Source: Ricordea florida (taxonomy: Eukaryota; Cnidaria; Anthozoa; Corallimorpharia; Ricordeidae). From it: a stretch of DNA of 64,000 nucleotides. The position numbers were made by a program, and so were the translations under genes. The notes beneath the pieces were generated by a model. It was given only the letters and a program-made list of their open reading frames with translations. It had not been told where the DNA came from and did no database searches. Each line of letters begins with the position of its first letter. Position 1 is the stretch's first letter. Location of the stretch: positions 301,001-365,000 of the forward strand of contig OX453273.1 in NCBI GenBank assembly GCA_949710005.1, read 5' to 3'. Shown here in pieces: positions 1-64,000 of this stretch.

Positions 1-681
1 GAATTAATACGGTATATAGGTTTGACGGATTCCTATGAAATTTGGCCAAAATGTTCCTTGGTTATCAATGTGAAAAAGAGTGTGAGGCTTTTTTGATATT
101 TCAAATACTTCACCTTTTACACACTCTCATGTGACGAAGATTGGCAAATATTCAATTTGCCAACTTCAAAATATATTTTCTCGGCAACCAATCGGAATAT
201 CGAAAAAGCCTCACACCCTTTTGTAGTCTATCAGCCACTGATTGACATTGTGCAGTTTTCTAGTCGTACTTGTAAGCAAGAGGGCAGGTAATTCAGTTAA
301 ACAAATAGTGTCAGTTTTGCATTCGAAGGCTTGCACACGCTTACCATTAAGTCAAATCTTAAAAACAAATACTTCTTCTGATTCTATATTTAACAGCTTT
401 ATGATGATATGTACTTTTCTATGGTTATAATATAAGGGGAGTGCATACGAATGATTCTTCAAAAGACACCCCTGAAGGTCTACAGTAACCTTAAGTAATA
501 TGTGTAGTGGTCATGAAATAAGTCATGCAGAGTTAGCAAGTCATTTAGCCCTTTACCTGGAGCTGCAATTGTTTTTGAATGATGAAGCCACAGCTACATT
601 CATAATGAGGTATGGGGTGATATTGCAATCTAGTACATATATGCTTCAAAATTACAAAAATGTGTAAACTAAAAATGTTAC
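1..681. other. Intron of the phosphatase gene, no exon seen
   Basis: I looked for the next phosphatase exon (after HSSFK) on the minus strand and did not find it. The stretch is AT-rich with no recognisable coding segment. Confidence 0.5.
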
Positions 682-2932
682 CTTAAAAGAGCTATGAACC
701 AAAGTCTCATCTAAGTCAATAACAATACATTTCTTGTGCATGTCCTGGTGTCTCACAGATGGAAGAAGATATTTACATGGCTGTAAACAAAAGCATAAAT
801 AAGGCATTTGCCAACAGACCAGAAATATGTGTACATTATTTATCATAGTTTATTTTTTTTAAACCATCTATTACTTTAAGTCCCTAAACAATCAAAGGTG
901 AGACACCATATTAATATTATGAGCATTAAAATAAATATTAGTATTATTATCACTATCAAACAACAATTTGTTTGACTCATAAAATCAAGAATCATAATTA
1001 TTACTAATAACTAGGATAAATCAAATATGCATTTTAAAACACTCATGTTTTAAACAGTCTCCTCATAAAGCAAATTTATTTTGACTGGACCATTGTCATA
1101 CAATTGAACTATTTGGGTCTACATTTAATAAAATATGACAAAAATCACCAGTAAAAACTGCTAAACAAAAAGTTTTAAATGATAAACCTTGCAACAAAAT
1201 TTAAGCCAGAACACTGTTATGATCAGGTGTAATCAAGAGTTTAGAAAATAAAATGATGTGCACTAAAAAAAAATGTACTTGCTAAACAGGGAAAAAATGT
1301 AATGCACTCTCTCCAACAAGATGAGTTTCATTATAATTATAGTATAAAAACGAAAATAAGAATAACAACACTAGCCCTAAAAACAAAACAAAGATATTTT
1401 GTAATAACAATTCCAACACCGTTTCTATTGGGTCATTCATCAAACTCCTTCCTGTGGGAGGAAGTCTTTTCAAAAATGTGTAAATTCATAACCATTTTGT
1501 TATACAACCTTATAAGCTACCTAAAAAACCTGAATTTCAGCACAGAAGCATGTACGGTTTGTTGTAATAAATCACTGGTAGCCATTTTCTTTATTTCATA
1601 TTCCATTCGGCCTGGGCATGACAAATACCCAGAAAAATTACCACAGGCAAAAAGTCAGAGGCAGCAAAGACGGGGCCGATTTCAAAAAGTAGTCGTAATG
1701 AAGAAGAGGAATATGAAAAATGGTTTTAACTTGACTCGATCAAAGACGACTACGTGTTTCTCTGAAACATATGGTGCAGACCCAGAACTGATAATCGGCG
1801 AATTGACGAAGTCCATTGGACAAACTACCCGCACTCAAGATATACTTTGGTCCTATGTATATTTCATTGCATAACCCTATCACAACGGATCGATGTCTTT
1901 TTCTACTTAATCTGGGGAAGAGGTGCACAAAGTTGAAAAGTTTATTGAAACGCACGAGCTCAGAAGTTCCGCATAGTGTAGGCATATGCCATAATGGAAT
2001 ATTTGTAAGCATGATAGGGAAAATCAATTTACACTTGGACGAAGAGGAAAAGTCGCTTACTGTTAGCTCCTTTTTCACGTTAGTGAAGCGGTGATGAATG
2101 ATGAAAATACCACCAAATGCGAAGAACGCGACTGCTAGCTTTTTAAAGGCAATTTACAAAACTATGCAGTGCGCCTCTATTGTTATGGGTCGTTGTGACG
2201 ATTCTCGGCCCAAAAGTCTTCCATTACGTGCCGCCACTGACACGAAACACAACAAACACTCCAACATGAACAGGAAAATGCAAAATTAAAATATTAATGA
2301 CTGATCTACTGAGAACAAGTACTAAGCTACTTAATTATTACTGGAATCTTGTTTTACTACGGAAATACGAACCTTTAAATCACTGTCTTCGGTGATCGTG
2401 TTCGCATTGTGGTTGTGGTTGTGATTCGTATGAGTAACGGTACAAGTGGTTCCAGCGGCTGCCGACTGTGCTCCGAAGCAACAGAAAAACGAAGAAAGTA
2501 TATTCCGATTTCTTGGCTTCTTGACGACTGAACCTGGTACTAAAGTAGAGAAAGGAAATTAGTAAACACCAAAGCCACAGAAGGCATAAAACGAGCAAAG
2601 AGCTTGATAAATCAAATGCGTTAACATGTAAATATAACTAAAAATGCTAAATTAACCGCAAGAAGATAGGTCTTTTCAAATTAGACCCCAACCCGCTGCA
2701 CTGAAAGCGTTTGAAATACATCTTAAAAGCTGCGTCGGTTTAAGTAAACCGAAACAAAAACTTTCAAAATATTAGTACTAAAAGACACACTCCGGTTCCA
2801 TTTCGCGCCGAGTAAAAATGAGCAAGTAACATGGAAGCCCTGAGAATACCTACATTTTTCTTGGGAATAAGGGTTCACTTCCACAGTTTCATCGTCCTTG
2901 TTGACTTGCGTTATAATGGACGTGCTGTCCAT
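682..2932 (-). CDS. CTDSP1: CTD small phosphatase (SCP/CTDSP family), 5' exons only
   Basis: Three exons are visible, running leftwards: 2932-2854, 2539-2373 and 780-682, with GT-AG borders and matching phases (1, 0, 0). Exon 1 starts [10 protein letters not shown], like the start of vertebrate SCPs. Exon 2 gives [16 protein letters not shown], the basic/cysteine patch expected of SCPs and probably a membrane-association site, followed by a His/Asn-rich stretch. Exon 3 gives KYLLPS and then [12 protein letters not shown], the HAD-family DxDxT motif whose first Asp is the phospho-acceptor. The family dephosphorylates Ser5 of the RNA polymerase II C-terminal repeat and other phosphoproteins such as SMADs. 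The rest of the catalytic domain must lie left of base 1. The start ATG at 2932-2930 fits the family N-terminus. The exon 2 donor (AAG|gttcgt) is weak and could be wrong. Whether this is CTDSP1, 2 or L cannot be decided here. Confidence 0.88.
781..2372 (-). other. Intron 2 of the phosphatase gene
   Basis: This lies between the patch exon and the DLDET exon. A 190-codon open frame on the plus strand (1302-1874) and overlapping frames at 1740-2094 show no recognisable domain, and I do not call them genes. A small extra exon cannot be excluded. Confidence 0.5.
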
Positions 2933-3180
2933 TGACAACACTTTTCAAAGAGAGCTCAAAACTTCCCTCTGTAGTATACAATGAAGGCACATTTGTTTTT
3001 CGCATGAACCCCAGTTGCCTTTTGCACGCATTACAAATTATGGGCTGTCAGGTTCTTCTCCAAGGGTCTGTGATTGACAGGGGATACATTACGCATTTCC
3101 AATTAATTGGAACACGTGATCTAACGTACAGTAATTCTATTATATTACACTGATCGTAAACCTGGAAGTATATATGGGTT
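2933..3180 (-). promoter_or_regulatory. Probable 5'UTR/promoter region of the phosphatase gene
   Basis: This sequence lies directly upstream of the ATG at 2932. I see no clear TATA box. The assignment is by position only. Confidence 0.3.
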
Positions 3181-3228
3181 ATTGACCAAGCGTGAGGTCA
3201 AGATGGCTGGATATTGGCTAAGTTCTTT

Positions 3229-3266
<38 letters not shown>

Positions 3267-3282
3267 GTAAACACGCAAAAAA

Positions 3283-3317
<35 letters not shown>

Positions 3318-3330
3318 AAGCTTGGTCAAT
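3181..3330. repeat. Foldback MITE with about 67-bp inverted arms
   Basis: The arms 3181-3247 and 3262-3330 are inverted copies (outer ends ATTGACCAAGC and GCTTGGTCAAT). The same family recurs in CHMP2A intron DNA at 60548-60693, and one arm at about 60276-60345. It lies between the phosphatase start and the cyclase 3' end. Confidence 0.8.
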
Positions 3331-3559
3331 AAAGGATTTATTATATGGGATAAAACACCAAAAAATGATCCGTGTACGTGTTTATTTTCAAGGACTGAAA
3401 AGGAAGCCCGTTACATGCAAAAATCAAGTTTTCTCGTTTTCCAGCTCCATCGATACACAAACCACAGGAAATCTTTAACTGTCACGGAAAAGATTTTTCA
3501 GGGAAAATTTTGGTAAACCGGCTTTCGCCTCGGATGAATTTTCCTTGCGGGACAAAGCC

Positions 3560-3665
3560 CTTATCCCGAGCGGGCAAGATAGCTCCATATTGCCCGCTCG
3601 GGTAGCCAATCACAGCGCGAGATTCGGTTCATCTTGCCCGCTCACGGAGCTAGTCATATAATAAA
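3560..3665. repeat. Dispersed repeat carrying GGGCAAGAT / ATCTTGCCC
   Basis: The stretch reads CGGGCAAGATAGCTCC, then GTAGCCAATCA, then CATCTTGCCCGCTC. A related block in the opposite orientation lies at about 60115-60210, next to another arm of the foldback family. The two may be parts of one larger composite element. Confidence 0.5.
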
Positions 3666-3706
3666 ATATATTCCCCTCGTTTTTAACTCGTGGATTTCCT
3701 GCTAGC

Positions 3707-3762
3707 AGAGGTCTCTCGCGGCGAAGGAAGTCTCTCTCCTTCCTTCGCCGTGAGAGACCTCT
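3707..3762. repeat. Short hairpin, 24-bp arms
   Basis: Arms 3707-3730 (AGAGGTCTCTCGCGGCGAAG...) and 3739-3762 are inverted copies with one mismatch and an 8-base loop. It is probably a small MITE. No gene is seen around it. Confidence 0.6.
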
Positions 3763-4389
3763 CTAAGCAGGGAAACTCATGGAATGGAAAGCATGAAACG
3801 ATTCATTCTTTTCGTTTAAATGATTTGAAAATGAATCGTACAAAAAAGTGCAGACCTTTTAATATTTTCCTGGACCAAAGGGGAGTGTGTTCCTTCTCTT
3901 TTCCAATACCAGGAACTATCATCTTGTAAAGTATGCTAAAACAGGAGCCCTTTACTTGTGATGGGCTCCTGGATAAAATATAAAAATGGAAATGCATTTT
4001 AAGGAAACCGTCAGATGTTGCCAAAAATTAAAAAAAATTCGGTCGAGCGAGAGTAGTGGCCCATCTAAAAATCAAAACGGCAAGCTCCAGCTTTCTATCG
4101 CGAAGCTTCGAGCAGACAACAACCAATGCGGCAACAAGCTTTGCCCGTTGCAATTACCCCACTCGAAATTTAGATCGTACATTCAACGAAAAAAATGTGG
4201 TAGATGTTTTCATCAGTTAACGTTGATGATGAAGCTGTTTGTAGCATTCTAGCTATGGAATAGCTCGTGAAACGATGACGAGTTCTAGTTTTAACTTGAT
4301 TGGTCAATGTTCTATTCTCATAGGAGGGTTCCGTATCACTGCTGAGCAATCTCAAAGAGCCCATTATTTTAATAATACCAGAACTCAAG

Positions 4390-4662
4390 AGAACATAAGG
4401 GACTGTTTCAGAAACCCACAAGACTTGAAACGTGTAACTGCCTTTAAATGCCTTGAACCACAGTTTGTCCACATTAAATCTACCAAATACCATAGCTGGA
4501 AAATCAAGAGAAACCTTATGAACCAATCAGTGCCACTGAGCAAGTTCAAAGACTAGGGCCAGCATTTTCTAAAAATGGTACTTGGGAAATATTGAATCCG
4601 GACAAGCTGTGAACATGAGTTGCACGTTTCAAGTCTTATGGTTCCTGATAATACAAAAGATA
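4390..4662. repeat. Inverted-repeat element, family also at 16355-16715
   Basis: The left side carries AAGACTTGAAACGTGTAACT and CACAGTTTGTCC; the right side carries the imperfect inverse (GGACAAGCTGTGAACATG, GCACGTTTCAAGTCTTATGG). The same arms occur at 16355-16715, so this is a repeat family. Confidence 0.55.
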
Positions 4663-4779
4663 AACAAGCAAATAGGCGACGAGGGCCAGAACAAAAATAG
4701 CGCTACCCATAATCAGTAACTAAGGCCACACACACGTGCAGTATTGATTCAAGGTTTTCTCAGTAAAATATAAAGGCTC

Positions 4780-4785
4780 TTTATT
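4780..4785 (-). terminator. Polyadenylation signal AATAAA of the cyclase gene
   Basis: TTTATT on the plus strand reads AATAAA on the minus strand, about 170 bases past the cyclase stop codon at 4955-4957. The spacing suits a short 3'UTR. Confidence 0.5.
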
Positions 4786-4954
4786 AGTTAAAAAAAATTC
4801 AAGACAATGCAGTCTAAAATAGTTTACACAGTCACAACTTGTCGAAAACCTACCAAATTCAAACAATGCTTTGATCGCAAACTAGAATACTAAGCTGAAC
4901 ATGTCCGGCTTGGCGTGAAACAAAAAGCTTAATGCCAAGAGCCAATCCCAAGAG

Positions 4955-7900
4955 CTACTTAAAAGTGTGCTCATCGAACCCAGCTTGCAAACTAAGGTCA
5001 GGAAGGGGTTTGTCAAATCCATCACGGCCGTTCAAGAAATAAGTGCAGATGGTGCCCTTTCCCTGCAAACAAGAATGAGCAGAAACTTAAAGGCAAGTTT
5101 TTTATTATGTCGAACCATAGCAGCGATGATCAAAAGGGCGTCAATTAAAACGTCAACGAAAGCTGATACTCTGTGTAAGCGATATTCGATCAATTATCCA
5201 ACTTAGTTACTGTACCAAGAGCGCTTGTTTGATAAGAAATATGGTTGGTGACCCCAAAGCAAGAAAAAACGCCTTTTTGTCCACTAGTTTTCAACAGTAA
5301 TGGGCTCCTGTTTTCAATATGTTGCTGGATGAAATGCACTGTTGACGTCAAGTAACAACAACTTCGGTGAGCGCAAAAAGACTGACAGTGAGTCTAAAAC
5401 TTTGGAGAAGGAAGAAATTATTGAATAACAGGGATATTCGATGATACAGAAAAAGGCTACGAAGGGAAGTTGCGTCCCTTTTAACTCGTATTTTCAGGAC
5501 TAGGCTGAGTGACATACGAAAGCCTCCCTGACTGAAATGAAATAGTGAAAGCACAAACAACGTACCCTGTATAAATATTTTGAAGTTTCCCTAAGATTTG
5601 AAACATTGAACACATCTTAGAGCATGTAATAACACCTTTCTGGACCTGCATAACTCTTCATTTCATAGAAGCCTTACTCAAAACTTGTTCGTGACGGAAG
5701 CATATAAGTTTTAATTACCTCCGCCAAGGAGGTTATGTTTTCACGCCAGTCTGTTTGTTTGTTTGTCTGTCTGTCTGTTAATCGTTTTGCGCAAAAACTA
5801 ATAAACGGATTTGCACCAAATTTGGTGGAAAGGTCGCAAATATACCCAGGATCAATCGATTAAAATTTGGGATTTATCCGGATTAAACTTCGGATCTCAG
5901 ATCCAGATGAGTGTAACATCAGGTGTACATATGTGGCGGGGCGGAGGTATGCGCTCTACCGAGTGCCCTTCTAGTTGCAAATGTACTGAGACTCCTTCGA
6001 ATACCAAATTGAACCTCGCAACAATCTCACCTTCATGGAAACCTCTCCTCGTTCTTCTAAATGATAACCACCAAGTTCGTCAAGAACCGTTTTACATTCG
6101 GGACTCACATGAATACGGAGAGCTGACAAGATGAAACGTATTTGACATATGAATGTAAGTTTCCTTAGTAATAACATGCGAATCAACTTAAAATGAAAGC
6201 CAAAACAACGCCACAAAATACTACTTAGGCGTCAGGACACATGGGGGCTGAAGACAAGTCAAACAAAGCTAGAGGGGGGTCCATTTTATCACGGCTTTTC
6301 CATTGAAGTCCAGTGAATCCCTTTTTTAAAGCTGCGAGGAGAGAGTGCTTCTAACGTTTGAGAGTGGTTTTATAACACCATATTAGAACTAGAAATTGTT
6401 TCATGTTGGGCAAGAGATCATCATGCATTCATTATAATGCCAAAATTGTTGTTATAAAATATGACATTTAATCTACAGCAGCTCGAAAAAAATACATTAA
6501 CATGAAAACGAGAGCAGAGTGAAAGGCACACTGTTGACTTTTAAATATCTTTCACAAATTAGCCGCAACATTTGTCGTTGTTTCCCGGCTTACACTGTTC
6601 ATATCTCCACATTTCCGCTTTTTAAACGATTCAACCTGGATCACAAGTTGAAAACTTCTATATTTCATAAATTCTTTAAACAGAAAATGCTGCCTTTTTA
6701 CTCAGTTACTGGGTACTCCTATATATCTAACGTACGGTTGATTGGACAACAAATCAATGAGTAAATTTCTGCTTACCTAAGCCAGACGACTCAATTCGAG
6801 ATGCGTAGTTAACTGTGTCACCAAAGAGACAATATCGAGGCATCTTAAGACCCACAACACCAGCAACGACGGAGCCTATATACATGTGAAGGAGAAAAGA
6901 AACAACAATCTGGAAATGTTAAATACACTGATTATAGACTAGAGGTGCCCTATGAAATGAGTTTAAGGTGGTGTGTCGCTGATACCCCTAGAATCCCTAT
7001 TAACCAATAGAAGCAGGAAACGCTTTAGTGAAGGCTTGATACCCTATCCTAGACTTCACATCAAACGTTCTTGCTCTGTCCTTCATAAGGTATAAAGCAA
7101 AAAGTCCAATTTTTCACATTTGGAATAAATGATAACCTGGTTTCCACAAATGCGATAATTTCTAACTCTATCCAAGACTAAACTGCTTGCAAATTCTATT
7201 CTTTCCAGCGGAACATACCAGTACGGATCTTATATAGTAACATCCCCGCCCCAACTACTATCTATACTCACCAGCAGCTAGTATCAGTCCGAGATTTAAA
7301 CTAACCTGTATGTATTCCAATCCGAAGTTGCAATTGCCTTCCCGGAATATGTCTAATCTTGAAAGTGGTCATTGCTGCCAAGAGGTCAAGCGACATGTTG
7401 CTGATTTCGCCCGCATGCCTGTTGGCGTTTCTGTTTGGCAGTCCTGAAGCCACCATATAAGCATCACCAATAGTCTCCACCTGAAACATTTAACATATTC
7501 ATGTCATAAATGCCTTGCTATTTAATGCGGGGCACATTACAATACTACAAGCTGTTGCTGCCGACCAGAATAACCCTGCAATAATCTTAACTTGCAACAT
7601 ACATTCACTCTCTCATTCACTCCAGAGTGAATGGGTCACCCTAATAGGTCAATGGACATACTGTCTGCCTCAGTGGGTGACCATTAAGCTTGTTACGATT
7701 CTATTCTAGCTATATGTGAGTGTGCAACATGGATACATACTGCCGGCTCAGGAGTTTTCACGCGTCTAGGCTTTTACCGTTTGGCTTTTATTTAAATTTA
7801 GCACTACTTGGATAATCTGGCTATTTTGATTCTCACAAAATGAAACAGTTGCGAAACTTCGACCGTTTTGAATGTACTTTTTTACTTATTCCCTAAAGAG

Positions 7901-9567
7901 TGGAAAAACTGTTAGCTGCCTGTTGTCGATTTGATGGTGTGCTGCCGGTTTCTTGGTCTCAGGCTCTTTTGTTTACGGCTTGGCAGTGAGCTGACTGTGC
8001 TCCGAGATCTCTCGGGGGGTAAACTGAACTCGACCGTAGGAAAAATAAATGTTTACGAGCACAATCGACAAAAACCTACTCGTATCCCCACAAAGGTATA
8101 AATTTCTTTGCGTATAATGGATCCCTTAATGACGCAGTCTGTTAGGTAAGTAAGGCGTCACTTTTTGTGCACTATGGAAACGCAAAACAGCCAAGTTCTC
8201 GGTTCCTACTCCGTGTACCGGAACAGGTTACGTAACGTATTGTTTCACCATTGCGTGTAAATTATTCAGTAACCTCTTTTTTATTGTCTGGCCTTGTTTT
8301 ACGTCATTTGTGACGGTACATGGAGTAGGAACCAAGTTCTTCGTAACTAGCTGGCGATTCAAGCTTTCCCACTTGGTCAATAACCTATTTACAAGTGGGT
8401 TACCGCAAAAACAGACTCCAGTTTTACCTTATATACATCGTGCATGTCGATAATCTCATCAAAGCAAGTATACAAGTCGTTCAACAAGTCAACAACCTGA
8501 AAGGCGAAGGTTTATACAAGTGCATGGGTTTAACTATAGTGTAAGGAATTGTTAGTTAAAAATAATTTGAACAGATTTCCTGATATTAATTCCCTCATGA
8601 GTAAGTTCGCAGTGGGCAAAATAGCGATGCCATTTGAACATTGTTAATAAAGAAAAAAGTAGGCTAGATTTTACTACCCTTTGGAAGGTCAACAAGGCTT
8701 TGGCAGTCAGTTCCAGAATGTCGTGAATTACCTGTAATGGAGTGCTCTCGGATGCAAGTTTAGTGAATCCAACAATGTCACTAAAAAATATCGTGGCAAT
8801 TTCAAACGTTTCAGCAGTAACTGGCTGTCCTCTTTTTAACTCCTCTGCAACCGACCTACGAACCAGCAAAGGAGCCTGATCAATTGACTTGGCACAAATC
8901 AGTCAACAAACTGGCACCTATTATCACTGCACCTGCCAAATCTATGGCACACCATTTGTGAAGAAGAAACAAAGGGTATCACATTACAAACCAATTAAAA
9001 TTTGGAAAAATAAATAGTTAAAAAAATTAATCAGAAATGATGATATAAAAAAGAAGATGTAAGATTTAGGAGCGCTTTTGAAACTATTAACTGTAGAACA
9101 AGAACTAGTGAATGAAAGGGGGGACTTGGTTCATTTCTTACGTGCAGGAACAGGAAGCATTTGTCGCAATAACTCTTCATAAGAAACCTTGGATGGTGTA
9201 GAGGTCTGTACCACACAGATCAACAAGATGACGAGACGAAAGGCTCAGATCAAATTTAAAAAGAGATTTTGGAATGATTTCCGCACAGGGCCCTACTTCA
9301 TTATGCATGCTGTAGTTGAATTGTCTTGGGAAGTGCGCGTGCAAACATTTTTTGTACAGCTACAGCATGCATAATGAGTTAGGGACCTGTGCGGAAATCA
9401 TTCCGAGATTTTCCTTTCTTTGATACCTTGGTAACATCCTATAAAGGAGTTCATCGGTCTTAGCTTTTTCGGCTGCCAGTTCAGAAGTTCGTTCGGCCAC
9501 GATCTCTTCCAAATGATCGGTGTACCTTTCCATCATTGTTATCATTGTATCCATGATGTTGATGTCC
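4955..9567 (-). CDS. Receptor guanylyl cyclase exons 14-20: coiled coil, cyclase catalytic domain, C-terminus
   Basis: Exon 14 (9567-9427) is the dimerisation helix ([20 protein letters not shown]). Exon 15 (8855-8732) has FFSDIVGFT with metal-binding D855. Exon 16 (8496-8428) follows with [20 protein letters not shown]. Exon 17 (7480-7306) has [10 protein letters not shown] with guanine-selecting E895 and metal-binding D899. Exon 18 (6875-6777) has [16 protein letters not shown], with C967 for guanine recognition and N974/R978 for the transition state. Exon 19 (6122-6031) has [18 protein letters not shown]. Exon 20 (5062-4955) has [10 protein letters not shown] and ends at TAG. All residues expected for an active guanylyl cyclase are present. 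Exon 15 uses an acceptor (gttcgtag) that keeps the family sequence [13 protein letters not shown] in frame. Confidence 0.94.
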
Positions 9568-12500
9568 CTTAGCACAGAGAGATATTATATTAGGCAGTGA
9601 AGATATGAACCAACTCTCTAAAACTGTAAGTATAGTAACTAGACATTGGACATTTAACACTAAAATGAAAGCGAGTCCATCTCGTAGAAGACTCATTGAA
9701 TCTCCTGAAGACGCTTAAAATTTACCACACTGCATCTGATAAGTACGTCATTTTTGAGGTAAAAAGTGCAAGTGTGTCGCATTTTTCCTCAATTAAATGA
9801 GAATTTGCACTTTAAACCGCTCCTGCGCTTATTTTGTATGTATTAATTTATCTATGTATTTGTTCGCTCAAGATTTTGAGGGCACAAACACGAAGTAGAG
9901 AAAACATTCCTACTTACTTTCCTTTGTTCATTTGTTTGAGATTCTTTAGGCACTCAGAGAACTTCGACCTAGCAGACGGATCTTCCTCCCAGCACTGTTT
10001 CATCATCTGAAGGTAAAGTGCGTGCCCCACAATGTCTCCAGTTACATGTGGACGAAACAGTGGATTTCCTCCTTTTTGCAAGCGTTCAATGATCGCTGGA
10101 AGAAATTATTTCAAAAGACTGCATGAATGGAATGAATTATGTACGTTTTCACTACCTACAGGGTAAGAAAAATGACCATATTTCACTAATCACACTAAGA
10201 CAAGTGCATAAAGAAACTTTAATTCTATCCGTATATGTAGTCTCCATGTCTATACAATCTAATATAGTCATGTACCTTTATTAGCTTATGCATCAAAATT
10301 TTGATACTGGTGCTACTCGAAATATATCTTGTTCATCACATTCCTCGGAAATCCACAATCGCCAACGGCAACGCTTTAGTGATTGAGAAGAACATTTCAT
10401 TTTTGTGTGACGACGATACGAAGATGAATGTGCGAAGGATTTTCCCGCAAGTTTCACACTTATCACAGAAGAAAGGGCTTGGAGTTTTTTCGACGAAACG
10501 TGTTTCAGGATAATCTTCGGCCATTTTGTTGATTATCAAAGACAGAATCTGCCATCGGTAATGACTGATTTGCGGCAAGAGCAGTGAATGGCCTATTGTT
10601 ATCCCAAGTGTAATTTGCATTTGGTTTTTCTGCTTCATTGCAATTGGTTGGTTTTCGATAGTAAGCCAATCAGAAGGCGAGAGTGTCGATCGCGGGATGT
10701 ATGTTTCATGTAGTTAGTGTCATTTGCAAGTTCGCATTCTAGCTTCGTTTCTTGCCGTGTGCTCGATCGTTTTTTACATTTGGTTACAGTTCACTGTTTT
10801 CGGTAATGATGACTGCACTAGGTGCTCAACAGGAACGACAGCCTCTTCTTATTGAAGGGATGAGCGGAAGAATGGATGCGATTTGCGACAGTCAAAAGAG
10901 ACTCGAGGATGCCAATTTAATACAAGCCTGCGGCAGGAGAACGAAATACTAAGAAACGAATTACAAAAGAAGGAGAAGCAGGGCAACCGACGTGGTTTGA
11001 GAAATTCATGGCGGAGTTCTACTATTGAAATAATCAAACAAGTGTACTGCAAGTGTTGGGTGGGTTTGCTACAAAGCAACAAACAATACAACAACAAATG
11101 AAATATACACTGTACATGTAATAACCAAGTAAAAACACCCCAGTGTTTATGAAGGAATAAATTTGGTAGGTGACTTAAAACATGCTTATGAAATGAATAT
11201 GGCCGAAAGGATAAAGGTGAAGATTTTAAAATAACAATATAATTATGATCATTTAATTACCCTAAAACATGACTTTTACACACATTTAGAATGTGTTTAA
11301 GGTTCTAATTAAACATGCAACAGTCAGAAGATATTTTGGTTGTATTTAATGGTCACTTAAACATACATTAAGCTTCGCCTTAAGGGTGTTTAAGGCGGGT
11401 TTAAGGTGAAATTAAATAACCTCTAATTAAACGTAGTAAAACTGACTTTAAGCCAAGATTAATTTCAGTTTAAGACTGCTTAAATGTTCTTTTTCTCCTT
11501 GTGTTTGTAGCCAAACAAAGAAGCCCGATTCCTTATCATCAACTATCATATTAAATAGATTTAGGCAAGCCTAAAAGCGGAGCTCCTCACACAGACCCTC
11601 ACACATTGAAAAATGCTGTCACTAAAGTTATTAAATACGCCTGGTGTACGCAACTACTTAAAGAAGATTCGATAGTTGAAATAAATCGTCAAAAAAAAAC
11701 ATCTAGCTCGCGACTCAACGGAAGAACCATTACCTGGGGCCCGTTTCTCGAAAGACCCGCTAAGTTATCGGGCCCGGAATTTACCGGGTCTTTCGAGAAA
11801 CGGGCCCCAGGTCAGCAAAATTATAATAGTTTTAAAGCAACACCAAAAGCAGCTAGGCAGCTCTTTAACAAATGAAAAATAGACACTCAGCTTTATGTAA
11901 ATGTCCCTCCAAAAATGCTTGAAAACTTGTAGGAAGAACTCAGCTTTATGCTTATGTTCCTCCAAAAACGCTTGAAAACTTGTAGGAAGAAAATTTTTCC
12001 TCCAAAACCGCTATGAATAATCCGTTTCTTCAGCAAAATATTGTAGACTGCTGTAGACTGCTGGCTGTAGGTTGTGTAGCCGCGGCAAGCCGCGAAAAGC
12101 GCGCGAAAAACAAAGCCTCGTTTCGGTTTAAGACCTTCTAAATATCCCGGATGACTATGGCCGCCATGTTGGGGCAACGTCGTCGTCGTCGTCGTCGTCG
12201 CTAGGCGCACGCGCCCGCGAGCCATGCCGCTAGCCACGATGACCATGAAAACTCAAACGCATGGTTTTCTCAATTTCTATCCTCGCACGGTAGTTATGGG
12301 TCTCCGCTCTGCGGCTCTTCGAGCCGCTGTGGAGCTCCGCTATGACTGTTATGGAAAAGATTGTTATTCATCATGGTAATTTCAGTGATAATTAACAATT
12401 AGACCCGTAGCCCGCAAGGGCTACGGGTCAATAGCCCATGAGGCGAAGCCGAATGGGCTATTGACCTGTAGCCCTTGAGGGCGAAGGGTCTAATTGTTTT

Positions 12501-15500
12501 AGTATCATCCAACTAGTCTGACAGAAAAAGCAATAATAAAGTTAGCAAATGCAAGTTGAAGAAAGATTTATTTGGGAATAAAACAAAAGAAAGCGCCACG
12601 AATTTCGCTACTCAAGGACTATTACTAATAGACCTCTAGTAGCGTAGCCAATCAGATTGCGGCATTTGCATTAGTCCACTAGTTGGGTGATACTAATATA
12701 AATTAGATCTATGGTCTCACGACAGAGTCACTTGGGTGGTGGTTGCGACGTTTCGACTGCTTACTTGTGGTCTTCTTTAGGCGATGGGGTCGACTGCTCC
12801 AGGTGCAGCATAATATATCACGTTGGTCTGCTGTGATTGGTGCGTTTCGATCCAACTGTTGTTTCCGGTTCATCATGTTTTCCTCCGGCGTCCGCTGACA
12901 TGCCGCCCGCTTGTTTTGATGTTTCCTGATTGTCGGATTCCACGCTTCCGGTATCACGATTCCATTGTCCCTGTTGATGTTGTTAGGGTTAAGTCTTATG
13001 TGGATTGCATCCTTTACCTTCCTTGTATACCAGTGAGTGTCCCGATCAATAAACTTCACATCTTCCCACAGCGGACTGTGTCCGGTCTCGTTGACGTGTT
13101 CCGAAACGGCGGAGCTCTGAGTGCGTGCTAAGCGTATATCTGCGTTGTGTTCTTTAATTCTCTCTTGCATGGGTCGGCCTGTTTCTCCGATATCAACTTT
13201 ACCGCATTCGCAAGGTATCCTGTAAACTACACCATCTGACTAGTCGAGATCTTAACAGTCGTGTCGGACTTGAAGACACTGCGTACTCCTGGTTGTTGTA
13301 GGTTGCGGCGGAGAGTTTCCAAAACCCCCACAAAATTCATTTACTTTTTGTGTTTCGAAAGCCATGAATCTGTTATTTTATTACAGAATTTCGGAAGATA
13401 GGGGTACCGTTTTCAAGAGATAACCTGGCGCACACAAAAGAATGAGCTTGTGAGGATTTTGAAGGGCTTAAAAATTGTCTGTCACTCAATTTAAATTCTG
13501 CCAAACCTCATTTTTAATTTCTAATAAATGTATGGCTAAGGCCTAAATAGAATCTATGCTGTAACTAACAACAAACAGCCCACTACCAACAAAGAGGTTA
13601 CTTGTGCTTACGATCGTATGTTAGAGGTGGATAAACTCAACAGACCACAGCGAAATAAAATGTTGGAATAGCCAATTGAATACTAGAGATATTTCTTGTG
13701 TGTCACAGTTTTCTCCTCCTGCACTAAAGCGCAAGGTAGAAATGCTGGGAGTGTGGCATATGCAGGGAATGCCGAAAGCGGGAAAATGACAGATAAGTAG
13801 AACATACAGCATACATTTAGGAGTAAGATCTTCAAACATCTTGTAAGGCAGTCCACGGGTCACAATTTCAGACAGAATGATCCCATAGCTAAACACATCC
13901 CCTGGCTGAGAGTAAGGGAATCCCTCGTTGAACAGATGCTCTGGTGCAGTCCACAGGCTGTCTGCAGGTAATAACAAAGAAGAAATATAGCTAACTTTCA
14001 GAATGTAAATTTGATAATTTTGATATAAGTTCAACCGCAATTGATTGTCTAAATGGTTTTATCCCAAAACGTTGCTATTGTTATATTTGTCGACTGCGAT
14101 GGTCAGGGTTTCCATCACTTTATGTAGAGACGAAAAAAATGTTGTTAACCTCGACTGTCTTTTCGACAAACTAAGTACGCGAAGTACACAAGGAAGATCA
14201 AACATGGCAAAAAAATAATTTAATAATTGTATAAACGGACTCTTGATTTCTCTTCTTCGTTGTCTAATTATTAAGGAAGCTGGTTGTTGAAATATAAAAG
14301 TGATAAGGAAACCCGGCAAAAGACATACTATAGTATTTGGCATCTATTCCTGCTTCAACATCAACCTCTTGCCCTTCTTTGAAATGAAACAGTCCATGAT
14401 CAGTCACTTTGCATGTCCAGCGGCTGTCAATCACAACATTTGAAGACTTCAGGTTGCCGTGAATCTGCACTGGGCTATTGTGCAAGAAGCTCATACCCTG
14501 TGAAAGAGCAAAAGCACGTCATCATCCGAGTGTACTCATTATGTTGCCTTCCCCAACATGTATTACTTAGATGGTAGAGGACGTCATGTTGTGTAAATGA
14601 GTACAACAGAGTTTTATTGGTGTGTACTGACTCAATTGTGCATTGGGGAGTGTGCTATCAATAAATTAGCAACACAGCAAGAGATTAGTAACTATCTTAG
14701 ACATCTAAAACTACCAGGTGAACAAAAAAATATAGCAGACATCGAGAAACATCGTGATACATACTCGAGCAATGTCAGATGCAATAGACATTTGGAACAT
14801 CCAGTCCAGTTTCAGGTTGTCATTATGTAGCACATCCTATACATAAAGAAGCAACATCCTTTACATATGATTCAACATTTGGAGGCGTGTCATTCGTTCC
14901 ACCCAAAAAGAACATTTCAACAAGTAGAAAATGCAAAAACACAGCATTGGGCAAAACTAATGCAAGCCGCCAATCTTTGAACATCTCACGGTGTCATTGC
15001 AGTTTGGTCAAGGGCTCGGTCTTATATCGCACAAATATAAGCGATAAACCAAAAATGATGTAGTAGAGCTATGACCACTTCCTTAACTCTGACAAGATAT
15101 CGCAATCACCGCTTTTTTAGCTCTGACAAAATATCGCCGCAGCGATATATCTTAAGGCAAGAAATGTGCAATCCTGATATATTGTTCTGGGAAGATAGAG
15201 CGAAGGTTGTGTTAACGCGATATAACATTTTACTGTGAATCAACGTTCAATAGACCAAATGCATAAATGGTGGCCAAAAATGTATTCTTTTGTTTATGTG
15301 TTAATAAAACTCACTAACCTCGCTCTCAAGCAACATTTCTTTTAAATTTTGTCCATACAAACGATGCTAGGGAGTCTAATTAGCACATAAACAAAAGAAT
15401 AATTTTTGGGCCACCATTTATGCATTCGGTCTATCAGCCAGCCCACATGTACAATACTCCGCCAGTTTTGACTCTTGACAGATCTACTTTGTGCTCCATT

Positions 15501-18500
15501 AATTTTGAATACAGGTTATTCCTAATAAGAACAACGATTTTAATGGCTCAAGTTACTCAGTGAGTTTCACGCATTTTCTATCACTAATCAAAGTTGCATA
15601 TTCTGACTAGGTTTGTGACCCTAGGAATGAATAGATGAGTTGATGGGAACTGACGATTAAAATAGAATAGGAAAGCAGAACAAAGTTGTGGCTGCTACAC
15701 CGTTGCACGATTACTTACTTGGAGACTTCCTTTGTTGCAATACTGAGACAAGATACAGACGTTGTTCGGTTCCACACAGGCACCAACAAATGTATTTATG
15801 TTCTGGTGGTTGATGTCTTTCATCTAAAGTGGAGTAAAGAGTGAATTGTATCAGCAAGATGTTAGATATTTAAGCGAAAGGCATTATTTTTGTCCTCAAG
15901 CATCTGAGGTGAATCCTAATTCCTCAAATTTTATTGGCTAATCAGGGACGCGTGACGGGTCCAGCGTTTTACGATACGGCCCACGGGCTGAATTTTTTCC
16001 CTGCTGTAGCAATTTCCTATCTTTTTTCTTACTTTAAAAAGAAGGCATCTAAAAAAATAAGTTATTTATCGGGCTAGGTCGGTCCGTATATGGGAAAAAG
16101 CTGTGCTCTTGGTCTTGAGTACGGCCCTCGGGCACAGTTTTTTCCCATACCGACCTTCCGCCCGGTAAATAACGTATATCAATGTTAGATATTTGCTGAT
16201 ATTTGTCATTGCGTCTACACATAACAAAACTACAGGTTATATTTTTTGAGTTCAGTAGATGTGAGTTTTATCGGTAAGAGTATAGCAGCCTGGCTTCTGC
16301 TAGTGTCCCTCAAGTCCTCCCCCTCCCATCCATCAGAGACTTATGTTGAACTTGAACAGAGACCCATAAGACTTGAAACGTGTAACTCAAGTTCACAGTT
16401 TGTCCAGATTCAATATTTCCCAAGTACTGTATTTCGAAACTGCTTCACGGTCTCAGTTTTTGTGCTTGATGGAACAGTCTTGCTTGCGTGGCGCATTGTG
16501 AGCAACATACACTTGGAACTTGCTCTTGTCCGCCGCCATGTATTGAGCGGCAGAGGCGGGATCACGTTTCCCGGTATGTAAGTCATGCTACTAAAGCCAA
16601 TTGATTGGCTCATTTGGCTCCATTTTCTAAACATGGTGTTTGGCAGATTGAATATGGACAAGATGTGTTTAAATACATTCAAAGGCAGTCACATGTTTCA
16701 AGTATTACGAGTTTCTGAATTGAAAGGTCTGGTGCTTTACCAATGGATCTTTACCTCTTTCAATTCCAGCAATACTTCACGAGTCAATGTAATATTTGAC
16801 TTCTGAATCTTCTTCACTGCCACCAGGTTGCCCTGTTATTAAAAATATCGATAAGGTAACAAAAAGCTATGTCTTACATGAATAATCTAGAACGATTTAT
16901 GTTTCAAACATAACGATGCAAATGAAGTATTTACCTCCATCAGGAGCCCATTACTAGTAATAAGTTCCTGCCTCAATTTACAATGAATGAAACCGTGTCT
17001 TTTACGAAACAATGAAAAATAGAATCATTAAAAACCAGTCGGCCAAACTTGATCTCGATGAAATGCTGCTAAAAAGTGCATCAAAACATTGGGTGCTACT
17101 TACAGTTTTGCGCAAAGACACAGTTAATACACACTTTATTCAAAACATGAATGTTGGTGAAAACTGCTTTTTGTAGGACAAGAAAAGTCTGATTGACCAT
17201 TTTTTCTGTTAGAAAGTCAAAGGGGCCTTAATTTTGAGAAAGGGTTAACTCAGACCGGATGCCTTGTTAGGTTCCCTAAAGCCTGTTAATTGGAGATAAC
17301 GAGGTTCTCTAACTTGTCAAACTTGGGAGCCCGATGGACCACTGTAAACTGCAGATACGATGCCTCATTTAAAGGAGAAGTAGGTCGAAAATTGCACATT
17401 GTTTTCTTTAAGCCAACGGAAAGGTCATACATAGATAAATTAATTTTCAAAACTTCAGCCTTCAAAGTGCTTCCAAACCGTGTGAAATTCCTGTCTAAAC
17501 TCGCACTAAAATCAACACAGAACGCCGCCATCTTGTAACTTAGCAGCCTAGAGATGTATGCGTGACGTCAAAGAGCTTTCACCGTGATTGCCGATAAAAA
17601 TGGCGACTGGGGACTAATGGCGACTATTGCTTGGAGCCAAAACGTGCTCCAGATAAGAACCAGGCGTCTGATCACGACAACGATGAGTCTGAAAGACTCA
17701 GTAATTCCAACTGGTGTACTTACGGATGTTATGAGCTAAAGAGAGTATCTGCTGTCTCGAAGAGCAGGAATCGGAAAACAAGTTTACGGACGGTATTCCC
17801 TTCACGACCGAAGTGTCTCAGTGTCCGACAGTCGGCTGAGGTTATTTGTTATTGTCACGCCAGTCGCCCGAAGATCGTCAAAGTGTTTTAAACCGCAGTC
17901 ATTAAGGCCTAAAGAGTAAAGAAGGACGAAGTAACGTTTTGTTTTCACGACTTAGTGTAGACTTGTTGAAAGGCGTATTTACAAGAGCATTACTGGATCA
18001 CAACTCGCTCTCGAGACCCACTTCTACTTCGTATTTATTCCAACTTGTTTAATTTGTTTAATGTGACTGAATTGTGAGTGAGCCGAATTCGTAGGGACTG
18101 TGTTAAGTTCAGATAGAGAAAAGAAAATTAACCGTCGTGTGCTCACGTTCTCTTTTAAACCTTGAATTTGGTCATTTGACGTTGTTGTTTTGCAGAGAAC
18201 GGCAAAGAAATGTACGAAAATGCATGATGCACGTGCAGATTTGCTAATTAAACCTATTGTTTTATGACGTTCTCGTTACTTCTTTGACCACAGCTGCATT
18301 TTGTTTAATTCCTCGCGAAGCGAGGCCGAAGGCCGAGCGTAGCGAGGTTACTAATCGTGTCGGTTCCGGTCAGACCACGTGGCTCGCAAGCCCGAGTAAA
18401 TCGAGCCGAGAGTTTTTATATATGTATATATATATATTTATATATATGTTTATATATATCTATATTTTAAAGGTGTCCGTTCGCAGGCCAGGTTACCTGG

Positions 18501-21500
18501 CAATAGTAACGCACTTGAGAACGCTGAATTTCCGCCATTATTCGGTGATGCCTTTTTGAAAGTAATGTAAATTTTGTGGAAACCGATTTCACTCGTCCTG
18601 GAAGTACATCCCAGCAAGGTGATCTCCAAGATATTCAAGAAATATTAGCACGAGATCGTCGCCGAGTAAGTTCGGATACCGTGAAAATCAACACGAGGAA
18701 AGCACGACTCAAAGCAGGGATAGAGAAACGACAGCAGGGAGAATAACAACAGAAATCGCAGCCAAGACAACAACTGCTCGCTCCAGAAAAAGGCAAACGA
18801 AACAGCAGGGAAAAGGACCAGGAATTCAATCAAGTTAGTTTTGAATTTGAATGTGTTATTGATAGAAATACAGGACATGAGTGAACGATTACATAACGAA
18901 ATATATTGGTGTACTACATTTAGCAAAACGACTTAGAAGGGACACCGAGTAAGAACGACTTCAACGATTGGAGATGTCTCTGGAAAATAATTCTATTAGT
19001 CTAAAACCGGAATCGGAAGACGACCAACAGATTACAAGAGAATGTAAATAGGTATTTTTCATAATAAAACGATAGCGTTTCCAGTTTGAAGTAATTTCCA
19101 ACACAGAGAGTTGCAGTTGTTATAGCAATCATTTATAACGATGTGATCTGATATCATTGCAACAGTGAAAATATTGTAAATTTTCTTGATCTAGCAGTTA
19201 TGTTAAACATTTTCAACAGAATGTATACCCTGTGTCACTATAAAGTACGTGTTCTGCAATATTATCAGTGATCAATGTGATCATTTTAAAATAAAGCAAA
19301 TGTGATTACTGAATTCTGAGTAGTATTTCTCTTTGCTATATATATATATATATATGTATGTATTCTCTGATTGAAAGGTTTCAATAATATTGTGTAGAGA
19401 CAAGTTTCATAGCCTTTTCACAATGGGTCAGTTTTACCTTAGAGTGCAATGACCCCCCCCCCCTGATAATATTGCTATCTAGAACCCCTGCCCTTTTTTC
19501 ACAAATGAAATGTTAATTCAAGCCTTAATTTGCAAAGTTAGACATAACATATTAACTTTGTTACTTTCTGCCGTTTACTTTATTTTTATGTCAAATATCA
19601 ATATTTCATAACAACCACAACATGCAATTAACCTTTTACATTGGAAAAACTTTATAAAGAAGAAAATAAATTTTGTAATGCCAAAATGTTTATGATCTTT
19701 CTCATATATTCATTGCAAGTGTGCTGTATGTAGTAACAAGTGTTTCAAGTTTCCTAAATGCCCTATGCTTTCAATAATGATTTTCCACACAAACTTTCTA
19801 GACAAATGACTGCACTAGATTCTAAGCCTTTAAGAAGAAATGGTATTGTTTGGAGCTGTTTTGATTACTACCACCTCTGATGGAAAGCCTATTAAGAAGA
19901 TTTTTGTATTGCTTTTAGTAGTAGAGTAACAATAACTTTACCAAGATTAAGACATGAATCCCACCCCATAAAAATATATTATGTTTAACATAAAAAATAT
20001 AACAATAATAATATCAATACCAGTAATAATAATAGTAATGATAATAATAATGATAATAATATAATGATAGTTCTTCTCGTTACTATATGTCATTGGTTAC
20101 AGTTCAATACCTCTGGCTGCCATGACTTTTTCGATGAAATACCGTCCTTATATTAAATCTTTCTGTGGTGTTTCGGGCCCAAGTAGAATAAAAGATTCCG
20201 GCACTTAAACAACGATAACCCTTTTTATTTCTCTGTCTCCGAGCACATGCTCCCGTTCTGCATCCCATAATGCACTAGGGATCATGTGACTCACACGTCA
20301 CAATAGAAACACTACATCTCCCCCTAAGTTATTACAAATGTTAGTACTAGAGAAAAACTAAATGAAAGGTATTACGAACCTAATTGAAGTCTTTAAAACA
20401 AACATACAGTCTCTCTCTTAATGTCTCTTGCACAATCTAAAACTAAGTGCATACGTAGTCTTTCAAATAGGCGGGTGGTTGTCTAGAACGCGCAGGTCGC
20501 AAAACAACTGAATCGCCTGGCAAAGGGTTGGGTGGAGTCTCTTGCACCTCTGCTGCTGGCTGGCTTGCGACTGTCATTGGATGCGCTTGTTTCACCTGGT
20601 CTGGTTCTTGGGGTTGTTGTGTTGGCTGTACTTGGTCTTCCCTTTCAGTGGTTTCAGGTGCAACAAATTTCTTCATGTGGGCTATGTTTCGCATTTTATT
20701 GTTTCCATTTGTATCTTCAAGTATGACAGCATTTCCATCCTTGTGAATAACTTTGTATGGCTCAGGTTCATAATTGGGTGAAAGTTTGTTCTCTCGAGCC
20801 TGTTTCAGTAGGACTTGATCACCCTCTTCAATGTCGCTGAATTTGGCAGCGCGTGTTCTGTCTGCATACTCCTTCTGTCTAAGTTTAGCACGAGCATCCC
20901 TGTCTTTTAAGAGCAGTTGCCATTGTGCTTCAGTGGCTCGATCCTTGGGGATTTGAACTTTTGGAAGTTTGTCACGCAGCTTCCTCCCCATCAGTAGTTC
21001 TGCAGGTGATATCCCGGTAACAGTGTGAGGGGTAACTCTGTACTGGAAGAGAAAGTCTGCAAGTGCTTTTCGCCAATCTTTACCCTCTAGACGTGCGATT
21101 CTCACAATTTTCAGTAAGGTCTCATTGCAACGCTCTACTTCGCCATTGCTTTGGGGCCAAAAGGGCACGCCCTTTTTGTGCTCGATTGCTAGATATTCTA
21201 GGAATCCCTCAAATTCCTTGGATGCAAATGGAGGTCCGTTGTCACTACGGACAGTCTCGGGTAGACCATGTGTTCTAAAAATAGCCTCCATGGACTTGAT
21301 TACATGTTTGGCATCTGTTGTCTTGAGAAGGACAGCTTCGATCCAGCGAGAATAGTAGTCTACAACTACCAGGAGGTGATCTCCACCTGTAATCTCTAGA
21401 AGATCAACCGAGATTTCTTGCCATGGGGAGTCTGGTAGTCTGGTTGATCTCACTGGCTCTGGTTTGGATCGGGGTCCGACAAGCTGGCAGGGGTGACATG

Positions 21501-24500
21501 TTCGTACTACTTGCTCTACTTGCTTGTCCATTCGCGGCCACCATACTTTTTCTCGTAACCTGGCTTTAGTTCGGACCATACCTTGGTGTCCTTCGTGAGC
21601 CAGCATTATGGTGCGCTTTTGAAGGTTCTGTGGGATGATGATGCGGCTTCCTCTCATCACCACCTGCCCTATCACCCACAGTTCATCTTTAACTGCTTTG
21701 TAAATTGTGCCTTGTAACTAGCTCCAATCATCTGTCATTACAGCCTGACGTAGCTTCTTTAGTGTTGGGTCTTTTTCAGAAGCGATTTCAACTTCCTTTG
21801 GTACCAACGCAGCTGGTACAGCCTCACTTACTACGCTGTACGCAAACTCTTCTGTAGCTTGAGTTTCGTGATCATGGGTAGAACCAACCGGTAGGCGGCT
21901 GAGGACATCTGCAGCATTGTCCTTGCCCCGGATATGTGTCAGCTTGTATTGGAACTGCTGTAAATAGAGAAGCCATCTTTCTATTCTTGCAGATGGGGGC
22001 TTGGACTTTGCTCCGAGTACGATGAGAAGAGGCTTGTGATCAGTGCAGATTTCAAAGCTAATGCCATAGAGGTACAAGTAGAATTTTTCACAAGCCCACC
22101 TTACAGCTAGGGCTTCTCTTTCAAATTGGGAGTACCTCATTTCAACCTTACTCAGCTTCCTGCTGGCATAATATATTGGCCTGTAGCTTCCATCTTCTTG
22201 CTCCTGTTCCAGAATCGCCCCAACTCCCACGGGTGAAGCGTCAGTTGTCAGACGAGTTTCTGCGCCCTGTCTGAAATATGCCATCACTGGTGCATGAGTC
22301 AACCGGTCTTTTATCTCTTGGACTGACTTTGCTTCCTTTACTCCCCACTTCCACTTTCCATGTTTCGTAGTGAGGTCCCACAATGGACTCGATATTGTTG
22401 CAAAGTTAGGAATGAACTTTGAACAGAACTGCACGGAGCCAAGAAAACTTCTTACTTCTGATGGGTTTTGGGGTGCTGGTGCCTCAACAATAGCTTTCAC
22501 ACGTTCACTAGACACTTTCAGCCCTTCCCCAGAGAGCACATCACCCATGTAGATCATGCTGCTGACACCAATTTCACATTTTTCATAGTTAAGTGTAAGC
22601 CCACTTTCGTTAAGCTTGCGCATGACCCTCTGTAAGTTTTTATCATGCTCTTCATCATTTGTGCCAACAACTCGCAGGTCATCATGGAGGTTGTATGCCC
22701 CTGGGCAGTCTTGGATGATCTGCCACACAATTTGCTGGAATTTTTCCGTGGCCATGTTTACACCGAAAAGCAGGCGCTTGTATCTGTAAAGGCCATTAGG
22801 GGCAGCAAAGGTTGTAATGTCCCTTGAGTCTGGGTGTAACTCAATTTGATGGAAAGCCATATTTAAATCTAATTTAGAGAAAACTTTGGCATTTGAGACT
22901 TCTTGGAGTGTTTCTTCTACGGTGGGGACTGGGTGTTTCTCCCGCACAATGGCCTGGTTCGCTTGTCTCATATCCAGACAGATTCTAATGTCCCCGTTAG
23001 GTTTCTCGACCACTACTAAGGGGTTGACCCAGCTGGTAGGTCCCTCTACTTTCTCAATAACATCAAGCTTCAGTAACTCCTCCAATTTCTCTGTGACTTT
23101 TTTTCGTCTACTAAAAGGAATTCTGCGTGGGGGTTGAGCAACTGGCTGCACCTTTTCGTCAATGTGTAACTTGAGTTGGTATCCTTTGAGCTTCCCCAGG
23201 CCTTGGAAGACTTTGGGAAACTTTGCCCTTAGGGAGGCCTTTCTATCTGCTTGTTTTGGATTGTTACTAGCACCATCAGATTCAACATCACAGCTGTTAA
23301 CAGGGATACCAACCCTTAAAACACCAAGCAATTCAGATGCATCGCGGCCTAATAGCGTGGCAGCTTTACTATGCGTAACATAAAACTCAACGCTCAGGGA
23401 CTTTTGGGTTTGCGGTACACGTACATCAAGATTACATTTTCCTTTGATTTGGAGTGGCTCTTCAGATGCATAAGCAAAAACTCTTTTGTTGCACTCCAAC
23501 AATTTAACATTACCCCCCGTTACAAGGTTAAATACTTCCTCGGACATCAAATTACAACTAGCACCAGAGTCTATAATGACATTAATAGTCTTATCTGCAA
23601 TCTCCAGCTTTAGAGTGTTCCTGTCATCTGTCTCCCCAGTGTAAAACACGTAGAAATCATCCTTTCTTGCAGAGTTCCCAGCAGTCTCGTCCTCAGTTAC
23701 TTGGCGTACATCACGTTGGCACTGTGAACTTCCTCCACGACTTTGTTTTCTGCCAGAGTTTCCACGACCGCGACTCGAACTCCGACTAGAATCTCGCCCT
23801 TTACTCTGTTTGGAGTGACAGCACACTTCGAAATGACCCACGTTGCCACATTTCCCGCATTTGTGGTCACGTGAACGAAAGCATTCCCTCGCGAAGTGTC
23901 CCGCTTTATCGCACCGCCAACATTTTCCCCCTTTTTTGACGCTTGGAGATATGTTATTTACTTGGCCATTACGGTTAAGAACGAGTGCTTCTTTGTCATG
24001 GTATTGGCTAACGATTTCCATTAGTTTGCTCAATGTTAATGTTTCTTCGCGATACAACTTGGCCTTGAGGTTTTTGTCTTGAATGAAAGAAATCGCACGA
24101 TCTCTCACCTGGTTATCCCTTTCACCTTCGTATTCACAATGTTCGGCTAATTTCTGCAAGCGTGTGATGAAATTGTTAATGGTTTCTCCAGCGGTTGGTT
24201 GAGCTGCGAGAAACGCCTGTCTTGCCATCGGCGCGTTTTTTCTCGGTTTGAAATGTTCGGATAGGCTGTCCATAGCTTTCTTGTAATCCTTCGCTTCGCC
24301 TCGTTTGTCGGCAGGAATTGAGTTATTAAAAACGTCTCTGACTTGGGGCCCGGCGAGGTGAAGTAGAAGCGCCCTCTTCTGTGTTGGGTCGCTGATTCCC
24401 GAGGCAGTCACGTACAATTCGAATTCGTCTTTCCAAGTTAACCATCGTTGTGCGAGTGTAGCTGGCTCGCCCACAGCGTCGAACGCTTGTAAACCTGGCA

Positions 24501-27500
24501 GTCCGCTCAAGGATACGGCCATCTGTGCGAGTTTTCCACCGTTTAAACTCGTTAACCACTTTTTATCCGCTTTTCGTCTTTATCCTCGTCGCCAAATGTG
24601 GTGTTTCGGGCCCAAGTAGAATAAAAGATTCCGGCACTTAAACAACGATAACCCTTTTTATTTCTCTGTCTCCGAGCACATGCTCCCGTTCTCCATCCCA
24701 TAATGCACTAGGGATCATGTGACTCACACGTCACAATAGAAACACTACACTTTCTTCTGCAGTTTTTATAATAGAAATTTTCATATATTCAAAATAATGT
24801 ACTACTCTATGGTTGGATATGGATATTTTGCCTGTTTCTGTAACAGCACAATTAAACTTTCATGTGGTATATACTTTTGACTGATTGATGTTGATTTCAC
24901 ATTATTTTTTTACAGGAGTACGTAGTGCAGCAATCTTTTTGAACATATTAAGATTTCAATAACTCTTTCTTACATGTATTGTTTTTATGATATGACCTAA
25001 AAATAGCACAACCACATACTATACAGTGGGCACTCACTATTACCAAACCTTTATTCAAAGCTTTTGTAGAATCCAATTGTTTTACCCCCAATTTGTTGAT
25101 ATGGCATCTCTTTTGAGGGAAGAGGAATTTTTCTATCTACCACTGGGGGTACCATTGCAACTGGAAAGAGTACACACATTAAAACATGCACTATTCATAA
25201 TGCTCTCAATTGTGGTTACCCGGGAATGAAATAATGACTGCAGTAGACAATAAAATATCTAATCAGAAGATTCTTCTTACAATGAATCTCATGCAATTAT
25301 AACCAAAAAAACATAAACAAAAATTAATTGGAGCGTTCAGCTCATCCTCTGTGTAAGAACATATTGTGTTCAAAAGTGATGTACAACAAAGAAGACAAAG
25401 CAGTAGAGACTAAGAAAATAAAACTAAAGAAAAAAAACACAGGTTTTTACACCGTGGTAAACACAAGCATTCATATCAACTCTTCAAGATTTCACCTGCA
25501 AAAGATTTACAATCATTTTCAATTTGTGTTAAGTGAATATTATTGTGATACTTCATCGACTCTGTATTCCCTGTCAAGATAATAAATAATTTTACTTCTA
25601 TTCCCTCTGGTGCAATCTCAGTGGCAGTGAAAGAGCTAAATGAAGGTCAATTTTTAAGCACTGTGTTGAGCGGTATACTGATCTTGTAATTTGCACCAGG
25701 TGTCACTAATTGTGTACCAAACACAGCATAAGAAATAAAATAATGGGGATTACGCTAATATAAAAAATAAAATATATAATATAAAAAAAAATAAAGAATA
25801 AAATATGAAAGCATTGTGACTTCTTCAAAAACTAGCTTCGCGAGGTTTTTGCGGGAGTCGTATTTCTAGTATTTAATATTTCGTGTTCAATATGGAATCC
25901 TGGCATTTGCCAAATTTAAGCGTCCAGATTGCACCAGATTGCATCTCAGAGTACTTAAATTTTCAAAATTTTCCGGGGGGGCATGCCCCCGGACCCCCCT
26001 AGTAAGTCGCGACTTCGTCGCTTCAAATGGGCGCTCTCACGCCCATATTGCCAATATTCTGAATTATGCCACGCCAGGGCTTACAAACAAAAAAAGGCTA
26101 GGAACGCCCCTGAAAGCATTCTCAAATATTGCGAAGGAATTCACAAACGTTTTTAACTATAGTTAAGTGTCAAGGTCGGTTAACTTGCTATGATTTTTGT
26201 CTAAACTTTCGTCTGCCATTAGTACGGTCTTTCTACCTACAAAGTCATGGAGTATATTCAACAAAAAACACAAATTATCAATGTACTATATTCTGTTCCT
26301 GATGAAATTAACCATTCTATTTGCGTAAATGTATTTAAAAGATTTGTACACGCTACTGGGAAATGCAGGACACAACTCTTGTCATTTTCGTTTTAAAACG
26401 AACACCTCGGTAAAATAAATGTTTACTCCAAGCAGGGTGCAAAGAAAATTAATTTTACAGATTGCCCTTCGGGCAAGCTGTAACCAACATCTACCAGCCC
26501 GAAAAACATTTTTCACGAGAATGAAAAAATAATTATTAACTAGAAATACGACTCCCGCAAAAACCTCGCGAAGCTAGTTTTTGAAGAAGTCACAATGCTT
26601 TCATATTTTATTCTTTATTTCTTTTTATATTTTATATTTATTTTTTATATCAGCGTACTCCCCATTATTTTATTTCTTATGCTGTGTTTGGTACACAATT
26701 AGTGACACCTGGTGCAAATTACAAGATCAGTATACCGCTCAACACAGTGCTTAAAAATTGACCTTCATTTAGCTCTTTCACTGCCACTGAGATTGCCCCA
26801 GAGGGAATAGAAGTAAAATTATTTATTATCTTGACAGGGAATACAGAGTCGATGAAGTATCACAATAATATTCACTTAACACAAATTGAAAATGATTGAA
26901 AATCTTTTGCAAGTGAAATCTTGAAGAGTTGATATGAATGCTTGTGTTTACCACGGTGTAAAAACCTGTGTTTTTTTTCTTTAGTTTTATTGTCTTAGTC
27001 TCTACTGCTTTGTCTTCTTTGTTGTACATCACTTTTGAACACAATATGTTCTTACACAGAGGATGAGTTGAATGCTCCAATTATTTTTTGTTTATGTTTT
27101 TTGGTTATAATTGCATGAGATTCATTGTAAGAAGAATCTTCTGATTAGATATTTTATTGTCTACAGCAGTCATTATTTCATTCCCGGGTAACCACAATTG
27201 GAGAGCATTATGAATAGTGCATGTTTTAATTTGTGTACTCTTTTCAGTTGCAATGGTACCCACAGTGGTAGATAGAAAAATTCCTCTTCCCTCAAAAGAG
27301 ATGCCATATCAACAGAAGTGTGAGATACAATGTCACTACATAAAAAAAATTGGGGGTAAAACAATTGGATTCTACAAAAGCTTTGAATAAAGAAAATGGG
27401 TAAATCTAACGAGTTGATTAAGTAAGTTATACCACCGTAAGGTAAAAAGGAGGTGCTGACGTTTCGAGCGTTAGCCCTTCGTCGGAGCGAAACTATCCCC

Positions 27501-30500
27501 ACAATACTTGCTTTGAATAAAGGTTTGGTAATAGTGAGTGCCAACTGTATAATATGTGGTTGTGCTATTTTTAGGTCATATCATAAAAACAATACATGTA
27601 AGAAAGAGTTATTGAAATCTTAATATGTTCAAAAAGATTGCTGCACTACGTACTCCTGTAAGAAAATAATGTGAAATCAACATCAATCAGTCAAAAGTAT
27701 ATACCACATGAAAGTTTAATTGTGCTGTTACAGAAACAGGCAAAATATCCATACCCAACCATAGAATAGTATATTATTTTGAATATATGAAAATTTCTAT
27801 TATAAAAACTGCAGATAAAAAAAAGAATTAATAATTATAAGGACGGTATTTCATCGAAAAAGTCATGGCAGCCAGAGGTATTGAACTGTAACCAATGACA
27901 TATAGTAACGAGAAGAACTATCATTATATTATTATCATTATTATTATCATTACTATTATTATTACTGGTATTGATATTATTATTACTGTTATGTTTTTTA
28001 TGTTAAACATAATATATTTTTATGGGGTGGGATTCATGTCCTAATCTTGGTAAAGGTATTGTTACTCTGCTACTAAAAGCAATACAAAAATCTTCTTAAT
28101 AGGCTTTCCATCAGAGGAGGCAGTAATCAAAACAGCTCCAAACAATACCATTTCTTCTTAAAGGCTTAGAATCTAGTGCAGTCATTTGTCTATAAAGTTT
28201 GTGTGGAAAATCATTATTGAAAGCATAGGGCATTTAGGAAACTTGAAACACTTGTAACTACATACAGCACACTTGCAATGAATATATGAGAGAGATCATA
28301 AACATTTTGGCATTACAAAATTTATTTTCTTCTTTATAAAGTTTTTCCAATGTAAAAGGTTAATTGCATGTTGTGGTTGTTATGAAATATTGATATTTGA
28401 CATCATAAAAATAAAGTAAACAGCAGAAAGTAACAAAGTTAATATGTTATGTCTAACTTTGCAAATTAAGGCTTGAATTAACATTTCATTTGTGAAAAAA
28501 GGGCAGTGGTTCTAGATAGCAATATTATCAGGGGAGAGGGGGTCATTGCACTCCTAGGTAAAACTGACCCATTGTGAAAAGGCTATGAAACTTGTTGTCT
28601 CTACGGTTTATTATTGAAACCTTTCAATCAGAGAATACATACATATATATATATATAGCAAAGAGAAATACTACTCAGAATTCAGTAATCACATTTGCTT
28701 TATTTTGAAATGATCGCATTGATCACTGATAATATTGCAGAACCAGTACTTTATAGTGACACAGGGTATATATTCTGTTGAAAATGTTTAACATAATTGC
28801 TACATCAAGAAAATTTACAATATTTTCACTGTTGCAATGATATCAGATCACATCGTTATAAATGATTGCTATAACAACTGCAACTCTCTGTGTTGGGAAT
28901 TACTTCAAACTGGAAACGCTATCGTTTTATTATGATAAAAACCTATTTACATTCTCTTATAATATGTTGGTCGTCTTCCGATTCCGTTTTTAAACTAATA
29001 GAATTATTTTCCAGAGACATCTCCAATCGTTGAAGTTGTTCTTACTCGGTGTCCCTTCTAAGTCGTTTTTCTAAATGTGGTACGCCAATATATTTTGTTA
29101 TGTAATCGTTCACTCATGTCCTGTATTTCTATCAATAACACATTCAAATTCAAAACTAACTTGATTGAATTCCTGGTCCTTTTCCCTGCTGTTTCGTTTG
29201 CCTTTTTCTGGAGCGAGCAGTTGTTGTCTTGGCTGCGATTTCTGTTGTTATTCTCCCTGCTGTCGTTTCTCTATCCCTGCTTTGAGTCGTGCTTTCTTCG
29301 TGTTCATTTTCACGGTATTCGAACTTATTCGACGACGATCTCGTGCTAATATTTCTTGAATATCTCGGAGATCACCTTGCTGGGATGTACTTCCAGGACG
29401 AGTGAAATCGGTTTCCACAAAATTTACATTACTTTCAAAAAGGCATCACCGAATAATGGCGGAAATTCAGCAGTTCTCAAGTGCGTTAGTATTGCCAGGT
29501 AACCTGGCCTGCGAACGGACACCTTTAAAATACAGATATATATATATATATACATATATAAAAACTCTCGGCTCGATTTACTCGGGCTTGCGAGCCACGT
29601 GGTCTGACCGGAACCGACACGATTAGTAACCTCGCTACGCTCGGCCTTCGGCCTCGCTTCGCGAGGAATTATTCTTTTCTTAATTACATTGTAAGTTTAA
29701 AAAATTACTGCCTTCATTTATTCACTACAATCAGCTGTAGTTACTTAACAAAAGAAATAAATAACCGTAAAAGTGTGAACTATAAGTAGACCTGGTCCAA
29801 CGCAACACGTGAATGACTAACATACATTTGAGACATTTTACAATTTAGAAGAACATTTTTTACGAAAACAACGGCGTTGAAACCAAAGTTCTCAATCGAC
29901 ACACTAAATGACAACGTCGACAACGCGAAAAGCTGCCAGTGAAAGCGCTACATTCTGCAATTTGCCGCCAAGAGAAAATTCCCGCGGGAGTATTTCTTGG
30001 CCGTCGACAGGGGAGATGTTTATATGATTAAAGGACATAAAAATTTGAAATCTTTCATCAGTTTGCTTCTCATTCAAAAGTAGTGCATTCAGAAGATCAT
30101 TTTTCTGAAGAAGGTTTGTTTAGAAGTCGGTTTTCCAAGTCAAGTGTCAAGTTTAAGGGAAAGTGGAAAGTGCGAGTGCTGAGTCACGCATCAGTGAGCA
30201 AATATTAGGGACTTTAAGCAGCGAGAACGGCAACGGCGACGGCGACGGGAGAGGCCTCCGGGAAAACCCAAATCTCATAATGCGCATGTCTGCCGGAAAA
30301 TATCTTGCCGTTGCCGTCACGTCGGAACGTGAATAAAGGCAATCTCCGGTTGTGTGAAAACGTGAGTACTAAAATCCTATTTTCTTTGCTATTTTGTCGT
30401 ACGTAATGACATTTAAGCAATGAGTGACTACTAAAAAGTCTAAATATACTTTATAATCATTTTTTATCAGAAAAGTTTGTCCCCTTGGTAAAGGGGAAAG

Positions 30501-32766
30501 CGCAACTGAAGACCAAAGCAAAGCAAATTAAGCTCTTTGTTTGAAAATGAAATTACCCGTAGAGAATTTTTCTCGTTTGTTTGGCCTAGCTACATAACTG
30601 AAGTTATATGAAGTAAGCAGTCATTAATTGATTAAAATGATTTTACATAAAAGCCAGAACCTTTCTGTCGCTGTCTAGACCAAGTTCCAAGGTGATAACA
30701 GCGTCGCTTGGCCCATTTTATTTTCAGTTAATGTGCAATCGTAGGAATTCAATACACTGAAGCGTCTTTGAAAAATTTCTGATCTAACTTTATAATGTGT
30801 GCTACGAATACATGTTACATTTGACAACGGACCTGATCTAAAAATATAACTTCGATAATTCTCACGTGAGAACTCGTGTTGTTGTTGTTTGTAAACTTTA
30901 TATTTCGCTGTTATTTATTTCGTGTATGTGTAGATGTGATTGAAATAAGGACCGAAAGAATTCTCTGTTCTCTAAAATGGAATTCGGAAACACATTCATC
31001 ATCCTCAAGAACATCGAAATCAAAATACTTGAATGAATTGTATGGTAAATCCAAATTTTCCGAACTGTTTGGGTCGTACAGCAAGAGAATATCGTCATCG
31101 CTAATCAAAAGCTGGTTTCTTGCCGATTTAAGCGAAAAACAAGACAGACAAACTTAACTGGTTAACTGGCGTGCCATGACTGCCGTCCCAGTTTCGCGGT
31201 AGCGTGCTTAAGTGCTTTAAAGCTCGCCCCACGACCGCGTTCTCTCCCCAGTCTTTTCGCTGTTCCGACGTCGCCGTTCCCGTTCCGGTTCTCGTTGCTT
31301 AAAGTCCCTATTATGCAGACAAAACTTATGCAAATTTGTGGTCCATAGCACGGAGTCTTCCCACTTCTCGGCTTTCTTCGCTACAATTTTGTCTGTTTTC
31401 CACAGCACGGAGTCTTTCCGCTTCTCGGCTTTCTTCGCTACAATTTTGTCTGTTTTCCACAGCACGGAGTCTTTCCGCTTCTCGGCTTTCTTCGCTAAAA
31501 TTTTGTCTGTTTTCCACAGCACGAAGTCTTTCCGCTTCTCGGCATTCTTCGCTACAATTTTGTCTGTTTTCCACAGCACGGAATCTTTCCGCTTCTCGGC
31601 GTTCTTCGTTAACATTTTGTCTATTTTCTCGAGCCCGGACTCTTTCTGCTTGTCGACGTTCTTCGCAATAATTTCGTCTCCTTTCTCTTTCCCGAGCGCG
31701 CCTTCTTTGGCGATTTAATTCGCTCATTCTTCCTCAGTTAATTCTTGCTCTCTTTCCCGTTGCTCTTCACCTGAACCCTGTGTTCTGCAAATTATATTTT
31801 CCCTGCTATTGTTTGTTGACATGGCAATAGAAATTGTTTCGTTTATCCTTTAGTAAAACTTTAACAGTGTAGAGTAGTAATATTGTGTCTCAAAAAGACA
31901 ATGAACTGAAAATTTCTTTTTCAGTCGTCAACGCAATTTCCCGCCAAAAATATGCGGGTTACCAGAACAGCTTCCAAATAAATCACGTCACCTCGATCAG
32001 TTGACACATGAGCCCACAATATGGTCATGTGATGCTGGTCAGTGGCTATCCCGTTTTGACAGCTGTCAATTGACCATATTGTGAATGTCCAATATAAAAG
32101 ATGTGGATTTGCCAAGACACGCCTGAGATACCCCTCCCTTCCTTTTGATAGTCTCCCCTACCCTACCCGTACAATCTGTAGACGCGTACGTACGTACGGA
32201 CGTACGCTCGGTCAGTCACGTGACAACCAAAGGAAAAGAGGTTGACCGTATTCCATGAGTATGGGGCTCTGCTCCACGCGCGCTTCGCCCCGCTATAAAA
32301 TATAGACAAGATCATCTAATATGATGATTTCTCGATAGTCGGACAAGGAGTATTTTAAAGTTATGCGTCCAACAGCTCCAGTAAAGATAGCCTACGTGTA
32401 GCCGCACCCTCCCCCGGAAGGAAAAAACATGAAGAGGGAACCCTCCTCCCGTTTTTTCTTTCGGGGGGAGGGTGCGGCTACACGAAGGCTACAGTAAAGA
32501 GTGAAAATTTTCTAAGTCCCCTGTAGATTTCAACTTTGCTATAGCCGGGCTCTACTTGATAATTTACATGAAGATTTGTGGCGGTCATCTTATACTGTCC
32601 GTAAACTTGTTTTCCGATTCCTGCTCTTCGAGACAGCAGATACACTCTCTTGCAGTCTCTCTTTAGCTCATAACATCCGTAAGTACACGAGTTGGAATTA
32701 CTGAGTCTTTCGTTGTCGTTTTCAGACGCCTGGTTCTTATCTGGAGCACGTTTTGGCCCCGGGGAA

Positions 32767-32800
<34 letters not shown>

Positions 32801-35800
32801 CGCCGTGAAGGGTATGGTTTTCAAGCAGTTTACTCTAGCATATATAGGGTTTATAAATCAGATCGTTTGGGTCTAGAACAGGGTATCATTTTTCAAGAAA
32901 CTGACCATTTGGTTGAAGATTTTATCTAGACTGAGGAAACCAGGAATTGACTATCAAACTGTCAAAAATCTGGATGCAAATGGAAATCAGTGGTTAAAAA
33001 ACTGGTTCATACTCTAGGATAGGAGTGATTTGGGGGGTTTACTCTAGCATAGTGTAGCAAAATTCAGCTGAACCAGCTCTGGTATAGGCCAAGGGTTCCA
33101 GGGTTCCAGCGGCACATCCCCACCCAGAAATTCCTTAGGTAGCCCCCCGGGGTTTTGGCTCAAAGAAATGCCATTTTTATCGGCTATCACGGTGAGAGCC
33201 CTTTGACGTCACGCATACATCGCTAGGCTGCTAAGTTACTCCAAGATGGCGGCGTTCTGTGTCGATTTTAGTGCGAGTTTAGACAGGAATTTCACACGGT
33301 TTGGAAGCACTTTGAAGGCTGAAATTTTGGAGATTAAGTTATCTATGTATTACCTTTCCGTTGGCTTAAAGAAAACAATGTGCAATTTTCTACCCTACTT
33401 CTCCTTTAAATATTATATTTAATTTAATGCAGCTTTAGATGGCCTGCAAGTTGATATGAATCTTTTTTATTCTTCTTTACTATTATAAAATCTAAACAGA
33501 ACATGTAGATTTAATGCAAAAGAGAAATAAAATTTGAGCCACATCAAGCCTATTGAGTTTTTCAGCGGTCTAAAGTGTTTGTGCTGGGATTCATACTAAA
33601 AAAAATTTCCCTTTCCACTGAAAAATATCACCTGCATGGTTTGTTGAAAACCTGGGCCTGGAATAAGGCAATATCGGATATCAAGAAATACCTTTTAAAG
33701 GAATGCATATTATTTATTACCCAAGTTGTATGGTAGCAATAGCTTCCATATAAACCATTATGAAAGGTTACCACAGGATGAACAATGAACGTTAGTTACA
33801 GTCTAAGGATATTTTTTGCTAATGCAAATTTATGTACAAATTCTTCAAAATGTGGTTGATTACTTACAAAGTCCCATTATTGTGGTTCTAAGGTTGCCTA
33901 CATGTTCTTAACACAGTACGTTATAGCATACTTTAATACCGACCTCATAAATTCCAAGCGCAGTAAATATTTGACCTCGAATTTCATCCACTGATCCTCG
34001 CTCACTTCCAGCCATACTGGCCTATACCCAAAAGTGATTAATGCATTCATAAATTAGCAATTTAAAGCAGCTACTACGTCACAGACACTGTAGAAGGTTT
34101 CCAGTGAATAGGAATGATATCCATCTTTTTCTGCCTAAGTAATATCCAGATAAGGAAGGCATAGTTTGAATATACCAGTTATTTGTATATTAAACTAATT
34201 TAGATTAGTTTAAATATAAAAATATACACAATCTTCAGATGGGTATGTCAAAAATATATGACCATGACAGTTTATTGGGGGACGTTCATAGCCTAAATGC
34301 AATTAGGAAATAAATCCTGGGTCTTACCACACTGCGGGCACAATCTGGGGCTAGGTAACAAAACAAGCAGAGACATGCAGAAGAAAGAAAGAAATACCTC
34401 TTTCCCCATGCCCCGTTGACCTCATTTTGCCATCCAGGTGAGACTTGCATATAATATTGCATCCAAACATAATACTAAAAACATGCCTTTAGAATGTTAA
34501 AACAACATCTATTTACAGCTTTTTTGCTATTTTAAACTTACAATGTACACTTTAACAATTCAGGACATTATTCCTCACAACTGCTCATCACCAGAGCTTG
34601 ACTTTTGTAAAAAGAAATTATGTTAACAAGGGCACTAGAAAGAATTGTGTACCATACTCTTCCTGCTTCCAAACTTCCCTTTATTCTTTGGCCATTTAAT
34701 GTCTTCATGTTTTATTCGCCACATCTGAGCCATCAAAGCTGCTTCAAAAGCTTGCTTCCTGTCCAAAAAATTGAAACAATAAAGAATTAATAAAATGATC
34801 TCATGGTGCATGGCAAATAAACTAACATTAGTTTAAGTGGACCTTATTAAGGTTCCACCAATGTGGAGTAAAATTGCCGTTATCTCAAAATTCACTTTAC
34901 ATGTTTTGAGCCAGGTTAAAAAGGTAACAAAACTAAAATGAAACGTACTAACCAAAAAATGAAAAAAGCTAACAACTTTTGTAATACACTTGGGCTTAAT
35001 TTTTAAAGCAGGAATCAAGACTACAATGTATTGATGTGAAATCAAAAATACTTCTAATACTCCTATGCCAAATTCTGCAGCATTTGCTTTGCAATTTCAG
35101 CTGGTAGGGTTGTTAGTATGGCATGCAGGTTTAATAAGGCATATTGAGTGGCCAATGGCTTTGTCATATTTTCAACCAAGCAACTACTGTTTTTGAGATT
35201 ATTGGCTGGTGTGTATTTTTTTAAATTTCTAAAAAAAAGGGATTTTAAAACAATTTTCCCGAGTAATCCGGCACAAGAGCGATTGTCATTGGGGGAAAGA
35301 ATACCAAAACCATCATTTGTATTTTGCCCAGACATTTATTCAGGAAAAATTAACAAAGTACAACTTGCGGCTACTCTTACCTCTGCCACAACAAAACGCC
35401 AATTAAAATGGCCACAATCAGCGCAAAAACAAGGGTTCCAGCCAATATGTATGGCCATGTTGCAGTCTCCTCTATTGAATAAAAAACACAAAGGTGTAAA
35501 TGAAAAAAAAGATTCGATGAAATTCTTAGAGATAACCCAACCCATCCTAAACCTTATCATACTGTACCTTCCTTTGCCTCTTCACAAAATTCATTGTCAA
35601 AACCACAAGCAGGACGTCCAAGAGGAACTTTGGTGGTTCCCCCTGGCCAAATGATCCTTTGATTTTTCCACTCGAGGTTTCCAGATGTACCAAAGTAGTT
35701 GGCAATTCTTACATCCGAAGATGCTTGTTGCAAGTAGTTCTTTATCTGGTATGAAGCAACCCTGTCACCCTTTGAGTCAATTCCAACAGGACCTGAGACA

Positions 35801-38800
35801 CCTGTTAAAAAAGGATGAGACAAAAGAAACTTAAGAGCTTCCTTTTACTCTCTTTAATGTACATTGGTTATGACAGCACGCAACGTTGGTCAAAAGGTAT
35901 AAATTACCCTTAACGTAAGGTATTGTTGTGAGAGATCTAGAGACCACCCACTATGGAGCTTAAGTAAAAGAGCAAGGACTGCAACAGTAATGATATCAAA
36001 AAACAACAAAACAATAGACAACACAGTGAACAATTTGGAATGAGACAAAAAGTGTGTTATTAGATGAAAAAATAGCTGCCATTAAGGTCCACTTACCGAT
36101 AAATTGCCTACCAAACATTGCCTTGGAAATATTCTTTCCTTCAGAAATGGAAATGTTCTGTTGCAAGGTGTCATTCAGGGTATACGCATAGAGAAGGATG
36201 GCATCATGCAGGTAAGCTGCATAGCTATTAGTCTGAAAGTAAAAAAAGCTACCGTTTATTTTCACATTTTTAAAGTAAGAAATATAACACTAGTGATAGA
36301 ATTGAGTTACTAAATGAAAACACACATGATTCCCTGCAACTCTGAGTTTCGTGCTTACGCACTCATCAGGCAGATTTAATGAAGAAAACCCTATCAGCTA
36401 GTATATATATATATATATATTTACAATAAGTAGAACAATAGGAGAAGCTGCGCGTTAATTACAATAGGTGAGGAAGGCGGATCTATTAGAACAAAGGAAT
36501 GTGTGAAGTAAACTGTCTAAACTAAAAACTAAAAACTAAAAGCGTAGGGGCGTAAAACAATAGTTCAGTATTGTATAGGATGAGCGTCAATTGTTCTTTA
36601 AGTAAAACTTGTTTTCATGTCGGCACTTGGAAATAATTTCATATCGTTTGTTCAGGAGATTGTAATTGCTGTGATCTGAACTTATTTCCAAGTGCCGACA
36701 TGAAAACAAGTTTTACTTAAAGAACAATTGACGCTCATCCTATACAATACTGAACTATTGTTTTACGCCCCTACGCTTTTAGTTTTTAGTTTTTAGTTTA
36801 GACAGTTTACTTCACACATTCCTTTGTTCTAATAGATCCGCCTTCCTCACCTATTGTAATTAACGCGCAGCTTCTCCTATTGTTCTACTTATTGTAAATA
36901 TATATATATATATACTAGCTGATAGGGTTTTCTTCATTAAATCTGCCTGAGAGTGCGTAAGCACGAAACTCAGAGTTGCAGGGAATCATGTGTGTTTTCA
37001 TTTAGTAACCCAATTCTATATACCGCTCTACACAAATGTGTATTGAGCACTATTCAGCAGTGTTTTCTACAACTTCTCACGATTAACACTAGTGATATTA
37101 ATAATGCCAAGCATTAATACCCTGCTAACAAGTTTGCAACTGAAATAGGCAAAAAGGAATGTGACACAACAAACCCCACCTCGAGAAAGTGGTTTCAGAG
37201 CCACCTTATTGACGAGCGAGTCGAAATAGTGTCAAGACTAAAAAAGATCTTTTTAATCTTAGGAAATTACACCGTTATAAGTTAACACTTATTCACCGGG
37301 CGGGAGTTCCATTTGGGAATAACCTGTGCCCGAGGCCGAAGGCCGAGGGTCATGCTCAAAACCAAGGGTATCGTTTTTCCCTTTACAGACTGATCTAGCC
37401 CAGTTAATATCTCATTTATTTATTTTTTTTTTTTGGATGTCTTCTTTTTAAAGTTGGAAAAGAGTAAAGAGTAAGTAAGGACATATGACATAACTTCCAG
37501 AGTGCTTACAAAGCCAAAGAAATAATGTGAGCATGATTTTCAACGGTTGACTTTTATTCTGACTTTTACCGGTATTTTCCTTAATTAACAGTTATAGCTT
37601 ATTTTTGTAGCAATCGCTACAGTGGGGAAAAAATCTGGCAAGTGGCTGTATCGTAAAAAGCTGGACATGTCACGAGCGTGTGATTAGCCAATCACATTCC
37701 AGGACCTAGGATTCCAGCCTGCTCAGATGCTTGAGAAAAAATATGTCATATTGTTGGAATGATAACATTAATTCTTAACAAATAATTATCAATGATCTTT
37801 TGTTACTGCCGTTATCTTTCAATGTTAAGTCAAGTCCACCACTATAAATCCTTTTTGAGCCACTTTAGAGAGACACATGGGATATTTCATGGCCGCGTGG
37901 ATATACCAAATTTCTCTCGGAGTGGTGGAAAATATTTCACTCATTCGCTGAGCCCACCCTTTAAAGATTTTTTTGTCAACATGAGAAGAAAAATTTCGCA
38001 TCTCCGAGGGACAATGTAATTTTTTTTTACTTCTTAAAATTTAATGGTGTACTTAGTACTGAGTGAAAATTAACTTAAAGTCTCCTCCACCAGTGATATC
38101 ACACGTGCAGATACATGTGATATCAATTTTACCGATTTGCTACCACTTGGCATACCACTCAAATTAATATTATAAAAGAATTTAGTAGAATGATATGTAT
38201 AATTTATTTTCAATTTGGTCAAGGGGAGAATAATGTGAGAATAATGTAAAACATCTTGAAAAATTGTACTTACTTCATTTGGGAAATTAATGGAGTAATT
38301 CATCTCAGGCATTCTGGTGTATACAGCAGTTGTAAAATCTTCATACTCCTTGGAATCAGGAATATACTGACTAACATTTATAATTCCTTCATAAGCAGCA
38401 CAAGCCTCATCATCCCTACCATCCTGAGCATCGTCAGGGGCTTTGCAGGAATTGAGGAGTATTTCTAGGGTGATTACCACAATCTCTCCATTCAGCAAGC
38501 CCAGATCTTTCATAGCCAACATAAATTGTCTCAAGGAGTTTCCATAGCAAAGAACCATGAAGACTACAAAAAGAAAAAACAATGCCCTGTTTTATCATTC
38601 CCATAGTAAGATCATGGTTCTATCTCCATTTTAATTTGAAGATAACAGAAACCAGCTAATTCGAAACTACATCGCACTACGGTTAGCTCTTCTAAAAACT
38701 ATCAATGGAATATTTTAAAAATGAAAACTATTCCATTTCTAGATTTCTTAGAAAGTCGAGGAATTCATCTTTGATTCAGCTTTATGTCGTGAGGAATAAG

Positions 38801-40012
38801 CTATGTTTCTCTTTCATAGGAAATATCATTTAATGGTATTTGCCAAGATGTTTGAAAAAAAACTTTTCTTTTCAACATACTTCTGTTTCGTATTTTATTA
38901 TTGTTAATGACTGTGTATTCACAATTTTTTTTTCTTTCTTTGGGCCTAAAGATGTTTATATCATCCATTTTGAATGGCCAAAATAGAGTGGTTTTGTCAT
39001 TTAGAAAATAAAGCAAAGAACTATAAAAAGCAACCTTACCATATCTGTATGTATCATACTTTAATGTTAAACAATGATTCACCAACATATATGGCTATTG
39101 ACTAAGCAACAAGCCTTTCCAAATCCACAAGTCTTTCACTCCAATTCCTCCTACTTTATTCCACGTAAAAAATTTAAGTCACCCAATCCCATACAAATTT
39201 AAATATTTTGAAACTCAATATTGGTTCTACCTAAAGCAGGCCTTATCAGAACGGTCACGCCTTAGGTTGCTGCTTACTACCTAATAACAATATCACACAG
39301 TATTCATATTGGTTATTCAATATGGCAAATGCACAGACGTTAAGTACTTACTATGGGTCTTGCTTGCCATAGTGGTCAGCATTGACTTCAACTTTATGTC
39401 CTCTGTAGAGGTTGAGTGAAAACTACCAAAGTATGGTACCGTTATTGAGGAGTCATCTTCCAATACAACCTTTGCTGTGCTGCCAAGTTCTGAGTATATA
39501 GTTTCTGTTGTGGTCATGATGCCAAGACGATTCCACTTAAAGTGCTTCATGAGAACCTTGAGCAGCTCACCCAGACCTCCGTGGGTTCCAGCTGTACGCA
39601 CGAAATAGGGGTATTTCTTCTTGTCTGAGAGACCTGATGCAGTACATCCCCAGGATACCATGGGACGATTCCAGTGAGGTGCTATGTATGCGGAAGGAGT
39701 GCAAGCCACTGAGCAGCCAGGCCCAATGTACGCATCAACTGGAGGATTCTCTACATTGTAGTAGTCAACTAAAATCTCAAGAGATCGTTTGGCTTCACAT
39801 CTGCTGTCTCTTAATACGTAGGTCAAATTATGACCTTGCAGCCAGTAGGGATCATTGTTGACTAGATCTCTAGCGATGAGAATCGCAGATGCCATCGCGG
39901 AACCACCTTTCCAAGCTCCAGTGAAAGGGAGAAATATTCCCATCTTTATGTCCCTTTCGTATGACAGATAAACAACACAGAGGATACTTGTGACGAAAAG
40001 TAAAACCTTCAT
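4955..40012 (-). CDS. Receptor guanylyl cyclase (ANF-receptor type), 20 coding exons, 1050 aa
   Basis: A complete single-pass membrane receptor that makes cGMP from GTP on ligand binding. Coding exons, 5' to 3': 40012-39352, 38563-38274, 36232-36097, 35801-35568, 35471-35381, 34758-34653, 34021-33944, 16832-16755, 15823-15719, 14836-14765, 14497-14329, 13961-13815, 10095-9918, 9567-9427, 8855-8732, 8496-8428, 7480-7306, 6875-6777, 6122-6031, 5062-4955. All introns are GT-AG, the phases chain without a break, and the total is 3153 bases (1050 codons plus TAG), the normal size for the family (GC-A is about 1060 aa). Closest in layout to natriuretic-peptide receptor cyclases; the ligand is unknown. 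Intron 7 is 17.1 kb and packed with mobile DNA. No frameshift or stop interrupts the model. The orthologue cannot be named from sequence alone. Confidence 0.95.
5716..5976. repeat. Widespread dispersed repeat, CCTCCGCC...GGCGGAGG ends
   Basis: It opens with CCTCCGCCAAGGAGGTTATG, has a TTTG/TCTG-rich run (CTGTTTGTTTGTTTGTCTGTC), and closes with GGCGGAGGTATGCGCTC and GAGTGCCCTTCTAGTTG. I recognise this as an interspersed repeat seen in many animal genomes. It lies in the last cyclase intron. Confidence 0.6.
8193..8341. repeat. Small foldback element, about 25-bp arms
   Basis: GGTTCCTACTCCGTGTACC and GGTACATGGAGTAGGAACC are inverted, about 100 bases apart, in the intron between cyclase exons 15 and 16. 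Confidence 0.5.
9271..9404. repeat. Foldback MITE with 45-bp arms next to a splice donor
   Basis: Arms 9271-9315 and 9360-9404 are inverted copies (GGAATGATTTCCGCACAGG; GCATAATG). Its edge is about 20 bases from the donor of cyclase exon 14 (gt at 9426-9425). Part of the arm matches the THAP-transposon ORF at 43627-43655. Confidence 0.75.
9918..16832 (-). CDS. Receptor guanylyl cyclase exons 8-13: kinase homology domain
   Basis: This is a pseudokinase that relays ligand binding. Exon 8 (16832-16755) has [11 protein letters not shown] with the beta-3 lysine (about K539). Exon 9 (15823-15719) has [20 protein letters not shown]; exon 10 (14836-14765) has [17 protein letters not shown]. Exon 11 (14497-14329) has [15 protein letters not shown], so the catalytic HRD Asp is Asn, and DHG stands in place of DFG. 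Exon 12 (13961-13815) has SLWTAPEHL and [13 protein letters not shown]; exon 13 (10095-9918) has PLFRPHV and [16 protein letters not shown]. Loss of the catalytic Asp is normal for receptor cyclases. The introns carry a Penelope-like remnant and several MITEs. Confidence 0.92.
10808..11098 (+). pseudogene. Decayed ORF fragment, charged coiled-coil type, unknown family
   Basis: A frame from ATG at 10808 reads [14 protein letters not shown] and [13 protein letters not shown], then shifts to [18 protein letters not shown]. Together these look like one coiled-coil protein broken by a frameshift and inserted in a cyclase intron (between exons 12 and 13). I do not recognise the family. It resembles N-terminal parts of transposon-encoded proteins, but that is a guess. 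Confidence 0.35.
11733..11811. repeat. Perfect 27-bp-arm hairpin MITE (GGGGCCCGTTTCTCGAAAG type)
   Basis: Arms 11733-11759 and 11785-11811 are exact inverted copies (CCTGGGGCCCGTTTCTCG...). GC-rich arms in AT-rich intron DNA mark it as an insertion. Confidence 0.8.
12178..12201. repeat. (GTC)n microsatellite
   Basis: About eight GTC/CGT triplets in tandem, in the intron between cyclase exons 12 and 13. Confidence 0.8.
12396..12496. repeat. Compound hairpin MITE (CAATTAGACCC...GGGTCTAATTG)
   Basis: The ends CAATTAGACCC and GGGTCTAATTG are inverted. Inside are two further hairpins, ACCCGTAGCCC/GGGCTACGGGT and CAATAGCCCAT/ATGGGCTATTG. Confidence 0.75.
12709..13330 (-). pseudogene. Penelope-like element remnant: GIY-YIG endonuclease tail
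   Basis: The minus strand reads [20 protein letters not shown] (about 13235-13170) and on through an open frame 13170-12709 with [19 protein letters not shown] and [20 protein letters not shown]. This is the GIY-YIG nuclease that ends Penelope-like reverse transcriptases; the usual YIG tyrosine is replaced (DIG). Upstream, [17 protein letters not shown]-like sequence is in a broken frame, and no reverse transcriptase core remains. The 3' end overlaps a hammerhead-like motif (12745-12790). Dead copy, antisense-neutral within a cyclase intron of the same strand. Confidence 0.8.
15250..15434. repeat. Foldback MITE with 51-bp arms (ATAGACC ends)
   Basis: Arms 15250-15300 (ATAGACCAAATGCATAAATG...) and 15384-15434 are near-perfect inverted copies. 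It lies in the intron between cyclase exons 9 and 10. Confidence 0.8.
15905..16185. repeat. Dispersed repeat, second copy inverted at 37290-37710
   Basis: It shares with 37290-37710 (opposite strand) blocks such as TTATTTACCGGGCGG, AACTGTGCCCGAGG, GATGCCTTCTTTTTAAAGT and GGCCGTATCGTAAAACGCTGG. A recurrent non-coding family in this locus. Confidence 0.65.
16355..16715. repeat. Inverted-repeat element, same family as 4390-4662
   Basis: The left arm AAGACTTGAAACGTGTAACT plus CACAGTTTGTCC is mirrored, imperfectly, on the right (TGGACAAGATGTGTTTAAAT, CACATGTTTCAAGTATTACG). It ends just before cyclase exon 8. Confidence 0.55.
18575..18752 (+). pseudogene. Conserved unknown ORF fragment in the left arm
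   Basis: The frame reads [20 protein letters not shown] and [20 protein letters not shown], then a stop. The right arm (about 29475-29290, minus) encodes the same peptide with conservative changes ([18 protein letters not shown]). I recognise no domain. It may be the C-terminal exon of a transposon protein. Confidence 0.35.
20159..20163. repeat. Target-site duplication CTTTC, left
   Basis: CTTTC flanks the gypsy element here and at 24750-24754, typical of LTR-element integration. Confidence 0.85.
20164..20316 (-). repeat. 3' LTR of the gypsy element
   Basis: 153 bp; reads TGTAGTGTTTC...ACACCACA on the minus strand. Matches 24597-24749 except one base. Confidence 0.93.
20317..20330 (-). promoter_or_regulatory. 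Polypurine tract
   Basis: On the minus strand, TTAGGGGGAGA abuts the 3' LTR. It is the expected plus-strand primer for reverse transcription. Confidence 0.8.
20443..21675 (-). CDS. Integrase part of the gypsy polyprotein, 410 codons
   Basis: It has the HHCC zinc finger (H27, H30, C60, C63; [20 protein letters not shown]) and the D,D35E core: D91 in SVDLLEI, D145 in VRSDNGPPF and E181 in [10 protein letters not shown] basic C-terminal region follows. It lies in the same reading frame as the upstream gag-RT-RNase H frame, from which a single TAG at 21720-21718 separates it, so the ATG at 21675 is probably not a real start. The catalytic residues look intact. It integrates element cDNA into the host genome. 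Confidence 0.9.
   Translation of the reverse strand: MIGQVVMRGSRIIIPQNLQKRTIMLAHEGHQGMVRTKARLREKVWWPRMDKQVEQVVRTCHPCQLVGPRSKPEPVRSTRLPDSPWQEISVDLLEITGGDHLLVVVDYYSRWIEAVLLKTTDAKHVIKSMEAIFRTHGLPETVRSDNGPPFASKEFEGFLEYLAIEHKKGVPFWPQSNGEVERCNETLLKIVRIARLEGKDWRKALADFLFQYRVTPHTVTGISPAELLMGRKLRDKLPKVQIPKDRATEAQWQLLLKDRDARAKLRQKEYADRTRAAKFSDIEEGDQVLLKQARENKLSPNYEPEPYKVIHKDGNAVILEDTNGNNKMRNIAHMKKFVAPETTEREDQVQPTQQPQEPDQVKQAHPMTVASQPAAEVQETPPNPLPGDSVVLRPARSRQPPAYLKDYVCT
21718..24522 (-). CDS. Gag, protease, reverse transcriptase and RNase H of the gypsy element, 934 codons
   Basis: Gag (1-240) ends in two CCHC knuckles, [14 protein letters not shown] (201-214) and [14 protein letters not shown] (222-235). 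The protease has [10 protein letters not shown] (catalytic Asp 318). The RT has [15 protein letters not shown] (Asp 552) and NLHDDLRVV (Asp 614-615), with HDD replacing the common YxDD start. RNase H has [12 protein letters not shown] (Asp 761) and TDHKPL. Gag and pol share one frame, with no frameshift. The frame stops at TAG 21720-21718 and stays open beyond it into the integrase. Either the stop is a late inactivating change or it is read through. Confidence 0.92.
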   Translation of the reverse strand: MAVSLSGLPGLQAFDAVGEPATLAQRWLTWKDEFELYVTASGISDPTQKRALLLHLAGPQVRDVFNNSIPADKRGEAKDYKKAMDSLSEHFKPRKNAPMARQAFLAAQPTAGETINNFITRLQKLAEHCEYEGERDNQVRDRAISFIQDKNLKAKLYREETLTLSKLMEIVSQYHDKEALVLNRNGQVNNISPSVKKGGKCWRCDKAGHFARECFRSRDHKCGKCGNVGHFEVCCHSKQSKGRDSSRSSSRGRGNSGRKQSRGGSSQCQRDVRQVTEDETAGNSARKDDFYVFYTGETDDRNTLKLEIADKTINVIIDSGASCNLMSEEVFNLVTGGNVKLLECNKRVFAYASEEPLQIKGKCNLDVRVPQTQKSLSVEFYVTHSKAATLLGRDASELLGVLRVGIPVNSCDVESDGASNNPKQADRKASLRAKFPKVFQGLGKLKGYQLKLHIDEKVQPVAQPPRRIPFSRRKKVTEKLEELLKLDVIEKVEGPTSWVNPLVVVEKPNGDIRICLDMRQANQAIVREKHPVPTVEETLQEVSNAKVFSKLDLNMAFHQIELHPDSRDITTFAAPNGLYRYKRLLFGVNMATEKFQQIVWQIIQDCPGAYNLHDDLRVVGTNDEEHDKNLQRVMRKLNESGLTLNYEKCEIGVSSMIYMGDVLSGEGLKVSSERVKAIVEAPAPQNPSEVRSFLGSVQFCSKFIPNFATISSPLWDLTTKHGKWKWGVKEAKSVQEIKDRLTHAPVMAYFRQGAETRLTTDASPVGVGAILEQEQEDGSYRPIYYASRKLSKVEMRYSQFEREALAVRWACEKFYLYLYGISFEICTDHKPLLIVLGAKSKPPSARIERWLLYLQQFQYKLTHIRGKDNAADVLSRLPVGSTHDHETQATEEFAYSVVSEAVPAALVPKEVEIASEKDPTLKKLRQAVMTDDWS
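24597..24749 (-). repeat. 5' LTR of the gypsy element
   Basis: 153 bp, followed leftwards by the primer-binding site. The one-base difference from the other LTR suggests a recent insertion. Confidence 0.93.
24750..24754. repeat. Target-site duplication CTTTC, right
   Basis: Copy of 20159-20163. Confidence 0.85.
27380..27522 (-). mobile_element. Truncated Penelope-like tail with hammerhead-like motif, 13-bp TSD
   Basis: A 117-bp insert (27393-27509) is flanked by direct repeats GCTTTGAATAAAG (27380-27392 and 27510-27522). The opposite arm has the single, empty site at 25049-25061. On the minus strand the insert reads CCGACGAAGGGCTAACGCTC followed by GAAACGTC, the layout of the hammerhead ribozymes of Penelope-like elements, with one core base changed (CCGACGA where CTGANGA is expected). 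Confidence 0.75.
30206..31321. mobile_element. TIR element, possible PIF/Harbinger derivative
   Basis: The ends are inverted: GGGACTTTAAGCAGCGAGAA from about 30211 and its inverse TTCTCGTTGCTTAAAGTCCC ending near 31316, both bounded by TATTA. On the minus strand a frame (31108-30911) reads [16 protein letters not shown] and [20 protein letters not shown]. That acidic start followed by VSEFHFREQ resembles the N-terminus of Harbinger transposases. No DDE core is present, so it is non-autonomous. Confidence 0.5.
31336..31727 (-). repeat. 57-bp tandem repeat encoding 19-residue charged repeats
   Basis: A 133-codon open frame on the minus strand starts [19 protein letters not shown] and holds about five units of the type [19 protein letters not shown]. 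The DNA unit (CTTCTCGGCTTTCTTCGCTA within it) is 57 bp with a few substitutions per copy. Such Arg/Glu-rich repeats precede helicase or transposase domains in some eukaryotic mobile elements. No such domain follows here, so it is a repeat relic or the start of a truncated gene. All other frames over it are shadows. Confidence 0.7.
32379..32500. mobile_element. Hairpin MITE with 9-bp target duplication (Mutator-like?)
   Basis: Arms 32388-32428 (TAGCCTACGTGTAGCCGCAC...) and 32451-32491 are inverted with a 22-base loop. CAGTAAAGA is repeated directly at 32379-32387 and 32492-32500. A 9-bp TSD is typical of Mutator-like elements; the assignment is inference. Confidence 0.75.
32750..33159. mobile_element. 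394-bp MITE with 8-bp target duplication
   Basis: The element 32758-33151 starts CCCGGGGAAGG and ends AGCCCCCCGGG, flanked on both sides by GTTTTGGC. The opposite arm of the giant repeat holds the uninterrupted site GCCAAAAC at 17636-17643. An 8-bp TSD would fit hAT. Confidence 0.75.
33944..35471 (-). CDS. Receptor guanylyl cyclase exons 5-7: membrane segment and juxtamembrane
   Basis: Exon 5 (35471-35381) encodes [20 protein letters not shown], the single membrane helix (about residues 446-468), followed by a basic stop-transfer (WQRKQAF). Exons 6 (34758-34653) and 7 (34021-33944) encode the cytoplasmic juxtamembrane stretch [15 protein letters not shown] and [15 protein letters not shown]. 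The Ser residues there resemble the regulatory phosphosites of GC-A/GC-B. Exon 7 ends TALGIYE, which joins exon 8 (GNLVAVKK) across the 17-kb intron. Confidence 0.9.
35568..40012 (-). CDS. Receptor guanylyl cyclase exons 1-4: signal peptide and ANF-type ectodomain
   Basis: Exon 1 starts [17 protein letters not shown], a signal peptide, then enters a periplasmic-binding-like fold ([45 protein letters not shown]). Exon 2 (38563-38274) continues with [21 protein letters not shown]. Exon 3 (36232-36097) gives [16 protein letters not shown], and exon 4 (35801-35568) closes with [15 protein letters not shown] and [13 protein letters not shown]. The domain is about 425 residues, as in natriuretic-peptide receptors, and cysteines near GPGCSVAC suggest the usual disulphides. 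The start ATG at 40012-40010 gives the signal peptide directly. A possible acceptor (caatttcag) just upstream would place a leader exon ending the 5'UTR at 40038. Confidence 0.92.
36334..36373 (-). ncRNA. Hammerhead ribozyme motif, intact core
   Basis: The minus strand reads CTGC-CTGATGA-GTGCGTAAGCAC-GAAA-CTCAGAGTT-GCAG. CUGAUGA and GAAA are the invariant core. Stem II is GUGC/GCAC with a GUAA loop, stem III is ACU/AGU with a three-base loop, and stem I is CUGC/GCAG. Cleavage would follow GUU, where C or A is commoner than U. Short stem III and an open stem I (type I) match hammerheads of animal retrozymes and Penelope-like elements. Self-cleavage is predicted, not shown. Confidence 0.75.
36943..36982 (+). 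ncRNA. Hammerhead-like motif, core broken by one deletion
   Basis: The inverted twin of 36334-36373. Its core reads CTGAGAG, one T short of CTGATGAG. Stem II (GTGCGTAAGCAC) and GAAA remain. Confidence 0.6.
37290..37710. repeat. Dispersed repeat, inverted copy of 15905-16185
   Basis: Shares CCGGGCGG, CTGTGCCCGAGGCC, GGATGTCTTCTTTTTAAAGT and GTATCGTAAAAAGCTGGAC with the other copy. It lies in the intron between cyclase exons 2 and 3. Confidence 0.65.
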
Positions 40013-40589
40013 TCTGACTGAAGTAAGACCAAGTAATCCTGAAATTGAACAATTCAGGTCAGATCTTTAAAACTTAGCCATTTTCCTTATTTTATACAAT
40101 AAAACAGTCTGTTTTAATTGTTTTATGTGTAGAGCTAAGAAACAAAAATACAATAGTTCATAACTATATAGTTATGAGCGCAGAGTTTCATTGAATCAAG
40201 ATCCCTTGAAAATGTTTGAAAAGACTAGTATGCTGTGCAGTTGCAGACCCAGCTCTGACAACTGGTATAAACCGACAGCATCACGGAACAACGAATTCCA
40301 TATACCCTTGGAAGATTCTCAGATACCGTATTGAAAGTCTCCATTTTTGTAAACGGACAACGATTTCCTTGACAACGCTGCTTGTAAATCGCACTTTTTG
40401 CACTGCTTTTGTACACCACGGATGCCATCTTGATAACTGGTCTGCGAGAGTAATTGGTTGGCGATATCACAGTTTTCGCACCAAATTTCTCGACTTTATA
40501 ACATCCATTTTGAAATTAAAGATGATCCCTGCAATTTGATTGGCCCAAAGCAGTGTGACTTATAATGGTAACTGAACTGAGTGGGGAGC

Positions 40590-40690
40590 AATTTGGTCTA
40601 AAATCATACGTGTGACTTCAAATATCGAACGAGCGCGCAGCGCAAGTTCGATTTGAATTCACAAGTATGACGTCAAACCAAATTTGCACG
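40590..40690. repeat. Hairpin repeat upstream of the cyclase gene
   Basis: AATTTGGTCTAAAATCATAC and the imperfect inverse GTATGACGTCAAACCAAATT enclose ATCGAACGAGCGCGCAGCGC. A related half-copy lies at 42425-42475. Confidence 0.55.
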
Positions 40691-40839
40691 ACAAGAAGTT
40701 CAATTACTACTTTATTACATCCAGTTCTAATATCGCACAATTTAATTGTCCTATTACAGGATTTTTGTTAGTTAAGTGCCAATATTTTATTGTAAATTTG
40801 ATTGGTCGTTTTAATCTTGTGTTTATTATCATTGGCCAC

Positions 40840-40996
40840 TGAAAAAAAGATGCGTTTTAGAGCCTAAGATAGTGCGATTCGTGAATAAACCGCACTGCTA
40901 TCACAGATCAAATTGTAGGTATCACCTGATTTCAAAATAGATGTATATAATTCACGAATCGCACAATCTTAGGCTCTAAATCGCATCTTTTTTTCA
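40840..40996. repeat. Foldback MITE, 47-bp arms
   Basis: TGAAAAAAAGATGCGTTTTAG and GCGATTCGTGAAT on the left are mirrored at 40950-40996 with few mismatches. Confidence 0.75.
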
Positions 40997-41131
40997 GCCA
41001 ATGAGAATAATCTGAATTGAAATGTAAAAGCGTTTCCGGTTCCCCTTTTTTCTAAAAACCGCCCAAAATATCAATAAAATATTGGCACTTGACTGACATC
41101 CTCTATTAGGTACGGTGGCCCAGAAGTATTA

Positions 41132-41286
41132 AATTAAAAATTTTACTTGCAAATTAAAAATAGTACATGCAATTTAAAAATAGTACATGCAAATTAAAAA
41201 AATTGTGCATGCAAACTAAAACGGTTACCCGCAAATTAAATATAGTACATGCAAAATATAGTAAAATTAAATATAGTACATGCAGT
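41132..41286. repeat. Degenerate tandem repeat (AAATTAAATATAGTACATGC)
   Basis: About seven imperfect copies of a roughly 20-base unit ending in ACATGC or GCATGC, directly before the zinc-ribbon ORF. Confidence 0.65.
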
Positions 41287-41720
41287 ATGACTGATGGGAC
41301 CTGGTTTGAGCCGTGCGAGCTGGCTTTACAGCTTTCGGCCCATCCATGTTTGGCTAGAAAGGAAGACATGCTAGTTCAGCTTTTTGCAATGTTGTCTTGC
41401 TCATTTTGTGGCGAAAAATGTGCAACTGCTGCAATCTTTTGCTATAAATGTGGAAAAATGATAAGATTGAGTGTGGATAAGGAGAATGGTTCTCCGTTCA
41501 GAAGACGTCGGCGACAACATCAAAGCCACTCTTAACCTTCGCAGCGTTCCGATCGAGGAAGGAAGACGATCGTTTAAAGTATATCAAGCCATCTGTAGCA
41601 AAAATGCTGAAAAAAGAACCGAAAAAGGTTGAAAAGGAAGTTAAAGTTCAAGTTGGAATTTTAACCATGAAGGACGGTTGTTTCTTCTCAAATCCCATGC
41701 ACCCTTGGGATTTCCCTCAA
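41287..41720 (+). pseudogene. Zinc-ribbon protein fragment, frame-shifted
   Basis: From ATG 41287 the frame reads CSFCGEKCATAAIFCYKCGK, a CxxC...CxxC zinc ribbon, then an Arg-rich stretch (SPFRRRRRQH) and a stop at 41535. In another frame the sequence goes on with FAAFRSRKEDDRLKYIKPS and VEKEVKVQVGILTMKDG, which looks like the same protein after a frameshift. I do not know the family. It may be a captured or transposon-linked gene fragment. Confidence 0.45.
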
Positions 41721-41738
41721 TCCATTAGTTCCGTGAAA

Positions 41739-42430
41739 ATGGTCTGATAGTTAACTGCTCCAAGACAAATGTCATGGTGTTTGGCACAAGTCAGCGTCTG
41801 GCTAAAGCTAGTATGCCTGCCCTAAAGATGTCAGAATTATTTCTTCCGGTAAAAGGCTTTTCCAAATACTTTGGAGTCATCTTTGATTCGCATTTGAACA
41901 GGCATGGACACATTGATACTATATATATAACTTCTAAAGTTTCTCGTAGACTTTGGACTCTTGAGTAGAATTAGAAAATATATTAGCATTAATGTATGTA
42001 AGCAATTGCATTATTCAATTGTTCAACCTTTATACGAGTATTGCGATATTGTATGGTCCAATTCATTTTTGGATAGGCTGTTAAGATTACAAAAACGAGG
42101 TGCTCGTATCTGAACAGCTCCTTAAGGAGTTAGGTTGGTTACCACTAACTGAAAGATGGACTTTCCAAAAATGTCTTCAAGTTTTCCGCTGCATAAATGG
42201 GTTTTTGTCCATCCTACTTATTGAATCTGTTTTCTCGTAATTCGGATGTACATCATTATAATACTAGGGGACGGACTAATATTCATTTGAATAGGATTAC
42301 ATCTAAAGCAGGAAATAGATCATTTTCTTATTCAGCCGCTGATCTTTTTAATGAATTACCAACTCATGTAAAGAATTCTGATTCGATAAGGAGTTTTTCT
42401 TCAAACTATTGGTTTGAGAAATACTTGTGA
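41739..42430 (+). pseudogene. Non-LTR retrotransposon 3' fragment (CR1/Jockey-like)
   Basis: Broken frames give VMVFGTSQRLAKAS, KYFGVIFDSHLNRHGHID, YSIVQPLYEYCDIVWSN, LGWLPLTERWTFQK, then HHYNTRGRTNIHLNRITSKA and FNELPTHVKNSDSIRSF. This is the C-terminal part of a non-LTR reverse transcriptase. It is 5'-truncated and carries several frameshifts. Confidence 0.75.
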
Positions 42431-43505
42431 GTTCAAATCGAATTTAAAATCACGCGTATGATTTCAGACCAAATTGCACTCCACTAGGTTCAATTACCAT
42501 TATTAATTAAGCGATGTACTGTTATTTCTGCGGCAAACACTGGTAAAACACAAAAGAAATGTCTCAACGTTTAGTTTTTTTATTTCGCTGTCGAGAAAGG
42601 TTTACAAATACAACTGTTCTCATACCGTTGATTTTCTTCACTTTTTATTACATCTTAAGATATTATTCCCTGTGTGGCTTGATTGCCGTTTTCGAGAAGT
42701 TGAAAAGTGATCGGGCGATAAAAAGCAAGTATATTTGTAAATGACTTAAGCGTTTTAATCATTAACATGTAGCAATTGTATATCATAAAACAGATAAATG
42801 CACTTGTTGTTTTCTTATGGGAGTTCCAATTAAAAAAGATTTATATTGAAGATCAATTCAAAAAATTGTCGAGTATTGAGTTCTGCAAATGACCAAAACA
42901 AGCGAAATATTGGAAGCGCAATTCTTTGTAGCACACAACAAATAGTGAAACAGCTGGGATAACAATATTTCTTATAGAAAATATGCCTTTGTAATGTGCC
43001 TTTCAAAAATTGCAGGTATTTGAGGTATTTGAATTGCAGGTGTATGACGAAGAGAAAACTATAAAAACAAAAATAAAATCTAATGCTGATCACGAAGACT
43101 GGACGTTTCAAATAGAGTATTTTGGGCGATTCTGATTTAGTTCAAGAAAGGAATCTATTGCAAAACAACAATGTACTTCACTTAAGTACAAGAAGGGAAA
43201 TTTTGTATTAAAAACGATAATATATCGAACTTGGGAGAAAAAGAAGATAAACTTTTAAGACTGACTAGTCATGACGATTTGTTTTCTAGCAGGGTTTTCA
43301 ATAAGACTTGCAGTAGCAGGAGAATTGTGTAAAGTAACAGGAGAATATTCTGAAAGCGCTCCAAGTCAAAATTTAAAACTAGCTCAGGCCATCTAAATTT
43401 GGCCGGAGAATTCATTGTAGTAGCCGGAGGATAGACCTTTTCCGCATTCGTCACAAGCTCGCATGTTAAAACATGAAAGCGAGGCTGAGTTGGACAAAAT
43501 CTGAT

Positions 43506-44957
43506 ATGGCGGATGATTCGATGGCAGCTGCCGTAAGTTCTTCTTCAGCCGATTCCTCCGAAACTGGTGGAATAGGAAAATATTGCTGTGTTCCAGGATG
43601 TAAAAGCTCGTTTTATGATAGGGCAAGATTTCCGCACAGATCCCTACTTCATTATCAAGAAAACAATAGCGATAACAATGGACATAAGGAAACACATTAA
43701 TAGTGGCAGGAAAACACTGATGAATGAGAATATCATTCCCAGCAATTTCAGTTGGACCTCAACTAAAAGAACATTGATCAGAAAGTCACCGGAAAAAAAG
43801 ATCCGTTCAAGTGAATAAGCGATCGGGAGATGAAGTTCATTCAGATTCAGACAACGCTATACCACTCAAATTCTGCAAAGACTGTGCTGTTCTGGAGGGC
43901 GAGATGAAAAAATGGAGAACTCAAACGGCTCTTCTGCTAGAGGAGAAAATTGCTTGTGAAAATGAAAACAAAGAGTTGAAAGTTAAAGTAGAAAATCTGA
44001 AGAAACAACAGTTTAACTCTAACAATATCAGAGAGGAGAAAGAAATTTTTAAGTCATTTACTGGCTTGTCTCCTGACAAGTTTGATGTACTTTTTAAGTT
44101 TTTACTTCCTGCTCAGAATGCCTGTAATATGAAGTTTTATGAAGCTTACAAGAAAAATGGAGATGAACCTGATAAATGCAAATTTAAAGAAGGAAGTAAG
44201 CCTGGTGGTAGCACTAAGCTGCATGCAATCGAACAATTATTCATGTTCTTGGTGTGGCTACAGTGTGGATTTGGACAGAAACAATTGGCATGACTATTTG
44301 GAGTTGCAAAGTCAACTGTTTCTAGGCACTTGATCACCTGGTCAAATTACATGTTCATATAAGGCCATCAAAAGAGCAGGTTGTTTCATCCATGCCAGCA
44401 TGCTTTAAGGAAACTTACCCTTCACAAGGTGCATCATTGATTGTACTGAGATTTTATACAAGTTCCATCTAGCTTAGTTACACAGAGTGCTCTTTATTAG
44501 TTCTACAAGCATCATGTTACATACAAGGCCCTTGTTGGAATTTGTCCCTCTGGCACCATTACATTCATGAGTCAACTTTATCCTGGATCACAAATAGTTG
44601 TCAGATGTGGAAATATATTACACCCAGACTTGTGAGAGAAAGGAGCCTCCATCATGGCAGACAGAGAATTTACCATCCAGGAATTACCGGACCCACTTGG
44701 GATTTAATTAAACATACCTGCATTTCTAGATGGCAAAGATCAGCTGGACAAGGAAGATGTAGTGGCAAGTCAAACAATAGCTCCAGTTAGAATCCATGTA
44801 GAACGTATCATTGCTCACGTCAAGAAGTTTAAGATCTTAAAGACTGAAATTCCTCATAATATGAATGGGACAATTAACCAAATATGGACAATAGTTTGCC
44901 TTCTATGTAACTTTATGGACCACTTATTAAACAATAAACCTAAACACTGTAATGACT
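43506..44957 (+). pseudogene. THAP and DDE transposase, broken by frameshifts
   Basis: It starts MADDSMAAAVSSSSADSSET, with KYCCVPGCKSSFYDR as the first part of a THAP finger. A second frame (43811-44293) has a coiled coil (LLLEEKIACENENKELKVKV) and FKSFTGLSPDKFDVLFKFLL, the helix-turn-helix lead to DDE_4 domains, ending WLQCGFGQKQLA at a stop. Later pieces include VAKSTVSRHLITWSNYMF, and from 44762 ASQTIAPVRIHVERIIAHVK and MNGTINQIWTIVCLLCNFMD. At least three frame breaks make it non-functional. Confidence 0.72.
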
Positions 44958-45646
44958 AGCAAAGGTTGAATGAAAGCAAACTTCTGCAGGGCTAAAAATT
45001 GGCGGTCGCACGGTTGCCAGTGGCGACTTAATACTGACCAGGGCTACAAAAAGTTAAGGTTTGAACGCCTGATGTGCGACTATGCAACAGAATTTCGAAA
45101 AGTTGCAATGTAAATTATGCGAAGTACAAAGTTAAAAATAAAACTCGATATGTAGTTTAATTGGTGAATTTCTAGTTCTGAAGTGGAAATTCAGAGCCGT
45201 TTTAACAGAGATTTTAAGAGCGACCCATATTCAAAACATATAGACACCACTTTGACTTTGTGATTGCCACGTGACTCTCAAAAAATAAATGAGGGCTACT
45301 TCATTTTGGGATGGGCCACTAAGAATTCAAAGAAACTGGCCCAACTGACCACCAAGCACTGGAGTTAATTTTTAGCCCTGCTTCTGTCCATGTTTACATG
45401 AAGGCAAACCATTGTCCATGGGTGCATAGAAGGCAAACCACTGCCCATGTTTTTTGAACCTTGAGTTTGGACTTACCAAGCCCCAAATTCCCTGAGACAT
45501 TAACCTTCAGTTCAACCTTGAGTCAATGATAGAAACTTTGCATCAATAAATCTGAAAAGTTTAATGAACTGGTGCAAGTTAACTGCTGCCCTTTATCAGT
45601 GTTAATGCAGAATCAAGTTTCAAAATGAACATTTTACGATTTTAAA

Positions 45647-45889
45647 TTAACCCACAGTTGTATAAGCAACACAGTTTGTAAACTTCAATGGCAATGTAAC
45701 TTTCAAAATATCCGAATTGTCACCCTGGGCACTGTTTATACCTGTTTCCAAGTTAGTTACAATTTGGTAATTGAAATCCTCAGCACTCACATGAAAAGAC
45801 AGTGGTGAACCAATTCTGTGTGGTCCAAACTTGGTATTTATGTTTCTCAATGACTCAAGTTTTGGAGCAACTTTAGAATACCCCGCCAC
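45647..45889 (-). other. Unrecognised 80-codon open frame
   Basis: It reads LESLRNINTKFGPHRIGSPL and ends FTNCVAYTTVG with balanced, protein-like composition. It lies within the THAP-DDE element and its first codons fall in a MITE arm. No domain recognised; possibly captured sequence or chance. Confidence 0.2.
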
Positions 45890-45990
45890 TTCATTTACAT
45901 GTGTCGGTTTCTTTTAAAGAACGAGGCATATTACAATGGACTCTATTGTTATTCATCAGTATGTTAATGAAGTGGCGGGGTATTCTAAAG
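45871..45990. repeat. Hairpin MITE, 30-bp arms
   Basis: CTTTAGAATACCCCGCCACT at 45871 and its inverse ending at 45990, one mismatch, 60-base loop. Confidence 0.8.
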
Positions 45991-47228
45991 TCGTTTTCAA
46001 CTGTTTTCGTGTAAACTGTATTCGAAGATAGGTAACGCTCTTCTCTAAATTGAGAGCCACGCTTCAAAGTCGTTTTGATAGGCCTTGAAACATCGTCAAC
46101 CTTCGATTTCTTTTCTTGTGAATACAGGTAGCTTTTCCAGGGACTTACTCCATGGGATGTGTGTTGGATTTTTGGCCTTCGTGTGACAGAAAACCGACGT
46201 TAAAACTGAAGCGTAGCTTGTGCTCGCTGCCCTGTCGTCCGCCGTATTGGATTTTGTCCACCCCAGCCTCGTTTTTGTGTTTTAATCTAGGCGCTTGTGA
46301 CGAATGCGGGAAAGGTCTATTCTCCGATCCCCGATACCCGATACCTAATGAATACCCTGTTCTAGGCAGCTCGAAAGGATAACAACACCTTCTATCTTAC
46401 GATACACGATATTAATTACGGTGAACGTTTTTATAATGAATCGTGAAAGTGGCCGAATCAATTTTGTTTCGCTCCTGTAGAAACTACTGATGATTTGTTA
46501 TGACTAAGGCAATATACATAAGGACCCTCGGGATGGACAAAAGGATAAGAGCGCCATCGTTGCGAGATCCTTCCTTATGAAGGAAAAACGACATCGAAAC
46601 TGAATAGTGCCTCTTTCAAATGTCGTAGCTATTTCATTTTTGTATAATACCAGTTTGACTATCGTCCACCAGTCCTTATTCATAGAATTACAAAGGCAAC
46701 AAAGACAGATAGCTTTCAAGTTAAAAGGTTGCATGCATGAATTTCGTTCGCTTGCTATTTGCTTTACATCCTTTTTGACAGTTCTTATCTGTTTTATTTC
46801 CGACAAAGTGTTATGACGCAAACAGGTAAAAGCTAGCAAAATCCGTAACCTAAGATCTTGGTCATAACACAATACAGGTGAATAAAACAAAAGTTATATT
46901 GTTATTGAATTAGGTTAACCACAGTCACGCATGCCGTCGTTCATCAGGTCAAAAAACGCCAATTCAACTTGCATATGTAAAAAGTTGGTTTTAAATTCGT
47001 TCTATGCACTTAATTAAATTTTCATTTTATATTTTGTCTTTGAATTTTAAAGGGCTCTATCTTACCTCAAATGGGGTTAAAACCGAAGGAAGCACAGATG
47101 AGCGTACCTGAAAGGTTAACCTTTCATTCAGCCACCAACAACTTGCATGAAACAACCTGAAAATGGAAAATAACAAGTTATAGGTTATCAACAACAAAAT
47201 CAGTTTTACGAAGTAGATGAATAGACCC

Positions 47229-47428
47229 CTTATTCGCTTGTACATTTTGTTTTCCCAATACAGACCATGTGACGATATTCAGGAGATACGATCGTTTGTC
47301 TTGTTCATTAAAAATAGTGCATGCAAGCATGAATAAGTCTGCCTGCACTCAAGACAGAGGACCAAATCTTCAGAGTATCATTACGTGATCTGTATTGGGA
47401 AAACAAAATGTGCAAGTGAATAAGGTTT
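47229..47428. repeat. Foldback repeat, about 38-bp arms
   Basis: CCTTATTCGCTTGTACATTT and GTTTTCCCAATACAGA are mirrored at 47390-47428 (TCTGTATTGGGAAAACAAAA, TGTGCAAGTGAATAAGG). Confidence 0.65.
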
Positions 47429-47620
47429 ATCGGATTGCTTATCAACAACAAGGAAGAGATTTTAAAAGCCTTAATGTGAAAATAACTTACTCTTACGTAC
47501 TTGAGTCGACTCATCGAATTTGCAATAAAAATGCTGGTAAAAAAATCGATGGTTCACATGAACAGTAACACCTGATTTCTGGACAATAGTGTTGAATTAG
47601 AAGGTGACGAAAAGTCTTAC

Positions 47621-47992
47621 CTCTGAAATTTAAAAGAAACAATGTCCAAACCAGGCCAAATATCTTCACTTAAAATTATTTTGCTAAGAAACTGTAAGTT
47701 ATCCCGCGGGAAAACCACAGTCTTTTGCAAAGACAGCAGAGATCACCAACCTACTAACGCCAGTCTCTTGATATGGAAAGTGTGCTGGGATTCTCATTGG
47801 CTACTTTAAAAAATTTTCGCTTCTGATTGGCCAATTTCAGAGGTCGCTTTAGAGAAATTCCCGCCATTGGTGACGCAAGCTAAGATGGCTCCTGGCGTGA
47901 GATCCTTGAAAATGTTGAACCTATTTAGGGCACAATAATTCACACTTAGTTTGAAAACAAAGACGTCTCTGTTAATCAAACTTTGCTTAAAG
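47621..47992. promoter_or_regulatory. Candidate bidirectional promoter with divergent first exons
   Basis: CCAAT-type motifs lie at 47796-47800, 47826-47835 (ATTGGCCAAT) and 47863. A strong minus-strand donor (CAGAG|gtaaga) ends at 47621 and a strong plus-strand donor (AAAG|gtaaga) ends at 47992. The minus exon could be the non-coding leader of the cyclase gene (acceptor near 40039). The plus exon has only a 17-codon ORF starting MAPGVRSLK. Confidence 0.35.
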
Positions 47993-49205
47993 GTAAGACT
48001 TCTATCTTTCAAAAACATGATAAAAGAACAGTGGCTCGTTCAGTTGTATGAATAGGAAATTTTCTGGGTCTCAAGAGCCAGTGTCAATAGTGTTTAGCGC
48101 TCATTCTTAATCTAATCCTTTTAACATTGGTTTAAGAGAAGAAAGTCTTGCCTTCTGTCAAAGTCTAATCGGCAAAGATATGTTTGCTTCCAAGTTTCAC
48201 TGTAAATTGTGTCCTCAATTTATCCGAAAATTGTTGGGCTGCCAGATGGCTTCTGTTTTGCGAAATATTGGTCCTAGTTAAGGAGCAATAAATTACAATT
48301 TACTTTGGAAGCGAGAACGTTTCTGCCAGTCAACTTTTGCCAGAAAGTTCTCGGCAGCCTCACACTGTCGAGCTCATTCAAAGATGAAACTCATCTTAGG
48401 TTGTTCTGGATTAGGGATTAAAAAGGCGGGACGGTCTGTTTGCTTCTGCACTGAAAGACTTGACTAACTCTACGTCTTTCTGTTGGCGATAAATGATTGA
48501 AGATTTAAGTGATTGAAAAAGTAAAAAAAGTCAGTGTTATAACCTAAAACAAAGGAAAGAAAAGAACAACAGCGTTTTAAGAACGTTTTTGCCACGCAAA
48601 ATTGTTCTTATTTAGATTTCGTACAAGTATCGGCTCTATGTAATGGAAAAACTATATGAAAAGTGATATGGGTTTGGAAAAATTCATTCACGGGAAACAG
48701 GAGCTGGAAAGTGAAAGGAAAAATTCGTGCGTGCAAGAAAGCCAAAAAATGTCACGAAGAAGAAAACTCCTATTTTTACCATAATAACTGATCAAGTGTC
48801 AGTTCTGATCATTTTCACTCCTTACGAGATCAATACAGTCTTTACCGCACAGTTAGCAAAAATTGAGACAACTACCATTTTCAGAACAATGTCGATCTAA
48901 CACCAAATCTCTTACCTTACTAATACAGCAATGCTTGACATTTACTAAGGAGAATTACTATTGACATCTTAGGAGTAAAAGGCCTTAATAAAAGCAACAC
49001 TTTTGAGATTTCAAAGTTTATTTTTTTTGGGTCCCTGCCCCATACCTTCCAACATTATCATCTTTAATAAATGTTTAATAACATCTTTGAAGCGTTTTCC
49101 TCGCACGTCATCTTGTACCGAATTTATCACAAATGTCATAAAAGGAAGTGAGGAGGGGTGAGTAAATAGAGCTGAATATACATCGTGAGGCACGAAGCCT
49201 TAAAG
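47993..49205. other. Intergenic, nothing recognised
   Basis: AT-rich DNA without coding similarity on either strand that I can recognise. Confidence 0.4.
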
Positions 49206-49400
49206 TACGGACCATTGGAAAAGTGATTGGGGGGGGGGGGGGGGTGGGGGAATTTTCAGCTTGACGGATTTTTTTTTTTTGCTCACTGCTTGTGCAAGAA
49301 TTTTTTCTTAGGTGAAACCCTCTGCATCAATTTTTTTCAGACAAATATTGCTTTTTTGGAACAGTGAAATCTTGATTCATTATCTCTGTTTTTGTGCTTT
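49206..49400. repeat. Repeat beginning GGACCATTGGAAAAGTGAT with a G-run
   Basis: GGACCATTGGAAAAGTGAT precedes an 18-base G run; a second copy (GGACCATTAGAAAAGTGAT, G-rich) is at 51654-51690. Interspersed family. Confidence 0.6.
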
Positions 49401-49468
49401 ATAAATGTTTCTTCACTCACAACAGATCAACAGATCAAAGGATACAGGCCACTTTTTAATGCAAAATC

Positions 49469-50262
49469 TAGAGGTGACTATTGAGGTCATTTTGACTATT
49501 GCAATAGTATTGCGATAGTTGAAACACTATTGCGATAGTATTGCGATAGTAGGGATACTATTGCGATACTATTGCGATAGTACTGGTCAGAATTTTTTAA
49601 TCACTCAACAGTAGTAGCTAAAGTGTATGTTATATTTAACACCACCAATCTCTCCAATTAAGTTGAGAAATAAATTGACTTTGTAGACTCTGCTAAAGTC
49701 GAATCAGTCGATGGCTGCTGCAAATACGTTGCGTGTTTCCGTCGCACGTGGTCAGTTAGATTTGTATTGTTTCCGCAATACTTGAGTACCATTCTGCACA
49801 ACTTGCATCCAACTCTGGTTTTATCAAGGGGCTTGTCAGGCTCCTTTATAAACCCGACATGTTCCCATATGTTTGCCTTTCCCTTTCTGTTAGGAACGAT
49901 TTCAAAACACTCCGGTTGGCTCTTATCCACCATCTTTGTAGAACAGCAACAATCATTACTATGTACCCCCTTTATGAAATAGGAGAAGACAAACATGGCG
50001 GAGAAGTTTAAAGTTTATATATTTCGTGCTCCTTTTGTTGTGACAGCGCAAACAAGCAGCGAACATGGATTCTGACGTGTTTCTCTGTTAAAGAAGAAGG
50101 CTACAGTGGACTATTTTAATTTATTCAAAAACTATCGAAACTATCGATAGTTGTCGAAACTATCGCAATTGTTATCGATAGTTGGATTTGCAATCGATGC
50201 GTCGCTATCGGGACACTCGCTATCGCGATACATCGATATTTCGATGTATCGTTACACTCCTA
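49469..50262 (-). mobile_element. Non-autonomous hAT element, copy A
   Basis: The 794-bp element starts TAGAGGTGAC and ends GTTACACTCCTA, hAT-like imperfect terminal repeats, with many ACTATTGCGATAGT-type subterminal motifs. It holds a 112-codon frame (49996-49658) with a BED zinc finger. Flanks are GCAAAATC (49461-49468) and CATCAACT (50263-50270), which do not match each other; see copy B. Confidence 0.85.
49658..49996 (-). CDS. BED-type zinc-finger ORF, 112 aa, hAT exon relic
   Basis: The frame reads ANIWEHVGFIKEPDKPLDK then VGCKLCRMVLKYCGNNTNLT and DHVRRKHATYLQ: a CxxC...HxxxxH BED finger, the DNA-binding part of hAT transposases. The catalytic RNase H-like part is missing, so by itself it cannot transpose. 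The copy at 52171-52509 differs by one visible residue (KMVDKSQ against KMADKSQ). Confidence 0.8.
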   Translation of the reverse strand: MFVFSYFIKGVHSNDCCCSTKMVDKSQPECFEIVPNRKGKANIWEHVGFIKEPDKPLDKTRVGCKLCRMVLKYCGNNTNLTDHVRRKHATYLQQPSTDSTLAESTKSIYFST

Positions 50263-50682
50263 CATCAACTAAGAGATAAAATGTTCCAATCATTCCTGTC
50301 TCCGCTTGGGCCAAAAAGTGCATAGTCGACCGGTTCTCTTCTTTAGAAAGCTCATAGTCGTGCGCAGTTATTTACGAAACAAACCAGCAATAAAACGGGG
50401 AGTAAAGAAACACGTCTGACAGCCGTGCTAATTGAAACTAACTATTATCATTATTATCAAGGTGAATTAATCAACATGACAGGGGCGTGGGACAAAGAAA
50501 AATTCTGAGTCCCCGACAGAAAATTCACCATCTTTATAAAAATATCATCATTATTGTCATATTATTATTTTTTATTATCAAATGATTATTGTTATTAGTA
50601 TTATTATCATTATCATTATTTTCTTTATCATTAAGACAATTTGGTCTATTTAAACAATGGAGTGTTTCTGTCGAGGAACTGT

Positions 50683-51375
50683 CGGCTGATAGTTGCCCCG
50701 CGGAAATTTGCTTTTTTTAAAACTAATATTACCCTGTACCAGATGTTTTGCTTGGAAATTTTTTCTTCGCGAAAGAGAGAGCAAGCCGCGAAGCCGCGAA
50801 GTCGCGAGACCGCAACAATTTTCTTCGTGAAAGAGAGAGAGCAAGCCGCGAAGCGGCGACAACGAGGAAGAAAGAGGGAAAAACCTATGGTTACCTTGGC
50901 CTCGAATCTCACTTTCATGCAGACGACAGGGCTAGTTTCTGACCCTCGGGCGTTGATTGGTTGACACAAACGCAAAGCAATTTGACTGGGTAGTTTGATT
51001 GTAACTACATCCGCTTAAAGAAATAGCGGCTGATAAGCACGTGTTTGCTAAATTGCCATTAGTCTCCTTTCTATTAGCAATTTGACGCGTTTGACAGCTG
51101 TCGTCTGCATGAAAGTGAGATTCGAGGCCAAGGTAACCAGAGGGTTTTCTCTCTCTCCTCGTTGCATCGCGTCTCGTTGGAGCAGCTTCGCGGCTTGCTC
51201 CCTCTTTCGCGAAGAAAAATTTCGAGAAAAACCTCTAGAACCAGGAAAGTAAACAAATATTTGCAAATATGCTAAGCTTCTAAGGCAAAAAGCTATAAGC
51301 TTCTAAGGCAAATATGCTAGTTCTAAGAACATCAAATTTCCAAGGGGCAACTATCAGACCGATAGTTCAGAGACA
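50683..51375. mobile_element. Nested TIR element inside the inverted spacer
   Basis: The ends GAACTGTCGGCTGATAGTTG and CAACTATCAGACCGATAGTTC are imperfect inverted copies. Further in, CGCGAAAGAGAGAGCAAGCC and CCTTGGCCTCGAATCTCAC/GTGAGATTCGAGGCCAAGG form long inverted arms (50754-50925 with 51095-51235). Confidence 0.65.
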
Positions 51376-51904
51376 TTAAAACTGTACTGTCTTTTTTGTT
51401 CACCACTAAATTTCTTCCGCACGCCAGTTCAAAAAGAATTGAAACCCACTAAATGCAGATCAAATCAAATATTCTGATTCATGAGTACCTTGTTTTTTTG
51501 TGGAGTACAGCCTCATTAACAAGGATAGATACATCTTCTTTGCGGACCTCGGAAGGGCACTATGAGCTGACCAATAAGAATCGGAGAAAATTTGTAGGTG
51601 AACTATAAACGAAAATAGATATCCTCCTCACGGAGTCAATTTATAAGGGATGGACCATTAGAAAAGTGATGGGGAGTGGGGGGGAGGAAATTCATGCAAG
51701 AGAAAATGCCAAGAAAAAATAGTGCAAATAAGGTAAAGAAAAAAATTCATGCAGAAGAAAGGTCCAATTGTGACTTTTATTTGATATATAAAATTTGCCA
51801 GTTACATTAAATAGTGCACTAAAGTGTTTTCATCACACTGCATGAAATAATGACAAATATAAGGCGACATAAATTAATTCATACTACAATAACCAAGATT
51901 TTGC

Positions 51905-52687
51905 TAGGAGTGTAACGATACATCGAAATATCGATGTATCGCGATAGCGAGTGTCCCGATAGCGACGCATCGATTGCAAATCCAACTATCGATAACAATT
52001 GCGATAGTTTCGACAACTATCGATAGTTTCGATAGTTTTTGAATAAATTAAAATAGTCCACTGTAGCCTTCTTCTTTAACAGAGAAACACGTCAGAATCC
52101 ATGTTCGCTGCTTGTTTGCGCTGTCACAACAAAAGGAGCACGAAATATATAAACTTTAAACTTCTCCGCCATGTTTGTCTTCTCCTATTTCATAAAGGGG
52201 GTACATAGTAATGATTGTTGCTGTTCTACAAAGATGGCGGATAAGAGCCAACCGGAGTGTTTTGAAATCGTTCCTAACAGAAAGGGAAAGGCAAACATAT
52301 GGGAACATGTCGGGTTTATAAAGGAGCCTGACAAGCCCCTTGATAAAACCAGAGTTGGATGCAAGTTGTGCAGAATGGTACTCAAGTATTGCGGAAACAA
52401 TACAAATCTAACTGACCACGTGCGACGGAAACACGCAACGTATTTGCAGCAGCCATCGACTGATTCGACTTTAGCAGAGTCTACAAAGTCAATTTATTTC
52501 TCAACTTAATTGGAGAGATTGGTGGTGTTAAATATAACATACACTTTAGCTACTACTGTTGAGTGATTAAAAAATTCTGACCAGTACTATCGCAATAGTA
52601 TCGCAATAGTATCCCTACTATCGCAATACTATCGCAATAGTGTTTCAACTATTGCAATAGTCAAAATGACCTCAATAGTCACCTCTA
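51905..52687 (+). mobile_element. Non-autonomous hAT element, copy B (inverted)
   Basis: Inverted, nearly identical partner of copy A (783 bp). Flanks are GATTTTGC (51897-51904) and AGTTGATG (52688-52695), the reverse complements of copy A's outer and inner flanks respectively. Confidence 0.85.
52171..52509 (+). CDS. BED-type zinc-finger ORF, 112 aa, second copy
   Basis: Same protein as 49658-49996 apart from one visible residue. Conservation of the frame in both copies reflects recent common origin, not proven function. Confidence 0.8.
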   Translation: MFVFSYFIKGVHSNDCCCSTKMADKSQPECFEIVPNRKGKANIWEHVGFIKEPDKPLDKTRVGCKLCRMVLKYCGNNTNLTDHVRRKHATYLQQPSTDSTLAESTKSIYFST

Positions 52688-52797
52688 AGTTGATGGAAGC
52701 TAGATTATTATTTCCACGGCATTTGCATATGGGCAAATCAGCCGCCTGGAATGAATTATACAGCCTCGACCACAATACGCCTTGCCAAGCAAGACAC

Positions 52798-52837
52798 ACC
52801 CTATTGTCCACCCTATTGTCCACCCTATTGTCTTCGC
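52798..52837. repeat. Tandem repeat CACCCTATTGTC x3
   Basis: Three copies of a 12-base unit in tandem. Confidence 0.85.
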
Positions 52838-53289
52838 AGTTCGTCGCCTTATATTTGCCTAACAAAAACAAAGCGCGGAAATTCGAGGATCGCTTATTAC
52901 TCTAATAGTACGGCTACATACTAACTACTAATGATTTCAGGCGATATATTCACCCGCAACCCGGAACTACATCTACGACTCTAAATCTAAAACCAAAATA
53001 TCCCGCTCCGAAATGCCCTAAATGTGAAAAGGGGGTACAGAAAAATCACAAGCGGATTGTGTGCGAAAAATATTTTAATTTCATTCACTTACGGTGAGCG
53101 GATACTACGGCCTTTAAAAATATCAGAGCAGATCGGCGTGCTGTTAGCTGGATATGCCCCCGATGTCTGCTGTCAGAACTGCCTTTTCATGGCTGCTGTG
53201 ACCTAGACGTATCTGGCTTATTGTTCGAGGGTGGTGATGAAATGGCGTCCTCCTAGATATCTCTAGCGATGGAAGGTAAATTCAACTAG

Positions 53290-56045
53290 CTCAAACTGGT
53301 GCAACTAAACACTCAATCCATGGCTTCAACTTTTTGAACGAATTCGCTCTCGTTGTAAACAAATAATACCCATTGGTATAGTAACACTGAGTGGATGAAA
53401 AATAATAAAAAGCTGTTAGAATAAGTCTCACTTCCGGGTTTCTCTAGGAAATTTCGAAATCGAAATATTATCAGAGGAGGTGGCGTAAGCGCTTATATAC
53501 GGGGCACAACAAAATATAAACGCAGGATCGACATTGAAAATATCCAGCCCGAATACGAACATTTATGGCTCGAATTCCAGGAAAGAACAAACACAGCAAG
53601 CTTTTGCTGGGAACTTTTTACCGGTCTGAGGCTTTGTATTAGCTCGCTGTTTGGCTGGACAAACTTGAAGATCTCCTGAGACACATCACAGCACAATGGG
53701 ATGGTCTTCTGGTCGGCTTAACCGGGGACCTGAACTTTGACCTGCTGGGGATTTCTGATGCCCCTAAGCGGCGCTATACCTCCTTACTTGACACTTAAAA
53801 CCTCAACCGGATCACAGACAAGCCCACGAGAATAACCCGGAAATCGCGTAACCTGCTCGATCACATTATTCTTAATGATGTCGTGATGCTCCGCGGAATT
53901 ATGAGCGATCATGATGGTCCTTTTGCCTGTGCAAACATCCGGATATCTCGTTACCAGCCGTACAAGAATTTTAGGGAGAAGGCATTCCTAGAGGACCTGG
54001 CGACAGTACCATGCAATATTGTTATGGCATCTCTAGTTCAGCCAATGGAAATGGATGTATTTTTTTGACTCACTATGTTGCTAAGCCAACAAAATGGCGG
54101 CCTAGTGAGTCTCGTTTTAATACAACCATATTGATTCAGTATAATTATGCCATATGGTGTTTAGAATAACTGCTTGATCTTTTGAAAGTGTTGAGTTTAG
54201 AAACTTGATTCTTTATCATTTTTCAATAAATCAGGAAACAAGAGTGCGAATAAATTTTTTTTTTTGAGCAACTTTTTATATTCTGGGAGCAACTTTTGAG
54301 GGTATTTTTGGGCAACTTTTAAAGAATTTTTGAGCAGAATCTATCTATGCCTACGCATGAGACGCCCTCCCGCCCCATGGATGGACTCTGATGTCATTTG
54401 CACCCTACAGGCACAAAGATATTCCCTCAGGAGAGAAGCACATCAAACTGATTCCACATCGTCTTGGTCTTATTTTCGTGAGATACGCAACAAGATAAAG
54501 AGTGCGGTACGGAAAGCTCGGAAGACGTTCATGGAACATGCCCCTCGGCCCTAGTAAATCCAAGGATATCTGGCAAGTTGTGCACCGTCTCCTGAACCCT
54601 TCTCACCAACCACTGCGTTTTAATCCTGAAATACTAAACTCACATTTTTCGTCTACCGCGAAACGCACGCTTCAAAATGCTGAATCCGTAACTGTTGATG
54701 AGTTGTACGAATTCATTCGTAGTCGACAGGACAAAGAGGACTCTTTCCGACTCAGAAATGTCAACCATGGGGAAATACTTTATGTTCTTATGCATCTAAG
54801 AAGTGATTGCTCTACCGGGCCGGATCACGGAAATCCAGGCTCGCTTAGTGAATTGAAGCAAGCTGTAGACTATTTAACTTTCCCATTAACTTCCATAATT
54901 AATGCCTGTATATCCAAGGCGTATTTTCCGCGTGCATGGAAAGTGGCACGGATAAGACCCATCCCGAAAATTGATACACCTACTACAGAGGACCAGCTTC
55001 GGCCGGTATCTATTCTTCCAGTCCTCTCTAAAGTTTTTGAAAAGCTTGCCGCCAATCAAATGGCGGATTTCTGTGAAGAGAAAGCTGTTATTAGAGACAT
55101 CATCTCCAGCTTCAGTAAAGGTCATTCGACTGCTAGTACCACAAGGCTCCATTCTCGGTCCAATGTTGTTCAATCTTTATGTCGCTGATCTCTAAGATAA
55201 CCTCCCTGCTACAGTTAGCAGCCTTCAATATATATGCAGACGACACCACTATTTATAGCAGCTGCCCAGTACCAAGCATCACGTCGAAGGTGGGGCACCT
55301 GAATACAGCCCTGAGGAACCTCGGCAGCTGGTCGGACGAGTGCAGTCTTGCCCTGAACTCTTCAGTCGAAGACGAAGGCAATGTTAGTAACGACGCAGCA
55401 TATGGCCCGTAGGCACTCCCTTAATGCTTTTCCGCTTGGTCTGAAGATATCTGATGCCCGCTAGAGCGCCAGACAGTCTCTAAGCTTTTCGGCGTCCACT
55501 TAGACTCTCATCTGAAGTGGGATCACCATGTTAACCAACTTCTCAAGTCCTGCTATGGAACACCTCGGACGCTAAGAAAACGTAAACATTTTACTGACTT
55601 TAAGCTCCGAAAATATTTAATAGAAACACTCATTTTATCTAAATTGATTTATTGCGATACAGTATTTTATCCGCTTCCTAAATTCTTTCTAGTAAGATTG
55701 CAATGTTTGCAATTTGCTATATATATGGCCAGTTTGTATCTCTACAATACCATGTTTAAAATAAATTCCTGTAAGTGAACTTACTAATAGGGACTACTCT
55801 ATGCTAAAACTAACTTAGAAATCACTTTATAGCACCCCCTTGCCTTCTTATCTAAGTTAAAACAACTATGTCTTAGATCTAACTCAGCAACCAGATTAGT
55901 GGTCCCTCCTACTTAGGGTACTTTTCAACATTCAGCAACTATACTTTTTAATTCTCTACCCGCAAATGCAAGAAATTGTTCCGATTTTCGTCTTTTTTGC
56001 ACCCATTGTAAGGAACACTTAAAATCACGCGCACGTGCCACGTAT
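53290..56045 (+). pseudogene. Decayed non-LTR retrotransposon (Jockey/CR1-like): endonuclease and RT
   Basis: Broken frames give RGGGVSAYIRGTTKYKR and IENIQPEYEHLWLEFQ (AP endonuclease start), LTGDLNFDLLGISDAP and LLDHIILNDV (endonuclease). RT parts follow: APWMDSDVICTLQ (54370), GEILYVLMHLRSDCSTGPD, FPRAWKVARIRPIPK, LRPVSILPVLSKVFEKL, then VPQGSILGPMLFNLYVADL and IYADDTTIYSSC (the active-site YADD near 55230). The tail has LDSHLKWDHHVNQLLKSCY and TILFNSLPANARNCSDF. A non-coding insert of roughly 280 bases splits it near 54040-54320. Stops and shifts throughout. Confidence 0.85.
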
Positions 56046-56344
56046 TAAGCTCTAAATAAATTGAATCTGAAGATTCGCTTTAGGAACCTTTCAGTTACAG
56101 TGTTTATCCTTTTTTCAGCACTTGCGAATACCGTCCTATTTCTTGTGTTTGCACCCTATGTAAGGAAAATTTAGTTAAGCACATGCGACGCTGCGATACA
56201 TATTAAAATGTCAATAGTTAGTCATATGTTAGTGTTTTATTATATGGCTACAATAGCACGCGCGCTCTGATTGGCTGCTGAGCGGGCAAGATTTTCTTGT
56301 AATTACCGGGCATTATGAAAATTTTTCAAAAAATATTTTTTCCT

Positions 56345-56895
56345 TAAATTTAGGCACAAGCAAGAAGTGCGTACACAAGGTTGAAACGAATATGGAACTC
56401 AAGAAGGTCATGAGAAGAACAAAGATAAAACTCTATAAGACATTAGTACTTTCGGTTTTGTTGTACGGTTGTGAGAGTTGGAAGATGAATAAGGAAGATG
56501 GCAAGACGTTAGACGTATTCCAACAGAAGTGTTTGAGAAAATTATTCTAAAGATTCGTTGGGAAGATCATGTGACGAACGAAGAGGTGCCGAAAAGAGCA
56601 GACATGGAGCAATTGAGCTGTGAAGTGAAGAGAAGGCGTTGGAAAATGATTGGCCTCGTGTTGAGGCAGGACAAAGAGAATGGTTGCAACACAGCATTGA
56701 CCTGGGCACCAGAAGGCAAAATAAGCGTGGAAGACCGAAAACAACATGGCAAAGGACTGTGGAGAAGGAGAGAGGCGAGGCGGGTTGAGGACCTGGGAAG
56801 AGATGTGGTCAAAGGCACTGAACAGGGAAAAGTGGAAAATTGACGTGAAGGCCCTATGTGCCACCAGGCACGAGGAGGACAGGTAACAGGTAACA
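56345..56895 (+). pseudogene. Non-LTR reverse transcriptase C-terminal fragment
   Basis: Frames read RLKRIWNSRR, LYGCESWKMN, then RRRWKMIGLVLRQDKENGCN and NKRGRPKTTWQRTVEKERGE, WRTWEEMWSKALNREKWKI. This is the known tail of endonuclease-reverse transcriptases with the GRPKTTW motif. Unlike the element to its left in tail type, so a separate insertion. Confidence 0.75.
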
Positions 56896-57080
56896 TATAT
56901 AGACAAAAGCTGTCTCATTTTCAAAGAAACTGTTTTCTGTCACTTCTTGTTCCGATCGCATGGTCAGGTGTGTTTCGGTTCAGTGAACATGACCTTGAAT
57001 GACCTCTTGCGCGCGCAAGCGGATATTGAAAAACTTGTCAGTTTTTCTTTTTTAGGGCTAAAAAGGACATATAATAAACA

Positions 57081-57225
57081 ACTTATTAACCTCCTCTGTT
57101 CGGTCATTAAAAGGAAATCTCAGACCTCGGCCTTGATTGTATTGACCGAGCGATAGCGAGGTCAATACATCAAAGCCTCGGTCCGAGATTTCCCTGTATA
57201 TGACCTCAACTCTCGGTTAATAAGT
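57081..57225. repeat. Foldback MITE, about 66-bp arms
   Basis: ACTTATTAACCTCCTCTG at 57081 is mirrored by CTCGGTTAATAAGT ending at 57225; the inner arms GGAAATCTCAGACCTCGG / CCTCGGTCCGAGATTTCC pair as well. Confidence 0.75.
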
Positions 57226-58080
57226 AGTGTGTACATATTGATTTTCGTAGTATAGGTTAATTCGTTTTAGTTTTTAGGCTTTTCACAGGTGAAGAGCCAC
57301 TCTGTGGATATATTGTGAAGTCTCGGTACTTTAGGGATAAGGGATAACTGCCAGCGGAATATTAGGGATAAGGGATGACTTGATCCCCCTAAAAGGGCCT
57401 CTTTCTAGAAATTCTCGTGAATTTCGGAACGTTTACAGACGCGATAACTCAGGAGTACCAAACGAGCCGCTCCTCAAAAATAAGTGCTCTTCACCGTTTT
57501 ATTCCTGGCGTGCACTCTTATACAAAACAGTTTTGCTTGCTGATTTTTTGGTTCTGAAGAGTGGATAAGTTTTTCTCACGGTCGTAAACGATTAACCATA
57601 AATCGATTTGCAGACTTTAATAGATCATTTCAGGCAAAAGCGGTTCAATTGAAAAAAAATTTGTTGGGTACTCCTGATAACTCACATTGTAGTTGGGCAA
57701 AGAGGACCGTTTCTGCTCATCAAACTTCGCAAAAGAAGACAACTCTCTATCTTAAAAAACATGTCGAAAGCACAGGGTTTTTAGTTTCTGTGTAATCTTT
57801 TCATTGAGATTGGCTTTTCGGGCCCAAAGAGTCAGTTTTCGGTGCTTCTCAGGGTGCTCTGCTTTGGCATAATCCGGATTTGGATTAGTGATCTAAGAGT
57901 ACACGCCATCAAAGGAAACGAAAAATCCACGCTGAACAAGGAGTCATCGGTTCCTTTGATGGGGCTTGATCTGGGTGACCTCGAATCAGAAATGTAGATC
58001 CGGATATTACCAAAGGACTCTCTCTAGTCCGAATACACGCCTGATATGAGCAGGGGACTGAGTCTAGTTGATATGTTTGT
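57226..58080. other. Upstream region of CHMP2A, no gene recognised
   Basis: No recognisable protein similarity. Contains short inverted words (for example AGGGATAAGGGAT twice near 57330-57375). Confidence 0.4.
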
Positions 58081-58092
58081 CCGTGACGGCAA

Positions 58093-58100
58093 TGACGTCA
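58093..58100 (+). promoter_or_regulatory. CRE-like site TGACGTCA upstream of CHMP2A
   Basis: A palindromic TGACGTCA lies about 150 bases before the ATG, with a half-like TGACGTTA at 58122-58129. Consistent with a CREB/ATF-site promoter; activity not shown. Confidence 0.45.
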
Positions 58101-58245
58101 GTATATTGAGCCCGCGTAAAAGGTGACGTTAAGTTTTATTTTGGGGAGAGCTGCAAAACATAGTACTAGGAAAGTAATAGAAGGAGGAACTTAGGAAATC
58201 CGTCTAAAACGAAGAAAAAATCACCTGCAAGAAAGTAAGAGCATC

Positions 58246-61200
58246 ATGGAGTTTTTGTTTGGAAAGAAGAAAACTCCCGAAGAAATGCTCAAGCAGAATC
58301 AGCGAGCTCTGAATAGGGCGATTAGGTTTGTAGGTTTCTGTATTATGAAACAACTTTTAAATGCTCTCCACCTGATCGAGCAAAGCTGTATTGAAACTAA
58401 CTGAGTCCTTCCATCCTACTGGATTTTTACATGTTAGTTAGCCCGTTGCTGGTTTTCTGAAAGCCATAGTTGCAACCAGCTTCGCACTACATGGTAAAAA
58501 GTAGATGGATCTCCTGAAAATTGTAATGGACAGTTTGCGGTTTGTTAGCAACTATTTTGATAGCTATATAGTTTGTAGCTGACCGAGGAAAGCTAGTAGC
58601 ATTTTAAAAATGGAGCTGATATGTGGTATGGAAAGTACAATTGTTTGGTGTAGAATAGAGTATCATTTACTGTATGCAAACTTGGTCATGCGATATTGAA
58701 AAGTGTACATATTTCTGGTTTGTATGTTGAGACTGTTTTTCAGTTTAGGCTACAAAAATTGCGGCTTAAGTTAAGGCGAATGGTCCTAGGGTGACGCACT
58801 CAGATCCTAAAAGGCAATGAGATACAAGTTTTTTTTCCCTTAGGAACAGGAAAATAGTTCTGATCCTATGAACTGTAAAACAAAGCCAATTTTAGAAAGC
58901 GTTGAGGGGTGATGTTAGAAATAAACTTCTGCAAACAGACCTAAAGTGAAAAAGATAAAACCGTAGTATCTTTGTGTGTTCCTAATAGCAAGGAATCTTT
59001 GATCGATTTTAGCTTGTTACAGTGTAGATATAAGACAGAATCTGTGTAATATTTGATGTATTTCTGTTAGATTTGTTAGGGTGCATTTCTTTAGTGGGGT
59101 CTGGATCAGGATTTGTGATTGGAGATCACTCAGTTCAACAACCATCCATTTATTTGCCACATTAAAAGAGTTTTACAAAAACAAAAAAAAAACAAACGAA
59201 AAAAAACAGAATGAAGTCACTGCTGATCAGGCAAAAAACTACTCAGAATAGTATAAAGTAAATGAGCTGAGTAGTTTCATTAACTTACATTTCTGGGTCA
59301 TAACAAGCAAAGGAAAGAGAGAAAAAAAGAAAAGAAAAGAAAAAGGAGAAAGTAGAGAGAAACAGTACCAAATTGTAGTAAAGTATTTATCAGTTATTAT
59401 TTTTGAAAAATAATGTGCTAAAAATAAATTGAGAATATGAAGCTAGCATTAAATGTAATAATATAGGAGTTTGCACTTCATTGCTTGGTTAAATAAACAC
59501 AGAGAACTACTTTTCAATTCTTCATCCAGATTATTCCAAACAGAGGGACAAATGAAATGTAACTTAAATTTACCATAATTAGTTCTAACAAGATCAATAT
59601 AATACGTGGATTTTTGATACTAGCCTAGTATTATGATTGTGCTTTGATGATATGCATGAAAAAAAGTTGTCAAAAGCCTGAGGTGCATTAAGTGAATCCA
59701 TGGATCTACTCCATGAATCTACTCCATGAATCTACTCTGGACATGGATTCCTCAGTTCATAAAATGCACCATGGTCTGAGTGATCTCAGGTCTTCTATTC
59801 CATTGCAGATCTTACATTTACCAGAGTAACAACTGTTAGTTTTCTTACATTTTGATGGATTTCTTGTGGCTTTTGCAGAGATCTTGACAGAGAACGTGCC
59901 AAGTTAGAGCAACAAGAAAAGAAAGTCATCGCTGATATCAAGAAAATGGCTAAGGCAGGTCAGATGGTAAGTTGGTGCATTGTGGATCTGACTCTGGCAT
60001 CTGGTTTCTATTTAATAGAATGTGTTTATCATGGGTAGCCACCTCTGTCTCATAACAGCTACATGTAGCAATTAAGGCCCTGTTCAAACAATAAGAATCG
60101 CTAAATGCAATTTACATTGGCTGGCTCTGGGAGTGGGTAAGATAAAGCAAATCTTGAGTTCTGATTGGCTACCCTAGTAGGCAAGATGATCCTGTTTGCC
60201 CATTCAAGATTCCCTGCAATGTCATTTGTGTGAAATAGAACAAAGCACAATAGCCATATGATAAATCTTTTATTGACCAAGCTCATTCTATCAAGATGGC
60301 TGCATATTGGCCTTGTTCTTTTTGTGTTTTTATTGCAAAGATTAGACATTGTTAGTTTGATTTACTTTCAGTGTTTGACAAAGGCTTTTTAATGACCTGG
60401 CTCTTTACTCTCTAGGATGCTGTCAAAATAATGGCCAAAGATCTTGTCAGAACCAGAAGATATGTAAAAAAGTTTATTATGATGAGAGCAAACATTCAAG
60501 CTGTATCACTGAAAGTTCAGGTGAGTTATACTGTAATGCATTACTGGCCTAGTGCGAGGTCAAGGTGGCTGGATATTAGCCAAATGCTTTGCTTGCATTT
60601 TTATTTCAAACAAGATGAAGTTGAGGTCAATAAAAATGCAAAAAAGTACTTGGCCAATAGCTGGCCATCTGCACCAAACAATCTTGTTCAATAAAGGGTT
60701 TATTGTATGACCAAATCATTACACCAACTAGATTAAAAGATGACTTGTTTACGTTCAAGCACCCTGAAGAAAATCGTGTTAATGGGCTTGATGTTTCCTG
60801 TTTTGTGACCCCATTGCTGTAAAGACTGCCAGAAAATGGCATTGTTTTCTTGTTGAAAATAAATTTGAGGAGTTTATAAATTATAAAAGCTGGCTTCAAG
60901 ACTTGTATTGTTTAATGGGACAAAGAAGGCAATCCTGAGTGGCAAAGAATGATAGTTCAATCAAAATTCAGGGTTCTCCTCCTCTTGCCTGATTGCAGAA
61001 GTCTATTGTTGAAAGGGCTGTACCTACTTTCTGTAGAAAAAAAAGTACATGATTATTCACATTGGACTTTTAGTGTTTAGTGTGTTTGTTTTCTGTGCAT
61101 TTAATGCTAATGCTTATCTTGCAGACTCTCAGATCTAACAATGCAATGGCACAAGCAATGAAAGGAGTAGCAAAGGTATGCGTGCCATTTGGGTTTTTCC

Positions 61201-62077
61201 TTCCCCTCTTGCTTTCACACCTGATCACATGTGTTAGCACTTGGCTACAGTGTATGCACAAGTTGTGGTTCAGTTTTTTCCTTGGCTTAAATTAACTGAG
61301 CATGATACTGGCTTTTTTTCTCAGATATTGATATCAGTACTGTGATTTTGCTGGACCAAAGTCAAATAAAAAATTTCAATTTATGAACCAGAATACTGTT
61401 TAGGCTGGCACACTGTGAGGAACTGTACACAATTACACTCATAGCTCAGTCTTGAGACCACACAGTCCTTTCAGTTTCTTGTCCACTGTTGGCTGCCAGG
61501 ATGAGATTGCAGCATGCATTCAAGAGCATCAATACTTTTCGCTAGTATCAACATTTTCCAATTTGACCATGGTATCAAATATTTGGTATCACTGTTGTCC
61601 CATCCTTATTAAACATTAATTGTAATTTGTTGACTCTTCAGCTGTATAAGCAAAATAGAAAGTGATTGCTTTTTGTAACCAGATACATAGACTGAAAGGA
61701 TTTTGAGGGAATTCTTTACTACATGTACTACTTTAAAATCTCTACACAAATAAACATACATGTAGGAATTGCAATAGACAAAACACATTCTAGTATTTTG
61801 GAACATTTAGAATTACTGATAGAAGCTGCTGCTGATTGCAAAAGAATTATGAATAGTTAAAAGTGAAAGAGAATGGTTGGGTGAGAGTTTCACCGTTTTC
61901 TGCTGCACTGTGGCATTCTTTTTATGTAATGCTGAAAATCGTACCAAATATGTTTTTATTATTTATAAATTAATTGTTATTCATAAATTCCTATTTCTGT
62001 CACAGGCCATGGGAAACATGAACAAGCAATTAAAACTTCCACAGATACAGAAAATAATGATGGAGTTTGAAAAACAG
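58246..62077 (+). CDS. CHMP2A: CHMP2A, ESCRT-III subunit, first five coding exons
   Basis: Exons 58246-58325, 59879-59966, 60416-60520, 61125-61175 and 62006-62077 splice in phase (GT-AG). They encode MEFLFGKKKTPEEMLKQNQR, LDRERAKLEQQEKKVIADIK, MAKDLVRTRRYVKKFIMMRA, RSNNAMAQAMKGVAK and MGNMNKQLKLPQIQKIMMEF. This matches the N-terminal ESCRT-III core helices of CHMP2A almost residue for residue. CHMP2A polymerises on membranes with other ESCRT-III subunits and recruits the ATPase VPS4 for scission in endosome sorting, cytokinesis and repair. 132 residues of about 220 are present; the C-terminal helices and the VPS4-binding motif were not found before base 64000, so the gene probably runs off the window. 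The start is fixed by the conserved LFGKKKTPEE start. Confidence 0.95.
59400..59690 (-). pseudogene. CR1/L2-like non-LTR 3' tail in CHMP2A intron 1
   Basis: The minus strand reads HNHNTRLVSKIHVLYDLVRT and NYGKFKLHFICPSVWNNLDE, the usual C-terminal end of CR1/L2-type reverse transcriptases. 5'-truncated and antisense to the gene. Confidence 0.7.
60115..60345. repeat. Composite repeat related to 3181-3665
   Basis: It carries a GGGTAAGAT/GGCAAGATGATCC block around GATTGGCTACCC and then one arm of the foldback family (TTGACCAAGCTCATTC, TCAAGATGGCTGCATATTGG). Confidence 0.5.
60548..60693. repeat. Foldback MITE, second copy of the 3181-3330 family
   Basis: GCGAGGTCAAGGTGGCTGG on the left and its imperfect inverse on the right (GGCCAATAGCTGGCCATC, CTTGTTCAATAAAGGG). 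More diverged than the copy at 3181. Confidence 0.65.
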
Positions 62078-62889
62078 GTACAGTGTATGTGCATTATTAC
62101 AATCTACTGGTAATACTATTGAAATAGCCCCAGCAATTACTCCAGTTTAGTGTAAGAAAGAGGGTGAAGAGCATCATTAATTCAGATCAAAAACTACCTG
62201 ACACTAATAGCACCCCCCCACCCCCCACAAAAAATGAGAGAGAGAAAAAAAATCACTTAGACAAAAAATCAACTCAAAATATTAGGCTATAAACTATAAA
62301 CAACCTTTCAACAATGATTGCTTATCTTGATGTTGTCTTATCACAAATCTCTTTTATTTTGATACCAAGAAACAGTCAGTACCTAGTAAAATCCAACTAT
62401 GCAAAAACTACATTAATTTCCAAGATTTCTCACCCAAAATTACATGTATCCCAGAATATTTTATTGTAAGTCCTAAACCCAAAAACACCTCTGCATCTGC
62501 TGTCATTTTTAATGCTAAGGAAACCCAGAAATGGTGACCACCAGGAACATGTATGTCAAACATTTTTTCACTTAAATCTTGTTGCAGTCTGAGATTAAAA
62601 ATTCGGCTGTGAATAATTTCAATCCTCCTCATCGTTGGCTTAACAGCATTGATTTTGTAACGTCATTTGAAGTCATTTTATTGCATCTATTTTGATCTGT
62701 TTATTACTAGGCTAGCTTGCAAATAGCTTAGAGCTGATTGTGGCAAGCCAGGCAGTTAACAAATAACTTAAGACAATTTTATACAATAAGTATATATTCA
62801 CATACAATAACATAATTATAGACATTACTGTTCGTGCTTTCAAAATATCTATTTGAAGGAGTAATATGTAAAGGGGAAAACTACAGACT

Positions 62890-64000
62890 AAACATAATTA
62901 CAGTTATTAGTTTAATCTTTCATCTTATTAATTAGAGTATCTATGTCAACATAGAAGTTTTCAGTTTCTAGAATTTCTATTAGTTTTGATCTAATGGACT
63001 TTTTGAAAAAGTTGTTAGATGGGTTTTTGAGACTAGTTGGTATCCTATTCCAGATTTTAATGCCAACACATGAAAAGGCTTTACTTTGAACAATAAGTGC
63101 AGATTTGTAGTTCAAAAATGCTCAGACATTGATGAGCATGTGCTGTAAAAGTGAACGCTTGTATTTTTGGAAATCAAGTTTGAAATGTTAATTGGTGCAG
63201 AACTGGTATTGATGTTGTACATTAAATTTAATTTAGTAATTTTTTTATAATACTGGAATTCTAGTGGTAGAAGCTTTCCTTCAAGAAAAGGGGTATTGCC
63301 TACTCCCTTATTGGAGTGAAGTAAATAAGATGGAGTATACATTTTTGAAGGACAGGAATTTTATTTAACAAGGTCTTAGATGCAGTTCCCCAAGAAGTTA
63401 ATCCAACGTTATATAAGGTGCAATTAGGGACTTAGAAATATCAAGAAGGGTTCGATTAAGAAGGATGTGTCTTAACTTCGCAATTAGACCAACAGTTTTG
63501 CTTATTTCTGTTGTTAAGGTATAGATATGGTTTTTCCAACTTAAATTTTCATAAATAACCAAAGATATTTAATAAAGTTCTTATGTTCAAGGGTAACAAT
63601 TTCATATTTTCTTCAGTACAATCAAAAATATTAGTTTGTGGCAGATAATTAAGTCTTTTTTGGCATGGGCAGAAAAGTTTGATTTCTTTCTGTTAAGTGT
63701 AAGTTTATTTGCAGTTAGCCAATTAAAATTAATAAGTTGTTCAATTCAATATTTACAATTAATTCTAATGTCTTGAGATTTTCGTGAGAGTAAAGGACAT
63801 TAGTATCATCTGCAAAAAGGAAAAATGTTAGGTTTTTTAGAGCAATATTGAATATCGTTGACATATAGCAAAAGGAAGAGCGGCCCTAGAATGGACCCTT
63901 GGCATACACCACAGCTAAGTACTTTTTTATCCAAGATATAAGAGTTAATCTCAGTTGTGAGAAAAACCATTGATTGACAATTCCTCAAAAGCCATTTAAG
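62890..64000 (-). pseudogene. Non-LTR retrotransposon (CR1/L2-like), RT to 3' end, runs off the window
   Basis: The minus strand reads VLSCGVCQGSILGPLFLLLY and VNDI (RT, 63930-63845), ADDTNVLYSH (active-site ADD near 63810), LSWKNHIYTLTTEISKTVG and later SKAFSCVGIKIWNRIPTSL with a SLKNPSNNFFKKSIRSKL tail. Frameshifts and stops break it. It is antisense to CHMP2A, in the intron after exon 5. Confidence 0.8.

What the first reader, a model, noticed from the sequence alone, without database searches (positions are those of the whole stretch)
49461..52695. Two inverted hAT copies with swapped 8-bp target duplications record an inversion
Copy A (49469-50262) is flanked by GCAAAATC and CATCAACT; copy B (51905-52687, inverted) by GATTTTGC and AGTTGATG. 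Neither copy has matching flanks, yet GATTTTGC is the reverse complement of GCAAAATC and AGTTGATG that of CATCAACT. The pattern is explained if each copy once had its own 8-bp TSD and the 1.64-kb spacer was later flipped by recombination between the two copies. This follows directly from the bases plus the known 8-bp TSD of hAT elements.
Basis: partly seen in the sequence, partly recalled or inferred. Interest (0 to 1): 0.75.

Follow-up and report, generated by a model that had tools for sequence, protein, structure and literature searches.

The report
Small inversion between paired hAT transposons
A 1.64-kb stretch of an unnamed eukaryotic genome appears to have been flipped between two near-identical small jumping genes, as told by their swapped 8-base insertion scars and by an older repeat that the flip tore apart; it is a clean example of a known process.

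Summary
Copy A (49469-50262) and inverted copy B (51905-52687) differ by 1 SNP and 11 bp, and their 8-bp flanks are swapped. Controls: 16 of 16 other complete copies have their own duplication (15 at 8/8, one 7/8). Independent witness: undoing the flip rejoins the left flank to the spacer's far end as one interspersed repeat. Of 28 relatives fetched, 23 carry both halves; in all 23 the nearest pair of halves has the pre-flip order. Merging duplicated loci leaves 21 of 24 groups. So the present order is derived, or misassembled; no reads or other alleles were available. The element is hAT-like and non-autonomous, with a BED zinc-finger ORF. I favour recombination (about 0.6) over hybrid insertion (0.25); these weights are judgement. 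Swapped duplications at an inversion are known from Galileo in Drosophila. New member of a known kind, modest interest.

The parts
49461..49468 (+). outer left 8-mer GCAAAATC (site 1 duplication, copy 1)
   Evidence: the same 8-mer stands at this place in 18 of 20 host-repeat relatives checked
49469..50262 (+). copy A, hAT-like non-autonomous element, 794 bp (TAGAGGTG...CACTCCTA)
49658..49996 (-). 112-aa ORF with BED zinc finger in copy A
   Evidence: Pfam zf-BED E 1.7e-8
50263..50270 (+). inner 8-mer CATCAACT (site 2 duplication carried in by the flip)
50263..51904 (-). flipped spacer, 1,642 bp; one full-length match in the assembly, itself
51897..51904 (-). inner 8-mer GATTTTGC (site 1 duplication, copy 2, flipped)
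51905..52687 (-). copy B, 783 bp, lacks one 11-bp tandem unit
52171..52509 (+). 112-aa ORF with BED zinc finger in copy B
   Evidence: Pfam zf-BED E 1.7e-8
52688..52695 (+). outer right 8-mer AGTTGATG (site 2 duplication)
   Evidence: no relative across the rejoined site 2 among the 40 candidates scored
49204..49468 (+). left half of an older host repeat (AGTACGGACCATT...) split by the flip
51647..51904 (-). right half of the same host repeat, now on the opposite strand to the left half

Best explanation
Two copies of a young, low-copy, hAT-like non-autonomous element came to sit 1.64 kb apart in opposite orientation: one inside an older repeat (site GCAAAATC), one in DNA without found relatives (site AGTTGATG). 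Each then had its own 8-bp duplication. Homologous (non-allelic) recombination between the two 0.8-kb inverted copies flipped the spacer together with the inner copy of each duplication, so each element now shows two different 8-mers. Shown here: the elements, the swapped 8-mers, the canonical duplications of the other complete copies, and the older order at site 1. Inferred: that the flip is in the organism and not in the assembly, and that the route was recombination. My split, by judgement: the flip is real, about 0.9; recombination as the route, about 0.6.
For: Exact swapped 8-mers. 16 of 16 other complete copies have own duplications. A search with the element's 3' end gives 34 places at up to 3 mismatches (3 in the control); 18 of them, at 0-1 mismatch, are the places of the 18 complete copies. 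Undone order at site 1: 28 relatives were fetched (117 matches; 40 of 1,912 candidates scored); 23 hold both halves, and in all 23 the nearest pair of halves is on one strand in the undone order; 5 hold only the left half. Merging loci that share more than 2 kb outside the repeat leaves 21 of 24 groups. L033 and L040 (duplicates of one locus) align over 11-530 of 536 in one gapped stretch. The inverted arms (755 nt, one mismatch, 1,642 nt apart) are a good recombination substrate. Precedent: exchanged duplications by ectopic recombination in PMC2775673 (passages; section 10 part 1 of 2). PMC8225341 section 15 says NAHR carries the inner duplications along and leaves usually non-identical ones.
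Against: No chimeric structure can be shown: A differs from the majority of the 8-copy core subfamily by 1 SNP and B by none, and they share no variant special to them. Two independent insertions this close are unlikely at random: 0.0007 inverted pairs expected within 2,436 bp for 18 copies in 537.8 Mb, so local transposition must be assumed. No relative was found with which to test site 2. In L033 and L040 the stretch just past the join aligns poorly; only L049, L058 and L036 among the fetched loci hold the piece next to the join, and L049 and L036 (and, by its spacing, L058) have extra DNA before it. L044 has, besides its nearest pair, a farther pair of halves on opposite strands that belongs to a neighbouring element. 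No second allele or read data.
Confidence: 0.6

Rival explanations
1. Hybrid-element insertion (sister-chromatid or homologue alternative transposition). Only one element existed. After replication, the left end of one sister copy and the right end of the other were taken together by transposase and inserted 1.64 kb away on the same arm. That creates in one step the second inverted copy, the flipped segment and the swapped 8-mers.
For: PMC2775673 section 10 says the outcome is strikingly similar to ectopic recombination except that the copies are identical instead of chimeric. A and B are near-identical, 1 SNP and 1 gap. It explains the proximity: 0.0007 random inverted pairs expected, and the next closest two complete copies on one contig are about 1.2 Mb apart (C4). 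Ac/Ds, a hAT system, does alternative transposition (PMC8225341 section 15; PMC3744419 passages).
Against: The near-identity is not special: B and L013, unlinked, also differ by 1 SNP (with 2 gaps), and A+B with at most 1 SNP has Poisson probability 0.07 given the other six core copies. A and B share no private variant. A local hop followed by recombination explains proximity and identity as well. PMC7642927 (passage): its authors know of no inversion from wild populations made this way.
Confidence: 0.25
2. Misassembly: the assembler (or scaffolder) flipped the 1.64-kb segment between two 0.8-kb inverted repeats; the organism has two ordinary insertions.
For: Sequence alone cannot separate this from a real flip: the undone order is also the canonical one. 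No reads are held here.
Against: 537.8 Mb in 48 contigs, the contigs whose length was shown being 27-48 Mb, and no N in the window suggest a long-read assembly, in which single reads would span the 3.2-kb unit; the sequencing technology itself is not known to me.
Confidence: 0.09
3. Chance resemblance, or an inverted duplication or composite transposon instead of an inversion.
For: None found.
Against: Chance of the 16-base pattern about 5e-10. The printed flanks beyond the 8-mers do not match, so no inverted duplication. A composite unit would have equal outer 8-mers, and here they are GCAAAATC and AGTTGATG. The order of the host-repeat halves calls for a flip.
Confidence: 0.01

Closest known systems
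Galileo inversions of Drosophila buzzatii (2z3; PMC2775673)
   Same: Two inverted DNA-transposon copies at the two ends of an inversion with exchanged target duplications; other copies with own duplications.
   Different: P-superfamily element with 7-bp duplications, a polymorphic chromosomal inversion, and chimeric copies; here 8 bp, 1.64 kb, and no visible chimerism.
Alternative transposition of Ac/Ds (hAT) in maize (PMC8225341, PMC3744419) and hybrid element insertion of P in Drosophila
   Same: Ends of two element copies taken together cause inversions with an element at each end; the hybrid insertion variant gives the same swapped 8-mers.
   Different: Reversed-ends transposition needs direct copies and makes a new duplication; here the copies are inverted, and the pattern fits recombination or hybrid insertion.
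hAT-derived MITEs at Atlantic cod inversion breakpoints (PMC12368964)
   Same: hAT-derived non-autonomous elements proposed to flip DNA by ectopic recombination in a natural animal genome (passages).
   Different: Four large inversions with tandemly inserted elements; the terms 'target site', 'hybrid element' and 'alternative transposition' have 0 occurrences in its main text.

Membership tests
hAT superfamily, non-autonomous element | 8-bp target site duplication | tested here: met
   15 of 16 other complete copies 8/8, one 7/8
hAT superfamily, non-autonomous element | short terminal inverted repeats of hAT type | tested here: inconclusive
   Ends TAGAGGTG / TAGGAGTG are similar but not identical; likeness to hAT ends is recalled, not looked up
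hAT superfamily, non-autonomous element | relation to a hAT transposase | tested here: inconclusive
   ORF has zf-BED (E 1.7e-8), a domain common in hAT transposases (recalled). Among 22 matches of the ORF in the genome none lies in an unbroken longer frame; two lie in longer broken frames (198 and 224 aa) that I did not study further
inversion by recombination between transposon copies (Galileo type) | exchanged target duplications | tested here: met
inversion by recombination between transposon copies (Galileo type) | derived order relative to relatives | tested here: met
   site 1 by 23 of 23 two-half relatives, 21 groups; site 2 had no relative across the join
inversion by recombination between transposon copies (Galileo type) | chimeric copies | tested here: inconclusive
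   only 1 SNP and 1 indel between A and B, no parental markers
hybrid element insertion | identical copies, exchanged duplications | tested here: inconclusive
   near-identical, but so are unlinked copies
hybrid element insertion | single-insertion ancestor at one site | not testable with these tools
   no other individuals held

The most novel reading that the evidence does not exclude
The flip was made in one step by hybrid-element (sister-chromatid) transposition of a hAT MITE. It would then be a natural inversion of a kind of which the authors of PMC7642927 (2020) said they knew none from wild populations.
Probability: 0.25. Interest if true: 0.5.

Novelty: new member of a known kind. Interest (0 to 1): 0.27.

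Why it matters
Swapped target duplications are a base-exact mark of transposon-mediated inversion that can be sought in one genome without a relative to compare. Here the mark is backed by a second, independent witness (a split host repeat). The same mark can come from recombination or from hybrid insertion, so counts of swapped against canonical close pairs across young families could show how often the second route acts in nature.

Tried and rejected
Chance: rejected (about 5e-10; next best flank match 6/8). Inverted duplication and composite transposon: rejected from the flanks. Reversed-ends transposition: rejected, because it needs direct copies and makes a new duplication. Second allele in the assembly: the spacer's only full-length match is itself (40 of 2,725 candidates scored), and neither rejoined site has an unfilled copy among the scored candidates (40 of 1,912, 40 of 99). 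Autonomous partner: none found with the BED ORF (two longer broken frames not studied). Selection on the ORF: open in 17 of 18 complete copies; 15 synonymous and 42 non-synonymous differences from copy B, summed over copies with shared changes counted more than once, on 57.7 and 212.3 sites, so no clear sign of selection. Whether the internal deletion at site 1 is shared: only our locus has the exact junction (47 matches at up to 3 mismatches, 42 in the control); of three other matches looked at, one has a 20-base match to the host repeat and two none.

The similarity argument for hybrid insertion (A/B the closest pair) was dropped when the matrix showed that B and L013 also differ by 1 SNP; notes 1 and 2 state the stronger form and are superseded. 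Note 4 says 22 of 27; one search showed more duplicated loci, so the count is 21 of 24 groups. The odds did not change.

Full report
What is there. The window is part of contig C2 (301001-365000) of an unnamed 537.8-Mb genome held in 48 contigs. Copy A is 49469-50262 and copy B, inverted, is 51905-52687. They differ by one SNP and one 11-bp tandem unit. Flanks are GCAAAATC-A-CATCAACT and GATTTTGC-B-AGTTGATG; both crosswise reverse-complement identities are exact.

Is it a mobile element with 8-bp duplications? A search of the genome with A gave 41 matches. I fetched 20 stretches. Sixteen of these (L009-L024) are complete copies, and all sixteen have their own duplication: fifteen 8/8 and one 7/8 (L021). 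The other four (L025-L028) are partial matches and were dropped from the count; the remaining short matches were not looked at. An independent search with the 3' end gave 34 places (3 in the control); 18 of them have 0-1 mismatch and are the places of the 18 complete copies, A and B included. A and B are the only two of these without own duplications, and their 8-mers match each other; the next best match between flanks of any two copies, in element orientation, is 6/8. The element carries a 112-aa ORF with a BED zinc finger (E 1.7e-8), open in 17 of 18 complete copies and without clear sign of selection. The ORF has 22 matches in the genome, none in an unbroken longer frame; two lie in longer broken frames that I did not study. 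That BED fingers and ends of this type are usual in hAT elements is recalled knowledge. I call it hAT-like and non-autonomous.

Independent witness of the flip. If the spacer is turned back, the left flank (to 49468) meets the reverse complement of the spacer's right end (51896 and below). This 536-base joined stretch matches an interspersed repeat (117 matches; 40 of 1,912 first-look candidates scored). I examined the 28 relatives fetched (L033-L060) with internal pieces of the two halves, keeping matches of 40 bases or more: 23 hold both halves, and in all 23 the nearest pair lies on one strand in the turned-back order; 5 hold only the left half. L044 also has a farther pair on opposite strands, which belongs to a neighbouring copy. 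Four pairs of loci share more than 2 kb outside the repeat (L034/L035, L042/L053, L033/L040, L037/L056) and are probably duplicates; merged, 21 of 24 groups hold both halves, all in the turned-back order. The distance between the halves varies from 11 to 766 bases. In the window the halves stand on opposite strands. L033 and L040 align over 11-530 in one gapped stretch, at 73% and 70%, but poorly just past the join.

The repeat's ends read GGGACGGACCA...TGGTCCGTCCC. Of 15 loci inspected, 12 showed both ends, and 11 of these 12 have matching TTA or TAA next to both ends (read by eye, choosing the end that fits where several were printed; L043 does not match; L033 and L040 are duplicates, so 10 of 11). 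Ours has TAA on one side and TTA on the other. Such TWA duplications suggest a PIF/Harbinger-type MITE (recalled). Rejoined site 2 found no relative across the join (43 matches: two are our own locus and the others are short pieces at one end), so only site 1 is polarised.

An odd detail. In the 20 relatives printed the 8-mer GCAAAATC stands at the insertion place in 18, followed by TTTTCGAAAATG or a near form. Among fetched loci other than our own, the piece that follows the join in our locus is found in three only, L049, L058 and L036; in L049 and L036 about 290 and 400 bases stand before it. So our copy of the repeat has an internal deletion whose edge lies one or two bases past the 8-mer. 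The exact junction occurs only here (47 matches at up to 3 mismatches, 42 in the control). Internal deletions are common in this repeat, judging from the varying distances; why this edge lies so close to the insertion site I cannot explain, and it may be coincidence.

How it came about. Recombination between two inverted copies flips the spacer with the inner duplications (PMC2775673 section 10 part 1; PMC8225341 section 15). [quoted passage not shown] I followed this through by reasoning for our case: L-s[T]s-R with a target t in R gives L-s[T]t'-flipped segment-s'[T inverted]t-R, as seen here. The data do not decide. A has one SNP and B none against the 8-copy core subfamily, and they share no variant of their own. 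The total of one SNP has Poisson probability 0.07 given the other six core copies, but B and L013, which are unlinked, also differ by a single SNP. Proximity is remarkable: 0.0007 inverted pairs within 2,436 bp are expected for 18 randomly placed copies, and the next closest complete copies on one contig are about 1.2 Mb apart. Both a local hop followed by recombination and a hybrid insertion explain it. I favour recombination because it is documented for natural inversions, while PMC7642927 (passage seen) says its authors know of no inversion from wild populations made by hybrid insertion. These weights are judgement, not computation.

Misassembly. The spacer's only full-length match is itself, and no unfilled copy of either rejoined site was among the scored candidates. 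Large contigs (27-48 Mb where shown) speak for long reads, but I could not see reads. If the assembler flipped the segment, all observations would be the same.

What is in print. Searches: 17 papers with at least 5 of 6 terms; 6 papers for hybrid element insertion with inversion and transposon; 28 papers with at least 4 of 5 terms, 15 listed; 1 paper for 'exchanged TSDs' with inversion; 12 papers; 14 papers, 12 listed. They show swapped duplications as known (Galileo) and hAT or hAT-derived elements at inversions as known (maize, PMC8225341; cod, PMC12368964, passages). Passages of PMC9674265, PMC3744419 and PMC12312487 were also seen.

Verdict. It is a new member of a known kind.

Noticed in passing
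window 18306-29671: Large inverted duplication (arms 93-98% alike in pieces, centre near 26.2 kb by my arithmetic), whose left arm is interrupted by an LTR-type element at about 20164-24749 (153-nt direct repeats 99% alike; RT, RNase H and integrase domains on the minus strand).
   Followed up: partly
window 36404-36914: Near-perfect palindrome with 242-nt arms (99%) and 27 nt between them, with TA-dinucleotide tracts at its outer ends.
   Followed up: no
window 31280-31735: Tandem repeat with 57-bp unit.
   Followed up: no
window 50646-51610: Spacer holds a composite repeat (pieces at spacer 384-468, 1035-1290, 1308-1346) with a foldback-type repeat family nested at about 50819-51245 (spacer 557-983).
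   Followed up: partly
window 49461-49470 and 51895-51904: The host repeat lost an internal piece whose edge lies 1-2 bp past the 8-bp duplication; this junction was found only here at zero mismatches. Unexplained.
   Followed up: partly
G000 complete copies L009-L024 with window A and B: The BED zinc-finger ORF of the element is open in 17 of 18 complete copies, without clear sign of selection.
   Followed up: yes
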